This document shows, in pieces, positions 1-46,819 of a stretch of 46,819 nucleotides of DNA (its first letter is position 1; each line of letters opens with the position of its first letter). The notes under the pieces were generated by a model, which saw only the letters and a program-made list of their open reading frames with translations, was not told where the DNA came from and searched no databases. A program made the translations under genes and the position numbers. The stretch spans positions 1-46,819 of IMG/VR virus record IMGVR_UViG_3300010397_000056. One strand, given 5' to 3'. The DNA comes from a virus.

Positions 1-276
1 AAAACAACAAAAAAAAAAAACTTGAGATTCAAAAAAAAACTCTTTAGCTACTTAATTTTTATAATCATAGTATCTTTCGACATTATCATTTTTTCTTTTT
101 TTTTTTTTTTTTTATTTTGTTTTTTTTTTTTTTTTTTTTGTTTCTCTAAAACCCTCTTTTCCCCCCTTTTTTTTTTTTTTTTTTTTTTTTTAGAAAAGAA
201 AGAGAAGGAGAGGGACAGGTGGGATACGGCTGGTGGGACACCCCATGGAGAGAGGAGAGAAACCGGAAAAAATTAA
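1..276. other. Homopolymer-rich low-complexity contig end
   Basis: Long A tracts, several T runs of more than ten bases and a C6 run dominate this stretch, ending in a purine-rich segment. An open frame here would encode mainly phenylalanine and has no ribosome site, so I do not call a gene. Composition is unlike the mixed-base coding sequence that starts at 342. The likeliest explanation is a sequencing or assembly artefact at a contig end. Bases 277-341 look normal but contain no gene or clear promoter. Confidence 0.7.
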
Positions 277-341
277 TAGATTACCCTTAACCACATGATA
301 TTATCAACCTACCCACAATCAACCCGGACAACCACCTCACC

Positions 342-845
342 ATGCCCATTACCCAGCATCGCCTCATCTCCATCCTCAACTCTTGGCAAGCCCTGCTAGA
401 CCGCGTGAACGATCTAAAAGAAGACGCAACTCTATGGCTCGACCAAGCTGAAAAAACTCACGATTTCGAAAACACTCTTCGCTCTGTGGTACTCGCCATC
501 CATAAACTTGAAATCCCCAATCACGAGTTGCTAACTGCCGAACAAGTCCACTTCAAACACGCCAAGCAGCGAAACAACTACTCGCAACGCTACCAAGCCA
601 AAAAGCGCGGAAAGATGGGCCTTGGCGAGCGATACGCCTCAGACACAATCCTGCCAGCACGAACGCACGTCACACCACCGCCTCAATTCGCCGCTGCGCC
701 GCCCATGCCAGCACCTATTCAACGCGCCGCGCCGCCACGCGCCGAAAAAATCGACCCGAGTTTTACAGAACCAATCACTCCACCCGATCCAGATACGCAA
801 GCGGAAGCGGTGAAGGATGTAACAAGCTTTGAGGATTTGCTATGA
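342..845 (+). CDS. Hypothetical protein, first gene of the early operon
   Basis: A 167-residue protein of unknown function. The first 95 residues look helical and charged; residues 110-150 are a Pro/Ala-rich, probably disordered linker, followed by an acidic tail ending SFEDLL. This shape suggests a small folded domain with a flexible arm, but I recognise no family. No clear Shine-Dalgarno site precedes the ATG. Its stop overlaps the next start (ATGA), so the two are translationally coupled. The next genes downstream read the same way, which supports it as a real first gene. Confidence 0.75.
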   Translation: MPITQHRLISILNSWQALLDRVNDLKEDATLWLDQAEKTHDFENTLRSVVLAIHKLEIPNHELLTAEQVHFKHAKQRNNYSQRYQAKKRGKMGLGERYASDTILPARTHVTPPPQFAAAPPMPAPIQRAAPPRAEKIDPSFTEPITPPDPDTQAEAVKDVTSFEDLL

Positions 846-1072
846 TCAAAATTACCAACTACTACCACGAAAAGAAATACAACGTGCTCTTGCAAAACAC
901 CTCCCGCGAGCAAGTTCAACTCATCCTCAAATCCAAACAAATCATTTCCTTGCCGCCCGGCTCATACGCCAAAGCCTTCCGCACTCCCGGAACACGCGAC
1001 GAGTTCACGCGCTGCCGAGTAATCCGCCCATCTCACTCCTTCATAAGGCCCCCGCAGGGGGCAGCGGAATGA
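842..1072 (+). CDS. Hypothetical small protein
   Basis: A 76-residue basic protein beginning MIKITNYYHEKK. It starts inside the stop of the upstream gene (ATGA overlap), the junction type used throughout this operon, which is the main argument for the start. It has no transmembrane segment and no cysteine pairs. Function unknown. The last 15 residues, from a GC-rich hairpin-like stretch, may be poorly conserved. Confidence 0.65.
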   Translation: MIKITNYYHEKKYNVLLQNTSREQVQLILKSKQIISLPPGSYAKAFRTPGTRDEFTRCRVIRPSHSFIRPPQGAAE

Positions 1073-1073
1073 C

Positions 1074-1298
1074 ATGATACCCCTCATCGAAGATCAAGCA
1101 CTTCTCAAGCGCATCCACCGTACCCAGTGCGCGTTCCGTGCCGCACGCTGGACACACGGCAAGAAAGAAGGCTTCTTTCCGCTCTGCGAATTCGTCCGGC
1201 TCGCTGAACCGCCCGAAACCATGTGGTGCGGGGTGTTCCTGCTAGATGGCGAATTGGTAGACACATGGCCTCTGCCAGATGCAACGAGCATGGAATAG
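1074..1298 (+). CDS. Hypothetical small protein
   Basis: A 74-residue protein starting one base after the upstream stop. It is rich in Trp and charged residues and ends with an acidic DTWPLPDATSME tail. No family recognised. It closes the first short operon: the next 298 bases hold no convincing gene, only two inverted repeats and pyrimidine-rich sequence. Confidence 0.6.
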   Translation: MIPLIEDQALLKRIHRTQCAFRAARWTHGKKEGFFPLCEFVRLAEPPETMWCGVFLLDGELVDTWPLPDATSME

Positions 1299-1347
1299 CG
1301 CCCCAACGGGCATGCAATGCAACGCAACTGGGCAACTCGCAAGGCAT

Positions 1348-1377
1348 CGCCGCACGTCACATATATAATGTGCGGCG
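1348..1377. promoter_or_regulatory. Inverted repeat flanking a TATAAT sequence
   Basis: CGCCGCAC (1348-1355) and GTGCGGCG (1370-1377) form an 8-bp perfect stem. GGCAT/ATGCC just outside can add five pairs after a two-base bulge. The 14-base spacer contains TATAAT at 1364-1369, a perfect -10 hexamer, but no good -35 lies 16-18 bases upstream. It may be an operator around a promoter or a hairpin without transcription function. A second repeat of the same design lies at 16556-16590. Confidence 0.4.
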
Positions 1378-1439
1378 AAATGCCGTTTAATCGCGCAAAA
1401 TCAATGCTATGGGCCATTTTAAGACTTAAACACGCCCAC

Positions 1440-1473
1440 GTGCCGGATCAATGACCGGCCCCTTGCCCGGCAC
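1440..1473. repeat. GC-rich inverted repeat in the intergenic gap
   Basis: GTGCCGG (1440-1446) pairs with CCGGCAC (1467-1473) across a 20-base loop that itself contains another CCGG. No T tract follows on either strand, so a simple intrinsic terminator is not supported. The remaining bases to 1596 are pyrimidine-rich with repeated TTGCC/ATGCC words and no good reading frame. Confidence 0.4.
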
Positions 1474-1596
1474 AATCCCATGACCTCACCCCATGCCTTG
1501 CCCTGCGACAATCCGCCACACCCTTGCCAATGACGCAACCATGCAATAATGCAATTTGGCACGAAATCCCATTTCGCGCCTGAAAGGCAACTCCCT

Positions 1597-1896
1597 ATGA
1601 CCTATCCTCTACCAGCCTACGCCGCAAACATCTGGCTCGCAGGCGACAAACTAATGCTCGGCTTTCCAGAAACTCGCAACTCGCCCGGCCATGCTGTCGC
1701 ACTACCAGCAACCGAGCGCGGCCTACAAGTTGCTTTGCAACTCCTGCACGAGCGCATGGTGTTACCAGCGGAGTCGAAAATAGGCACTCGCGCAGAACCA
1801 ACACAAGCATGGATCGAAGAAGAGGTCAAAAAGCTCAAAGCACGTCAAAAGCTCTCCGATGATCCAGACGAGGCACTCAAGCAACTCGGCTTCTAA
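1597..1896 (+). CDS. Hypothetical protein
   Basis: A 99-residue protein beginning MTYPLPAYAANIW. I place the start at 1597 because AAAGG lies just upstream, the same ribosome-site type used by the next genes. An in-frame ATG at 1549 lacks one. Residues 60-99 look helical and charged (EEEVKKLKARQK). Function unknown. It opens a new run of closely spaced genes after the non-coding gap. Confidence 0.7.
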   Translation: MTYPLPAYAANIWLAGDKLMLGFPETRNSPGHAVALPATERGLQVALQLLHERMVLPAESKIGTRAEPTQAWIEEEVKKLKARQKLSDDPDEALKQLGF

Positions 1897-1914
1897 AACA
1901 GAAAGGCACTCCCA

Positions 1915-2031
1915 ATGGTCTACTTCAACCCTTCATTCCGCTCACGCTGGTTCGTAAACCGAACTAACTGTGCGTATTACATCTGCCTCGGCGGATTTTT
2001 GCTCACCATCCAGCGGACACGCAAATCATGA
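1915..2031 (+). CDS. Small 38-residue peptide
   Basis: A short frame with AAAGG eight bases before the ATG and an ATGA overlap with the next gene. The peptide starts MVYFNPSFRSRWF and has a mildly hydrophobic stretch (YYICLGGFLLTI) flanked by basic residues, so it could sit at a membrane. Its reality rests on the ribosome site and on coupling with both neighbours. Confidence 0.5.
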   Translation: MVYFNPSFRSRWFVNRTNCAYYICLGGFLLTIQRTRKS

Positions 2032-2195
2032 AGCACATTCACGACATCGCATATGAAGCGGGCAAAAAGCGAGTCGAACTCGGCATTGCAATAGTTCGCA
2101 ATATGCCATTCAGCGTCGTAGCACAACTCGCACGTGAATTCGTTGCTCTCGCAGACCAAATCGATCAGCATAACGCTACTCTCCCACAATCTTAA
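2028..2195 (+). CDS. Small hypothetical protein
   Basis: A 55-residue protein beginning MKHIHDIAYEAGKK, coupled to the preceding peptide by ATGA. It is mainly helical in appearance, with an amphipathic stretch around FSVVAQLAREFVALADQI. No family recognised. A further ribosome site (GGAAAGG) and the DUF2786 gene follow. Confidence 0.6.
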   Translation: MKHIHDIAYEAGKKRVELGIAIVRNMPFSVVAQLAREFVALADQIDQHNATLPQS

Positions 2196-2216
2196 ACTCT
2201 TGGAAAGGCACATTCC

Positions 2217-2936
2217 ATGACCAATCGCGACTCCATAATCGAGAAAGTTCGCAAACTCTCTCGCATGACCATCGCCAATGGCGCAAGCGAGCAAGAAGCA
2301 CTTCTCGCCGCCGCGCATCTAGAGCGGCTCATCGCCGAGTACGACATTGCGCAGTCCGAGCTAACCATCCGTGCCGACGCGCAAGGCTGCCTGCTAGACG
2401 AGTTCGTTGACTCGTCTGACCGGCAAACCCCTTGGATGACCTGCGCCAGCGCGCTAAGCAAGCTCTTCTCCACGCGGTGTTACTTCGAAACTCGCCAAGA
2501 AGACATCTTCGATCTTGGCTTCTTGGTCACAGTCCGCGCGGTCAAGTTCTTTGGCTTTCAAACCGATGTCGCAGCCTGCCTTGCAATGTGCGCCATCGTG
2601 AAGAGCGCAATCGACACCGAGTCCACGCGCTTCGCCCGCTCGTTGCGCGAAAGCAAGTCCAAGCCCGCGCGTGTACAATCATTCGAACTCGGCATGGCAG
2701 ACCGCATTTCCGACCGGCTCGAAGAAATGGCCCTCACACAGAAGCGCATTCGCGGCGAGTCCACCGGCACTGGCTTGATCGTGCTTAAAGATCAACTCGT
2801 GACGCAGCAATGGGCTGAGCAAATGCGTGGCTTGCGACTGCGCCCGACACAGCTCATTCGCGTCAAAGACATGGGCGCCTTCTCAGCAGGTCGCGTCGTC
2901 GGCGGCGCGGTCAGCTTGGCACGGAGCATCAAATAA
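2217..2936 (+). CDS. DUF2786-type protein
   Basis: A 239-residue protein. Residues 5-49 match the DUF2786 pattern: a helix with I-x-K-V-R-K-L, a spacer, then E-A-x-x-A-A-x-x-x-x-x-L-I-x-x-Y-D-I. Members are common in phages and plasmids as a short N-terminal domain of unknown role joined to a second domain. The rest (60-239) would be that second domain, with a segment rich in Arg and Lys (155-175) that could bind nucleic acid. GGAAAGG precedes the start. It overlaps the next gene by one base (TAATG). The family call is from the N-terminal motif; function unknown. Confidence 0.7.
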   Translation: MTNRDSIIEKVRKLSRMTIANGASEQEALLAAAHLERLIAEYDIAQSELTIRADAQGCLLDEFVDSSDRQTPWMTCASALSKLFSTRCYFETRQEDIFDLGFLVTVRAVKFFGFQTDVAACLAMCAIVKSAIDTESTRFARSLRESKSKPARVQSFELGMADRISDRLEEMALTQKRIRGESTGTGLIVLKDQLVTQQWAEQMRGLRLRPTQLIRVKDMGAFSAGRVVGGAVSLARSIK

Positions 2937-3151
2937 TGAAAAACATCTCTGCACTACCCAACTCCGTATGCGACGCAATCATCAAACATCTCGGCATAGA
3001 AGACTGCTCGAGTGAATTGCAAGACAACCGCCTCCGTGAACTCTCTGTGGAAGAAGCCTTCGAATGCTTCTGCACATGGCACGGCATCATCAACTGGAGC
3101 GACAATCTCATCTACGCCCTAGACTCCATCCGAAAGGCAAACCAGTCATGA
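2936..3151 (+). CDS. Hypothetical protein
   Basis: A 71-residue acidic protein that starts at the last base of the DUF2786 stop codon (TAATG) and ends in an ATGA overlap with the next gene, so all three are coupled. Two cysteines near WHG at the middle do not form a clear metal site. No family recognised. Confidence 0.65.
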   Translation: MKNISALPNSVCDAIIKHLGIEDCSSELQDNRLRELSVEEAFECFCTWHGIINWSDNLIYALDSIRKANQS

Positions 3152-3525
3152 TCTACGAAATCACCGAAGCGCAACTCATCACCTTGCGCGACATCGCCGC
3201 CAAGCTCAACTCTGATGAAGGAGTTATGCTTTGGCTCATCGTGACTGAGATTTTCAATGCGAGGGAGGCTGGCGTGAAATTCATCCTCAAGCTCGATCGC
3301 CGCAACGGCCGCGAGTATTGGGCAGCCGGAAGCCTCATCGGGCACTCTTATACAACACTCGATGACAGATGGGGTTTTCGGCCTGCTATTCCGGCAAGCA
3401 TCGTTGCACCGCCCGAATACGCCATAATAGAAGCTTTTCGCCAAGTAACCTTCTCCTGCGAGCAGAGCGTCTACTGTGCCGCACTCATTTGGGCCAACGA
3501 GCAGCGAGCAAAAGGCTGGCTCTAA
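3148..3525 (+). CDS. Hypothetical protein closing an operon
   Basis: A 125-residue protein starting MIYEITEAQL. I chose 3148 because it gives the ATGA overlap and follows AAAGG; an upstream in-frame ATG at 3064 would overlap the preceding gene by 88 bases. It looks like a mixed alpha/beta globular protein with one long C-terminal helix. No family recognised. A strong intrinsic terminator follows within 25 bases. Confidence 0.7.
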   Translation: MIYEITEAQLITLRDIAAKLNSDEGVMLWLIVTEIFNAREAGVKFILKLDRRNGREYWAAGSLIGHSYTTLDDRWGFRPAIPASIVAPPEYAIIEAFRQVTFSCEQSVYCAALIWANEQRAKGWL

Positions 3526-3546
3526 CCCTACACCACGACAAACTCT

Positions 3547-3572
3547 ACAGCCCCTTCTCTGGGGCTGTTTTT
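3547..3572 (+). terminator. Rho-independent terminator
   Basis: ACAGCCCC (3547-3554) and GGGGCTGT (3561-3568) form a perfect 8-bp stem with loop TTCTCT, followed by a T tract. It ends the operon finishing at 3525. Confidence 0.85.
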
Positions 3573-3616
3573 ATGTAAGCACCTACGGCAAAAGCCGCAA
3601 TGCAAGGAGCACAGTC

Positions 3617-3628
3617 ATGACCAAGTAA
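3617..3628 (+). other. Three-codon leader-type ORF with ribosome site
   Basis: AAGGAG at 3604-3609 lies seven bases before ATG ACC AAG TAA. The minimal frame sits between two hairpin terminators (3547-3572 and 3648-3683). It could be a start-stop regulator of the second hairpin or a remnant of a lost gene. Only the sequence arrangement is seen. Confidence 0.35.
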
Positions 3629-3647
3629 CTCTCAATCCCATCTCACA

Positions 3648-3683
3648 GATGGCGCGCTGCCCCATAGCGCGCCATCACCTTTT
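3648..3683 (+). terminator. Second hairpin terminator
   Basis: GATGGCGCGCT (3648-3658) pairs perfectly over 11 bp with AGCGCGCCATC (3666-3676) around a seven-base loop, followed by ACCTTTT. It lies 27 bases before the gene at 3710, so it insulates or attenuates the following operon. Confidence 0.7.
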
Positions 3684-3709
3684 AGAAGCACCTGTTAGAA
3701 AGTCCTTTT

Positions 3710-4039
3710 ATGTGGTATCGCTTTGAAGACTATCTAGAAAGCCAAGGCTACACAGATGAAACTGGCGAGTATATATCAACTGGCGCGCATGTACGCTTGC
3801 GTCTGCTAGAGTTTGAATTCCTCTCTGCCACCCCATGCGGCGTTGTAATTCGCGCATTTGGCAAGCGAAGATTTATTAATCATAGTTGGACAAAGCGTTT
3901 TGCTTGTGCGACCCAAGAAGACGCACTCGAAAGTTTCATAGCACGAAAGAAACGGCAGCGTGCCATTTATCTAAAACGTGCTTCTAACGCAGAAAAAGCA
4001 ATTGAACTTGCAACTCTAAAAAGAAAGGCCACTCCATGA
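3710..4039 (+). CDS. Hypothetical basic protein
   Basis: A 109-residue protein, strongly basic toward the C-terminus (RKKRQRAIYLKR, then a helix ending KRKATP). It could bind nucleic acid, but I see no named fold. It is the first gene after the terminator pair and overlaps the next gene by four bases (ATGA). Confidence 0.65.
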   Translation: MWYRFEDYLESQGYTDETGEYISTGAHVRLRLLEFEFLSATPCGVVIRAFGKRRFINHSWTKRFACATQEDALESFIARKKRQRAIYLKRASNAEKAIELATLKRKATP

Positions 4040-4407
4040 TCAATCTCCGCCTCTGCGAGTCAAAGCGCATCATCCTCAAGCCCAACACCGAGTACGTGTT
4101 CAGCGTCGATCCCGATTGCGACGAATGCAAGCGCCTTGCTGCCCGCGCCAACGAGCGTCAGCCAACTTCAAGCGACATTGCACTGTTCAATGCAGACGAC
4201 TCGCTTACCGCAATTCTTCTCGTATACAGCGCACAATTCGCAATTGGCGAGAGAATTTTTAGTGGAAGAGTTTTCTTCGACCGAAAGAAGCGATTTGAAG
4301 ATGGCTTCCACATTTACACATCCTCTGCTCACGCATTCGACTTCATGACACGAAAACTCTTCACCAAGAACTCCATCTACCTGCTCACACGTGGCGAGTT
4401 AGCATGA
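4036..4407 (+). CDS. Hypothetical protein
   Basis: A 123-residue protein beginning MINLRLCESKR, coupled to both neighbours by ATGA. A CDECKRLAAR segment near residue 34 contains a C-x-x-C pair, but no second pair is visible, so a zinc site is doubtful. No family recognised. Confidence 0.65.
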   Translation: MINLRLCESKRIILKPNTEYVFSVDPDCDECKRLAARANERQPTSSDIALFNADDSLTAILLVYSAQFAIGERIFSGRVFFDRKKRFEDGFHIYTSSAHAFDFMTRKLFTKNSIYLLTRGELA

Positions 4408-4637
4408 GCCGCCATCCAACCATGACGCCGCGCCAAGTCGTCGAGGAGCTTCTCTTCGAAGAGCCTGCCTTCCACGCCGTGCTTGCTGCGCTCACCGACC
4501 ACGCCCACAAACAACTCGTCACTCGACTCTTCACCGCGAAAAAGCGCGAAGCCGCCGAGTGGCAAGCCATCTACCACCTTCTAGCTCGAGCAGGAATTCG
4601 TCATGATCAAAGCACACGAACTTCTCTCAAAGCCTGA
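4404..4637 (+). CDS. Hypothetical helical protein
   Basis: A 77-residue, probably all-helical protein starting MSRHPTMTPRQ. Its last 35 bases overlap the start of the following gene, longer than the usual four-base junction here, so its tail (after residue 65) may be loosely constrained. Function unknown. Confidence 0.6.
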   Translation: MSRHPTMTPRQVVEELLFEEPAFHAVLAALTDHAHKQLVTRLFTAKKREAAEWQAIYHLLARAGIRHDQSTRTSLKA

Positions 4638-4875
4638 GAACTGGATCAAGGGCGCTTTCGAGGGCGTAAAACGGCCTGAGCATTTGCCTCACAATCCGTG
4701 GGCATATCAAGTCATTCATTTCTTCCCCGCCCTAGACATGCACAAACTTGCATCCTTCATTGAACCACATTCAGCCAATCCAACAAACGAAATCGAAATA
4801 ATCTCTGGCTGGAACGACGACCCGCTCCGCACATGGACAGAAGTCTATTTCACGCTCAAGCGTCTCGACTTGTGA
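4603..4875 (+). CDS. Hypothetical protein
   Basis: A 90-residue protein starting MIKAHELLSKPENW. It begins inside the upstream gene in another frame and ends 35 bases before a strong hairpin. Trp- and His-rich; no family recognised. Confidence 0.6.
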   Translation: MIKAHELLSKPENWIKGAFEGVKRPEHLPHNPWAYQVIHFFPALDMHKLASFIEPHSANPTNEIEIISGWNDDPLRTWTEVYFTLKRLDL

Positions 4876-4909
4876 CGACTGATTAGTGCCTTTCTCAGCT
4901 CGTCACGAC

Positions 4910-4948
4910 GGGCCGCCCAATGTAATCGTTGGGCGGCCCACTCTATTT
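4910..4948 (+). terminator. Hairpin terminator
   Basis: GGGCCGCCCAA (4910-4920) and TTGGGCGGCCC (4929-4939) form an 11-bp perfect stem with loop TGTAATCG, followed by ACTCTATTT. The T tract is interrupted, so termination may be partial. The next ribosome site begins directly after it. Confidence 0.7.
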
Positions 4949-4964
4949 AAAAGGAGCCTTGCAG

Positions 4965-5195
4965 ATGTCCACTCTTCACAGCGACACGGCCCGCGAAATT
5001 CTCGCGCTGCTCTCGGAACGCCACCAAGGCAATCCTGCTGAAATGTCCACAACCATGAGCCTTGCTCAGGCCGTGCTCTTCATGCACACAGTTTTGGACT
5101 ACGGCAATCCCACACCGCTTGACGCATGGGCAGACTCGCTTGCCCTAATGGGACGCATGCAATATAAAATCTTGCAGGAGAAAAACCTCCAATGA
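4965..5195 (+). CDS. Hypothetical protein
   Basis: A 76-residue protein starting MSTLHSDTAREIL. The start follows AAAAGGAG at an ideal distance; an in-frame ATG at 4929 falls inside the terminator hairpin and is rejected. Apparently all-helical. It overlaps the next gene by ATGA. Confidence 0.7.
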   Translation: MSTLHSDTAREILALLSERHQGNPAEMSTTMSLAQAVLFMHTVLDYGNPTPLDAWADSLALMGRMQYKILQEKNLQ

Positions 5196-5644
5196 GCACG
5201 CAACGCAACGAGCCGGCACTAACGCACTGCCAAATCTGCGGCCGAGCCATCAAGTCCACTTCTGGCCTGATCGCACACCACGGCTATCAGCGACCTGAAA
5301 GCGGCTGGCAGACAAGCTCTTGCGAAGGGGCACGACATCTGCCATACGAGCAAGATCGAGAGCGGATCGTTGCTGTGCAACGCCGTGTGCTCGAACACAG
5401 CGTATCGCTCGTGCTGCAAATAGATGACGTGAAAGCCAATCCGCCCGACGAGCTTATGACTCGTGTAAATAACAAGTTCGTCACCCTGAAAAAAGGCACT
5501 CGCGAATACGATGCGTGCTTGCAAGCTCGCTTGCGGCAACTTGCAGCAACAATCAAACGAAACGAGGAGTTTGTGCGGTATCTGCAATCCCGTTACGACT
5601 CATGGACGCCCCCAGAAGAATTCTCAGTCGAGGACATTCTATGA
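5192..5644 (+). CDS. Phage protein with zinc-finger-like N-terminus
   Basis: A 150-residue protein. Residues 13-30 hold C-x-x-C and, 12 residues on, H-H (C13, C16, H29, H30), followed by GYQRP and C44, a pattern that could bind one zinc ion. I recall similar phage proteins with the GLIAHHGY-x-RP signature, all of unknown function. The rest is a long charged helical region, possibly a coiled coil. Coupled on both sides by ATGA. Confidence 0.7.
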   Translation: MSTQRNEPALTHCQICGRAIKSTSGLIAHHGYQRPESGWQTSSCEGARHLPYEQDRERIVAVQRRVLEHSVSLVLQIDDVKANPPDELMTRVNNKFVTLKKGTREYDACLQARLRQLAATIKRNEEFVRYLQSRYDSWTPPEEFSVEDIL

Positions 5645-5895
5645 ACCCACTTCGAGCGCGTCTCGCCGAGCTTAAAATCGGCGAGAAAATTCGCGTAACT
5701 TGCTACGCAGATTGCTCCTACTTAGAGCAATTGCGCTTCCAAACCGAGTTCCGCGACAGAAAATTCTCCAAAACCACTGGCTACGTGCTACCAAATGGCA
5801 CTGATTACCTATGCCACGGCAAGCAAAACATGAGCATCAAAGAGCGTCACGCACTACACAAAACGAAATTCTTTCTTTTCACGAGAGTTCTATGA
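5641..5895 (+). CDS. Hypothetical basic protein
   Basis: An 84-residue protein beginning MNPLRARLAELKIGEK. The start at 5641 gives the ATGA overlap usual here; an upstream ATG at 5515 would lie deep in the preceding gene. It resembles small phage proteins with a short N-terminal helix and beta strands (IRVTCYADCS), but I cannot name it. Confidence 0.65.
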   Translation: MNPLRARLAELKIGEKIRVTCYADCSYLEQLRFQTEFRDRKFSKTTGYVLPNGTDYLCHGKQNMSIKERHALHKTKFFLFTRVL

Positions 5896-6176
5896 CCCAT
5901 ACATTCGCCGAGTTCGGCAACCGCATAATCGCTGCAGCACTCATTGACGAAGATGGCCAGCTATGGTCACTCCCCGCACCAAAGCGCCACGGCGACATCA
6001 TGCGCTTCGCCTGCCAGCACGGCGTGAACCCCAACTGGCCGCCCGAGAGCCAAGGCTTCATCACTTCAACTGGCAAATTCGTGTCGCGTTTCCAAGCGCA
6101 TACGATTGCATTGCGCCACGGCCAGATCGACGCGCCACTACGCGGCAAAGAACTCTTCTCAGAGGACTTGTGGTAA
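5892..6176 (+). CDS. Hypothetical protein
   Basis: A 94-residue protein beginning MTHTFAEFGNRII, started at the ATGA overlap. Residues around RFACQHGVNPNWPPESQGF and FVSRFQAHTIALRHGQ suggest a compact alpha/beta domain; the pattern of a first strand ALIDEDGQLWSLPAP recurs in small phage proteins of unknown role. It ends one base into the next start (TAATG). Confidence 0.65.
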   Translation: MTHTFAEFGNRIIAAALIDEDGQLWSLPAPKRHGDIMRFACQHGVNPNWPPESQGFITSTGKFVSRFQAHTIALRHGQIDAPLRGKELFSEDLW

Positions 6177-6346
6177 TGCGCACACTTGCACTATCCCTCG
6201 CACAACTTCTCGAAATCCTCTGCAAAGCACTCCCAGATGTGCCACCAAACGCGGAGATCTTCCTCCGCATCCCAGATGGCGACGAGTGGGCCAACCAAGA
6301 ACTCGAAGTAGACAGATTGTATATCAGATATAAGGACAAGCCATGA
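6176..6346 (+). CDS. Small hypothetical protein
   Basis: A 56-residue acidic protein: a helix (LALSLAQLLEILCKAL), then a beta-rich segment with FLRIPDGDEW. It is joined by TAATG upstream and ATGA downstream. Function unknown. Confidence 0.6.
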   Translation: MRTLALSLAQLLEILCKALPDVPPNAEIFLRIPDGDEWANQELEVDRLYIRYKDKP

Positions 6347-6600
6347 AACGCTCCGCTAAACACCAAGCCATCGCTTCTGCCCGTCTTGGCGCGACTGACG
6401 ACCCACGCGAGTTCGAAGAGCATCTCGCGAAGCACGGCTATGCAGTTGTCTCGCTCCACGTCGAAGCACAGCGTAAAGTCGCAAACGAACTCGCAAAGCT
6501 CGCAAACCGCCTTGCCGGACTGGACCGGGCGATTTGCATGGAAGCCGCTGCGCTGCTGTTCTTCCAAGCAACTGAGTCTGCCAACAGGAAAGGAGTCTAA
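6343..6600 (+). CDS. Hypothetical protein
   Basis: An 85-residue, helical, mixed-charge protein starting MKRSAKHQAIA. Residues 35-65 form a probable amphipathic helix. It ends four bases before the ATG of the next gene, whose ribosome site AAAGGAG lies within its last codons. Confidence 0.6.
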   Translation: MKRSAKHQAIASARLGATDDPREFEEHLAKHGYAVVSLHVEAQRKVANELAKLANRLAGLDRAICMEAAALLFFQATESANRKGV

Positions 6601-6603
6601 CAG

Positions 6604-6738
6604 ATGCCACTCAAAAAAGGTTCCTCGAAGAAAACCATCTCGCAGAACATTAAGCGAGAAGTCGAAGCCGGCAAGCCGCAAAAGCAAGCCGTTGCTATCG
6701 CCCTGAGCAAGGCCGGAAAGTCGAACAAAAGCAAATGA
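6604..6738 (+). CDS. Small basic phage protein, DUF6496-like
   Basis: A 44-residue, very basic protein: [16 protein letters not shown], then a helix with the signature [16 protein letters not shown]. This short sequence recurs in many phages and is usually annotated as a hypothetical or DUF6496-type protein; its role is unknown, but the charge suggests nucleic acid binding. AAAGGAG precedes the ATG. The stop overlaps the next start. Confidence 0.75.
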
Positions 6739-6818
6739 TCCGTTTTCTCGCTCTCGCCATCTGGCTCACATTTCAAGCATTCGCGTTTGCCATGTTTGCC
6801 AGATGGCTTTTTTGCTAG
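6735..6818 (+). CDS. 27-residue transmembrane peptide
   Basis: [16 protein letters not shown] followed by [11 protein letters not shown] is almost wholly hydrophobic, enough for one membrane helix. It is coupled to the basic protein upstream by ATGA. The DNA also forms a terminator-like stem (6756-6807), so the frame may be constrained by RNA structure. Function unknown. Confidence 0.5.
6756..6813 (+). terminator. Terminator-like stem within a small gene
   Basis: GCCATCTGGC (6756-6765) pairs perfectly with GCCAGATGGC (6798-6807), directly followed by T6. The 32-base loop is long, so the strength is uncertain. A shorter alternative GCCAT/ATGGC hairpin uses the same T tract. Confidence 0.5.
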
Positions 6819-6830
6819 GAGCCCACTGAA

Positions 6831-7049
6831 ATGCACCAGAGTATGAAGTGGGGCACAATAATTCGCTACACTGGCAAGCCAATGCCACGCGCCGCGCGTG
6901 GTTGCCCTGAGAGCATCTGCACTCATCCAAAGCGCGGCCAGCTTTTCAAGCTCGAACATTCGCTGCGCGAACTCGAGCTACGAGACTACTCTCACGCCCA
7001 TGTGACTTGTGTTATTCGCGCCCTGCGCACTAAACGGAGAAAGAAATGA
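6831..7049 (+). CDS. Hypothetical basic protein
   Basis: A 72-residue protein that starts after AGGAG and ends in RTKRRKK. The middle contains GCPESICTHPKRGQLF, whose Cys/His residues do not make a clear zinc pattern. The charge suggests nucleic acid contact; no family recognised. ATGA overlap with the next gene. Confidence 0.6.
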   Translation: MHQSMKWGTIIRYTGKPMPRAARGCPESICTHPKRGQLFKLEHSLRELELRDYSHAHVTCVIRALRTKRRKK

Positions 7050-7303
7050 ACACAATCGAAGCTGCTAAAGAAACTCTTCAACTCGCCCACGCGTATGGAA
7101 TGCACAACTGCGACGTTGGCGAGGACTCTCTGCAATACGAGCATTTAGAAACTATGCTTTTGCAAATGCAAGGCGAGATGGACGAAGCAAAGCGCAATCG
7201 CTATCTCGGCTGGATACAATGCGCCGTGGTGGCTTTTGGAGTGAGCGAAGAAAATCGTCCGACTCTTGAGATGATGAAAGAGATTAATCGGAAATGGCTG
7301 TAG
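7046..7303 (+). CDS. Hypothetical acidic helical protein
   Basis: An 85-residue protein starting MNTIEAAKETLQLA. Helical throughout, with a central segment (YEHLETMLLQMQGEMDEAKRNRYLGWIQ) that I recall seeing in small phage proteins without known function. Coupled upstream by ATGA and overlapping the next frame by ten bases. Confidence 0.65.
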   Translation: MNTIEAAKETLQLAHAYGMHNCDVGEDSLQYEHLETMLLQMQGEMDEAKRNRYLGWIQCAVVAFGVSEENRPTLEMMKEINRKWL

Positions 7304-7446
7304 CGCTTCGCATTCTCGTTCTCTTGCAAGCCATTCGCGACGCTCGCGAAGCCGGCTTGCCGCCCCACATCCAATCGCTTCTCAACCAGATCGAATTCTA
7401 CATCGAAATCAACCACGAAGGAAAGAAGCATGGTAAAGAAAATTGA
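7294..7446 (+). CDS. Small hypothetical protein
   Basis: A 50-residue protein, MAVALRILVLLQAIRDAREA onward, overlapping the upstream gene by ten bases and the downstream gene by 17. The N-terminal helix is amphipathic rather than membrane-spanning. No separate ribosome site is obvious, so it depends on coupling. Confidence 0.5.
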   Translation: MAVALRILVLLQAIRDAREAGLPPHIQSLLNQIEFYIEINHEGKKHGKEN

Positions 7447-7678
7447 AAGCTGGCAGGCATCTGACGGCGTACTTTTCGCAGATGAAAAGCTTGCCATCCA
7501 GCACGAGTCATTCCACAGTGGCGTCGCGTCTGGCATCATGCAAGCAATTGTTCAGCTTGAAACTTGGGCCGAAATGGGCGCGGGCGGCAATCTGACGAAA
7601 GATGAAATCCAAATCAGCACACTCTGGAAAAACGCCCAAATGCTTCGTGAGCACTTCAAATTCCAAAACAAAATCTAG
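7430..7678 (+). CDS. Hypothetical protein
   Basis: An 82-residue protein beginning MVKKIESWQASDG, preceded by AAGGAAAG. Helical, with a glycine turn (AEMGAGGNLTKDE). No family recognised. The motif W-x-A-x-D-G-x-x-F near the N-terminus is shared with other small phage proteins I cannot name. Confidence 0.65.
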   Translation: MVKKIESWQASDGVLFADEKLAIQHESFHSGVASGIMQAIVQLETWAEMGAGGNLTKDEIQISTLWKNAQMLREHFKFQNKI

Positions 7679-7686
7679 GAGCAGAA

Positions 7687-8106
7687 ATGAAAAAATCCGA
7701 TGAACTCTTCAAAGCCGCTCTCGCCGCCAAAGCTGACGAGACGCAATTTGCCAAATCCCGAGTTGACCGCATGGCCGAGCATTCCACTCGCAATCGAGAC
7801 GCTTTGCGCCTCGCTCACTCACAGGCCCTTGCTTTTGTCGAGCAGAAACGCCAAGACCGTCTCAACGACTTGAACCGGCAGATTGACCTCGCAAACTCCG
7901 ACGCAAACGACCTCGTGCGCCAAATGAACGCCCTCTTCCAGCAAATGCTCGACCAAGAAGACACCCGACTTGCGGATTATTCGATGTTCAACGACGAGCT
8001 TGCAGGCTTTGTGGACAAGCGCAAACGCAATTCGGCAGAAGTGCCGAAGCTGCAAGTTGTGGAGGGAGCAGAAAGCGAGAAAACAGAGAAAACAGGAACA
8101 AATTGA
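7687..8106 (+). CDS. Hypothetical coiled-coil protein
   Basis: A 139-residue protein that is almost entirely charged helix from residue 5 to 115, consistent with a coiled coil, followed by an acidic Glu/Lys/Thr tail (EGAESEKTEKTGTN). AGGAG lies a few bases before the ATG. It could be a scaffold or inhibitor protein, but nothing in the sequence decides. Confidence 0.65.
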   Translation: MKKSDELFKAALAAKADETQFAKSRVDRMAEHSTRNRDALRLAHSQALAFVEQKRQDRLNDLNRQIDLANSDANDLVRQMNALFQQMLDQEDTRLADYSMFNDELAGFVDKRKRNSAEVPKLQVVEGAESEKTEKTGTN

Positions 8107-8108
8107 CA

Positions 8109-8300
8109 ATGCCCGGTAATGGGCCGGAAACGGCCCTAGGACGGCAAAACGCCAAATCGGCCACTATCTATGCCCCTTCGCCCAAATCGCCGCCCTTGCC
8201 TTTGCCTATCAATCCTATGCCAATCCTCATGCAATGCCGTGCCTTTTCCATGTGCCGTGCCTTTCCCTTTCACCCCACAAAAGGAGCTGCTTCAAAATGA
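8109..8300 (+). CDS. Doubtful 63-residue Pro-rich frame
   Basis: This frame fills the 190-base gap before the HIRAN gene and ends in an ATGA overlap with it, as real genes do here. Against it: no ribosome site, a Pro/Cys-rich low-complexity product and repeated TGCCGTGCCTTTCC-type words in the DNA. I list it only because the gap would otherwise be unexplained. Confidence 0.25.
   Translation: MPGNGPETALGRQNAKSATIYAPSPKSPPLPLPINPMPILMQCRAFSMCRAFPFHPTKGAASK
8121..8136. repeat. Short hairpin with GAAA tetraloop
   Basis: GGGCCG and CGGCCC flank GAAA, giving a six-pair stem closed by a GNRA-type loop. There is no T tract, so RNA processing or stability is more likely than termination. Confidence 0.4.
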
Positions 8301-8683
8301 CCTTCTTCACCGTGCCGCTTGTTGGAATGCATTTCCGCCCGCCAGCCAAGGCACTCCTGCAAGTCCTCCCAACGGACTTTCCTCTGCAAGCCGAGACTGA
8401 ACCCGACAACGAATATGACAAGCACGCCATCAAGCTCATGCTTAAAAGCGCGGATATTCCAAAAGACGCGCATGATGATCTGAATATGCTTGCCAGCGGC
8501 TTCGGCTTCCCCATCGAAGACATACTCGCGAAAGACGCTTGGCATCTGGGCTACGTCAAAGCCACGAGCGCAAGCCAGATCGCGCCCCTTATCAACGGCG
8601 GGAGTCACAAGTTCGCAAGCTCGAAACTCTCCTACGATGGCGAAGGCAAGCCACTCGTCACGATTGAAGTCGTGCCTGCGTAA
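8297..8683 (+). CDS. HIRAN domain protein
   Basis: A 128-residue protein beginning MTFFTVPLVGMHF, with AAAAGGAG upstream. The HIRAN signature is clear: an opening V-P-L-V-G-M-x-F strand, then E35-P-D-N-x-x-D41-x-x-A44-I, and later a G-Y-V segment (residues 92-96). HIRAN domains occur in HLTF-type helicases, where they bind DNA 3' ends, and also stand alone in bacteria and phages. Here it is a stand-alone copy with a long insert between the two halves. A role in recognising DNA ends during replication or repair is inference. A terminator follows. Confidence 0.8.
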   Translation: MTFFTVPLVGMHFRPPAKALLQVLPTDFPLQAETEPDNEYDKHAIKLMLKSADIPKDAHDDLNMLASGFGFPIEDILAKDAWHLGYVKATSASQIAPLINGGSHKFASSKLSYDGEGKPLVTIEVVPA

Positions 8684-8705
8684 CACGGCACGTAGCACGG
8701 AACTG

Positions 8706-8735
8706 GAGCCTGCCTCGCGGTGGGCTCTTTCTATT
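8706..8735 (+). terminator. Rho-independent terminator
   Basis: GAGCCTGCC (8706-8714) pairs with GGTGGGCTC (8719-8727) over nine positions, two of them G-T, around loop TCGC, and is followed by TTTCTATT. It ends the operon carrying the HIRAN gene. Confidence 0.7.
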
Positions 8736-8761
8736 AGACAGACTACGTTACAGGAGAATTC

Positions 8762-9067
8762 ATGTCCTTGCTCCACGAAATGCTTCAACAGCTCATCGCT
8801 AACCATATCAAAGAGCCAACTGCAAACACGCTCTACACACGCGATGCAATGAGCTTGGTCGTGCGTGCTTCCAACACAAACGAGATCAATGCGCTTCTCG
8901 GAGCATTCACGCTCGGCATTGCCGCCATGATCTACTCCCGCGAAGATGCAGAAGTCATCATCGAGAACGTACTCGCAAAGCTGAAAAGCGACGTTATTGA
9001 TTTCATGCTTTGGGAGAAAGCCTACTTGCAAGACGCTGCGCCGCGCCCCGACGACGCCATCAACTAG
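8762..9067 (+). CDS. Hypothetical protein
   Basis: A 101-residue protein starting MSLLHEMLQQLIA, first gene after the terminator, with AGGAG nine bases upstream. Mostly helical, with a small hydrophobic stretch (GAFTLGIAAMIY) too short and flanked too evenly to be a sure membrane helix. Function unknown. Confidence 0.65.
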   Translation: MSLLHEMLQQLIANHIKEPTANTLYTRDAMSLVVRASNTNEINALLGAFTLGIAAMIYSREDAEVIIENVLAKLKSDVIDFMLWEKAYLQDAAPRPDDAIN

Positions 9068-9078
9068 GAGCCCCATTC

Positions 9079-9285
9079 ATGCAACTCGACCTAACAGATT
9101 TTGAACTGGAAATGGCTTGCCAAGCTGTCAAAGACTACGTGGATGAGCTACGCACGTATTATAACTGGGTTAACGACCGTCCAGCTTTGCCGCTTGCCGA
9201 GCAAGCTCTCAAACAAATCAAAGCTGAAGAATACAGATATTCAGAGTTTCTTTACAAGCTTTTCAAACTCAGAAACGGAGCTTAA
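9079..9285 (+). CDS. Hypothetical protein
   Basis: A 68-residue protein, MQLDLTDFELEMACQAV onward, preceded by AGGAG. All-helical and acidic. It abuts the next gene with no gap (stop followed directly by ATG). Confidence 0.6.
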   Translation: MQLDLTDFELEMACQAVKDYVDELRTYYNWVNDRPALPLAEQALKQIKAEEYRYSEFLYKLFKLRNGA

Positions 9286-9627
9286 ATGCCATACGCATTG
9301 CGCCACAAGCCAACTGGCAACACATTCCCCAACATTGCCAAAAACGGCCAAACATTCATCGAGTTTGTCCCGCTGGATAAAAAGCCTCCTAGACTCTGGC
9401 AGGAGCGCAAAGACGCCCAGTGCTTTCTGACAATTTGGTGCAACGGGCCGCTTGCTCGCACGTTTGAAGCAGACAACAGCGGGCCGATAACACCTGACAA
9501 CTTAATAGTTCGTGAAGCAAAATTTACTGGCTACAAAGGCGATCCAACACTCGCCCCAACTCCTCGCATCAAACACGAATACGAAGTCGTCTATGTGCAC
9601 ATTTCCTTCTCGGAGCCCTCAACATGA
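9286..9627 (+). CDS. Hypothetical protein
   Basis: A 113-residue protein starting directly after the upstream stop. Beta-rich with many aromatic residues; the pattern PRLW-x-x-x-x-D-A-x-x-x-L-T-x-W resembles small phage proteins I have seen without function. ATGA overlap with the next gene. Confidence 0.6.
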   Translation: MPYALRHKPTGNTFPNIAKNGQTFIEFVPLDKKPPRLWQERKDAQCFLTIWCNGPLARTFEADNSGPITPDNLIVREAKFTGYKGDPTLAPTPRIKHEYEVVYVHISFSEPST

Positions 9628-10082
9628 CCGAGTTCACTCGCGAAATCATCCAAGAAGGCGCATGGCACTTCACCAATCCAATCAGCCTCCATCCCGCCGA
9701 AATCCACTACCGGCTCTGCGGCCCAAAAGGTGCTATCAGCCTCTTAGTCAACACAAACTGGTATTTGCCTCTATCTGTAGACCACTTGACACAGTTCCAA
9801 GATTTCGTCAAATACAACTGTGGCCTAGATCCAATCGCTATCTGCTGGCATTCGCCAGTCCAAATGGCAGACTGGCAATCTGAGCAGCAATGTGACATTC
9901 TTCCGGGCGGCAAATGCTTCGGCGAATGCTCGTTCTCTGGCGCAGATGCGTGGGGCCTTGGCCTCATCGCTGGCGGCACGAAATGGCTTTGGCCGAAGCT
10001 TGAAGACTACTACCGCCACATATTCGAGTCAGGTCCGGCTCCCGACTTGACTCCCCAATTCATCGAAAGGACAAAATCATGA
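9624..10082 (+). CDS. Hypothetical protein
   Basis: A 152-residue protein beginning MTEFTREIIQEGAWHF. Five cysteines are spread along it (NCGLDP, AICWH, QCDILPGGKCFGECSF); the cluster around residues 93-104 could bind metal or form a structural turn but matches no named zinc fold. The C-terminal WPKLEDYYRHIF segment is a likely helix. It precedes the helicase with an ATGA overlap and may be co-expressed with it. Confidence 0.65.
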   Translation: MTEFTREIIQEGAWHFTNPISLHPAEIHYRLCGPKGAISLLVNTNWYLPLSVDHLTQFQDFVKYNCGLDPIAICWHSPVQMADWQSEQQCDILPGGKCFGECSFSGADAWGLGLIAGGTKWLWPKLEDYYRHIFESGPAPDLTPQFIERTKS

Positions 10083-11626
10083 AACCAACACTCGAACAAG
10101 AAGCCATCCTCAAGGCCGTGCGCGAAACCAAGAGTTCGCTTATGATCAACGCCGGAGCAGGCTGCGGCAAAACCACGACTCTCGAAATGATCGCTCGCGC
10201 CATTCCGCCCGAACAACCTGCTCTTGCAGTCGCATTCAATGTCTCGACCAAGAAAAACATGGAGAAGCGTTTTCCCGACAACTTCCGAGTCAAGACCCTC
10301 AACGGCCTCGGCCACAGCGCATGGGGCAAGGCCATTGGCAAGCGCCTTGGCGTCGAGGAAAACAAACTCGGCGCAATTGTCAAGAACGTTTTCAAAGACG
10401 CGCAGTTCAGCGGCACGGCCGAGCAGTTTGCAGGCGTGTGCAAGCTTGTGTCGAGCGCCATGCACGCAGGCTTGATCCCGCAACGCTACGCCAAGAACTA
10501 CAAAGGACTCGTCGAAGACCGCGAAGAAGTCTGGCAGGACATTGCTGATGAGCATTTCATCGACGTTGGCTCGTCGCTCATCGGCTTTGCGCGTGAAACC
10601 CTGACAATAAGTATTCAGCAGGCGTTTGCTGGAACTATCAACTACGACGACCAGATTTATATGTCGGCACTTTTCGGCGGAGTGTTTCCGCGCTTCCCAC
10701 TTGTCCTTGTGGACGAGGCGCAAGACCTCTCGCCTCTGAACCACATCCAAGTTCGGCGCTGCGCCGCAGATCGACTCATGGTCGTTGGCGACCAAAAGCA
10801 GTCAATCTATGCATTTCGCGGAGCCGATCACGAGTCGATCGAGAAACTCCGTTCTTTGCGTTCTGACTGGATCGACCTGCCGCTCATGCTGACATTTCGC
10901 TGTCCGAAAGTCATCGTCGAGCGTCAGCAAGAGCATGTGCCGGGCTTCCGCGCGCACGAGTCGAACGCAGAAGGTCTGTACAAGAATTTGCTTGTGACCG
11001 AGAAAAAAGACTGGTCGTGGGAAACAATCCAAGAACTCAAGCACCGTCCCGATGCGGAAGTCGCCATCTTGTGCCGCAACAACGCGCCGCTCTTGAGCAC
11101 GGCATTCCGCCTCATCAAGCAGAGAGTTGGCTGTCACATGCTTGGCCGAGACATTGGTAAGAACTTGATCGCGCTTTCTCGCAAAATCATGCCGCTGGAC
11201 GACATTCCCGCTGAGGATTGCTTCCGCCTTATCAACGAGTGGCGTAAGAAAGAAATCTCTCTCGCAGTCGCCAACGAGAAAGAACACAAGATCAGCGGCA
11301 TTACAGATCGCGCCGACTGCCTTGTTGCGGTGATCGAAAGCGGAGAAGTCGAAACGGCCGGAAAGTTGCGGCAAGCACTTGACGATCTCTTCGCACGGAC
11401 TCATGGTCAAGTCACTCTTTCGACTGGCCATCGCGCTAAGGGACTCGAATGGGACATCATCATCCATATCGACCCTTGGTTTATTCCAAGCAAGCAGGCA
11501 CAACGCGCTGCTTCGCAAGGCAATAGTGCACAACTGAAGCAAGAGTTGAATCTCAAGTATGTGATCGAGACTCGCTCGAAGCATACACTCATTCTTGCAA
11601 ACTCTGAGGACTTTGCAAATGTCTAA
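10079..11626 (+). CDS. UvrD/Rep-type superfamily 1 DNA helicase
   Basis: A 515-residue ATP-dependent DNA helicase. Visible motifs: Q-motif region EQEAIL near residue 6; Walker A A-G-A-G-C-G-K-T-T with K31; motif II V-D-E-A-Q-D (D212-Q215); motif III G-D-Q-K-Q-S-I-Y-A-F-R-G from G237; motif V-like S-T-G-H-R-A-K-G-L-E-W from S448; and a likely motif VI arginine in YVIETRSKHTL near the C-terminus. It is shorter than UvrD (about 720) because the 1B and 2B subdomains are reduced, as in many phage helicases. It lies in the early array rather than in the replication module 6 kb away, so a role in recombination, repair or takeover is as likely as fork unwinding. Confidence 0.92.
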   Translation: MKPTLEQEAILKAVRETKSSLMINAGAGCGKTTTLEMIARAIPPEQPALAVAFNVSTKKNMEKRFPDNFRVKTLNGLGHSAWGKAIGKRLGVEENKLGAIVKNVFKDAQFSGTAEQFAGVCKLVSSAMHAGLIPQRYAKNYKGLVEDREEVWQDIADEHFIDVGSSLIGFARETLTISIQQAFAGTINYDDQIYMSALFGGVFPRFPLVLVDEAQDLSPLNHIQVRRCAADRLMVVGDQKQSIYAFRGADHESIEKLRSLRSDWIDLPLMLTFRCPKVIVERQQEHVPGFRAHESNAEGLYKNLLVTEKKDWSWETIQELKHRPDAEVAILCRNNAPLLSTAFRLIKQRVGCHMLGRDIGKNLIALSRKIMPLDDIPAEDCFRLINEWRKKEISLAVANEKEHKISGITDRADCLVAVIESGEVETAGKLRQALDDLFARTHGQVTLSTGHRAKGLEWDIIIHIDPWFIPSKQAQRAASQGNSAQLKQELNLKYVIETRSKHTLILANSEDFANV

Positions 11627-11843
11627 GTGGCCCAAAGCCAAACTACAAGAAATCGTGACTCGTGCAAAAGGCGCGCGTTATACTGACGTGGAGTGCATCA
11701 GTGAGGAAGCCGCCCGACGGCTACGCTTCGCACTTTACAAATTCATGGCAGACAAGCCAGAGTATAGAATAACGGTCGCAGAGCGTGTTGTTAGGCTGAC
11801 TCCAATCGTTAATCAAATTAAGGAGATTAGGAATGTCCATTGA
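11619..11843 (+). CDS. Hypothetical basic protein
   Basis: A 74-residue basic helical protein, MSKWPKAKLQEIVTRAKG onward, starting eight bases inside the helicase gene. ATG at 11619 is chosen over 11595 because it gives the shorter overlap. The charge pattern could suit DNA binding, but no motif is present. Confidence 0.6.
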   Translation: MSKWPKAKLQEIVTRAKGARYTDVECISEEAARRLRFALYKFMADKPEYRITVAERVVRLTPIVNQIKEIRNVH

Positions 11844-12003
11844 GCCAAAAACCTGCCCTATTTGCTGCGGTTGGGGCTATCGCGGCATGGATAGATGCAA
11901 TTGGTGCGACACAACTGGCTCAGTTTTTGAAATCAACGGCAAGCGCTTTCCAAACACAGAGGAAGGCTACAATGCCGCCACACGCGAAGGAGAAGCAAAA
12001 TGA
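11833..12003 (+). CDS. Small zinc-ribbon protein
   Basis: A 56-residue protein in a different frame from the longer open frame at 11840. It has CPICCGWGYRGMDRCNWCDTTG: two C-x-x-C pairs (C8/C11 and C22/C25) with the C-x-x-C-x-G-x-G flavour of the DnaJ-type zinc ribbon. GGAG lies before the ATG and it is joined downstream by an ATGA-type overlap. Zinc binding is well supported; function unknown. Confidence 0.65.
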   Translation: MSIEPKTCPICCGWGYRGMDRCNWCDTTGSVFEINGKRFPNTEEGYNAATREGEAK

Positions 12004-12626
12004 CAAAAGGCTGGCGCACCATGAATGCGATAGAAGCGCTGCGAGAATTGATCCACACGGTGGACTGCCACATAGCAAACCAAGTTGTCGGCAGGCCTAA
12101 CCTCTTGCAAAAGGCTGTCAACAAGGCCCGCGAAGCTCTCTCCGCCCCACCCTCAGAAGGCTGCGGTGAAATCACCGTGCGGGACGGCCAATGGCGGCAA
12201 ACGAAAATCACCTGCGTTCAATTTGCCGAATGGATTGCGGATCAAGCGATCAATGATCGAAGCGGTCTCATTCAGCGTGTAGCCGAGGCGCTCGTTGCTG
12301 ACCGCGCGGTGACGAGACAACGTGCGCTTGCCCATGCTGCCACCACACCTACAGGCTGGAAGCTGGTCCCGATTGAGATGGTAGATGAAATGCGGAAGGC
12401 TTGGTTTGCCGAATTGGAACGCTGGGGCACTAGGCGTAATAAGGGCGAAAAACTTCCATATGAAGTATATCGGCACTCAAGTGATGAAGTTGTGAGCCCC
12501 GTGGTAATGGAACGTTTTGCGGTCGAGGACGACGCTGAGCGATGCCAATTTCGCCTAGAGACCGCTGCGGCCTACCGCGCCATGCTCGCCGCCGCTCCCG
12601 CCCCGACAGAAGGAGAGCGCGGATGA
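12000..12626 (+). CDS. Hypothetical phage protein, cassette region
   Basis: A 208-residue protein. The middle contains T-P-T-G-W-K-L-V-P-I-E and the C-terminus A-A-A-Y-R-A-M-L-A-A-A-P-A-P followed by GERG; I recall this combination in many phage and prophage proteins of Alphaproteobacteria, always without a function. Wording and codon choice (more GCG, GAG, GTG) differ from the genes before 11.8 kb, suggesting recent acquisition. Its end and the next start share a 16-base sequence repeated at the next junction. Confidence 0.65.
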   Translation: MTKGWRTMNAIEALRELIHTVDCHIANQVVGRPNLLQKAVNKAREALSAPPSEGCGEITVRDGQWRQTKITCVQFAEWIADQAINDRSGLIQRVAEALVADRAVTRQRALAHAATTPTGWKLVPIEMVDEMRKAWFAELERWGTRRNKGEKLPYEVYRHSSDEVVSPVVMERFAVEDDAERCQFRLETAAAYRAMLAAAPAPTEGERG

Positions 12627-12627
12627 G
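12612..12627 (+). repeat. Junction repeat, copy 1
   Basis: The 16 bases GGAGAGCGCGGATGAG occur here and again at 12803-12818. In both copies they hold the end of one gene (encoding GERG and the stop), a purine-rich ribosome site and the ATG of the next gene. Confidence 0.8.
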
Positions 12628-12817
12628 TGAGATCGAAAGAGCGGCATACATCATCGCGCAAGCTGCCTGCGCTCAGATCGAGGCTATGGCAATGCAAGCG
12701 CATAACGAGCAAGACATTCGTGTCGGTCGTCAGCCGTTATATCACTTCGGTGACTTTATGGAGTTGCAGAATAAATACGGTATCCATCACAATGCGGTTT
12801 TGGGAGAGCGCGGATGA
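12623..12817 (+). CDS. Small hypothetical protein
   Basis: A 64-residue helical protein starting MSEIERAAYIIAQAAC, flanked on both sides by the 16-base junction repeat and ending, like its upstream neighbour, in GERG. An upstream in-frame ATG at 12542 is rejected because it lies within the preceding gene. No family recognised. Confidence 0.6.
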   Translation: MSEIERAAYIIAQAACAQIEAMAMQAHNEQDIRVGRQPLYHFGDFMELQNKYGIHHNAVLGERG

Positions 12818-12818
12818 G
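12803..12818 (+). repeat. Junction repeat, copy 2
   Basis: Exact second copy of the 16-base GGAGAGCGCGGATGAG sequence at 12612-12627, again spanning stop, ribosome site and start of adjoining genes. Confidence 0.8.
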
Positions 12819-12928
12819 CGAAGAACATGATTTACAGAAATTCAGCCTAAAAGGGGTTCGCTCCTGTCTTCTGGATTTGGCTCGCTCTCTTCGTGCTGGT
12901 CTGCGGCGGCATCAAACATAGGCACTGA
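12814..12928 (+). pseudogene. Frameshifted small membrane protein
   Basis: As written, the frame from ATG 12814 gives 35 residues and stops at 12921. At the run AAAAGGGG near codon 14, removing one base would join MSEEHDLQKFSLKG to FAPVFWIWLALFVLVCGGI and KHRH, stopping at 12928: a typical one-helix membrane protein with basic ends. The hydrophobic frame has no start of its own. Either a sequencing error, a real mutation or a +1 translational shift explains this. It begins at the second junction repeat. Confidence 0.5.
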
Positions 12929-12943
12929 ATTTGGATGGTGGTG

Positions 12944-13666
12944 ATGAGCGAGGAATTGAGAGCATGTCCGTTTTGCGGCGGCCGGGCCGAACTTAAGGAA
13001 GGCATTCACACGCAATATGTGATGTGTCTTTCCTGTGAAGTAATGGGACCAAACTTGAGGAGCAAGAGCGAGCTTGTCGAAGCATGGAACCGCCGCGCGT
13101 CCCTCGCCCGCCCCTCATCTGCGGGGGAGAAGAAAGAAATGAAAATGACCCCTGACCAAATCAAACATATGGTTGACCAGTTCCTCGCGTGGCGGTTGCC
13201 AGATAACTTCGCGCCCGATGGTGGTGTAAGTTTCAAGGCCGTCTATAACGAGGGCACTTCATTCCAAGGGAAGCATGAGCCATCGGGCACGAATTTACTC
13301 GACGCCCAACAGGCTGAAACGATGGTGCGACATATGCTTGAGGGAATGCCATTTGCGGGGGAGAAGCTCGGCACAGAGGATATTGTGGAGAGGTTGCGGG
13401 CGCCTTCAAAGGTTTACAATCGAGGCCCCGACTACGAGCCGCTCATTGTCGAGCCCGGAGAACTCCGCTTGGCCGCCGCCGCCCACATCGAGGAACTGGA
13501 GAAGGCGCTGGCGAACGAGCACAGTGTGAAAGAGGCTCTTAACGAGGAACTGAAACGCCGGAATGCCCGTATTGAGGAACTGGCGAAGGACATCCGCGAT
13601 CTGGAGAACAAGCTCGCACTTGCAAAGCCGGGCCGGCTGGTTCCCCCACACGGATCAGGGCCATGA
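12944..13666 (+). CDS. Lar-like zinc ribbon fused to two further phage modules
   Basis: A 240-residue protein with three parts. Residues 6-52 match the Lar restriction-alleviation family: L-R-A-C-P-F-C-G-G (C8, C11), C-x-x-C (C28, C31) and E-A-W-N-R-R. Lar of Rac prophage modulates type I restriction. Residues 67-135 (M-T-P-D-Q-I-K-H-M-V-D through M-V-R-H-M-L-E-G) are a module I know as a separate phage protein of unknown function. Residues 143-225 (T-E-D-I-V-E-R-L-R, then A-A-A-H-I-E-E-L-E and a coiled coil) resemble a third separate protein. Twelve-base repeats mark both joins. Start: ATG 12944 or 12935. An anti-restriction role is inferred from the first domain only. Confidence 0.7.
   Translation: MSEELRACPFCGGRAELKEGIHTQYVMCLSCEVMGPNLRSKSELVEAWNRRASLARPSSAGEKKEMKMTPDQIKHMVDQFLAWRLPDNFAPDGGVSFKAVYNEGTSFQGKHEPSGTNLLDAQQAETMVRHMLEGMPFAGEKLGTEDIVERLRAPSKVYNRGPDYEPLIVEPGELRLAAAAHIEELEKALANEHSVKEALNEELKRRNARIEELAKDIRDLENKLALAKPGRLVPPHGSGP
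13121..13132 (+). repeat. Intragenic junction repeat, copy 1
   Basis: GCGGGGGAGAAG, encoding A-G-E-K, sits at the join between the Lar-like domain and the second module. The same 12 bases recur at 13355-13366. Confidence 0.7.
13355..13366 (+). repeat. Intragenic junction repeat, copy 2
   Basis: Second GCGGGGGAGAAG copy, at the join between the second and third modules of the fusion protein, again read as A-G-E-K. Confidence 0.7.
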
Positions 13667-13717
13667 GCTGCCCGCACCCTCAAATCTCCCTAAACTTAAA
13701 AAGGAAAACCTTACCCC

Positions 13718-13957
13718 ATGCGTAAAGCTCGCACATACAAACACTACCACTTCTCCGAAAAAGATCCGATCATCTCCACACTCTATCGCTTGGTCGGCAA
13801 TCGCACCTACAGAGAAGTCGAAGCCTTGTCTGGCGTCTCCAGTATCACGCTCTGGCACTGGTTTCGTGGCCGCACCAAGCGCCCGCAGTTCGCAACCGTA
13901 ATGGCCGTCTGCAAGGCGCTCGACGTGAACATCAAACTCGTGAGGAAGAAGAAATGA
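13718..13957 (+). CDS. Helix-turn-helix DNA-binding protein
   Basis: A 79-residue basic protein with a Cro/XRE-like helix-turn-helix at residues 30-55: T-Y-R-E-V-E-A-L-S-G-V, turn, S-S-I-T-L-W-H-W-F-R-G, then a supporting helix (TVMAVCKALDVNI). It is preceded by AAAAAGGA and coupled to the next gene by ATGA. A phage transcription regulator is the natural reading; its target is unknown. It could act on the TATAAT-containing inverted repeats at 1348 or 16556, but that is speculation. Confidence 0.8.
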   Translation: MRKARTYKHYHFSEKDPIISTLYRLVGNRTYREVEALSGVSSITLWHWFRGRTKRPQFATVMAVCKALDVNIKLVRKKK

Positions 13958-14163
13958 CAAATATTGTCGAAATGCCAACTCTTTGTTTCAAATACAAAAA
14001 CCATCGAGATGCAGTTGAATGGCGCCGCATCGAAGTACCAGTGTTTTTCTACGGAAACACTCCTTGGCACCCAGACGTGCAATGGATGCTTCGTGGCTAC
14101 GACCTAGACCGTAATAGCTTTCGAGACTTCGCTGTCAAGAACATTCTCGAGTTCAAGTCATGA
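13954..14163 (+). CDS. Conserved small phage protein, YKNH...WHPDVQW type
   Basis: A 69-residue beta-rich protein. The string F-K-Y-K-N-H-R, then R-R-I-E-V-P-V-F-F-Y-G, W-H-P-D-V-Q-W-M-L and D-L-D-R-N-S-F-R-D-F-A matches a small protein family frequent in proteobacterial phages and prophages, whose strand pattern recalls a WYL-type ligand domain. Function is not established. It is coupled to the HTH gene, which may point to regulation. Confidence 0.65.
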   Translation: MTNIVEMPTLCFKYKNHRDAVEWRRIEVPVFFYGNTPWHPDVQWMLRGYDLDRNSFRDFAVKNILEFKS

Positions 14164-14378
14164 AATGGCACCCAATGGAAACCGCTCCGCGCGACGGCAC
14201 AGTCTTCGACGTGCTCTGCAAATCCCCACGTGGTATCGAAGTCGTCGTGCCCGAGCTAAAATACGCTCATGCACCGATGGACAAGTCTAAGTTCATTCTC
14301 TGGGGCGCGAAGAATTTCCTCTCGCCTTATCTCACGCCAATTGGCTGGAAGCCTCGCCGTGAAAACTCCTCTCACTAA
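14160..14378 (+). CDS. Small phage protein with W-x-P-M-x-T-A-P-R-D-G-T motif
   Basis: A 72-residue protein. The opening KWHPMETAPRDGTVFDVL is the hallmark of a group of short phage proteins (DUF551-like) with unknown role, which normally go on to describe a strand-rich domain and end near G-W-x-P. ATGA overlap upstream; the next gene starts 20 bases inside it at a GTG. Confidence 0.7.
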   Translation: MKWHPMETAPRDGTVFDVLCKSPRGIEVVVPELKYAHAPMDKSKFILWGAKNFLSPYLTPIGWKPRRENSSH

Positions 14379-14703
14379 AAAGCAACGAGACGACTTGGAA
14401 GCATTTCGTAGCTTTGTGAAGAGCAACGAGCGCGCTCCACAAATCAAGGAGTTCGCACACTTGCGCGAAATTGCAAATGGCACAGCATGGAACCGGCTCC
14501 AAGCCCTTGTCGAGAAGGGCTATTTGATTAAGGAGTTTAAAAGAAGCGGAATTATTTTCGAGCCGACTGGATCGCGAACCGAGGTCACAATCTGGATTGA
14601 TCAGCATAATAAATTCTTAAGTGCTGACAGCCCGCCAAGCATTCGCATAAATGTGCGCCGCGCGCCAGAAGACGGCCTACACGAGCGAAGATCAAGAAGG
14701 TAA
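14359..14703 (+). CDS. Winged-helix protein, LexA N-terminal type
   Basis: A 114-residue protein. From the GTG at 14359 it reads M-K-T-P-L-T-K-K-Q-R-D-D-L-E-A-F-R-S-F, then a helix-turn-helix with R-A-P-Q-I-K-E-F-A, then L-V-E-K-G-Y-L-I-K. This is the layout of the LexA DNA-binding winged helix (residues 1-57). The peptidase half of LexA is absent; the C-terminal 50 residues are strand-rich and then basic. A small repressor or activator is likely. An ATG start at 14269 would lie in the preceding gene in another frame and is rejected. Confidence 0.6.
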   Translation: MKTPLTKKQRDDLEAFRSFVKSNERAPQIKEFAHLREIANGTAWNRLQALVEKGYLIKEFKRSGIIFEPTGSRTEVTIWIDQHNKFLSADSPPSIRINVRRAPEDGLHERRSRR

Positions 14704-14721
14704 CAGAAGGAAACTGAAAAG

Positions 14722-14982
14722 ATGCAAAAATACGTAGTCAATAAAGGCAAGCGTGGATACGACTTCTCAACGCTTGCCGACACCGAAGAAGGCGCAATTG
14801 ACTTGGCCTTCGAAAATTGCGGCAGCGATCCAGATGCAGAAAATCAGCGCCTGATCCTGCGCAAAGCTGGTCCATTCACTTGGTGGTACTCCATGACAAA
14901 GAAGTGGGGAGAGGAAAAGTGGTACGTTGTTAAGCTGGATATCAGCCAAGCAGCCGAAGCATTAAACAAGGGGAACATATAA
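14722..14982 (+). CDS. Hypothetical protein
   Basis: An 86-residue acidic protein beginning MQKYVVNKGKRGYDF, with AAGGAAA upstream. Alternating strands and one helix; W-W-Y-S-M-T-K-K-W-G-E-E-K-W near the middle is unusually Trp-rich. The stop overlaps the next ATG by one base (TAATG). Confidence 0.6.
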   Translation: MQKYVVNKGKRGYDFSTLADTEEGAIDLAFENCGSDPDAENQRLILRKAGPFTWWYSMTKKWGEEKWYVVKLDISQAAEALNKGNI

Positions 14983-16217
14983 TGACCGTCCACTTCTCCA
15001 ATCCCGGCGAAGCCGACCCGCGCGCCATCATCACACTCGGTGTGAACGTGAAAGACACCTCGCGGGCAATTGGCATATTCGGAACTGGCGTGAAATATGC
15101 CATTGCCGTATGCTTGCGCGAAGACCAGCACTTCCAGATTTTCGCTGGTGAAGACGTTTACAACTTCGCCATCTTGCCGCAAACCGTTCGCGGCAAGCAT
15201 TTCAACTTCATCACCATGCAGAAAAACGGCGGGCCGCTCCAGCAACTCGGCTTTACCACGCATCTTGGCATGAATTGGAACTTGATGCACGCTTATCGCG
15301 AACTTTACTCGAATATGAAAGACGAGCGGGGAGGGTTTACGAGTGGCCATCCAGGCGCCGGACATACAACGATCCGAGTTCAAGGCGAGAAGTTCGAAGC
15401 TGTTCACAAAGAGCGAAGAAAGTTCCTCATCCTAGACGATAGGGTGCTGCTACATGCAAACTCCTCCTGCGAAATATACGCCGGTGGCAGTCCGTATTTG
15501 TTCTATCGTGGAATTGCTGCCTACACCCTGCCACAACACAGCATCTACACCTACAACATTCTCGAACACGCCACGCTCACAGAAGATCGCAGCTTTGCAT
15601 CGCTTTGGGATGTCAACTACTGCATCATGAAAACTATCTCCAGATGTGACAATCACTCGCTCGTCAGCGATGTAATCGTTGCACCTGAACAGAGATTTGA
15701 AAGACAGCTGGATTATGATTATTCCAGCAATCGGCCGAGTGAGGTGTTCTGCGCTGCAATGCGAGAGCAAATGCGCAGCAATCCGCGCGCCGTCGCGCCA
15801 ACCGTGCAAGCACTCTATTTCAAAGGCGTCACCGGAAGCGAGAAAGTGGAGTACGTAGACGAGCAACTCTCAGAGGCGGAAGAAGCTACGCTCAACGAGC
15901 ATATTACCTTCTGCGGAAAGATTGGCTTTCCAATCGCACGGAGCGATGTGCGAGTCGTGAAGACGCTCGGCGAAGGCATCGAGGGCATGGCAAGAGACGG
16001 CAAGATACTCCTCGCGCATTCTTGCTTCACGCACTATATCGTGCGGGAGACGCTGCTTGAAGAGTTCGTGCACTTGCGCCACAAGTGCGCCGACTACACG
16101 CGCGAGATGCAAAACATTCTCTTCAGCCATATTGTTAGACTCGGCGAGCAGCTTCTAGAAGAACACGAGCCATCTGCTCCGTTTAACACTCTTAACATCG
16201 AAGGAGTACCATTCTGA
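14982..16217 (+). CDS. GHKL-type (Hsp90-like) ATPase phage protein
   Basis: A 411-residue protein. Near the N-terminus R-A-I-G-I-F-G-T-G-V-K-Y-A-I-A (residues 28-42) matches the G-x-G-x-K nucleotide-binding turn of GHKL ATPases such as Hsp90, MutL and MORC; I recall closely similar phage proteins annotated as ATP-binding. A canonical N-box with E and N is not obvious. Near the C-terminus E360-E-F-V-H364 followed by a conserved D-Y-T-R-E-M-Q segment looks like a second conserved site, perhaps metal binding. Possible roles include topology control, DNA repair or a defence-related switch; none is shown here. Coupled by TAATG on both sides. Confidence 0.7.
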   Translation: MTVHFSNPGEADPRAIITLGVNVKDTSRAIGIFGTGVKYAIAVCLREDQHFQIFAGEDVYNFAILPQTVRGKHFNFITMQKNGGPLQQLGFTTHLGMNWNLMHAYRELYSNMKDERGGFTSGHPGAGHTTIRVQGEKFEAVHKERRKFLILDDRVLLHANSSCEIYAGGSPYLFYRGIAAYTLPQHSIYTYNILEHATLTEDRSFASLWDVNYCIMKTISRCDNHSLVSDVIVAPEQRFERQLDYDYSSNRPSEVFCAAMREQMRSNPRAVAPTVQALYFKGVTGSEKVEYVDEQLSEAEEATLNEHITFCGKIGFPIARSDVRVVKTLGEGIEGMARDGKILLAHSCFTHYIVRETLLEEFVHLRHKCADYTREMQNILFSHIVRLGEQLLEEHEPSAPFNTLNIEGVPF

Positions 16218-16552
16218 TGCACTACCACGATCCACAGCGCCCATGCAACACTCCAGGAGCACCCATGTACCTGTCGAAAAGCGGCAAGCCCATTGCCGTC
16301 CTGCCAAATATCATGCTCACAGCGGCCGGCGAGCATTCCACAAGTGTAATCGTCTCGGTCATGCTTCTCACCGGGCCAAACAATGCAACTTGGCATGAGA
16401 GGGAAATTGAAACTCGCGAGCTACCCGAACTCTGGGCCGCATGGTTGGACGACCCTGAACTCGTGTTAGAACGGCTCTTTGCGTATGATTATGAGCCGGG
16501 CGTGGAAAAGCAGCAACGCAGCGTGCTGTCGCTGTTTGATCTTGGGTTATAG
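16217..16552 (+). CDS. Hypothetical protein coupled to the GHKL ATPase
   Basis: A 111-residue protein that starts at the last base of the ATPase stop codon. Strand-rich first half, then acidic D-D-P-E-L-V-L-E-R-L-F and a C-terminal S-L-F-D-L-G-L motif, the kind of short hydrophobic tail that can dock on a partner. A partnership with the ATPase is suggested only by coupling. Confidence 0.6.
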   Translation: MHYHDPQRPCNTPGAPMYLSKSGKPIAVLPNIMLTAAGEHSTSVIVSVMLLTGPNNATWHEREIETRELPELWAAWLDDPELVLERLFAYDYEPGVEKQQRSVLSLFDLGL

Positions 16553-16590
16553 GTACGGTGTGATACTATAATAATTAAAATGTCACACCG
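16542..16590 (+). promoter_or_regulatory. Candidate promoter inside an inverted repeat
   Basis: CGGTGTGA (16556-16563) and TCACACCG (16583-16590) form an 8-bp perfect inverted repeat around a 19-base AT-rich spacer containing TATAAT (16567-16572). TTGGGT (16542-16547) is a weak -35 at 19 bases. A perfect TTGACA also occurs at 16603-16608 but lacks a good -10. The site lies before the replication module, so a repressor or activator binding here could gate that module. Promoter activity is inferred. Confidence 0.45.
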
Positions 16591-16674
16591 CGCCTTATCC
16601 CATTGACACTAAACGCCAAATCATGCACATTGCCTATTGTCACAACCCCCACCAAAATCAAGGAGCCTTCTCTC

Positions 16675-17163
16675 ATGCCAGAGATTTCCATCGCTGGAAT
16701 TACGTTTGACGCACCTGAAAGATTTCAAGAAGGTCATACGCTGAACGCTGTCGAGGCCGCTGCCCTCAACCAGACCTACTACGAGAACCTCACGAATAAC
16801 TTCAGCGCCAAGGTCAAGAAGCTCAAAAAGAACGGCGAGACCATCCCAGATGATCTGCTCGCAGCTTTGAAAGAAGAATTCGCCTCCTACGCTGCAAGTT
16901 ACCAATTCCGTGGCAAGGCTCTCGGCAAGGCCCCGACCGATCCAGTCAGCAAGATCGCTCTCAGCATTGCGCGTGAGAAGATCAACGAGGCACTCCGCGC
17001 GAAGAATATGAAGCGCGAAGACCTGCCAGAAGGCCGGTTCGAAGAACTCGTTCACGAACACGCTCTGACCAACGAAGCAATCCGTGCAGAAGCTCGACGC
17101 CGCTTCGACACCATGTCGAGTATTTCTGCCGATTTGCTCTTCGAAGAGACGCCGAGCGCGTAG
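16675..17163 (+). CDS. Conserved phage protein opening the replication module
   Basis: A 162-residue protein, MPEISIAGITFDAPERF onward, with AAGGAG before the ATG at 16675. The pattern G-I-x-F-x-A-P ... G-H-x-L-x-x-x-E-A-A-A-L-N-Q-x-x-x-E-N-L-x-N-N-F is familiar from replication regions of many phages, where the protein is conserved but uncharacterised. The rest is a charged helical region. An upstream ATG at 16603 lacks a ribosome site. Confidence 0.75.
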   Translation: MPEISIAGITFDAPERFQEGHTLNAVEAAALNQTYYENLTNNFSAKVKKLKKNGETIPDDLLAALKEEFASYAASYQFRGKALGKAPTDPVSKIALSIAREKINEALRAKNMKREDLPEGRFEELVHEHALTNEAIRAEARRRFDTMSSISADLLFEETPSA

Positions 17164-17216
17164 CCGCGCTTGACGAGGAAGGCTTTGTGCTTCCCCAGGT
17201 ACAGAGCATTCTTACG

Positions 17217-17255
17217 GCCCGGCCAGATTAGTCTCGCCCACTTGTTTGGCCGGGC
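17217..17255 (+). repeat. Inverted repeat between replication genes
   Basis: GCCCGGCCA (17217-17225) pairs perfectly with TGGCCGGGC (17247-17255), with a 21-base loop and then AACCTTCG. Without a T tract it is more likely an RNA processing or pausing site than a terminator. The rest of the 17164-17276 gap holds no gene. Confidence 0.5.
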
Positions 17256-17276
17256 AACCTTCGAAGGAGCTTTTAA

Positions 17277-17516
17277 ATGGCAAATCACGACGATCTTGAA
17301 TTGCTCTATCGCGCACTCGGCTCGCCAATAGGCATTATCGTTTCCGCGCCGGATGTGGCATTTGCCATTCAAAAACTCTACGCCGCGCGACGCGCAGCAG
17401 GGGACAAGGACTTGGACTTGCTCCAGTTCCGTCGCCGCCCCGAACCAAACGAAATCTGGATAGTCAAAGGCGGTGTAGTGCCGTCAGAGGAGCTTGCCAA
17501 GAATGCCTCGGAATGA
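17277..17516 (+). CDS. Hypothetical protein
   Basis: A 79-residue protein beginning MANHDDLELLYRALGS, with AAGGAG upstream. Helix, then a segment A-I-Q-K-L-Y-A-A-R-R and strands. I recall similar short proteins in phage replication clusters (D-L-x-x-x-x-F-R-R-x-P-x-x-x-x-E-I-W-I-V-K). Function unknown. Confidence 0.65.
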   Translation: MANHDDLELLYRALGSPIGIIVSAPDVAFAIQKLYAARRAAGDKDLDLLQFRRRPEPNEIWIVKGGVVPSEELAKNASE

Positions 17517-17709
17517 AGAAGAGCCACTAGTCAGGATACACCTACATATTTTCGAGCGAGACTTCGAAGATTTGAAGTCCCTTTATGGCTCGAACATGGG
17601 TCACACGAAAGCTGTGCGGCTGATTATAAGAAGATTCCTAAACGGGCTGCGCGAAAAGGCCAACACTCATAATGGTCCCATTTCAAAAGAACTGGACATT
17701 GAAGTATGA
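17503..17709 (+). CDS. Possible ribbon-helix-helix DNA-binding protein
   Basis: A 68-residue protein. A strand (VRIHLHIFERDFEDL) is followed by H-T-K-A-V-R-L-I-I-R-R-F-L, which resembles the strand-helix-helix layout of CopG/Arc-type proteins. AGAGGAG lies upstream; TTG at 17494 is an alternative start. It overlaps both neighbours. The assignment is from pattern only. Confidence 0.5.
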   Translation: MPRNEEEPLVRIHLHIFERDFEDLKSLYGSNMGHTKAVRLIIRRFLNGLREKANTHNGPISKELDIEV

Positions 17710-17936
17710 CCCCAGAAAATGAAAACCCCCTCTCCGAAGCCACTACCGACTCGCTTAACGAAATCATGAACCGTGACCCGCTCGACATGAAGCGCGCCGA
17801 CCGGGACGCAATAGTTGCGGAGTTGCGAAGAATGCGCGCCAAGTGGCTCGTGGACGAAGCCGCCGGCAAAACCCGCCCAAGCAAAGCGGCAAAGCCAAAG
17901 CCAAGCACCCTCAGCCTCGATGATCTGGGGCTTTGA
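17706..17936 (+). CDS. Conserved small protein upstream of the nuclease
   Basis: A 76-residue protein: acidic start, then D-P-L-D-M-K-R-A-D-R-D-A-I-V-A-E-L-R-R-M-R-A-K-W, a basic Ala/Lys/Pro linker and the C-terminal S-L-D-D-L-G-L motif. Proteins of this design often precede Cas4/RecB-like nucleases in phages. The tail recalls short docking motifs for ssDNA-binding proteins or clamps. Coupled upstream by ATGA. Confidence 0.65.
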   Translation: MTPENENPLSEATTDSLNEIMNRDPLDMKRADRDAIVAELRRMRAKWLVDEAAGKTRPSKAAKPKPSTLSLDDLGL

Positions 17937-17938
17937 GC

Positions 17939-18031
17939 ATGATAGCAATCATCGAGCTAGTTGATCCCAACGTTAGCCTAGTCTGCGGCACAGTCTTAAT
18001 CATCTTCATCCTATGGCTGACATTTCGATGA
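17939..18031 (+). CDS. 30-residue transmembrane peptide
   Basis: MIAIIELVDPNVSLVCG followed by TVLIIFILWLTFR: one hydrophobic segment with a terminal arginine. It fits exactly between the previous stop and an ATGA overlap with the nuclease gene. No function known. Confidence 0.5.
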   Translation: MIAIIELVDPNVSLVCGTVLIIFILWLTFR

Positions 18032-18978
18032 ACGAACTCACAGTCAACTCCTCATTCTCTCTCTCCCTTCCAACCATGCAACTCGCGTGGGACTCAACCT
18101 CAATGGGCGAGCTAAAAACCTGCCCGCGCAAATACGAACTAGGTATTATTCACGGCTGGACCTCGCGCCGCACGTCCGTGCATTTACTCTTCGGCGAATA
18201 CTACCACAAGGCGCTTGAGCACTACGACCACGCGCGCTTCTCCGGCCTCGGCCATGACGATGCTCTTGACAAGGCTGTCGAGTATGTGCTAACCGTCACA
18301 TGGAACTCGAAGCTCAAACGCCCTTGGACCAGCGATGATCCTAACAAAAACCGCTTCACATTGCTCCGCACAGTCGTGTGGTACTTGGAACAATTCGGAG
18401 TGCACGACTCGCTTCATACCGTGGCGCTGGCGAATGGTAAACCCGCGGTCGAGCTATCATTCCGCTTCGACTCGGGATATAAAACCGGCGAAGGCGAAAC
18501 GCTCGTCATCTGCGGCCACATGGACCGGATTGTGCAGTTTAACGACGACATTTACATAGCTGACCGCAAGACTTCCAAGAACACAATCTCGCCAGAATTC
18601 TTCGACAAATTCTCTCCCGACAACCAGATGAGCACCTATGATTTGGCAGGGAAAGTGGTTTATAATCTGCCCATCAATGGCATCATCATCGACGCCGCGC
18701 AAATCGCTGTCACCTTCTCTCGCTTCTATCGCGGCTTTGTGCCACGCTCGGAAGCGCAGCGCGAAGAGTGGCTTGCTGACTGGCAAATGTGGGCGAAGAT
18801 GGCCGAGTTTTACGCCCGCTCTGGCCGCTGGCCCATGAATGATAAAGCCTGCGATATGTATGGTGGCTGTGTATTTAGAGGGATTTGCGGCAAGGCGCCG
18901 AGCGTTAGAGATGACTGGCTGAAAGCTGACTTCGTGAAACGAGTCTGGGACCCCCTGCAAGTTCGTGGAGATATTTGA
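18028..18978 (+). CDS. Cas4/RecB-like PD-(D/E)XK nuclease
   Basis: A 316-residue nuclease. Motifs: G56-E-Y-Y-H60 (RecB motif I), G-H-M-D166 (motif II), D179-R-K181 (motif III) and Q-M-S-T-Y-D-L-A (motif IV with Q and Y). C32 (T-C-P-R-K-Y-E-L) and C275, C281, C287 near the C-terminus match the four-cysteine 4Fe-4S arrangement of Cas4, AddB and related 5'-3' exonucleases. Start 18028 gives the ATGA overlap; ATG at 18013 is possible. Together with the Sak4-like ATPase and putative SSB two genes on, it forms a phage recombination set that would resect DNA ends. Confidence 0.85.
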   Translation: MNELTVNSSFSLSLPTMQLAWDSTSMGELKTCPRKYELGIIHGWTSRRTSVHLLFGEYYHKALEHYDHARFSGLGHDDALDKAVEYVLTVTWNSKLKRPWTSDDPNKNRFTLLRTVVWYLEQFGVHDSLHTVALANGKPAVELSFRFDSGYKTGEGETLVICGHMDRIVQFNDDIYIADRKTSKNTISPEFFDKFSPDNQMSTYDLAGKVVYNLPINGIIIDAAQIAVTFSRFYRGFVPRSEAQREEWLADWQMWAKMAEFYARSGRWPMNDKACDMYGGCVFRGICGKAPSVRDDWLKADFVKRVWDPLQVRGDI

Positions 18979-19274
18979 TGGCTTTCCAAATTGGACAGCG
19001 AGTAGTTTGTATCGACAATAGATTTGCTCTTTTCTATGGAGACGAGTTATTGCCTAGAATAGGACAAATCTTGACCATTCGCGAATTGCAAACTCACAAT
19101 CCACTCATTCTCGGATTGATCTTCGAAGAAGTCCGCAATCCAAAGCTATATTATCCGGCGGGCTTCATGGAATGCTCTTTCGACGCAAGAGGCTTCCGCC
19201 CAGTAGTCGATACTGACATTTCGATCTTCACCGCTATGCTCAATCCTGAAAAGGAATTGGAGCCTGCAAAATGA
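18978..19274 (+). CDS. Conserved phage protein
   Basis: A 98-residue protein that starts at ATG 18978 in a TGATG overlap. Strand-rich: F-Q-I-G-Q-R-V-V-C-I at the start, G-Q-I-L-T-I-R in the middle and R-G-F-R-P-V-V-D-T-D-I-S-I-F near the C-terminus. This signature is widespread in phages of many hosts, always uncharacterised. ATGA overlap with the next gene. Confidence 0.75.
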   Translation: MAFQIGQRVVCIDNRFALFYGDELLPRIGQILTIRELQTHNPLILGLIFEEVRNPKLYYPAGFMECSFDARGFRPVVDTDISIFTAMLNPEKELEPAK

Positions 19275-19669
19275 AACGCCGCTCTCTATTCAAACTCCTC
19301 AGCGGGCTCGTTGCACTGCCCTTTGTTAAGAAGCTTTCTCTGGCCGCACCTGCTTTTGAGCCCTACTATTACGACATTGCAACTGACACTTTCGTCTTCC
19401 TTCCCACAAACACAGTTCTCACTCTCGAAGTAGTCAAACAGCACTCTCTTAACCTTTGGAAAAGCGAGCTTATACGCCAATGCCTAGCCTCTCCTCACAC
19501 CATTCCTCCGAAACAACAAAACTCCTCTTCATTGGAGACAGTTCGAGTGGAAAAACTGGCGCCCTTGCGAGTCTTGCTGCCGCCGGATACAAACTCCGAA
19601 TTCTCGACTTCGACAACGGCATCGACGTGCTCAAGCACTGGCTCACGCACCCGAATTCGAGCTACTTGA
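19271..19669 (+). CDS. Tat-signal-like small protein overlapping the ATPase gene
   Basis: Starts MKRRSLFKLLSGLVALPFVKK, a twin-arginine-type signal (K-R-R-S-L-F-K then a hydrophobic stretch). Residues 30-70 look like a genuine short domain, with L-T-L-E-V-V-K-Q-H-S-L-N-L-W. Similar Tat-leader proteins are common in phages, with no known job. From residue 71 on, the frame runs for 190 bases inside the ATPase gene and becomes Ser/Thr-rich, which suggests that the tail is a by-product, so the original stop may have been lost. Confidence 0.55.
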   Translation: MKRRSLFKLLSGLVALPFVKKLSLAAPAFEPYYYDIATDTFVFLPTNTVLTLEVVKQHSLNLWKSELIRQCLASPHTIPPKQQNSSSLETVRVEKLAPLRVLLPPDTNSEFSTSTTASTCSSTGSRTRIRAT

Positions 19670-20358
19670 AAACCAATCCAAGTTGCCTTGACAACGTGCA
19701 CTACGTCACGCTCACCGACCCGATGAAGGCCGCCGCGAACGGCAAGCTGTACTACACAAAGGCGCAAGCTTGGGCACGGGCCATGAACCTGCTCTATGAA
19801 TGGAAAGATGGTGACATCAATCTTGGCAAGATCACAACTTGGGGGCCAGATACTGTGCTGGTGATCGACTCACTAACAATGTGCACAACTGCAGCCCACA
19901 CGCATCACTTGTCCATGAATGGCAAACTTGCCGCAAATCCCACCCAAAACGAAGCGCGTCGCGACATCGGCCAAGCCCAGAACTACATCCGCGACTTGCT
20001 CACGATGCTCTACGACAAAGAAGTCAAATGCAACGTCATCATCACGAGCCATATCGTGTACGTCACTGAGCAAGGCACCGCTCCTAAGCCAGACGAGCCC
20101 AATAGCGGTGGAATGCCCATTGGCTACCCATCTACAATCGGCCGCGCGCTTTCACCTCACGTGCCACGCTGGTTCAACAACATGCTCATTGCCCGGACAG
20201 AAGGGGCTGGAAGCATGGCAAAACGAAAAATCTTCACCGTGCCACAGGTTATCGGCGGGCAACTGGTGAACGCCAAAATCAGCGCCCCGCTCGCCGTTGC
20301 TAAAGAGTACCCAATTGAAACTGGTCTCGCGGACTTCTTCAAGGCACTTCGCACATGA
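19480..20358 (+). CDS. Sak4-like RecA-fold ATPase
   Basis: A 292-residue ATPase. Walker A G19-D-S-S-S-G-K25-T; Walker B V-L-V-I-D130-S. The fold and spacing (D-F-D-N-G after the first helix; an I-I-T-S-H strand) fit the AAA_24/Sak4 group of phage single-strand annealing or recombination ATPases. ATG 19480 is chosen because the homologous domain begins just after it; an ATG at 19456 adds eight residues. Its neighbours, the Cas4-like nuclease and the putative SSB, are its usual companions, supporting a role in recombination or recombination-dependent replication. Confidence 0.82.
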   Translation: MPSLSSHHSSETTKLLFIGDSSSGKTGALASLAAAGYKLRILDFDNGIDVLKHWLTHPNSSYLKTNPSCLDNVHYVTLTDPMKAAANGKLYYTKAQAWARAMNLLYEWKDGDINLGKITTWGPDTVLVIDSLTMCTTAAHTHHLSMNGKLAANPTQNEARRDIGQAQNYIRDLLTMLYDKEVKCNVIITSHIVYVTEQGTAPKPDEPNSGGMPIGYPSTIGRALSPHVPRWFNNMLIARTEGAGSMAKRKIFTVPQVIGGQLVNAKISAPLAVAKEYPIETGLADFFKALRT

Positions 20359-20438
20359 CAAAATATCTTTTCTGGTTTTTGATCATTTCTGGCTTCATTG
20401 CCTCGATTTTAGCTTTGATCCTCAACCACTGGAATTAG
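20355..20438 (+). CDS. 27-residue transmembrane peptide
   Basis: MTKYLFWFLIISGF followed by IASILALILNHWN is a single hydrophobic helix, coupled to the Sak4-like gene by ATGA. The third such peptide on this strand. Function unknown. Confidence 0.5.
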   Translation: MTKYLFWFLIISGFIASILALILNHWN

Positions 20439-20499
20439 CCCCTCGCAGGGCTTCAGCCATCTTGGACTATCATGGTCTGGGATAACACGGAGAACTAAA

Positions 20500-20946
20500 A
20501 TGACTGTTGATTTTCGAGCCCTTCTTTCGAAGCCTATGGACGAGGTTAAGCGTCCGCCTGCTCTTCCCGCCGGCACCTACTTCGGTTCCGTCGAGAAGCA
20601 GGAATACGGTGAGTCCAACAACAAAAAGACTCCCTACTGCCGCTTCCACATCAAGCTGAATTCCGCCGGTGAGGACGTGGAGAAGGACTCTCTCGAAGGC
20701 ATCGACCTTGCGAAGAAGCAACTTCGCAAGGACTACTACCTCACACCCGATGCTGAATACCGACTCAAGGAATTTCTCGAGTCGTGCGGCATTCCGACCG
20801 CTGGCCGGTCGCTTGGCGAGTGCGTTCCTGACGCTCTCAATCAGCCGATCATCGCCGAAGTTTTGTTGCGTCCAAACCAGCAAGACCCCGACGCGCCGCC
20901 CAACAACGAGATCGGAAACTTGAAAGGACAGAATTCAGAAGGCTGA
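20500..20946 (+). CDS. Putative ssDNA-binding protein
   Basis: A 148-residue protein, MTVDFRALLSKPMDEVKRPP onward. P-A-G-T-Y-F-G-S-V and T-P-Y-C-R-F-H-I look like the first strands of an OB-like fold, followed by K-K-Q-L-R-K-D-Y-Y and a helix (YRLKEFLESCG), then an acidic/Pro/Asn-rich tail. I know this protein as the regular partner of Sak4 ATPases, often annotated as DUF669-like or SSB. Binding ssDNA is inferred from that context. GGAG before the ATG. Confidence 0.65.
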   Translation: MTVDFRALLSKPMDEVKRPPALPAGTYFGSVEKQEYGESNNKKTPYCRFHIKLNSAGEDVEKDSLEGIDLAKKQLRKDYYLTPDAEYRLKEFLESCGIPTAGRSLGECVPDALNQPIIAEVLLRPNQQDPDAPPNNEIGNLKGQNSEG

Positions 20947-20970
20947 TCCGCCGTCACAGCTTTCTGAATC

Positions 20971-21000
20971 GCTCCCCTGCCAGGAAACTCGCAGGGGAGC
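20971..21000 (+). repeat. Perfect 10-bp hairpin
   Basis: GCTCCCCTGC (20971-20980) and GCAGGGGAGC (20991-21000) enclose a ten-base loop. No T tract follows on either strand. A transcript-end or processing structure between the SSB and methyltransferase genes is likely; strong termination is not. Confidence 0.6.
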
Positions 21001-21030
21001 ACCCACGACTAGACACTGTAGGGGGCTAAA

Positions 21031-22356
21031 ATGCTTTCGAATGATTACGCACAAATTGCGCCGAGTATGATTATGGTTGACCGCGAGAAGCGGCAACGCA
21101 AGAACATCGACGTGAGCGACTTGCTGACGTCAATCCCGCACAAGGGAATTCTCAATCCGATAATCATCACACCAGAGAACGTGCTCGTCGCCGGTGAGCG
21201 AAGACTCGCCGCCGCGATTAAGCTTGGCCTACACACCGTTCCGGTCAGATACTCGAACACACTCTCCGAGACCGAGCGGCAGTTGATTGAACTGGAAGAA
21301 AATCTCAAGCGGAAAGATTTGTCTTGGCAGGAAAACTCACAGGCGGTGAAGCGCATTCACGAGCTTTACGTCTTGCAGGACAAGACTTGGACCCAGACGC
21401 AAACGGCCGAAGCCATAGGCATTACAATTGGCTACATGAGCCAGTTCATGACCGTTGCGGCGCACATGGACAAGGAGATCGTTGCTAGCGCATCAAGCAT
21501 CGAGTCCGCCATGAACATAATTTCACGCTCGAACGAACGCAAGATCGCCGACGCGCTTGCGAGTATTACCGAACTCGGCGCGAAAATGTTCGACCCGAAG
21601 CCCGCTCCGCTGAAGCCTGGCGAGCCACCCACGCCAATCCCCGCACCGCCCAAAGTCGAGGAGTCCATCTTACAGGGAAGCTTCTTGGAATGGGCTCCGC
21701 GCTATGAGGGCCGTCCGTTCAATCTCATCCATTGTGACTTCCCATTCGGCATCAACGTTTTCGCTGGCAAGCAGGCCAACACCAAAGGCGAGCACGATTA
21801 CGACGACAAGCCTGACTTGTATTGGGAACTCATCGACTGTCTCTGCGAGAACCTCAATCGCGTCATGTCGCCAAGCGCCCATCTCGTGTTCTGGTTTCCA
21901 TTCGACTACTACACATCCACGCTGGAGCGTTTTCGCAAAAAAGCTCCCTCGCTTGCATTTCAAAACGTGCCACTCTTCTGGCACAAGTCAGACAACATTG
22001 GCATTCTACCAGATGCAAAACGCGGGCCGCGAAGAATAGTCGAGTCTGCATTCATCGCATCGCGTGAAGATCGATTTATCATCAAAGCAACGAGTAACTC
22101 TTACCCCGCACCAACCGACAAAGCCTTCCATCCATCCACAAAGCCTGAGCCGGTGCTGCGGTACTTCTTCCAAATGTTCGTGGATGAAAACACTCGCCTG
22201 CTCGATCCGACATGCGGCAGTGGCTCTGCGCTTCGTGCCGCCGAGTCGCTCGGCGCGAACTATGTGTTTGGAATTGAACGCGACAAGGAGCATTTTGAAG
22301 GCGCACAAATTGCTCTGAAAAAATTCCGCGCCCTCAAGCGTGCAACGGAGAAATAA
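21031..22356 (+). CDS. ParB-like domain fused to a DNA methyltransferase
   Basis: A 441-residue fusion. Residues 10-190 are ParB/Spo0J-like: V-A-G-E-R-R-L-A-A (G55-A61) is the ParB nuclease/CTPase motif, followed by a KorB-type helix-turn-helix. Residues 215-440 are an N6-adenine/N4-cytosine methyltransferase with motif IV D236-F-P-F-G in place of the usual D-P-P-Y/F, and motif I L-L-D392-P-T-C-G-S-G later, i.e. the beta-class order. The ParB part probably directs the enzyme to particular DNA. Likely role: self-methylation against host restriction, or control of gene expression. Whether D-F-P-F-G is active cannot be told from sequence. Confidence 0.85.
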   Translation: MLSNDYAQIAPSMIMVDREKRQRKNIDVSDLLTSIPHKGILNPIIITPENVLVAGERRLAAAIKLGLHTVPVRYSNTLSETERQLIELEENLKRKDLSWQENSQAVKRIHELYVLQDKTWTQTQTAEAIGITIGYMSQFMTVAAHMDKEIVASASSIESAMNIISRSNERKIADALASITELGAKMFDPKPAPLKPGEPPTPIPAPPKVEESILQGSFLEWAPRYEGRPFNLIHCDFPFGINVFAGKQANTKGEHDYDDKPDLYWELIDCLCENLNRVMSPSAHLVFWFPFDYYTSTLERFRKKAPSLAFQNVPLFWHKSDNIGILPDAKRGPRRIVESAFIASREDRFIIKATSNSYPAPTDKAFHPSTKPEPVLRYFFQMFVDENTRLLDPTCGSGSALRAAESLGANYVFGIERDKEHFEGAQIALKKFRALKRATEK

Positions 22357-22360
22357 GATC

Positions 22361-22579
22361 ATGGCCAAACATAGAATAGACGAGTACAATCCTTTAGCTG
22401 AAGAAACAAAGCAGAAGGCCGATTTGCACAAAGCTCCCCCCGCGCATGACACAATCGAGCTTCGTGAGAAGGCTCTTCATTTGTCAATCGGCTTTTATGC
22501 AGGAAGCGGCGTAGACACAGACCATATCATCAAAGGCGCAGAAGCATTTCTGCAATTTATGCTCGGGGCAAAAACATGA
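22361..22579 (+). CDS. Hypothetical protein
   Basis: A 72-residue protein, MAKHRIDEYNPLAEETK onward. The end reads as a helix (IIKGAEAFLQFMLG). Four bases separate it from the methyltransferase stop, and it overlaps the kinase gene by ATGA. ATG 22361 is preferred to 22340, which lies inside the upstream gene. Confidence 0.6.
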   Translation: MAKHRIDEYNPLAEETKQKADLHKAPPAHDTIELREKALHLSIGFYAGSGVDTDHIIKGAEAFLQFMLGAKT

Positions 22580-23142
22580 AAGTCATTGCGCTTAGCGGGC
22601 CGAAAGGCTCTGGCAAGAGCGAAGTTGTCAAGGGAATTAGAATGGTCGCTGTGTCACGTCTTGGTGTTCGTTCCCAAAACTTCGCCGACCCACTCAAAGA
22701 AATGCTTCTCTGCCTCATGCAACGCTACGGCTATTCAGAGCAATTTGCAAAAGACTGTCTATGGGGCTCGATGAAAGAAGAGCATCTTAACATCTGGCAA
22801 AACAAGTCCACGCGCTATGCTATGCAAACTCTCGGCACAGAATGGGGCAGAGACTTGCTTGGAGAAAACTTCTGGGTTAACATCTGGAGTGCTGGTTGCA
22901 AGCGGCATCCAAGCGATTTAATTCTTGTTGAAGATTTGCGCTTCATGAACGAATATCGCGCAATCAAGCAACTCAATGGAATTATAATTCGCGTAACACG
23001 TCCCGGCTTTGAGGGCGACTCGCATCGCTCTGAAACCGAAGCACGATTTTTCGAAGCTGATCACGTAATCACAAACGATGGAAGCCTACTCCAACTCCAC
23101 GTCCGTGTCGAAGCTCTTGCAGAGCGACTTCTTGCAGCATGA
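22576..23142 (+). CDS. Deoxynucleoside monophosphate kinase
   Basis: A 188-residue protein of the T4 gp1-like dNMP kinase family. Walker A G8-P-K-G-S-G-K14-S is followed by F-A-D-P-L-K, and M-Q-T-L-G-T-E-W-G-R is the family's conserved substrate-binding helix; a V-E-D-L-R-F strand and V-I-T-N-D-G near the C-terminus also fit. It converts dNMPs, from host DNA breakdown or modified pools, to dNDPs for phage synthesis. It is coupled to the UDG-exonuclease gene by ATGA, tying nucleotide supply to replication. Confidence 0.85.
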   Translation: MKVIALSGPKGSGKSEVVKGIRMVAVSRLGVRSQNFADPLKEMLLCLMQRYGYSEQFAKDCLWGSMKEEHLNIWQNKSTRYAMQTLGTEWGRDLLGENFWVNIWSAGCKRHPSDLILVEDLRFMNEYRAIKQLNGIIIRVTRPGFEGDSHRSETEARFFEADHVITNDGSLLQLHVRVEALAERLLAA

Positions 23143-24215
23143 ATTACGTTCGCCCTGATCCACTCACGCCATTCGCCCACACCAGCGGTCCACGCAACGC
23201 AAAGATTGCGCTCGTTGGTGAGGCATTTGGCGAGCAAGAAGACATGGTAGGGCTGCCATTCCAAGGGCAAAGCGGACAAGAGTTAACGAGATTGCTAGAA
23301 GAAGCGGGAATTGCGCGAAGGGATTGCTTCTTGACGAATTTCATTCCGCTTCGTCCGCCGAGCAATAATTTTGATCTTTTCTGCGCTAAGAAAAAAGAAG
23401 TCGGTGGGAAGGACTACCACCACGAACCACTCGGTCAAGGCAAGTATTTGCGTCCGGAGTTCTTGCCTCACATCCAGCGCCTCAAGCACGAACTCGAAGC
23501 TGTCAACCCCAACATCGTCATTCCGCTCGGCGCGAAAGCCTGTTGGGCACTCTTCGGCGTCGCCAAGATCGGAGCGCTGCGTGGCACAGTTGCAATTGGC
23601 AATCTCTGCCCAAGACTTAAACTCCTTCCAACCTATCATCCCGCCGCGCTTTTTCGCAACTGGTCGCTACGGCCGATAGTCGTAGCGGATTTGCTCAAGG
23701 CCGCGCGCCAAAGCGAATTCCCCGACATTCGCCGCCCTGCCAGATGGGTACTAATCGACCCAACCTTTGACGAAATCCATGCGTGGATCGAGAAGCATCT
23801 CGCACGTGCAGATGAATTCGCTGTTGACATCGAAACAAGCGGCGGCATGATCACGTGTATTGGCTTTGCGCCAAATCCGCGTCACGCGCTTGTCATTCCC
23901 TTTCTCGATCGTCGCAAGCCAGATGGCCACTACTGGCCAACGCTCGAAGACGAAATCGCTGCTTGGAAGATCGTCCGCTACATACTAGAAGAACTCCCCG
24001 GCAAGAAAGTCTTCCAGAATGGATTGTATGACTTGCAGTACATCGTGCAAATGGCAATCCTCCCACGCGACTGCGAAGACGACACAATGCTTCTCCACCA
24101 TTCCATCTACCCCGAACTTCAAAAGTCTCTCGGCTTCCTAGGCAGCATCTACACAGATGAAGCCTCTTGGAAGCTAATGCGAGAGAACAAAGAAGAACTG
24201 AAACGAGACGAATGA
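23139..24215 (+). CDS. Uracil-DNA glycosylase fused to polymerase 3'-5' exonuclease part
   Basis: A 358-residue fusion. Residues 20-195 match family 4/5 uracil-DNA glycosylase: V-G-E-A-F-G-E-Q-E-D (27-35), L-P-F-Q-G-Q-S-G and the T-Y-H-P-A-A-L motif. The N-terminal C-x-x-C of the iron-sulphur cluster is missing. Residues 225-358 are the DnaQ-like exonuclease of family A polymerases: Exo I V-D230-I-E232-T-S and Exo II N294-G-L-Y-D298. It stops after a D-D-T-M-L-L-H-H segment without the last motif; Exo III (Y-N-G-L-D) is in the polymerase gene 826 bases downstream. It would remove uracil and, with its partner, proofread. Confidence 0.85.
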   Translation: MNYVRPDPLTPFAHTSGPRNAKIALVGEAFGEQEDMVGLPFQGQSGQELTRLLEEAGIARRDCFLTNFIPLRPPSNNFDLFCAKKKEVGGKDYHHEPLGQGKYLRPEFLPHIQRLKHELEAVNPNIVIPLGAKACWALFGVAKIGALRGTVAIGNLCPRLKLLPTYHPAALFRNWSLRPIVVADLLKAARQSEFPDIRRPARWVLIDPTFDEIHAWIEKHLARADEFAVDIETSGGMITCIGFAPNPRHALVIPFLDRRKPDGHYWPTLEDEIAAWKIVRYILEELPGKKVFQNGLYDLQYIVQMAILPRDCEDDTMLLHHSIYPELQKSLGFLGSIYTDEASWKLMRENKEELKRDE

Positions 24216-24226
24216 AAGGAAAAGAA

Positions 24227-24640
24227 ATGTTTACGATGCTAAAAAAACTCTTTGGGTTTATCCCATACTCTCCGCCTGCTTCGAAAGTCGGCCTGAAATA
24301 CGACACCATGCCAACGAGCAACCCCACATTTCTCAAAATCGAACCGATCCAGCCAGCACCACCTGCTTTATCTCGGTGGGAAATCATGGAGTCACAGCGG
24401 TCGCATCTCATGCACGACCTACTTGTCACAGCAAAGAATAAAGGCTGGAATTGGAAAGAAGGCCCGATCTTGCAAAATCCAAAGCGCAAAGCAATAACTC
24501 TGCCACTTTACGGCAATGAAATTTATGGTGCCTTTGCAGAAGAGCTGCGTAAACGCTATCTGCAAGGCAACACGATCTTCATCTACACACCAGCCCACGC
24601 CAAATATTACGAAGTTCAGTTCTACAAGAGCGCCAAATGA
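24227..24640 (+). CDS. Hypothetical protein between the polymerase halves
   Basis: A 137-residue protein beginning MFTMLKKLFGFIPYSP. AAAGGA six bases before 24227 supports this start; ATG at 24212 would give an ATGA overlap and five more residues. A Pro-rich segment (40-55) joins a short N-terminal helix to a domain with W-N-W-K-E-G-P-I-L and strands near the end. No nuclease motif, so it is not a homing endonuclease of a known type. Function unknown. Confidence 0.6.
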   Translation: MFTMLKKLFGFIPYSPPASKVGLKYDTMPTSNPTFLKIEPIQPAPPALSRWEIMESQRSHLMHDLLVTAKNKGWNWKEGPILQNPKRKAITLPLYGNEIYGAFAEELRKRYLQGNTIFIYTPAHAKYYEVQFYKSAK

Positions 24641-25038
24641 AACGGGTCATTCTTGAGTCGCCCTATGCCGGAAAAGACCCGAGCATAGCAATCGCAAAAA
24701 TCCAACGAGGCAGAAATATCATCTACGCGCGGCTCTGCGTGATGGACTGTATCCAGCGCCTCGAAGCACCAATCGCCTCGCATCTTCTCTACACTCAGCC
24801 GGGAATATTGCGAGACGAAATCGAAGCGGATCGCAATCGCGGTATTGAGGCTGGATTAGTGTGGCGCAGCGTTGCAGAAGCAAGTGTTGTGTATATTGAT
24901 CTTGGCATAACGACTGGGATGCAGTATGGCATGAAGCTTGCAGATGATGCTGGCATTCCAGTCTTCAAACGCAACCTTGACCAGCATAAATTCGAAAAAC
25001 TTTGTCGTGGGCTTTACGACGATCAAGTAGTCTGGTAA
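24637..25038 (+). CDS. DUF7768-type protein, deoxyribosyltransferase-like
   Basis: A 133-residue protein. V-I-L-E-S-P-Y-A-G-K, then Y-A-R-L-C-V-M-D-C, E-A-P-I-A-S-H-L-L-Y-T-Q and D-L-G-I-T-T-G-M are signatures of a phage and bacterial family I know as DUF7768. The layout, with a first strand ending S-P-Y-A-G and an A-S-H-L motif, resembles nucleoside 2-deoxyribosyltransferases. A role in nucleotide metabolism fits the dNMP kinase and glycosylase nearby but is inference. ATGA overlap upstream; the polymerase starts three bases after its stop. Confidence 0.75.
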   Translation: MKRVILESPYAGKDPSIAIAKIQRGRNIIYARLCVMDCIQRLEAPIASHLLYTQPGILRDEIEADRNRGIEAGLVWRSVAEASVVYIDLGITTGMQYGMKLADDAGIPVFKRNLDQHKFEKLCRGLYDDQVVW

Positions 25039-25041
25039 CGC

Positions 25042-26565
25042 ATGCCAATCATTGCAACGCACGAACTCGCACCGGGACAACTCGACTCTCACACTTCACA
25101 CCAAACCTATAACGGGCTGGATTGTTGTGTGACGATGGAAGTGCTTGGTGAACTGCGGCATCTCTTCAACGAGCCGCCAATTGCGTACAATTTCGAGCGT
25201 GCGTTGCAAGGGCCTGTTTTGGAGATGGAGCTTCGTGGATTTAAAATTGACGAGTTTGAACGTCAATCTGCCATCAAGCATATCGAAGAGGACGTGCTAC
25301 GCCATCTCGAAAGTATGCTCGATGAGTTCGCTCAGGCGGTCTGGGGCAAGCCACTCAACCCACGTTCGCCCGACCAACTCAAAGAATTCTTCTATGGCAC
25401 GATGAAGCTTCCAGAAATCTGGACTTCCATTAAGGGCGAGAAAAAGCTCTCAATGGGGCGCGAGACACTCGAAAAGCTCCAAGTCTATTTCCACGCCATA
25501 CCAATAATCAACTGCATTCTTGCAATCCGCGATTACAAAAAGCAACTCGAAGTGCTCCGCACCGAAGTTCGAAACGGGCGCATGTACACGAGTTACAACA
25601 TCGGCGGAACTGAAACATGGCGCTTTTCGTCCAGCGCTGATGCGTATGGCAGCGGCGGCAACATCCAGAATATCAAAAAAGACCCCGATGATCTGGAGCG
25701 ATCCAAGAAGCGTTCCATTCGCAGGATGTTCGTCAGCGATGATGGCTGGAAGCTCATCGGTATTGATTTGGAACAGGCGGAGAGCCGAGAAGTCGGATGG
25801 CTCTTATGGATACTCTTCGGCGACTCGACGTATCTTGATGCTTGCGAGTCGGGCGATCTGCACACAACCACATGCAAACTCATCTGGCCGAACTTCGCGT
25901 GGAACGGCGACCCGAAGCACGACCGAGCAATTGCCGACCAAACCTTCTATCGCGAGTTTTCCTACCGTGATATGAGCAAGCGCGGTGGCCACGGCACGAC
26001 CTACTATGGAACTCCATTCACCATGTCGCGCCACTTGAAAGTCACGGTCAAGATGATGGAAGAATTTCAGCAGAAGTTCTTCTCTGCCTATCCCGGCATT
26101 CCACGCTGGCATCAATGGGTTGCACAGCAAATCCAAACCCACCCCCACGCGATTACAACTCCATTCGGTGCCACACGCCACTTCTTCGGCCGACCGAACG
26201 ACGACACAACGCTGCGCGAGGCGATTGCCTTCTCGCCCCAGTCATCCACCGCTATGCGCCTGAACCTCGCTCTGTGGCGTATTTGGAAGCACATGGGCAA
26301 GCGAGTTCAACTCCTCGCTCAGGTTCACGATGCGCTTTATTTCCAGTTCCGCGAAGGCGACAACGAAGCAGAAGTTGTAAAGATCGCACTGGAATTCTGC
26401 AAGGTGCTACTCGGACACAGAGGCCGCAAGTTCATAATTCCGGGCGAGCCTAAGTCTGGGTGGAATTGGGGCAACTATCATGAGCGAATTAATCCTAATG
26501 GCTTGAAAAAGTTCAAAGGACAAGACGAGAGAACACGTTTAACCGGCTTACAGAGGGTCATGTGA
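25042..26565 (+). CDS. Family A DNA polymerase, polymerase part with Exo III
   Basis: A 507-residue polymerase. Y23-N-G-L-D27-C-C-V-T is the Exo III motif (Y-x3-D) of the proofreading domain. Then come thumb helices, T-E-T-W-R-F-S-S-S and N-I-Q-N-I, motif A D242-L-E-Q-A-E-S-R, motif B with K313-R and Y322-G, and motif C V-H429-D430-A. All polymerase catalytic residues are present. Full-length phage family A enzymes also carry Exo I and II; here those are in the upstream UDG fusion. It should replicate the phage genome, probably in complex with that protein. No ribosome site is obvious before the ATG, so it likely depends on coupling. Confidence 0.9.
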   Translation: MPIIATHELAPGQLDSHTSHQTYNGLDCCVTMEVLGELRHLFNEPPIAYNFERALQGPVLEMELRGFKIDEFERQSAIKHIEEDVLRHLESMLDEFAQAVWGKPLNPRSPDQLKEFFYGTMKLPEIWTSIKGEKKLSMGRETLEKLQVYFHAIPIINCILAIRDYKKQLEVLRTEVRNGRMYTSYNIGGTETWRFSSSADAYGSGGNIQNIKKDPDDLERSKKRSIRRMFVSDDGWKLIGIDLEQAESREVGWLLWILFGDSTYLDACESGDLHTTTCKLIWPNFAWNGDPKHDRAIADQTFYREFSYRDMSKRGGHGTTYYGTPFTMSRHLKVTVKMMEEFQQKFFSAYPGIPRWHQWVAQQIQTHPHAITTPFGATRHFFGRPNDDTTLREAIAFSPQSSTAMRLNLALWRIWKHMGKRVQLLAQVHDALYFQFREGDNEAEVVKIALEFCKVLLGHRGRKFIIPGEPKSGWNWGNYHERINPNGLKKFKGQDERTRLTGLQRVM

Positions 26566-26598
26566 AATGAAGAGCATCAAGAAGTGGCAACAACGAAC

Positions 26599-26769
26599 AT
26601 GAAAATAATTTTAAGCTTTTGCAGATGCTGCCGACGATTGCTGGATGAAGGACTTGGACGCGAGCATGATCTGCGCTGTCCTAAATGCGGGGCTTCAGTC
26701 AAAAACCGAGAAGATCGCATAGAAGGAATATTCAGCCAGCAAGATGCCAAAAGAATGCGCTTTGAATAA
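26599..26769 (+). CDS. Small zinc-ribbon-like protein
   Basis: A 56-residue protein: F-C-R-C-C-R-R near the start and R-C-P-K-C-G-A further on, two cysteine groups that could bind one zinc ion. A GTG start at 26584 in the same frame is possible. An 11-codon frame (26567-26602) lies just before it and ends in an ATGA overlap, perhaps a leader. Function unknown. Confidence 0.5.
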   Translation: MKIILSFCRCCRRLLDEGLGREHDLRCPKCGASVKNREDRIEGIFSQQDAKRMRFE

Positions 26770-26792
26770 CTTTTACCTGACAGAGGCGCATT

Positions 26793-27992
26793 GTGGACTG
26801 GATAGACTCCTTCATGGAGTACACACAAGGCAAACCTACGCCTGACATATTCCGCCTATGGAGCGGAATTACAACCATTGGCGGGGCGCTGGAAAGACGT
26901 GTCTGGACCCAACTCAAGCCGGGGCCGATATTTCCAAACCTCTTCACGCTCCTCATGGCATTACCAGCGGTCGGCAAGGGAATGGCTATAAACTCGGGGC
27001 GCGAAATGTGGGCCTCGACAAAAGGCAAACTCCACATCGCGCCCGATGGCGTTTCCAAAGCGAGTTTTCTCGATGAACTAGAACTCGCCGCGACAAAGCT
27101 CCCGACAAACAATGGCGCAAATTTACTCGAATATCATTCGCTTTGCGTCTCTGCAAGCGAATTCGGCACTCTCGTTCCTAAGCATGACACCGAATTCCTC
27201 AATGTGCTGAATAAAATCTACGACGCCGAGTCGTCCTATCGTGACTCAAAGCGCCATTCCAAAAACGTCGATCTTGTCAATCCAATCACAACCATACTCG
27301 GCGGCACACAGCCAGCCTTTCTTGCCTCAATCCTCCCCGAGGAAGCATGGGGCATGGGCTTTATGTCGCGCATGATCATGGTCTACTCCCAATCCACCCC
27401 CCAGATCGACATTTGGGATACAAACGATGACTCCACTACAGGCGATCCGCACCTTCGGAAACTCCTCTTCGACGGCATGAACCGATTTCTGAACATGATC
27501 GGAGGGTTCAGCTACGAGCCGGATGTGAAGAAAAACATCTCCGAATGGCTAAAATCCGGCCTCGCACCCATCCCAGAGCACAATAAACTCCAGCATTACA
27601 ACGGGCGCCGCATTCTAACTCTTATCAAACTCTGTATGATTAGCTCTGCAAGTCGCAATAAGACGCTCGTTGTTACGGATTTGGACTTCCAGCGTGCAAA
27701 GGCGTGGCTCTTGGAGGTCGAGTTCTACATGCCAGACGTGTTCAAGGAAATGGTGCATCAGTCAGACGGGCAGGTCATCCAAGACTTGCATTTCTTCATG
27801 TGGAAAATGTTCGTCAAGGACAAGAAATCAATTCACGAGTCGCGATTGATTTCCTTTCTTTCACAGCGAGTGCCGAGTGATAGAGTTCTTCGTGTGCTGG
27901 AAGTCGCCGAGCGGTCGAACGTGCTGAAACGTTATAGTGGCTCGCAGATGTTCGAGCCTATTCCAAAGACGGATTGGAGTCCGGTTGGATAG
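26793..27992 (+). CDS. DUF3987-like replication ATPase with altered Walker A
   Basis: A 399-residue protein starting at GTG. E-Y-T-Q-G-K-P-T-P-D-I-F-R-L-W-S-G-I-T-T-I-G-G-A-L is the family opening of DUF3987-like phage replication proteins; later S-E-F-G-T-L-V, N-P-I-T-T-I-L-G-G-T-Q-P and G-M-G-F-M-S-R also fit. These are RecA-fold ATPases thought to be helicase-type. Here the P-loop reads A56-L-P-A-V-G-K62-G: first glycine and the Ser/Thr after Lys are both replaced, so ATP hydrolysis may be weakened or lost. It ends the + strand module, next to the polymerase gene. Confidence 0.7.
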   Translation: MDWIDSFMEYTQGKPTPDIFRLWSGITTIGGALERRVWTQLKPGPIFPNLFTLLMALPAVGKGMAINSGREMWASTKGKLHIAPDGVSKASFLDELELAATKLPTNNGANLLEYHSLCVSASEFGTLVPKHDTEFLNVLNKIYDAESSYRDSKRHSKNVDLVNPITTILGGTQPAFLASILPEEAWGMGFMSRMIMVYSQSTPQIDIWDTNDDSTTGDPHLRKLLFDGMNRFLNMIGGFSYEPDVKKNISEWLKSGLAPIPEHNKLQHYNGRRILTLIKLCMISSASRNKTLVVTDLDFQRAKAWLLEVEFYMPDVFKEMVHQSDGQVIQDLHFFMWKMFVKDKKSIHESRLISFLSQRVPSDRVLRVLEVAERSNVLKRYSGSQMFEPIPKTDWSPVG

Positions 27993-28025
27993 GTGTGGTG
28001 GGACTGTTTAAGAATTAAAGGTGGG

Positions 28026-28172
28026 CTAGATACGGAAAAGCCAGAGAATAATCGCACAAAGCAGTGCCAGCCAGAACCAAAACACCGAGCCTTTCGTTTC
28101 ATTATTGATAATCGCGAAAACAATTCCAATCAGCATAAGCACGAGCACGAGCAGTCCAGATGGGATTGTCAT
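28026..28172 (-). CDS. Small two-helix membrane protein
   Basis: A 48-residue protein starting MTIPSGLLVLVLMLIG, with AGGAGA upstream. Two hydrophobic helices (residues 5-22 and 30-47) are joined by a short polar turn (NNETKGS). Size and position at the end of the lysis region make it a possible holin or antiholin. It is the last - strand gene; 33 bases separate it from the convergent + strand gene. Confidence 0.6.
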   Translation of the reverse strand: MTIPSGLLVLVLMLIGIVFAIINNETKGSVFWFWLALLCAIILWLFRI

Positions 28173-28173
28173 T

Positions 28174-28644
28174 TCATTCTCCTATATACATCACAAGAAA
28201 CGCCATCACACAGAGCGCAACTAACAGCGCCCACATCACATACTTCATCGACAGCTTATATCCAGGTACACTAAGCAAGTAGAAAATACTCAGCCCAACC
28301 ATTAGATAGCAAAAGCTCTGAAACCAATGATTAATCATCCAAGCAGGCTTGCCTGCCACAATAATCGCAAGCGACCAAAGCCTCGATGCCGCAATTGCAC
28401 TCGTCATGAGTATAACCGCACCAAACAAATACGACTCAGGCGACTCGCGATCACGTCGCAGCAAGCGCACCCAGACTGGCATCAGCACGTACATCAAAAG
28501 CACCCATCCGCCAATATCCAGCCCATTAGTAATAATTGCTATTGTATTCGGCGGCAGCACAAGCACGCTAATAAAAAACACCAGCAATGGTGCAACCGCA
28601 ATCCAACTCTTAGGACTTCTTAGCCCTCGAAGAAGTCTTTGCAT
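28174..28644 (-). CDS. Multi-pass membrane protein
   Basis: A 156-residue protein with about five hydrophobic helices (near 14-31, 43-62, 71-97, 109-126 and 134-153) and a basic N-terminus. AAGGAG before the ATG fixes the start, which overlaps the upstream gene by 35 bases. I recall similar proteins at the end of phage lysis modules, without known role. It may act in the inner membrane, with the holin or as a superinfection block; nothing decides. Confidence 0.65.
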   Translation of the reverse strand: MQRLLRGLRSPKSWIAVAPLLVFFISVLVLPPNTIAIITNGLDIGGWVLLMYVLMPVWVRLLRRDRESPESYLFGAVILMTSAIAASRLWSLAIIVAGKPAWMINHWFQSFCYLMVGLSIFYLLSVPGYKLSMKYVMWALLVALCVMAFLVMYIGE

Positions 28645-28852
28645 TAGTTCGCTCCTTGATGTCTTTCACATACAGTTCGCCGACTGCAATGAACGCATCC
28701 GCAGTCTTTCGCATACTTCTTGCCGTTTTCAGCGCCTCAAAAAACGCCTCATCGACTTTGCCTTTATCGAAAACAATATTCTCTTCTTCAGCCTCAATTT
28801 GTTCTGAACTTTCCGGCGCGAGGTAATCCAAAATCCTTTTAATCAAACTCAT
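28610..28852 (-). CDS. Hypothetical charged helical protein
   Basis: An 80-residue protein beginning MSLIKRILDYLAPES. An amphipathic N-terminal helix, acidic middle and basic C-terminus (SSRAKKS). AAAGGAG precedes the ATG, which shares a base with the preceding stop (TAATG). No family recognised. Confidence 0.6.
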   Translation of the reverse strand: MSLIKRILDYLAPESSEQIEAEEENIVFDKGKVDEAFFEALKTARSMRKTADAFIAVGELYVKDIKERTNAKTSSRAKKS

Positions 28853-29112
28853 TACGATCTCCTTTGGAGTATCGCCGTGTCGATTACTTCTTTCAGTTGC
28901 CGCATTGCATCAGCAGTTGATTGCTGTGCTGCTGCCGCAGCATTCAGCGCTGCCCATGCCTTATCCGTATCCGCCCGCGAGTCTGTCAGACGATCTTTTG
29001 AAACCTGCCGATTTTCTTTATACAACTGCCATGCAAACCATCCCAACACTACAAGCACGACGCCCGGCAGGCCGAGCTTTAGAAGTTCTTGCACAATTCC
29101 AGGGTCTTCCAT
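28852..29112 (-). CDS. Holin candidate
   Basis: An 86-residue protein with one transmembrane helix (residues 12-31, LKLGLPGVVLVVLGWFAWQL) followed by a charged, Ala-rich helical tail. This single-span, small-tail design and its place directly after the spanin genes suit a holin or pinholin accessory. There is no family signature I can name, so the call is from context. Confidence 0.5.
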   Translation of the reverse strand: MEDPGIVQELLKLGLPGVVLVVLGWFAWQLYKENRQVSKDRLTDSRADTDKAWAALNAAAAAQQSTADAMRQLKEVIDTAILQRRS

Positions 29113-29113
29113 T

Positions 29114-29407
29114 TCATTTCGCCCCGAGGGATTTCAGCCGTTTAATTTCTTCGTTCGTCGCAGCGCGCTGTGCGTCACATGCTGCGAGTTTAGCTTCGCT
29201 CGTCCGCCGACGCTTGTCCAAGTCCGCAATTGTAGCGAGGCTGCCACTTGGCTTTGCGCAGGGCGGCATTTCATGGGGCGTGAGTACTCGCAGCTCCGTT
29301 CTCACACTTTTGGTGCTCCCACAAGCACCTAAGCCGATCAGGCACAGGAGTAGCAAGGAACTTTTTAATATCCGAGTCGCTATTCGCGAGTTGCGTGATT
29401 GCCTCAT
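29114..29407 (-). CDS. Outer-membrane spanin lipoprotein (Rz1-like)
   Basis: A 97-residue protein. Start at 29407: AGGAG lies upstream and MRQSRNSR opens a signal peptide with hydrophobic SLLLLCLIGL and lipobox L-G-A-C. The mature part, short and Pro-containing then helical, would be lipid-anchored in the outer membrane. Its first 137 bases lie in another frame inside the Rz-like gene, the typical Rz/Rz1 arrangement. It works with the inner-membrane spanin to fuse the two membranes in the last step of lysis, which implies a Gram-negative host. Confidence 0.8.
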   Translation of the reverse strand: MRQSRNSRIATRILKSSLLLLCLIGLGACGSTKSVRTELRVLTPHEMPPCAKPSGSLATIADLDKRRRTSEAKLAACDAQRAATNEEIKRLKSLGAK

Positions 29408-29654
29408 CTTCTTGCTCCTGCTTTGCGGTAAGAGCCGCAAGCTGATTACTCAGTTCAATTGCCACTTGGCTGCCAATCTCTGTTGCCTTGGTCAGCGTCG
29501 TGATTGTTTCTTGGTTCTTCCGATTTGCTTCTTGCTCAGCCCCGAGCCGCAATTCGGCATTTTGCTTTGCCTGATGCTCGATATATCCCCAGCCTCCAAC
29601 TAGGACCGTTGCCAATCCCAAGCCGCCAATTGCGTACAGCGAAAATGGTATCAT
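29271..29654 (-). CDS. Inner-membrane spanin (Rz-like)
   Basis: A 127-residue protein with one N-terminal membrane helix (residues 3-24) and a long periplasmic coiled coil rich in Gln and Glu (28-95), then a short tail with two cysteines (LRCLWEHQKCEN). It overlaps the endolysin stop by ATGA and contains the start of the lipoprotein gene. This is the layout of lambda Rz. Confidence 0.82.
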   Translation of the reverse strand: MIPFSLYAIGGLGLATVLVGGWGYIEHQAKQNAELRLGAEQEANRKNQETITTLTKATEIGSQVAIELSNQLAALTAKQEQEDEAITQLANSDSDIKKFLATPVPDRLRCLWEHQKCENGAASTHAP

Positions 29655-30178
29655 TTGATCAACCTCTTCGCTCGATCAAGATACATCTCTCGATCCGCCA
29701 GTCCATTATACCCGCCATTGATTCGCTTCGTGATTGTGCGAATGTCATCCACGTCAGCGAACCTATTCAGATCATGCTTCGCCCAGTAAATGCAAGCCGA
29801 CCACGTTGCATAGCGAGGAGTTGCCAGCAACGCCGGGTCGGCAATTGCATCAATTCCAAGCTCTCGCTCGATCGTCTCGTAGTTTGCCCGCCCGGTGATT
29901 TGGAAAATGCCTCGGCCTTTAAACCGCCTCCCATCACCGGGCTGCGTATTGCCCAGATCACGCCGCCCTTCATACGCTTGTCCACTCGCGTATTCTTCCA
30001 GCGTATGTAATCCATCCGTCTCTTCAAGTCCTTGCGCGAGAAAGTGACAAACTCGTAATCTCGAGTCGATCTCATACTTCGGCAAGAACTCATTCATAGC
30101 ATCTGCCAAGTCTGGCAGAAACTCTTTCTTCTCCTTCGTGCTGAGACTGGCAAGAAGGTCTTCTGTGATCTGGATCAT
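29651..30178 (-). CDS. Endolysin, glycoside hydrolase family 19
   Basis: A 175-residue lysozyme/chitinase-like enzyme that cuts peptidoglycan. F-L-A-Q-G-L-E-E-T-D-G-L holds the likely catalytic E53; E62 in the following E-E-Y-A-S-G is a candidate second acid; then F-K-G-R-G-I-F-Q-I-T-G-R-A-N-Y (86-100) is the family signature and I-T-K-R-I-N-G-G the C-terminal one. There is no signal peptide, so release depends on a holin. First gene of the lysis module, coupled to the Rz gene. Confidence 0.9.
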   Translation of the reverse strand: MIQITEDLLASLSTKEKKEFLPDLADAMNEFLPKYEIDSRLRVCHFLAQGLEETDGLHTLEEYASGQAYEGRRDLGNTQPGDGRRFKGRGIFQITGRANYETIERELGIDAIADPALLATPRYATWSACIYWAKHDLNRFADVDDIRTITKRINGGYNGLADREMYLDRAKRLIK

Positions 30179-30183
30179 ACGAA

Positions 30184-30309
30184 TTAGTCCCGATCAGTCC
30201 AGCCACGCGCGGCCCAGAAGTCGCGAATGAACTTGGGCTCTGGCAAGAGCACCCAACCGGCAAGAAGGCCGCCAGCAGCGCAGATAGCTCCGAAGATAAG
30301 GGTTGACAT
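30184..30309 (-). CDS. Small membrane protein
   Basis: A 41-residue protein, MSTLIFGAICAAGGLLAGW onward: one hydrophobic helix (3-22) and a polar tail ending WAARGWTDRD. AAAGGA precedes the ATG. It lies directly upstream of the endolysin and may be a holin, antiholin or membrane anchor for lysis; context only. Confidence 0.55.
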   Translation of the reverse strand: MSTLIFGAICAAGGLLAGWVLLPEPKFIRDFWAARGWTDRD

Positions 30310-30329
30310 AGGCGTGGTTCCTTTCGTTT

Positions 30330-30376
30330 CCAATAGGGTTGAATACGCCGCACCATTGCGGCGATTTGCCTATTGG
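30330..30376 (-). promoter_or_regulatory. Nested-stem RNA element before the lysis genes
   Basis: CCAATAGG (30330-30337) pairs with CCTATTGG (30369-30376), and inside it CGCCGCA (30346-30352) pairs with TGCGGCG (30357-30363) around a four-base loop. Both stems are perfect. It lies between the tail genes and the lysis module, 20 bases before the membrane-protein start, so it may separate or regulate lysis expression. The rest of the 30310-30443 gap holds no gene. Confidence 0.5.
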
Positions 30377-30443
30377 CGGTAGATGGATGGCCCGAAACGC
30401 AATCGCCCGTCCTGACGCATCCTAATAAATCGTGGGCCAAGTG

Positions 30444-30869
30444 TCATGTTGGGCTCGCAACAGTTGCCCAATAATTAACTCCATCACTCACAATTTCACA
30501 ACTCTTGCCAGTAGTTAGCACAAGCGTCGCAGCCCCATTAATCTGTGAAATAGCTGGCGTGATCGTGACCGTGCCCGCTCCTTGATTGCGAAGCTGTGTT
30601 GACCAGCCTGCCACAAACATCGAGCCAATGCCGGCTTGTGCAATGCTCACAGCCGTTGCGCCTGCATTGTTCACAACAGTTAAATTTCCTCGATTTGCAT
30701 CGAGTATAACATAGGGCGAAGTCGTGACCACGTTCACGAGCACTTGCGAGAAGGTATCGATGAAATTCCCCAGCAACTGCCGCACATCTGCCGCCGTGAT
30801 CTGGTTGTCCTCGTTCGTCGCAAGGAGCGTGTTCATTTGGTCGAACAATTCAAGCGGCGTCATCTTCAT
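30444..30869 (-). CDS. Tail-associated protein, paralogue of the 33342 gene
   Basis: A 141-residue protein. Residues 22-72 (T-A-A-D-V-R-Q-L-L-G-N-F-I-D-T-F-S-Q-V-L, then S-P-Y-V-I-L-D) match the N-terminus of the protein encoded at 33342-34136, as does its G-W-S-T segment and the final G-V-N-Y-W-A-T. The last part is beta-rich. Likely a virion component attached to tails or spikes; no catalytic motif. The gene is shorter because the paralogue carries an extra C-terminal domain. Confidence 0.65.
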   Translation of the reverse strand: MKMTPLELFDQMNTLLATNEDNQITAADVRQLLGNFIDTFSQVLVNVVTTSPYVILDANRGNLTVVNNAGATAVSIAQAGIGSMFVAGWSTQLRNQGAGTVTITPAISQINGAATLVLTTGKSCEIVSDGVNYWATVASPT

Positions 30870-30872
30870 GTG

Positions 30873-31724
30873 TCACCCAAAGATAAAAGTCTGAACACGC
30901 ACAATTGCAGCCACGACACTCGGCGGAACACGGCTCGTCCAAGTCAAGAGCGCGCTCTGCTTTGCGCGAGGTGCTGGCATTTGCATCATGACGCGCCCAG
31001 GTGGTAAGCTTTGTGGCGTGGCCTGCAACGCAACGCTATGCGTCCAGCCGAGCGCGGCATTACGGCGTGGCTGCGGCAGTTGCCAAATCTGCGGCACACT
31101 CGGCGAGACGGGCGGGATAGGAGCGTTGATCCAGCCAATTTGGACTGCGCGCTTTGCATATGGTTGCGGCCATATGTACGGCACGACTGGAGTTTGCACA
31201 ACCTCCGGCGGAACAGTCGTAGAAACCCATCCGAGTGCAACTTGACGTGGGCGAGGCGGAAGCGGCCAGTTAGTAGGAAATGGTGGAGGAGCAGCTTGTT
31301 CCGGCGGCACAACCGTGAAGATGTGCCCAAGTGCGGGAGGCTTCACGCGAACAGGCTGTGGCCAAAGCACAGTCGGAGGTGGCGGAGCAGCAGCCGGCGG
31401 TGGGATAGTGGTAAATATCCAGCCAAGAGCGGGTGGCCTTGTCCGAACTGGCTGTGGCCAGATATATGGCCTGGGTGGAGGAATTTCGAGCGGAAAACGG
31501 CTTGTCCATGTCATCGACTCGGTGCGGAGTCGAATGGGTTTTGGAATGGGCCACGAGTATGCGCGATTGGCAGGAATTGGCGCTTCTGGAAGTGGGACGA
31601 ATGTGCTCGTCCAGCCAACTGCAACTTTTACTTTCTTATAGGGAACAGCCCAAATAGTTACTCTTGGAGGATCTTGATCGGCTCCTCCAAGAGCATTTCC
31701 TCCAATTGGCCTATTACCAAGCAT
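30873..31724 (-). CDS. Trp/Pro-rich repeat protein
   Basis: A 283-residue protein made of about eight degenerate repeats of 31-34 residues with the core W-P-x-P-x-x-x-R-x-x-A-L-G-W-x-x-T-x-x-P-P, separated by Pro/Ala-rich linkers. The N-terminus M-L-G-N-R-P-I-G-G-N is of the type seen in phage virion proteins. I recall phage proteins with repeated D-W-P-x-P-R-G blocks at similar positions, uncharacterised. Position among tail genes suggests a structural part or decoration protein. Starts one base inside the upstream stop region. Confidence 0.65.
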   Translation of the reverse strand: MLGNRPIGGNALGGADQDPPRVTIWAVPYKKVKVAVGWTSTFVPLPEAPIPANRAYSWPIPKPIRLRTESMTWTSRFPLEIPPPRPYIWPQPVRTRPPALGWIFTTIPPPAAAPPPPTVLWPQPVRVKPPALGHIFTVVPPEQAAPPPFPTNWPLPPRPRQVALGWVSTTVPPEVVQTPVVPYIWPQPYAKRAVQIGWINAPIPPVSPSVPQIWQLPQPRRNAALGWTHSVALQATPQSLPPGRVMMQMPAPRAKQSALLTWTSRVPPSVVAAIVRVQTFIFG

Positions 31725-32482
31725 TACGCCTGTCTCAACATTTCAACGGTATAGCTTTCCAGCGTAATCGTTTCGCCAGTGTTCGCCAGTAGTCCACTTA
31801 TAACAACATCCTTGCTCACAGTCGTGTCTTGAGTGCCTGTTGTAACAGCAGCAGTCGTGGCGGCAAAACCTGGCTGGCCTTGCGCAAAGGCAACCTGTGA
31901 GTTTGTTGCATTTCTATTTGCAAATTCCTTGGTACAGAACAGTGTCGCATTCGTCGTTTGAGTGTTGGTTAAGAATATATCTCCAGCAATTCCACCAAAT
32001 CGAATTCGCATGATTTTGCTGTTTGCGCTATTCGTAAAGCTAAACAACGCAAAAATACGAATTCGCCCATTTGCCCCCAAAGAACTCGCAGGAACCGTTA
32101 CCGTTGCTAGAGCAGTTTCAGTAAGCGTTCCTGTTACACTGGACGCAGCCGCGGACGCTCCAAGCATACGATACGAGCTTTGAATATCATCAGCCGAAGC
32201 GTCGATGTAAACTAACGCATTTCCGCTAAGGCTGATTTTTGCCCCGCCATTTGTGGAGTTCAAAACCGTATCGCGAGAGAGAGTTGCTCCTGCGCTGGTG
32301 TATGTGCCTACTCCGATTTCGCGATTTGCCCCGTCCTCAATCACATATGTAACAACGTCTTGATCTAAAACTCCAGCGGAAGCAAAGCTCAAATAACTCG
32401 GAAGCGCGACTCCAAGCGTAATTGTGCCTGTGCCAGTCGTGGCAGTTGTCATTCTTGCGATATTATAGAGCCTTGCTAACAC
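31724..32482 (-). CDS. Tail protein
   Basis: A 252-residue protein. Its N-terminus (R-M-T-T-A-T-T-G-T-G-T-I-T-L-G, then V-T-Y-V-I-E-D-G and Y-T-S-A-G-A-T-L-S-R) is a module found at the start of many phage tail and fibre proteins. The C-terminal 120 residues are beta-rich without a named fold. Overlap of one base with the repeat-protein gene. A tail-fibre or structural role is well supported, its exact place is not. Confidence 0.7.
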   Translation of the reverse strand: MLARLYNIARMTTATTGTGTITLGVALPSYLSFASAGVLDQDVVTYVIEDGANREIGVGTYTSAGATLSRDTVLNSTNGGAKISLSGNALVYIDASADDIQSSYRMLGASAAASSVTGTLTETALATVTVPASSLGANGRIRIFALFSFTNSANSKIMRIRFGGIAGDIFLTNTQTTNATLFCTKEFANRNATNSQVAFAQGQPGFAATTAAVTTGTQDTTVSKDVVISGLLANTGETITLESYTVEMLRQA

Positions 32483-32491
32483 TGGAACCTC

Positions 32492-33001
32492 CTAGTACGG
32501 CTCATACATGATATGCGCGCTGATTGCACCAACCGTGCCGCCAGTGAACGCGGAGAGGATCGTCTCGCCCAGCGAAGCGGTGTTGCCAAGCTGAGAAAAC
32601 TCCGCGCCCTGCTGCGCCAGCCACCTGACCACCCCGCCAAACGCATTGAGCGAGAGGTCGAGTTTTGCATCGCTTGTCACCGCGCTTCTCTGCGGGCCAG
32701 TCGCGGCCGCTACGAAGCTCACAGGCGGGGCAGCAAGCGCCGCTGTGGAGGGGTGCACCGGGCCATCCGAGTTGGGCGAAGCCAGCGCCGTAGGCGTGGT
32801 CTCGACCGTGCTCGCACGAGCAAGCTGCATAATGGTTGGTGAGGTCGTACCAGCCAGCCCGCCAATCTCAACCTCAACGATATTGATCAGCTGCGTAGCC
32901 GAACCGCCTTTGAGCGCCATGTAGGTGGCGTTCGTCAGTGCGGTCGTGTCCGCCTGAGCAGTAGGCGTCCAGTTGGTCGCGTGGAAGAGTCTTTTAGCCA
33001 T
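32492..33001 (-). CDS. Virion-associated protein
   Basis: A 169-residue protein starting MAKRLFHATNWTPTAQADTT, beta-rich and Ala/Thr/Gly-rich with few charges, like structural decoration or tail proteins. I recall similar proteins (A-x-T-x-P-T-A-L-x-x-P-N-S-D-G-P) in phage tail regions. AGGAG before the ATG on the - strand. No detailed role. Confidence 0.6.
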   Translation of the reverse strand: MAKRLFHATNWTPTAQADTTALTNATYMALKGGSATQLINIVEVEIGGLAGTTSPTIMQLARASTVETTPTALASPNSDGPVHPSTAALAAPPVSFVAAATGPQRSAVTSDAKLDLSLNAFGGVVRWLAQQGAEFSQLGNTASLGETILSAFTGGTVGAISAHIMYEPY

Positions 33002-33006
33002 TTCGA

Positions 33007-33345
33007 TTACTCCTTTAGGTCTCTGGCAAGCACCGGAATTGGTGTCTTACCGTCCATTACATCGTCCACAACTTGCGTGAATGGACGGCATTTGCCGACA
33101 GCCTTGCAGCCGTCGCAAATATAAGAATTGCATTTGAAGCAATGCGCGCGCTCGCGCGTTCGCAGCGGATTGACAATCACAACGCTTCTGCAATGCCCGC
33201 AAGTAAGCGTTGCTGCTTCCATAAGCTTGCCTTCGCCCACAAGCTTTGGATCGAGCCCAAGCTTGATCGCAAGTTCAGTTGGAATTCCCGGACTCGCTCG
33301 ATGATCCACCATAAGATAACCTTCAGCCTTCTTCAATCTCGTCAT
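33007..33345 (-). CDS. Conserved cysteine-rich zinc protein
   Basis: A 112-residue protein. C49-G-H-C52, C69-F-K-C72, C77-x-x-C80 and C86 provide seven cysteines, enough for two zinc sites. The N-terminus (R-L-K-K-A-E-G-Y-L-M-V-D-H-R-A-S-P-G) and N-P-L-R-T-R-E-R-A are strongly conserved in phages I have seen, where the protein sits among structural genes. Its function is not known; a chaperone or assembly factor is a guess. ATGA overlap with the upstream gene. Confidence 0.7.
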   Translation of the reverse strand: MTRLKKAEGYLMVDHRASPGIPTELAIKLGLDPKLVGEGKLMEAATLTCGHCRSVVIVNPLRTRERAHCFKCNSYICDGCKAVGKCRPFTQVVDDVMDGKTPIPVLARDLKE

Positions 33346-34136
33346 TTCAGCACCTTCAGAGTTAACTCCACACGTTGAATTGTTGCAATGCTGTCGATGT
33401 TAAATCTCAAGCAATCTCCTGCGAAGATGCTCGTTGTCCAGCCTGTGAGTGTGCCGTCTTGCGATTTGTTAGCTGCTGCAATGGTCGGCTTGGCGGCAGC
33501 GGTGATGGTGTTTGCAACAGTTGGCGGATAGGATGCATAAGGGGCTTTCCAGATGTCGAACACCACACTTCCAACTGTGTCTGCTAAGAGGGTTACTTCG
33601 CTGATTGTGCAAGCGAACGGCACGTAGATGTCCGCAACGATGCCAGTCGAAATTGGGCTCCCTGACACAATGAGCGGGATTGCCGCAATGGTCGAGCCCA
33701 CTCCACCAGCATTCATAACTGAGGCGAAGTAGTTCGTTCCATTGCTTGCAATGATCGCGCCAAATCCCGTCGCAAGTGCAATACTCGCAAGCCCATTAAT
33801 CAGCGCTCCGCCCTGCGGAATGATCGTGGCTGTGCCCGAGCCAATGTTCACAACCACACTCGACCAGCCGTTCACGAACTCTCCCGGCACCGCGCCGGGC
33901 TGTGGCAAGAGCACGTTCGTGGGCGAAGCGCGCGAGATAGTCAGCATATTCTGCCGCGCCGAGTCCAGCACCGTGTACGGACTAAACCCTATCACAGTCG
34001 GCAAAACTTGCGAGAAGGAGTCCATCAAATCGCCAAGCGTCGAGCGGACGATTGCAGCAGTGATTAGCTGCTGGCCATTTGTCGGCAGGTTCGTGGCGAT
34101 TTCGGCGGTGAGCTGAGTTGGTGTTTTCTTGGTCAT
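33342..34136 (-). CDS. Tail-associated protein with duplicated domain
   Basis: A 264-residue protein. Residues 26-145 are homologous to the whole of the smaller protein at 30444-30869; residues 146-264 form an extra beta-rich domain (A-D-I-Y-V-P-F-A-C-T-I ... D-C-L-R-F-N-I-D-S) of a type seen at the end of several phage tail proteins. It follows the two spikes and may attach to or replace part of them. TAATG overlap with the spike gene. Confidence 0.65.
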   Translation of the reverse strand: MTKKTPTQLTAEIATNLPTNGQQLITAAIVRSTLGDLMDSFSQVLPTVIGFSPYTVLDSARQNMLTISRASPTNVLLPQPGAVPGEFVNGWSSVVVNIGSGTATIIPQGGALINGLASIALATGFGAIIASNGTNYFASVMNAGGVGSTIAAIPLIVSGSPISTGIVADIYVPFACTISEVTLLADTVGSVVFDIWKAPYASYPPTVANTITAAAKPTIAAANKSQDGTLTGWTTSIFAGDCLRFNIDSIATIQRVELTLKVLK

Positions 34137-35815
34137 TAGAAGTACGATCCCGCCCCTGTGCCAGCTACATTCCCCGGCAAGTACGTTGCACCAGAGCCAT
34201 TCACAGCAACAGCCGATGTCAACGCAACATTATAACGTGTTCCAGTTGCCGCACCCGAAAACGTCACAATGTTGGAAAACACTTCCAACCCGTAAAGCGA
34301 TGTAAGTGCAAATGCTTGTGAGAAAGCTGGAGTTCCTGTGAGAGTGATTGTTATGCTTGTAGTCACACGGCAAATTGCATGATCGAAAGCAAACCAGTGA
34401 GACGCAGCCGATCCTGCAATTGTATAACTCGACTGAAATTTAACTTCCGCGTAACCTTCAGCTTGTACATGATCACTTGCACAAGCTCCGAACCGAACCA
34501 CTCCAACATCAATATTTGCTCTATCAAGAGCGTATATTCCATTTCCTGCAACAGAGCGAAACTCTACGCCCGTCACAAAGCACTTCCCGCCACTTTGCGC
34601 CTTGAGCGCATCTCCAGTTGCTGCATTGATAATCACATTCGCTGGATTGCCGATGTTGCCTTGAATGGTCAGCGCAGCAGTAGAAAGCTGGCCAACCAAC
34701 TCCGATACAATTCCGCCATCTGTGTAAGTGCCATCTGCAAGTTGAATTGTGACCGAAAACCCGTTCAAATCAAGTGGCGTGATCGTGTCGAGAGCTTTTT
34801 GAAGAGTCAGAAATGGCCTGCCAGCCGCAAGTCCATCATTCGAATTGCTTCCCGTCGTGCTGACAAAATACGTCCTATTCGCCAGCAGTTGCGTTCTCGC
34901 CCCAATCCCACTTCCAATAATCCTCCATCCCGCACTGGTAGTATCGTAATGAAACTCTGCGGAAGTATTTGGCCCGAGCAAGAAGTCGTCAGCAATTAAG
35001 AACTGATTGCCGGCCGCAGAGAGCCCGCTTTGTGCAAGAAGCGTGATTGGCTGCGTCCCGTAGTTGTCAACCGTATAATATGCTTCGCTCGAAGGTGCGT
35101 TCAGCCCTGACCAGTTAATTGGAATTGTCGATGCAATTCTTATCGCGGACGAGTTTTCAATTCCGGGTGGGTCGAAGTCGTCAATGCTTGTACTGAGAGG
35201 CGCGATTGTCAGCACGCCAGATCGAATGAATGTTCCGAGTATGTTCAAATTGCGGATCGTTGCAGTGCTGCTGGTGAGACGAAAGCCACCAATTGACGTA
35301 TCAGCAACCATTGTCACGATATTGCCAGCGATTATTTCACCACCTATGAGTGGGCTCGCGCCGGAGGCGGAGTTCGCAAATACATCATACGTCACGCCAT
35401 TGATCGTGACTGAAAGCGCAGCTGTGTTGGTAAAGAGTGCAATCCACTGCACCGTCGCGCCATCCACAAACACAAAGCTTGGAATGCTTAGCGTCTGGTC
35501 ATTTGGCGCTCCACCCGACAGTCCGCCCCAATAAACATTCTGGCCCGTTCCAGCAGTTGTAGTTGTATCCCACACCACATTTCCGAGCGAGTCCTTCACA
35601 ATCTGCCTATAATCACCCGCCCCCCAAATCGTGCACCGCCCGCCACCATCGAGCGGAATCGGGTTCAAATTCAGCGCACTTTGCGCTTGATCCTGCCAAG
35701 TGTTTTTTGGTGTCAGCGTTGCTGGAACGTACATCTCCACCGTTCCAAATTGGAGCGGGTTCCCGTTATTATCGAGAAAAACTTGCTGGCCATTTGGTAT
35801 GAGCAGAACAGTCAT
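34136..35815 (-). CDS. Tail spike or fibre, copy 2
   Basis: A 559-residue protein. N-terminus L-L-I-P-N-G-Q-Q-V-F-L-D-N-N-G-N-P-L, then G-A-G-D-Y-R-Q-I-V-K-D, is a virion-binding module found in P22-type spike and fibre proteins. Residues 315-540 (T-Y-F-V-S-T-T-G-S-N-S-N-D-G-L followed by repeated short strands) suggest a beta-helix of the pectate-lyase type, as in polysaccharide-degrading spikes. It is a close paralogue of the protein encoded directly upstream (35816-37522). Likely receptor binding or capsule breakdown; catalytic residues cannot be named. Confidence 0.8.
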   Translation of the reverse strand: MTVLLIPNGQQVFLDNNGNPLQFGTVEMYVPATLTPKNTWQDQAQSALNLNPIPLDGGGRCTIWGAGDYRQIVKDSLGNVVWDTTTTAGTGQNVYWGGLSGGAPNDQTLSIPSFVFVDGATVQWIALFTNTAALSVTINGVTYDVFANSASGASPLIGGEIIAGNIVTMVADTSIGGFRLTSSTATIRNLNILGTFIRSGVLTIAPLSTSIDDFDPPGIENSSAIRIASTIPINWSGLNAPSSEAYYTVDNYGTQPITLLAQSGLSAAGNQFLIADDFLLGPNTSAEFHYDTTSAGWRIIGSGIGARTQLLANRTYFVSTTGSNSNDGLAAGRPFLTLQKALDTITPLDLNGFSVTIQLADGTYTDGGIVSELVGQLSTAALTIQGNIGNPANVIINAATGDALKAQSGGKCFVTGVEFRSVAGNGIYALDRANIDVGVVRFGACASDHVQAEGYAEVKFQSSYTIAGSAASHWFAFDHAICRVTTSITITLTGTPAFSQAFALTSLYGLEVFSNIVTFSGAATGTRYNVALTSAVAVNGSGATYLPGNVAGTGAGSYF

Positions 35816-37522
35816 TTAATGATACCAGCCAAAAGGTGAAGTCTGAAAGTCCGTTCCAGTTCCAGGACTCGCGCCCGGAAAGAGATTGATATTTGAGCCA
35901 GAGCCAATCATTCCGCCAGTTGAAACTTGATATTTTACGCCACCAGAAGTTGCTCCGCTAAACACAGCGCCTGCCGCCATGATCCGACCAAACAGCACTC
36001 CTTGCGCAAAAATGCTAATAGTTGGCGTTCCAGTAATCGTAATAGTTGGCGAGTTGTCAATTCGAATATAGCCGTTGTTAGAGGCTGAGTAATGTCCGCC
36101 AGCACTTCCAGTAATGCTATAATTCGAAGTTGTGTAAATGATTGCCTCGTACTGTGCATTAAGATGGCCCACCTGACAGGCGCCAAATCGCAAGGCTCCG
36201 AAATTAACGCGAGAAAGATTAAAAGCAGAAATGCAACTTCCGCCAATAGCAGTTCTTAACTCCATGCCATCAAGCTTGCACATTGCCCCATCATTGACAC
36301 TAAAGCAATCTGCACTAGTTGTTGAAACAATAACGTTTGCAGGAGTTCCAAGATTTCCCTGAATTAGAAAATCATCAACATTCTTCTGCCCAACATTCCG
36401 TCCCGCAATTATTGCACCACCAGTATACGTCCCATCTGCAAGCTGAACCGTGACTGCAAAGCCATTAAAATCCAGCGATGAAATAGTATCAACTGCTTTC
36501 TGAATAGTTAAAAACGGCGTGCTGATAGAAAGTCCGTCATTCGAGTCGCTGCCGCTCGCACTCACAAAATACGTGCGATCTGCATTGAGCGTGACGCGAT
36601 TATTGAGCGAGCCGCCAATCATTCGCCAGCCTGCACTCGCCCCGTCATAGTGCAACTCGATAGACGTGCTTGGCAAGAGCGGATAATTCACAGGCATGAG
36701 AAAGAGATTGCCCGGTGAGGAGTTCGGCGAGTTCGCAAGAAGCGTGATCGTTTGAGTGCCGTAATTGTCAACTGTGTAGTACGTGCCGTCCACAGCAGGA
36801 GAATTCAATCCTGACCAATTAATTGGCACAGTCGCAGAGAGGCGCAGAACTGACGAGTCCTCCACACCGGGCGGGTCGAAGTCATTCAAGTCCGCGCCAA
36901 CAGGTGCGACTGTAAGAATGCCAGTCCGACTCAGCGTCCCAAGGACATTCAAATTCCGAATGCTTGCTGTGCCGCTGGTAAGCCTAAAGCCCCCGAGCGT
37001 TGTATCAGCAACCATAGTCACGATATTGCCAGCAAGAATTTCACCCCCAATCAACGGACTCGCGCCGGATTGCGAATTGGCAAACACGCTAACGGGCGGA
37101 TCACTATTGGCGAGTATAGAAAGCGGCCCTGTGTTGGAGTAGAACGCAACCCATTGAACTGTCGCACCGTCCACGAACGAAAAGCCTGGAATGGTAAGGG
37201 TCTGGGCATTGGGCGAGCCACCTGATACGCCACCCCAATAAATACTTTGCCCAGTTCCTGCGCTCGTCTCACGATCCCAGATCACATTCCCAAGTGCGTC
37301 TTTGACAATTTGCCGATAGTCGCCTGCTCCCCAGATAATCGCCCGTCCCGCGCCATCCAGTAAGATCGGGTTCGTATTCAGCGCACTCTGATCCGGGTCT
37401 TGCCAAGTGTCCTTCTGCGTCAGTGTTCCGGGCACATACATGCCAACCGTGCCGCTCTGAAGCGGAACGCCGTCATTATCTACGAATAGCTGCTGGCCAT
37501 TTGGTATTAGCAGGACCGGCAT
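35816..37522 (-). CDS. Tail spike or fibre, copy 1
   Basis: A 568-residue protein related to copy 2 along nearly its full length, closest in the N-terminal 230 residues and in the T-Y-F-V-S-A-S-G-S-D-S-N-D-G-L region, most divergent in the last 150 residues. That pattern fits two spikes sharing the virion end but differing at the receptor-facing end. Its stop is directly followed by the ATG of copy 2, with no gap. Beta-helix fold inferred. Confidence 0.8.
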   Translation of the reverse strand: MPVLLIPNGQQLFVDNDGVPLQSGTVGMYVPGTLTQKDTWQDPDQSALNTNPILLDGAGRAIIWGAGDYRQIVKDALGNVIWDRETSAGTGQSIYWGGVSGGSPNAQTLTIPGFSFVDGATVQWVAFYSNTGPLSILANSDPPVSVFANSQSGASPLIGGEILAGNIVTMVADTTLGGFRLTSGTASIRNLNVLGTLSRTGILTVAPVGADLNDFDPPGVEDSSVLRLSATVPINWSGLNSPAVDGTYYTVDNYGTQTITLLANSPNSSPGNLFLMPVNYPLLPSTSIELHYDGASAGWRMIGGSLNNRVTLNADRTYFVSASGSDSNDGLSISTPFLTIQKAVDTISSLDFNGFAVTVQLADGTYTGGAIIAGRNVGQKNVDDFLIQGNLGTPANVIVSTTSADCFSVNDGAMCKLDGMELRTAIGGSCISAFNLSRVNFGALRFGACQVGHLNAQYEAIIYTTSNYSITGSAGGHYSASNNGYIRIDNSPTITITGTPTISIFAQGVLFGRIMAAGAVFSGATSGGVKYQVSTGGMIGSGSNINLFPGASPGTGTDFQTSPFGWYH

Positions 37523-39847
37523 TTATTCGCCCCCTTCATAGAGTTCAGTTCCAAGCACAGTCGGCGCTTGCTCTTGTGCGGCGCTCATAGCAGCGGCACT
37601 GAGAGGCATTTCGCCAGCACCTTGGCCGAGGCCCTTCGCAACGAGAATATCACGGAAACGTGGATCAAGCATGAGCTTTTGGACGTACTTGTTCATAACC
37701 AGCCCCGCACCACCTGCCGCACCCGTCAACGCTGCTCCAACTGCAAGCGTTGGATTACTCGAAATCATATTCATCGCAGGCTCTATGCCAGCATGAGCCG
37801 CATACGCGCCGCCCGCCGCTGTGCCACCAAATTGCAGCGACTTAGGAAGCTTATGCAAGAACCCGAGAATGCCCTCATCTCCGCCCGGCGCTTTGGCCTC
37901 GCCAGTCTTTGCAGTTTTCGGCAGCAATTGCCCAATCTCTGCAAGATCATTCAAGTTCCCAGTGTTGCTGCCTTTCAACGAAGCCATGCTTTGTGGATTG
38001 ACCACGCCGCTTGGCCAAGACTTCTCAATAACAGGTTCAAGCTGCTTGAGCGCAGACCACTGCTGTCGAGCAGTTTTAAGTTTATCAACAACCGCAGCAG
38101 GAGCATTGCGTACCAGCGCATCCTGCAAAAGCCCATAAATCTTATTACCAATCATACGCTTGTTTGGATTATCCGAGTCCACAAAGGCGCTCATGAATGG
38201 CGAGCCGCGCTTTGTGATGGAGCGAAATGTTTCACCGTCCAGCAATCCATTCTGTGCCGCTCGCCCAATTATCCCAATCCAGTGCTTTGCAGCAATGTAG
38301 TCGGGATTTTTAACATCGCCGCTCATGTTGAAAACATCAGCCCTTGTCTGTGACAAGCCTTTCAACAGTGGCACGTCACCGATGTTATTCTGGACTCCTT
38401 GAGCGAACGTCTCAAAATCATTGCCAATTCGGCCCTTCGCTTTCTGCACAACATCACGAGTAAGCTCTGGCGTGTCTTCGCCAAACTCCTTCGAAAGAGC
38501 CCGCCCATATTGCGAAAGCTGCTCATCGCCCGCTTCTTTAACAACCTTCGGCAAAAAGCCCGAGAAGCGGGTCGTGAGTTGAGGAGCTTTCAAATCAATC
38601 CCCAAGCCAGCCGCTTTCGAAGCAATCGTTGCAATTGGCTTGCTAATCGCCGCATTGAACAGCCCCCTTACACTCGGCGCCAGCGCGCCAACTACCGGGC
38701 TGATAATTCCGCCAAGCTCCGCTCCAAGTGCAACATTATCGCCAATTGAGTTGTTAGTCAGGCCGCTTTGCAGCGCCCCTGCCATGCCGCCTTCCGCCGC
38801 ACCACTGGCCGCCCGCGAGGCACTCTTGAGCAAGAAATTCGGAATTCCTGAGCCGCCTTCACCTGCCGCGCCTGTCAGAAACTTCGCAACTTGTGGCCCA
38901 TAGCGAGGCGACATCGAAGCAAGCCCTTCTTCAAGTAATGGCGTAGCTTTGCCTTTTGTCGCTGCAAGAAGTGCGACTGTCGGAACGAGCGGAGCAAGGA
39001 TCATATTCCGTGCATCCGCGCCGGGATTTTCTTGCGCCCACTGCTCGTGTGCTTGCGTGTACGCATCGCGTGCTTGCGAGTAGGTCTCGGGCATGTTCGC
39101 AATAGCTTCGCCGATGGGCCGCCCTGCATTCATCTCAGCAAGCGCCTGCTTTCCGGCCTGCGTTGCAGCAAGAATTGGCTTGCCGCCCCCGAGAAGAAGC
39201 TTATTGGAAATGTCAAGATAGTTATTCCAAGTCGGGCCGCTAAATGGCTGGCCTGCAATCGCCGACATCTCGCGCTCAGCGCCATCTACAAGTGGCGGCT
39301 TCGGAAGCTCAATACCATCTGCCCACGAGTCATCATCTGCCGCCGCAACTGGCTTCTCGCCCTGAAATAGCCTCTCAGCCGCTTGATTGCGATAGTCATT
39401 CGGATCGCTCATGCGCGCAACATGGCTCAGCACATTCTCGCCGGGCTTATCACTCGCGTCGTACTTGCCAGGCTTGCCAGCATTGATAGTCGAGTAAATA
39501 TCCTCCAGCCCCATGCCCGGCTGCAAACCACGAGCCTTCAAATACTTAGTCACGCCTTCCATTTGCTGTGCAGGAGTCTGGTCAGGCGAAATGCCATAGT
39601 CTTTCATCTCCTGATCACCAGCCTGGATCAGCCCTACGCGCTTGCCAGTGTCGCCGCCGCGCATAGACGAGTCAAACGTGCCGCCCGTCTCATAGCTCAT
39701 GGCCAGCGCAAGGTCTTTCGCGTTCACCCCAAGTTCGCTCGCCGATTTATTAACCGCGCGAACAAAATCTTTCTGCCATGCGTCCTTAGCAGGAGCAAGC
39801 CCGGAATTCACAAGAATGCTGTCAAAAATGTCTGAGTCGTCAGCCAT
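37523..39847 (-). CDS. Ejection protein with transglycosylase-like domain
   Basis: A 774-residue protein in the position of P22 gp16. Residues 25-150 look like a lytic transglycosylase: helices, S-Y-E53-T-G-G with the probable catalytic Glu, then V-G-L-I-Q. The rest has Ala/Gly-rich hydrophobic stretches (about 300-410 and 690-735) typical of proteins that leave the capsid and cross the cell envelope with the DNA, plus a helical middle. It would locally open peptidoglycan during DNA entry. Next to two other ejection-type proteins. Confidence 0.75.
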   Translation of the reverse strand: MADDSDIFDSILVNSGLAPAKDAWQKDFVRAVNKSASELGVNAKDLALAMSYETGGTFDSSMRGGDTGKRVGLIQAGDQEMKDYGISPDQTPAQQMEGVTKYLKARGLQPGMGLEDIYSTINAGKPGKYDASDKPGENVLSHVARMSDPNDYRNQAAERLFQGEKPVAAADDDSWADGIELPKPPLVDGAEREMSAIAGQPFSGPTWNNYLDISNKLLLGGGKPILAATQAGKQALAEMNAGRPIGEAIANMPETYSQARDAYTQAHEQWAQENPGADARNMILAPLVPTVALLAATKGKATPLLEEGLASMSPRYGPQVAKFLTGAAGEGGSGIPNFLLKSASRAASGAAEGGMAGALQSGLTNNSIGDNVALGAELGGIISPVVGALAPSVRGLFNAAISKPIATIASKAAGLGIDLKAPQLTTRFSGFLPKVVKEAGDEQLSQYGRALSKEFGEDTPELTRDVVQKAKGRIGNDFETFAQGVQNNIGDVPLLKGLSQTRADVFNMSGDVKNPDYIAAKHWIGIIGRAAQNGLLDGETFRSITKRGSPFMSAFVDSDNPNKRMIGNKIYGLLQDALVRNAPAAVVDKLKTARQQWSALKQLEPVIEKSWPSGVVNPQSMASLKGSNTGNLNDLAEIGQLLPKTAKTGEAKAPGGDEGILGFLHKLPKSLQFGGTAAGGAYAAHAGIEPAMNMISSNPTLAVGAALTGAAGGAGLVMNKYVQKLMLDPRFRDILVAKGLGQGAGEMPLSAAAMSAAQEQAPTVLGTELYEGGE

Positions 39848-39849
39848 TT

Positions 39850-41385
39850 CTATTCACTTTCTTTGAGCGACTTGAAGCGTTTCTGTAAGTCTGGCGTGAG
39901 AGTGCTGATCCCTTCTTTCTGGAGTTTTCTATTCCACGCCGCTTCAAACTGCGTGACATCGTGCCCATTTTGCTTCCACACGTTAAAGCCTTGCTGCTTC
40001 GCTTGCGAGAGTTCGATATGGCGTTTCACGTAGTCCAGCAACACTGGAATGGCGCGTGGATCGGTCTCGATGTTCGGGTTGGCTTCAAGCACGGAACTGA
40101 ACTCGGCCAAGTTCATCTGTCCGAGCCCACCCATGACTTGCTTAAGCTGCGGCAGCACAATACCCATCATGGCCTTTTGGAAGATTTGTGCTGATGCTCT
40201 ATCGCCGCCCGCGACCTTATCAACAGTTTCTTGCGGCAAGCCAGCAGCCTGCATGATCCTAGCAAGCTCCTGATACGACTTCGCACCGCCGCCTGGATTG
40301 AAGTGCTTAAGCGCATCATTGGCAAGCTGCATATTCATGATAATGCCAGTGCCTTGCTCAACATACGTGTTGAGATTTTTCTCCATCTCCGCTACATCGC
40401 CGCCAGCTTTTTCCTTATACGCTTTGTCTTGCGGCGAGAAGCCAGTCACAGCGTGCTCGTAGGGCGCACTCTGGAATGGCTGCGGCATTAGCGCGTTGCC
40501 CGAGCCGGAAGCAGGGGGCGCTCCTACGCCAGAAGGCGCCCCCTGCCCTTGTGCGCCAGCAGGAAGGTTACTGCCGTCGCGACCCTGTAAGATAGGATTA
40601 ACCCGCGAGCCAAGTCCGCCATACATCGGGCCTTGCTCAACGCGCGGAACCATTTCTTCTTTCTGAGTTATTGGATTGATGCGAGTTTTTGGCTCGTTGA
40701 GTTCGGCAGGAGTGGGAGTTTTTTCGAGCGTCTGTACGGGCGTGATTGTTCGCATGAACGGCGAGACAAACTGCTGTTGCGTGTAGCCGCCCATTTCCTG
40801 CGAGTTGAGCGAGCCGTAGACGCTCTCAATCGCCTTTGCAGAGCCTTCCGACTGCAATGCAAGCCCACGAAGATGCTGATACAACGCTTGCCCATCTTCA
40901 GGAAGCGTCGCCGCGATATTAATCGCAGTGTCTTTATCGAGCATACCTTGGCCGACAAGCTCGCCAATTCCCTTGATCACCTGTCCACGCTTGACATTGT
41001 TGCCATATGGCAAGTACGAAGACGCCTTGTCCAGATACGCTTTTTGCATCTTCGCATGAGCATCGAGATTTTGATTAACCGTTTCAGCTTGAACTTTTTT
41101 CTGGTCAATCCACTGCTTGATAATCTCAGGCGCTTTGAAAGCCGTTCTCGGATCGGCACTCATCAAAATCGCAGCTTTGTCATAGTCAATGCTCTTGCCA
41201 TCTGGCGTGATGGCCTGCTGCATAACCTCGCCAAGCGCCTTCCTCGCGGTGTTTTCCTGCTGGAAGAGCTTGTTCTGGTTGAGCGCATTTTGGGCTGCGG
41301 CGAACGTCGAAACGGCGTCAAGCGCATTGAACTTAGGCAAGTTCTGCCCAAGTGTGCCATAGATGCTGGTATCGGCTTCGGCCAT
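39850..41385 (-). CDS. Ejection-type internal virion protein
   Basis: A 511-residue, mostly helical protein in the position of P22 gp20. Gln/Ala-rich helices (residues 20-150), a Pro/Gly-rich linker (about 255-300) and a helical C-terminal half. No catalytic motif. The family is weakly conserved, so the assignment rests on gene order between the gp7-like and transglycosylase-like proteins. Confidence 0.6.
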   Translation of the reverse strand: MAEADTSIYGTLGQNLPKFNALDAVSTFAAAQNALNQNKLFQQENTARKALGEVMQQAITPDGKSIDYDKAAILMSADPRTAFKAPEIIKQWIDQKKVQAETVNQNLDAHAKMQKAYLDKASSYLPYGNNVKRGQVIKGIGELVGQGMLDKDTAINIAATLPEDGQALYQHLRGLALQSEGSAKAIESVYGSLNSQEMGGYTQQQFVSPFMRTITPVQTLEKTPTPAELNEPKTRINPITQKEEMVPRVEQGPMYGGLGSRVNPILQGRDGSNLPAGAQGQGAPSGVGAPPASGSGNALMPQPFQSAPYEHAVTGFSPQDKAYKEKAGGDVAEMEKNLNTYVEQGTGIIMNMQLANDALKHFNPGGGAKSYQELARIMQAAGLPQETVDKVAGGDRASAQIFQKAMMGIVLPQLKQVMGGLGQMNLAEFSSVLEANPNIETDPRAIPVLLDYVKRHIELSQAKQQGFNVWKQNGHDVTQFEAAWNRKLQKEGISTLTPDLQKRFKSLKESE

Positions 41386-41389
41386 TTGT

Positions 41390-42052
41390 TTAGCCTATCT
41401 TGTCCATCAGCTTATTCGTCAAGTCAGCTTGATAGTAATTCATAATCGCGTTGTTCACGCCGCCGCTGAATGAGTTCGCCGCCCCGACCATGCCAGCAGC
41501 CTGCGCATTGCCTGCACTCATCAATGAGTTACCAATATTCGCCCCTGCTTGTGTGCCGAATGAGCCGGTTTGCGCAGCAGCGTTCTCACCAAGTTGCGCT
41601 CCGCCCATAAGCATATTATACCTCTGCATGTTCTGTGCAAGGTAGTTCTGCAATTGCTGCTGGAACGTCGTAGACGCCAGTCCAGTGGCGTACTGTGCGG
41701 CGCCCTTCATAGCTGCGCCGCTCGATCCAAGTCCTTGCGCAGCGTATGAGTTCTGGGTGGCTTTCAAGCCCTCTGCAAGCGTAAATTGATAACCAGGAGT
41801 TTGTTCGAGTTGTTCTTGCGTCATGCTGAAGGGCTTGGTCAAATCGCCAAGTTGCCCCATGAGCATGTTCTTGGATTGGATGCCGAACTGCTGGAACGGC
41901 AGCAAATCCCCTCTTGTTGTGTTGTACATCTGCCGCTGGACTTTGGCGGCCTGCTTTGCAGCATCAGCTTGCTTGTCGGAGCCAAAAATCGACGCAGCCG
42001 CACCGGCTAATCCGCCGACACCTGCGCCAACTGCCATTGCAACTGGACCCAT
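41390..42052 (-). CDS. DNA ejection protein, P22 gp7-like
   Basis: A 220-residue protein. Hydrophobic Ala/Gly-rich start (GPVAMAVGAGVGGLAGAAAS), then a Gln- and Met-rich helical region with T-P-G-Y-Q-F-T-L-A-E-G-L and S-S-G-A-A-M-K-G-A. This pattern is common in phage DNA-transfer proteins that are injected with the genome. Two bases separate it from the acetyltransferase stop. Confidence 0.7.
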   Translation of the reverse strand: MGPVAMAVGAGVGGLAGAAASIFGSDKQADAAKQAAKVQRQMYNTTRGDLLPFQQFGIQSKNMLMGQLGDLTKPFSMTQEQLEQTPGYQFTLAEGLKATQNSYAAQGLGSSGAAMKGAAQYATGLASTTFQQQLQNYLAQNMQRYNMLMGGAQLGENAAAQTGSFGTQAGANIGNSLMSAGNAQAAGMVGAANSFSGGVNNAIMNYYQADLTNKLMDKIG

Positions 42053-42053
42053 T

Positions 42054-42518
42054 TCAGTCTCCGATCCACTTCGAATAAACTTGATAATCGTTTGAGAAGC
42101 CGAGTCGAGAGTAGAGCTTCTCCATTCCGGCTCGCTCGTAGAAAGGCATGAAATAGCGTTTCACGCCAAACTCACGCAATCGCCGCTCAGTTTCGCGCAA
42201 AAGCCGCAATCCTAGACTGCCTTTGCGGTATTCTTGTGCCAGATAAATCGAGTCGCCGAACGCGATCTCGGTCGGGAAGTGTGGATGTCGCTGGAGAATG
42301 GTCGTGGTGTAACCAACAAGCTTTTCTCCATCTCGCACCGTCACAACTACGAGCCGCCCAAGCACGTCCAGCACCTGATACATTCCCACATCAGGGTCAA
42401 TCCGCTCTTGCCCAGGCGCCTCTTTCAGCGCGCCCTTCAGCTCATCCCAAATCTCATTCCAAAGCGCCGGAGCATCTTCGTAGAACTGATGCCAAGTTTC
42501 TAGCTGGAGCGTTGTCAT
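42054..42518 (-). CDS. GNAT-family acetyltransferase
   Basis: A 154-residue protein. A strand-helix pattern with V-G-Y-T-T-T-I-L, then L-A-Q-E-Y-R-K-G-S-L-G-L-R-L-L (acetyl-CoA-binding turn, R/Q-x-x-G-x-G/A variant) and Y-E-R-A-G-M-E-K-L-Y-S-R-L-G-F near the C-terminus identify the GNAT fold. Such genes occur inside structural modules of many podoviruses; the target (capsid, host protein or small molecule) is unknown. Confidence 0.75.
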   Translation of the reverse strand: MTTLQLETWHQFYEDAPALWNEIWDELKGALKEAPGQERIDPDVGMYQVLDVLGRLVVVTVRDGEKLVGYTTTILQRHPHFPTEIAFGDSIYLAQEYRKGSLGLRLLRETERRLREFGVKRYFMPFYERAGMEKLYSRLGFSNDYQVYSKWIGD

Positions 42519-42853
42519 GTGCGAATTATTGCCTTCATTCCACTGTAGTCTGGGAGCGTAGGCACGTTAAAAGTTGTGCTTCCATCTCCCGCTCCATATG
42601 TCGTGCCAATTTGATTGAACAAGTTCGAATTTTGCTGTCGATTAACTGCTTGCCCATTGCAGAAAAACCACCCGTTCGGCTCCGAGCTTGCTGCTGTGAA
42701 CGCAATACCGCCAGGTTGTACTGCACCACCACCTGCTCCTGCACCCATCCGGTTCCACAATCCTTCGAGGAACCCTTTCCAGACAGTCTCGAAATACCCT
42801 TCATCGTTCAGCACCTTCATTGCCCATTGCGGAAAGCCAGTATTTATGCTCAT
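42515..42853 (-). CDS. Tail-collar domain protein in the needle position
   Basis: A 112-residue protein. Residues 45-105 match the phage tail-collar domain: G-W-F-F-C-N-G-Q-A-V-N-R, F-N-Q-I-G-T-T-Y-G-A-G-D-G-S-T-T-F-N-V-P-T-L. The domain normally forms part of fibre or needle tips. It lies directly after the gp10-like gene, where P22 encodes its tail needle gp26, but is far shorter. Coupled on both sides by ATGA. Confidence 0.8.
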   Translation of the reverse strand: MSINTGFPQWAMKVLNDEGYFETVWKGFLEGLWNRMGAGAGGGAVQPGGIAFTAASSEPNGWFFCNGQAVNRQQNSNLFNQIGTTYGAGDGSTTFNVPTLPDYSGMKAIIRT

Positions 42854-44325
42854 GACTGCAACACAAGCCCTTCCACGTTGGCTCCGTTCAACGCAGTCTT
42901 AGTCGCGCATGACCAGAATAACTCGAAAACCCTATTCCGCCCCATTCCAAGTCTATTCCACGCTGGAATTGCACTATACTCGCCCTTCGCGCCGAGCGTT
43001 TGCCCCATCGGATTGCTCCAAGTCTTGCCTCGATCATCGCTCCATCTGAGAAAGACCTGCAGGTCGCTTTGATCATCCGAGAGAATATCGAAGTCATCGT
43101 TGAAGTCGTTGTTGAAACTCCCGCTAATGAGTTGCGCACCTTCGCCAACGCCCATGTCTGCCGCAAAGCTTTTATATTGCGTTCGCTTTGACTCGTTGCC
43201 GAGCGTTTGGAATGACCTTCTGCGGATTACTTTGTCACCATTATCGGTGAAGTTTTTCGGATCAACTTGATACAAGTTGCCATTCTGCCAGTCGCCAGCA
43301 AGGTTTTTGCCGTAAGCAAAAGCCATGCAATTTGCACGATGCCTGTGCTCGATGCCGTTGTTGTCAATCCAAGCCAATTCATGCCATAGAGCTTCTTCTT
43401 TGTCAAACACCCAAGTCTTGTCCGCACTCGGGAACGTCAGCACGTAGAACACATGACCTTGTATCTGGTAGGTCATGCCAATTGCGTCGTCAATTTTTGC
43501 GTAGGTTTGAATTGCCTGCTCAACTGCATAGGTGCTAATCGTTTTCGCTTGATACGAAACACCCATCATGACGAGCGCCTTGCCGTCTTTGTCCTGATGA
43601 AGCCAGAAAATTTCGAGTCCGTGCCGAACCACGGAATAGGGCGCAATGCAGCCAAACTGCAAAAACACACCCTGCACGATGGAAAATGGAAAGGTTGGAT
43701 TTCCAGCATTGAACCAGATTTCGCTCGTGAGACGGCCTAGAAGCCAAATCTCTCTATGCACCACAATCAGCGAAATCAGATCATCCGGGTAGCCAGTCTT
43801 TGCTGCTTTGTAAAGCGGATCGAATGTCGTCACATTCGAGAGCGTGGAGTAGAAGTTCTTCGTGCCGGGCTGGTTGAACAGCAGAAATGTATCGAGATAA
43901 TCTGCTCGCGATGCGCCAAGAAAATTCGCATCTGCGATCTGCACCATCACATTCGTCAGCATATTGATGAAATAGCCGCTTGTCGTTCCATCCACGACAA
44001 CTATTGTGTTGCCGTTGTCGGCCATCGCAACTGGCGTTACAAGATTATCAATCTCACCAAGCTTTGTGTATTCCCAACTCGAATTGATATAGTACACATT
44101 CCCGCCGATCACGCCATAAAGCTTGCCATTACTGGCAGGATAAAGGCAGCGATAAATACCTGGAAGAGGCGGGGCTACGATAAGCGTCAATCCCGGAGTC
44201 GGATAGTACGTATACGGATATTGTGCACCCTGAGAATTACTCTCAGGGTACAAATTCACACAACGCTGAACATTCGCAACAACATTCTGCGCGGTATACG
44301 AGCCACCCGACAGCGGAATTTGCAT
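42850..44325 (-). CDS. Packaged DNA stabilisation protein, P22 gp10-like
   Basis: A 491-residue protein. Y-T-A-Q-N-V-V-A-N-V-Q-R-C-V-N-L-Y-P-E near the start, repeated short strands as in a beta-propeller, and W-S-D-D-R-G-K-T-W-S at residues 430-440 are typical of the gp10/tail hub family. It caps the portal-adaptor channel so packaged DNA does not leak, and anchors later tail parts. Gene order after a gp4-like protein supports it. Confidence 0.8.
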   Translation of the reverse strand: MQIPLSGGSYTAQNVVANVQRCVNLYPESNSQGAQYPYTYYPTPGLTLIVAPPLPGIYRCLYPASNGKLYGVIGGNVYYINSSWEYTKLGEIDNLVTPVAMADNGNTIVVVDGTTSGYFINMLTNVMVQIADANFLGASRADYLDTFLLFNQPGTKNFYSTLSNVTTFDPLYKAAKTGYPDDLISLIVVHREIWLLGRLTSEIWFNAGNPTFPFSIVQGVFLQFGCIAPYSVVRHGLEIFWLHQDKDGKALVMMGVSYQAKTISTYAVEQAIQTYAKIDDAIGMTYQIQGHVFYVLTFPSADKTWVFDKEEALWHELAWIDNNGIEHRHRANCMAFAYGKNLAGDWQNGNLYQVDPKNFTDNGDKVIRRRSFQTLGNESKRTQYKSFAADMGVGEGAQLISGSFNNDFNDDFDILSDDQSDLQVFLRWSDDRGKTWSNPMGQTLGAKGEYSAIPAWNRLGMGRNRVFELFWSCATKTALNGANVEGLVLQS

Positions 44326-44328
44326 TGC

Positions 44329-44718
44329 TTACGCACTCAGAATGCGATACCATTCGCCCAACACTGGACAGAAGTACAACGCACTCGTCGAGCCAGCCTG
44401 CGAGACGCCCGTACCAGTGGCAACACCATTAATCGTGTCCGGGCTTGAGCCAAACACCTGCGTTGCGTTTGCCGAGTTATTCCTCACAAGGCAAATCGAG
44501 CCGGCGGTCGCGGGTGGAAGCTTGATCGAATCCGCTGCCGTAGTCACGGTCGCAATCTTGTTCATGCCTGCGGAAAGCTGTGTGGCATTTGCCTGTCCGC
44601 CGCCTGCATTCGCAACAATGCCGGTATCGGTCGAGAAAAGCTCATTGAACATATCGTTAAGCTTGCTACCATCAATGAGTCGCGGGCCGGCCTCGAAATA
44701 TGCTGGAAAAGTCGCCAT
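44329..44718 (-). CDS. Small structural protein
   Basis: A 129-residue, beta-rich, Gly/Ala/Thr-rich protein starting MATFPAYFEAGPRLIDGS. The pattern S-I-C-L-V-R-N-N-S-A-N-A-T-Q-V-F and P-D-T-I-N-G-V-A-T-G resembles phage decoration or fibre-base modules. It sits between the gp4- and gp10-like genes. Role uncertain. Confidence 0.6.
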   Translation of the reverse strand: MATFPAYFEAGPRLIDGSKLNDMFNELFSTDTGIVANAGGGQANATQLSAGMNKIATVTTAADSIKLPPATAGSICLVRNNSANATQVFGSSPDTINGVATGTGVSQAGSTSALYFCPVLGEWYRILSA

Positions 44719-44727
44719 GAGTCACTC

Positions 44728-45447
44728 CTATCTATAGGTGTCAGAGAAGATATTATAGGCTCCTGGCCGCCGAACTTGGCGCGGAGTTCGCAAAACCGCG
44801 ATCTGTGCATTGGCGTTGCGAAGCGTGTTCAGTCCGTCCTTGGCCAGTGCCACAACTGTCGGACTCGGCTCACTTCCAAATCCGGGAGCGATCCAAATAG
44901 CGAGATTGCTTTCAATCACGCCCTCATACTCAGGCGGGAAGACGACTGTATCAGAGAGGTTGTTAAATTTTCTAAGCTGATTTTTGATCGAGATGAAAAG
45001 GGCGTAATTAACAGCTTGCATGACAGGCCACGGATAGAGCTTGCCAAGAGGATATGAAGTTTCGTAGAAAATGTAGCTTGGAAACGACACGATGCTCTTC
45101 ATCGTGATTTCATTATACGTCTCGCGGGCATGGATGATTTCGAGCGGGTAATCGGGCAAGTTTCCCGGATTGTTAATCTGCCGCATGAAAGCGGACTCGA
45201 TTTGATCTGGCCGATAAGTGAGATTAAAATCTCCTCCCGGCCCGATTGAATAGGATTGCTGGCCCGTCGAATTAACGCTCAAAGTATCGAGCACATAGAC
45301 GAGCCAGCGCTTCACTGCCCATCGCGAAATCATCCAATTCAGCTTCGTGAACGTGTCATTAATGTCCTCATCAAGCGGAGTCTGGCCAACACCCAGAACT
45401 CCCGCATCTTTGAGCGCCATAATGCAAATGTCACGAACTGTCGTCAT
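44728..45447 (-). CDS. Tail accessory factor, P22 gp4-like
   Basis: A 239-residue protein. T-V-R-D-I-C-I-M-A-L-K-D-A-G-V-L-G at the start, L-N-W-M-I-S-R-W, then Y-S-I-G-P-G-G-D-F and a helical C-terminal half with P-P-E-Y are the family's features. P22 gp4 forms a ring below the portal; it may also have muralytic activity. It lies two genes after the coat protein and just before the gp10-like gene region, matching P22 order. Confidence 0.8.
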   Translation of the reverse strand: MTTVRDICIMALKDAGVLGVGQTPLDEDINDTFTKLNWMISRWAVKRWLVYVLDTLSVNSTGQQSYSIGPGGDFNLTYRPDQIESAFMRQINNPGNLPDYPLEIIHARETYNEITMKSIVSFPSYIFYETSYPLGKLYPWPVMQAVNYALFISIKNQLRKFNNLSDTVVFPPEYEGVIESNLAIWIAPGFGSEPSPTVVALAKDGLNTLRNANAQIAVLRTPRQVRRPGAYNIFSDTYR

Positions 45448-45930
45448 TTATTTGCCCAGAAGCTTAGAAAGGCCGCTGCCTTCGTCAGGTGGGACTTTGG
45501 GAGCGGGTGGAGGGGGAGACTTGGCAGTGGGCTTGGCTTCTGGCACCGGCGCGGCGTCTTGCTGTTTCACCTGCGCGTCGAATTGTGCCTTGGATTGCAT
45601 TTCGAGTTCCTTCAGCCTCTTGCCCATCTCAATAAGCAGAGAATTGGACTCTTCGAGTTGTGCTTGCAAGGCTTGCTTGTCGGCCTCGGCCTTGACCAGT
45701 TCTTGTGCCTGATCATCTGCGAGCGAAAGCAGCCGGTTCTTTTCCTTCACAACTGGGTCGTCTGGCGCAAGCGCCTCGACGTTCGCAACAACTGCCATCT
45801 CTTCGCGCTTGTTTTCGACAAGCACATCTTCGCCCTTCGAGTCCTTAATCCACTTCGGATACTCACGAAACGCATATGGCGCGAACTTCATGTTCGCCCA
45901 AGTGCCTTTGTAGTGTTCATTTGCACTCAT
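45448..45930 (-). CDS. Hypothetical coiled-coil protein next to the coat gene
   Basis: A 160-residue protein. Residues 1-55 are globular (Y-K-G-T-W-A-N-M-K-F-A-P-Y-A-F-R-E-Y-P-K-W-I), 60-115 a coiled coil rich in Glu, Gln and Lys, and the end is Pro/Ala-rich with a short L-S-K-L-L-G-K tail. Likely a minor virion or assembly protein. GGAGA upstream. A strong hairpin separates it from the coat gene. Confidence 0.6.
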   Translation of the reverse strand: MSANEHYKGTWANMKFAPYAFREYPKWIKDSKGEDVLVENKREEMAVVANVEALAPDDPVVKEKNRLLSLADDQAQELVKAEADKQALQAQLEESNSLLIEMGKRLKELEMQSKAQFDAQVKQQDAAPVPEAKPTAKSPPPPAPKVPPDEGSGLSKLLGK

Positions 45931-45957
45931 TGACCTTCTCCTTCAGTTGAAATTGGT

Positions 45958-46000
45958 GGAAGCGGCTCTGGTCCAGGGAGGATCAGACAGAGCCGCTTCC
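45958..46000 (-). terminator. Strong hairpin after the coat gene
   Basis: GGAAGCGGCTCTG (45958-45970) pairs with CAGAGCCGCTTCC (45988-46000), 13 bp perfect, 17-base loop. Read on the - strand it is followed by ACCAATTTC, without a real T tract. It probably lowers read-through or protects the coat transcript end, allowing more coat protein than downstream products. Confidence 0.65.
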
Positions 46001-46008
46001 AGGGCCAG

Positions 46009-46819
46009 TTAGACCTTATCACCCACGGCCACTGCCCATTCCGGCCTGACCCACAAATACCCAAAGAGCACATCCAGACGGGTGATGAACTGGTCTGTGC
46101 CGATGGTATAGTCTGAGATCATGCGCATTGAGACTCCATCAAAGGACTCTCGCGCAGCCTCAACCACACCACGCTCGGGCATGATAAGGTCGGCGGTTGC
46201 GATTGTGACTGCCTCTGGGCAGAACACAAAGTTCTTGCGATACACGCTCGCGGCCAGCGTGACAACGCTGATCGTTGCGGAGTTTGCAGGCGACGCTGTG
46301 ACCGTCTGGTACTGGACTTTCTGCCCGCCAACAGGCGGCACGATAGCCGGGTATATCGAGATGCTCGTTCCGCCCGACGCCACGTTTGCAGTCACAACAA
46401 ACTGTCGCAGCTGCCCGGTATCCACTTTCGTGATGCGGTTGACCGCATTCACGCCAGCGAACGTGATGATGTCACCCGCGTTCAAGCCGCCAGTGATTGC
46501 GTTCACCACGATTGTCAAGCCCGTCTGACCGGCACCATTCACAGTCTTCGTGCCGGAATAGTTCGCAGTCGTGTGCTTGATCACCGTCTGATCGGAGTGC
46601 CACGACTCGTAGCCGAGCGTGTCATTGCCCATCATGCCGGAGTTGAACTGAGAACTGATTTTGCTGCTCGGGTTGAGCAGGCCAGCGAGGCTGGCTACAG
46701 TGCGAGCCTGCGTGAGCGGGTCTTGGATGACCTTGCGGCGGCCTTTCGGAGCCGAGTTGAGGTCCAAGATCGCGCCGGCTGAGAGCCAGGTTTCGGCGTT
46801 CGGCGTGATGACTGCGCCA
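46009..46819 (-). CDS. Major capsid protein, P22 coat-like (5' end missing)
   Basis: The frame runs to the window edge, so the N-terminus is lost; at least 269 residues remain. A-V-I-T-P-N-A-E-T-W-L-S-A-G-A-I-L-D begins the visible part, S-G-M-M-G-N-D-T-L-G-Y-E and G-L-N-A-G-D-I-I-T-F-A-G-V follow (the latter in the P22 insertion-domain-like region), and R-L-D-V-L-F-G-Y-L-W-V-R-P-E-W-A ends it. These fit the P22 coat family (HK97 fold). P22 coat is about 430 residues, so roughly 160 are outside. A TTG at 46767 should not be taken as a start. Confidence 0.85.
   Translation of the reverse strand, partial: GAVITPNAETWLSAGAILDLNSAPKGRRKVIQDPLTQARTVASLAGLLNPSSKISSQFNSGMMGNDTLGYESWHSDQTVIKHTTANYSGTKTVNGAGQTGLTIVVNAITGGLNAGDIITFAGVNAVNRITKVDTGQLRQFVVTANVASGGTSISIYPAIVPPVGGQKVQYQTVTASPANSATISVVTLAASVYRKNFVFCPEAVTIATADLIMPERGVVEAARESFDGVSMRMISDYTIGTDQFITRLDVLFGYLWVRPEWAVAVGDKV

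Follow-up and report, generated by a model that had tools for sequence, protein, structure and literature searches.

Can a single proofreading site be assembled from two gene products? This question is raised by a locus in the window analysed here, a 46,819-base virus record from IMG/VR, in which the DEDD motif set of a 3'-5' exonuclease (Exo I, D-x-E; Exo II, N-x(3)-D; Exo III, Y-x(3)-D) is complete but spread over two chains (Table 1). Exo I (D230, E232) and Exo II (N294, D298) are situated in the first chain, and Exo III (Y23, D27) is found at the N-terminus of the second. The original prediction, made from sequence alone, had named these residues and coordinates, which held exactly, and a gap of 826 bases with two intact genes between the first stop and the second start (positions 24216-25041), which held as well. 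It preferred assembly in trans over loss of proofreading. This preference is supported by conservation and by direct-coupling analysis (DCA), although the structure of the complex was not predicted.

Table 1. Genes of the split polymerase locus and its neighbours in the window.
Feature	Position	Strand	Length	Assignment and remarks
Deoxynucleoside monophosphate kinase gene (neighbour)	22576..23142	+		Overlaps first-subunit start; Pfam DNMK E 6e-17, phrog_139
First subunit gene	23139..24215	+	358 aa	UDG (uracil-DNA glycosylase) domain and truncated DEDD 3'-5' exonuclease domain
Intervening gene 1	24212..24640	+	142 aa	Start overlaps first-subunit stop (ATGA)
Intervening gene 2	24637..25038	+	133 aa	DUF7768 / nucleoside 2-deoxyribosyltransferase-like; Pfam DUF7768 E 4e-22, phrog_355 E 6e-17
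Second subunit gene	25042..26565	+	507 aa	Exo III helix, then family A polymerase
DUF3987 / primase-helicase-like gene (neighbour)	26793..27992	+		phrog_14296 DNA primase E 6e-49

Domain organization of the two subunits

The N-terminal part of the first subunit (residues ~16-190) belongs to the uracil-DNA-glycosylase superfamily (Pfam UDG, E 3e-24). It is followed by the 3'-5' exonuclease domain, for which the match in profile searches is weak, and the chain ends with a conserved W344-K345 and a 13-residue tail. By fold, this subunit matches UDGs of the family 4 type (best 1l9g and 1ui1), the Klenow exonuclease and the phiLo polymerase (PDB 9qhs), which we take to be a probable single-chain UDG-exonuclease-polymerase. 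Besides the family 4-like fold, the motifs G-E-x-x-G and H-P are present, with H167-P168 being conserved. The N-terminal CxxC of the 4Fe-4S cluster of family 4 UDGs is absent in the window, and a CxxC ahead of the UDG motif was detected in just 8 of 281 split loci.

The second subunit starts with the Exo III motif (Y23, D27, T31, E33), located in a helix predicted for residues 16-41, and continues into the polymerase domain (Pfam DNA_pol_A, E 5e-34) with motif A (D242), motif B (R309/K313/H317/Y321) and motif C (D430). Membership in family A is confirmed by D242 (277/277), R309 (276/276), K313 (275/275) and D430 (270/270) in the ungapped split members, and by matches to Taq, Bst and Klenow in the PDB by both sequence and fold. 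Modelled alone with AlphaFold2 from alignments without a Kuura row, the first subunit reaches a mean pLDDT of 93.5 with its last 9 residues disordered, and the second 93.7 with its first 50 residues less certain.

Both proteins match the same PHROG polymerase profile, phrog_17, of which they cover the consecutive stretches 476-804 and 808-1232. Likewise, the first-half profile aligns to positions 14-125 of the Klenow chain and the second-half profile, aligned from query residue 19, to positions 170-602, equivalent to Klenow residues ~337-448 and ~493-925 if the chain is assumed to start at residue 324. According to this profile alignment, the two halves sum to one Klenow fragment, with little except the linker absent. 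Fold and motifs are common to the split polymerase and the Klenow fragment of E. coli DNA polymerase I, to which each half can be aligned in sequence and in fold; however, Klenow is one chain, lacks a UDG domain and has Phe at position 762, where the split polymerase has His. For intervening gene 1, no family match was obtained in Pfam or PHROG. As far as tested, this gene stands outside the enzyme, and unrelated genes take its place in relatives.

Conservation and position of the break

Relatives were gathered by searching IMG/VR with profiles of the split proteins; a single search of GTDB genomes added a few loci, among them L173 and L175. Every fetched locus was sorted according to whether a single ORF contains both halves. 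Since each split-protein scan lists only the best 80 hits, the numbers obtained are lower bounds, and a single-chain member inside the clade is not disproved. The same break was found in 281 fetched loci (196 after dereplication at 95%), with polymerase identities down to 35%, and a second contig was identical to the window sequence. In all 281 split loci the halves occupy separate ORFs, and the DEDD motifs are thus never united in one polypeptide; among fetched loci with both halves, these scans, seeded with split proteins, returned no single-ORF member.

Of the 281 split loci, 278 retain all six motif residues, and in the remaining three the aligned Exo I/II stretch is missing. Within the Exo III piece (residues 1-50 of the second subunit), Y23, D27, T31 and Y49 are invariant across 90 dereplicated loci, followed by L26 and E33. 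Because of this invariance, conservation of the Exo III piece cannot be ascribed to chance. An alternative reading is that proofreading has been lost and that what remains of the UDG-exonuclease and of Exo III is a relic or merely a structural contact surface. In support of loss, metagenomic viral PolAs gave no detectable exonuclease activity when tested in vitro (PMC9069017). However, at protein identities down to 35% the metal ligands are still invariant, which is unlike a relic, and a role in contact only requires none of Y23, D27, D230, E232 and D298. Loss of proofreading is hence regarded as unlikely.

A sequencing or assembly error that hides a continuous gene can be ruled out almost completely. 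A few loci do look faulty, such as L083, an apparent inverted chimera with the halves on opposite strands and ends that share inverted sequence; it was treated as an assembly chimera and omitted from the tree and from the statistics on dereplicated pairs. Against an error as explanation of the break stand the 281 loci from many assemblies, the isolate genome of Caulobacter phage Kuura and the different genes residing in the gap.

Kuura, a plaque-forming isolate, displays the same arrangement at ~40% identity, its subunits having 369 and 560 residues and being separated by two small genes that differ from those of the window. Its subunit 1 is labelled hypothetical in the record, and the Kuura paper names a DNA polymerase and leaves the split unmentioned in the passages bearing on it (PMC9959647). 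Since Kuura grows to ~10^10 pfu/ml (PMC9959647), the split arrangement supports phage growth.

In the 90 dereplicated loci, an invariant Trp-Lys is followed by 10-17 residues up to the end of the first chain; the second chain in most of them begins ~22-26 residues ahead of the Exo III Tyr. Some gene pairs overlap and others are up to 4.6 kb apart. Measured from the first stop, the Exo III codon follows after 57 nt to 4.7 kb, a distance that is at most 90 nt in 31 and above 1 kb in 27 of 196 loci. Gaps exceeding 120 nt, present in 80 dereplicated loci, consist mostly of ORFs (median 97%), which form 96 clusters; the intervening genes differ between loci and are unrelated. The largest cluster, spanning 21 loci, is that of the DUF7768-type gene of the window, the commonest intervening type in the clade, yet missing from many members. 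One further cluster contains an HNH-like sequence, identified by eye. Judged by the gap lengths and the unrelated coding ORFs, the break site resembles a permissive insertion point and not an intron. A DUF3987/primase-helicase-like gene lies close to the polymerase in most of the clade (loci of 85 of the 90 dereplicated split pairs).

Alternatively, the halves could be rejoined to one chain by an mRNA intron, a split intein, or ribosomal frameshifting or bypass. Phage polymerase genes often hold introns and inteins. Moreover, one single-chain relative carries an intein-like insert, and an intron was considered by the authors of the MEP401 study for their own split polymerase (PMC10580990). Here, an intron is rejected, as there is no room for it in the 31 loci with the Exo III codon within 90 nt of the first stop, and gaps above 1 kb contain unrelated coding sequence; no Rfam intron match was found in 15 sequences (the window, L003, L005 and 12 further split loci). 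The short stretches past the Trp-Lys and before the Exo III Tyr likewise exclude intein halves, for which they are too short. Rejoining therefore has very little to recommend it.

Co-evolution between the two chains

The strongest test of trans assembly was provided by mean-field DCA of paired split sequences only (273 pairs, Neff 165). Of the top 10 inter-protein pairs, eight involve polymerase residues 1-52, a stretch for which 16% were expected; for UDG x polymerase the number is 2 of 10, and the top scores are 3.15 and 1.38, respectively. Between the UDG part and polymerase residues 1-230, no such coupling signal was detected in the split pairs. Following dereplication at 95%, the scores at ranks 1, 5 and 10 amount to 3.63, 2.04 and 1.69. 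The corresponding maxima of 20 draws are 1.87, 1.17 and 0.99 upon random re-pairing, and 1.22, 0.89 and 0.81 upon re-pairing among the 8 nearest relatives, which have a mean polymerase identity of 68%. As both re-pairings destroy the signal and the relative-based null keeps deep ancestry, the signal reflects change after the split.

The strongest inter-protein pairs (first chain-second chain) are G242-C28, H320-L38, V291-M32, P247-G36 and D314-R53, accompanied by T239-N24, S322-E52, V291-L35 and A250-E61. The top two hold zero-based ranks 3 and 4 among all long-range pairs, intra-chain pairs included. On the second chain, the coupled residues 24, 28, 32, 35 and 36 are spaced by about one helical turn within the predicted helix 16-41; their partners on the first chain (residues 237-254 and 289-292) lie in the predicted strands 237-246 and 289-292 and in the turn after the first strand. 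For a DEDD fold, the Exo III helix is expected to pack on the sheet in this way. Coupling of the exonuclease β-sheet to the Exo III helix thus supports assembly in trans, in the absence of biochemistry and of a complex structure. Co-evolution indicates contact, not catalysis. In a mirror-tree comparison, the two subunits were no more strongly correlated (exoN-pol r 0.63) than the polymerase and a neighbouring replication gene (primase-pol 0.70); since co-divergence matches that of the neighbour, it was not used as evidence.

These couplings also bear on the possibility that subunit 1 has another partner, or that the Exo III helix serves the polymerase side, without a shared site. A free-standing UDG-exonuclease could conceivably act alone, and the epsilon subunit of E. 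coli Pol III is an exonuclease carried as a separate subunit. However, the top couplings link what are two pieces of one domain in single-chain relatives, and they disappear upon re-pairing among near relatives. In addition, the Exo III Asp is a metal ligand in such exonucleases, as in ExnV1 (PMC9629493). A separate partner or role is consequently judged a remote possibility.

Phylogenetic origin and comparison with known polymerases

In a polymerase tree of 60 rows, the 41 split representatives form one clade (SH-aLRT 100) and the 12 single-chain representatives a separate one (SH-aLRT 99), which is sister to the split group. Long outgroup branches render the deeper order of the tree unsure, whereas the unity of the split clade is unaffected. 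A scan with the single-chain relatives returned 80 loci, of which 69 have one ORF; seven of the other 11 have their break in the polymerase domain and three in the UDG-exonuclease part, and the last one runs into the contig end. The break is an old, clade-wide trait. Most likely, the split arose once, from a single-chain UDG-exonuclease-polymerase, and the break point afterwards served as entry for unrelated cargo genes.

Three outcomes named beforehand as refuting trans assembly can be compared with these results. A loss of the key residues in close relatives did not occur. No hidden continuous frame was found, the halves being separate ORFs, adjacent to kilobases apart, in hundreds of contigs. 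As to a position of Y23-D27 far from the other acids, DCA gives indirect evidence that the Exo III helix lies against the exonuclease sheet, again without a complex structure. The age and clade-wide spread of the trait and the interchangeable intervening genes had not been foreseen in the original prediction.

The single-chain UDG-exonuclease-polymerases (PaBG gp205, PMC7412058; Microcystis phage Mel-JY34; ctMlz233) share domain order and motifs with the split enzyme, and Mel-JY34 also shares gene neighbours with the split loci, namely a methylase before and a DUF3987 protein after. In the single-chain group a linker of ~15-20 residues connects the Trp-Lys to the Exo III Tyr; in the split clade its place is taken by a stop, optional genes and a new start.

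Other breaks differ in position. In OM43 phages of the MEP401/402 type (PMC10580990), a family A polymerase is encoded by two ORFs that are frequently separated by a small gene, and this is conserved in the lineage; unlike in the split clade, the break lies inside the polymerase domain (PF00476) and the exonuclease is whole on the first ORF. MEP401-like breaks also occur in L008, L218, L219, L224, L246-L248 and L251. In ctLwi270 and L010, UDG-exonuclease and polymerase are placed on two ORFs with a gene between, as in the split clade, but the break follows Exo III, which leaves the exonuclease site complete on the first chain. The replicative PolB of phage MIJ3 comes in two pieces taken to be joined by a putative split intein (PMC6892783), and cyanobacterial DnaE is a split-intein polymerase; in contrast to MIJ3, the split clade has no room for an intein half. 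The family B polymerase of Methanothermobacter is naturally two chains without an intein, yet differs in family and break point. Single-chain UDG-exonuclease-polymerases, other family A splits and a putative split-intein polymerase were thus known already. No report of a family A polymerase with its break between the Exo II and Exo III motifs was found in the open literature searched, which did not cover subscription papers or patents (those on Rhodothermus phage RM378, for example).

Discussion

The locus very likely encodes a naturally split, two-subunit family A replicative polymerase, the proofreading site of which is rebuilt across chains. The break itself, its age, its conservation and the inter-protein co-evolution are shown; the physical heterodimer, its exonuclease activity and the absence of proofreading by either subunit alone are inferred without biochemistry. 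In the proposed mechanism, subunit 1, comprising the UDG and an exonuclease domain that lacks the last core helix, would dock on subunit 2. The Exo III helix at the polymerase N-terminus would pack across the exonuclease β-sheet, bringing Y23 and D27 to D230, E232 and D298 and thereby creating one two-metal 3'-5' proofreading site. The Exo III motif is without a known role in polymerisation. In ExnV1, metal contacts are made by the equivalents of Klenow D355, E357 and D501 (PMC9629493), and this use of the Exo III Asp as metal ligand supports the idea that it completes the two-metal site.

For annotation, such an arrangement implies that the first half may be called hypothetical, as in Kuura, and that the polymerase might be scored exonuclease-deficient. 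With Kuura, a cultured phage carrying the split arrangement is at hand. The enzyme represents a natural system for the coupling of proofreading and polymerisation, as its proofreading half can be removed, swapped or mutated without altering the polymerase chain. An active site with metal ligands from two gene products, kept for long in hundreds of phage sequences, is unusual. A bolder reading, which remains no more than possible, is that proofreading is detachable and regulated, the UDG-exonuclease subunit binding to and leaving the polymerase. If so, the phage could run its polymerase either with proofreading and uracil sensing or without them, and the proofreading site would exist only in the heterodimer.

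Conserved histidine in the split polymerases

In the split clade, whose family A polymerase is encoded by two genes with the break between Exo II and Exo III, the position equivalent to residue 762 of E. coli PolA is occupied by His in 274 of the 275 ungapped polymerases, including that of the window (see table). For virioplankton PolA types, the sections of PMC6302109 bearing on this position give only Phe, Tyr and Leu.

Features of the window and of related loci
Feature	Locus	Position	Remark
Sak4-like single-strand annealing ATPase	window	19456-20355	same replication module as polymerase
ParB N-terminal domain and DNA methylase domain, single protein	window	21031-22356	upstream of polymerase module
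UDG domain	window	23139-23720	family 4-like
H317	window	subunit 2, 25042-26565	equivalent to E. coli PolA 762
Polymerase pieces	L316	5935-7912	ORFs 5935-7470 and 7346-7912
Subunit 1 parts, apparently on two ORFs	L037	3905-5036	overlapping
Polymerase with insert	L226	3971-7246	single chain
UDG-exonuclease and polymerase ORFs	L010 (ctLwi270)	1727-4364

Other breaks and inserts

Within the split clade, the polymerase chain of locus L316 apparently has a second break close to its C-terminus. In L037, two overlapping ORFs seem to encode the UDG part and the exonuclease part of subunit 1 separately, which could reflect either a frameshift error or an additional split.

Among members of the sister group, in which UDG, exonuclease and polymerase form one chain, eight (L008, L218, L219, L224, L246-L248 and L251) possess family A polymerases interrupted within the polymerase domain, at a similar point and in some cases with an intervening gene. 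These breaks resemble those of the MEP401 phages (PMC10580990). In the single-chain polymerase of L226, the finger (O-helix) region is enlarged by an intein-like insert, about 285 residues long; judged by length, L227-L229 carry such an insert too. In ctLwi270 the break lies downstream of Exo III, and the two ORFs are separated by an 86-residue ORF, NrdR-like by sequence appearance.

UDG domain of subunit 1

A motif check of the window UDG domain did not detect the N-terminal CxxC of the family 4 Fe-S cluster. Since this motif is missing from an otherwise family 4-like domain, while the glycosylase motifs are largely retained, the domain likely represents a cluster-free, polymerase-linked UDG.
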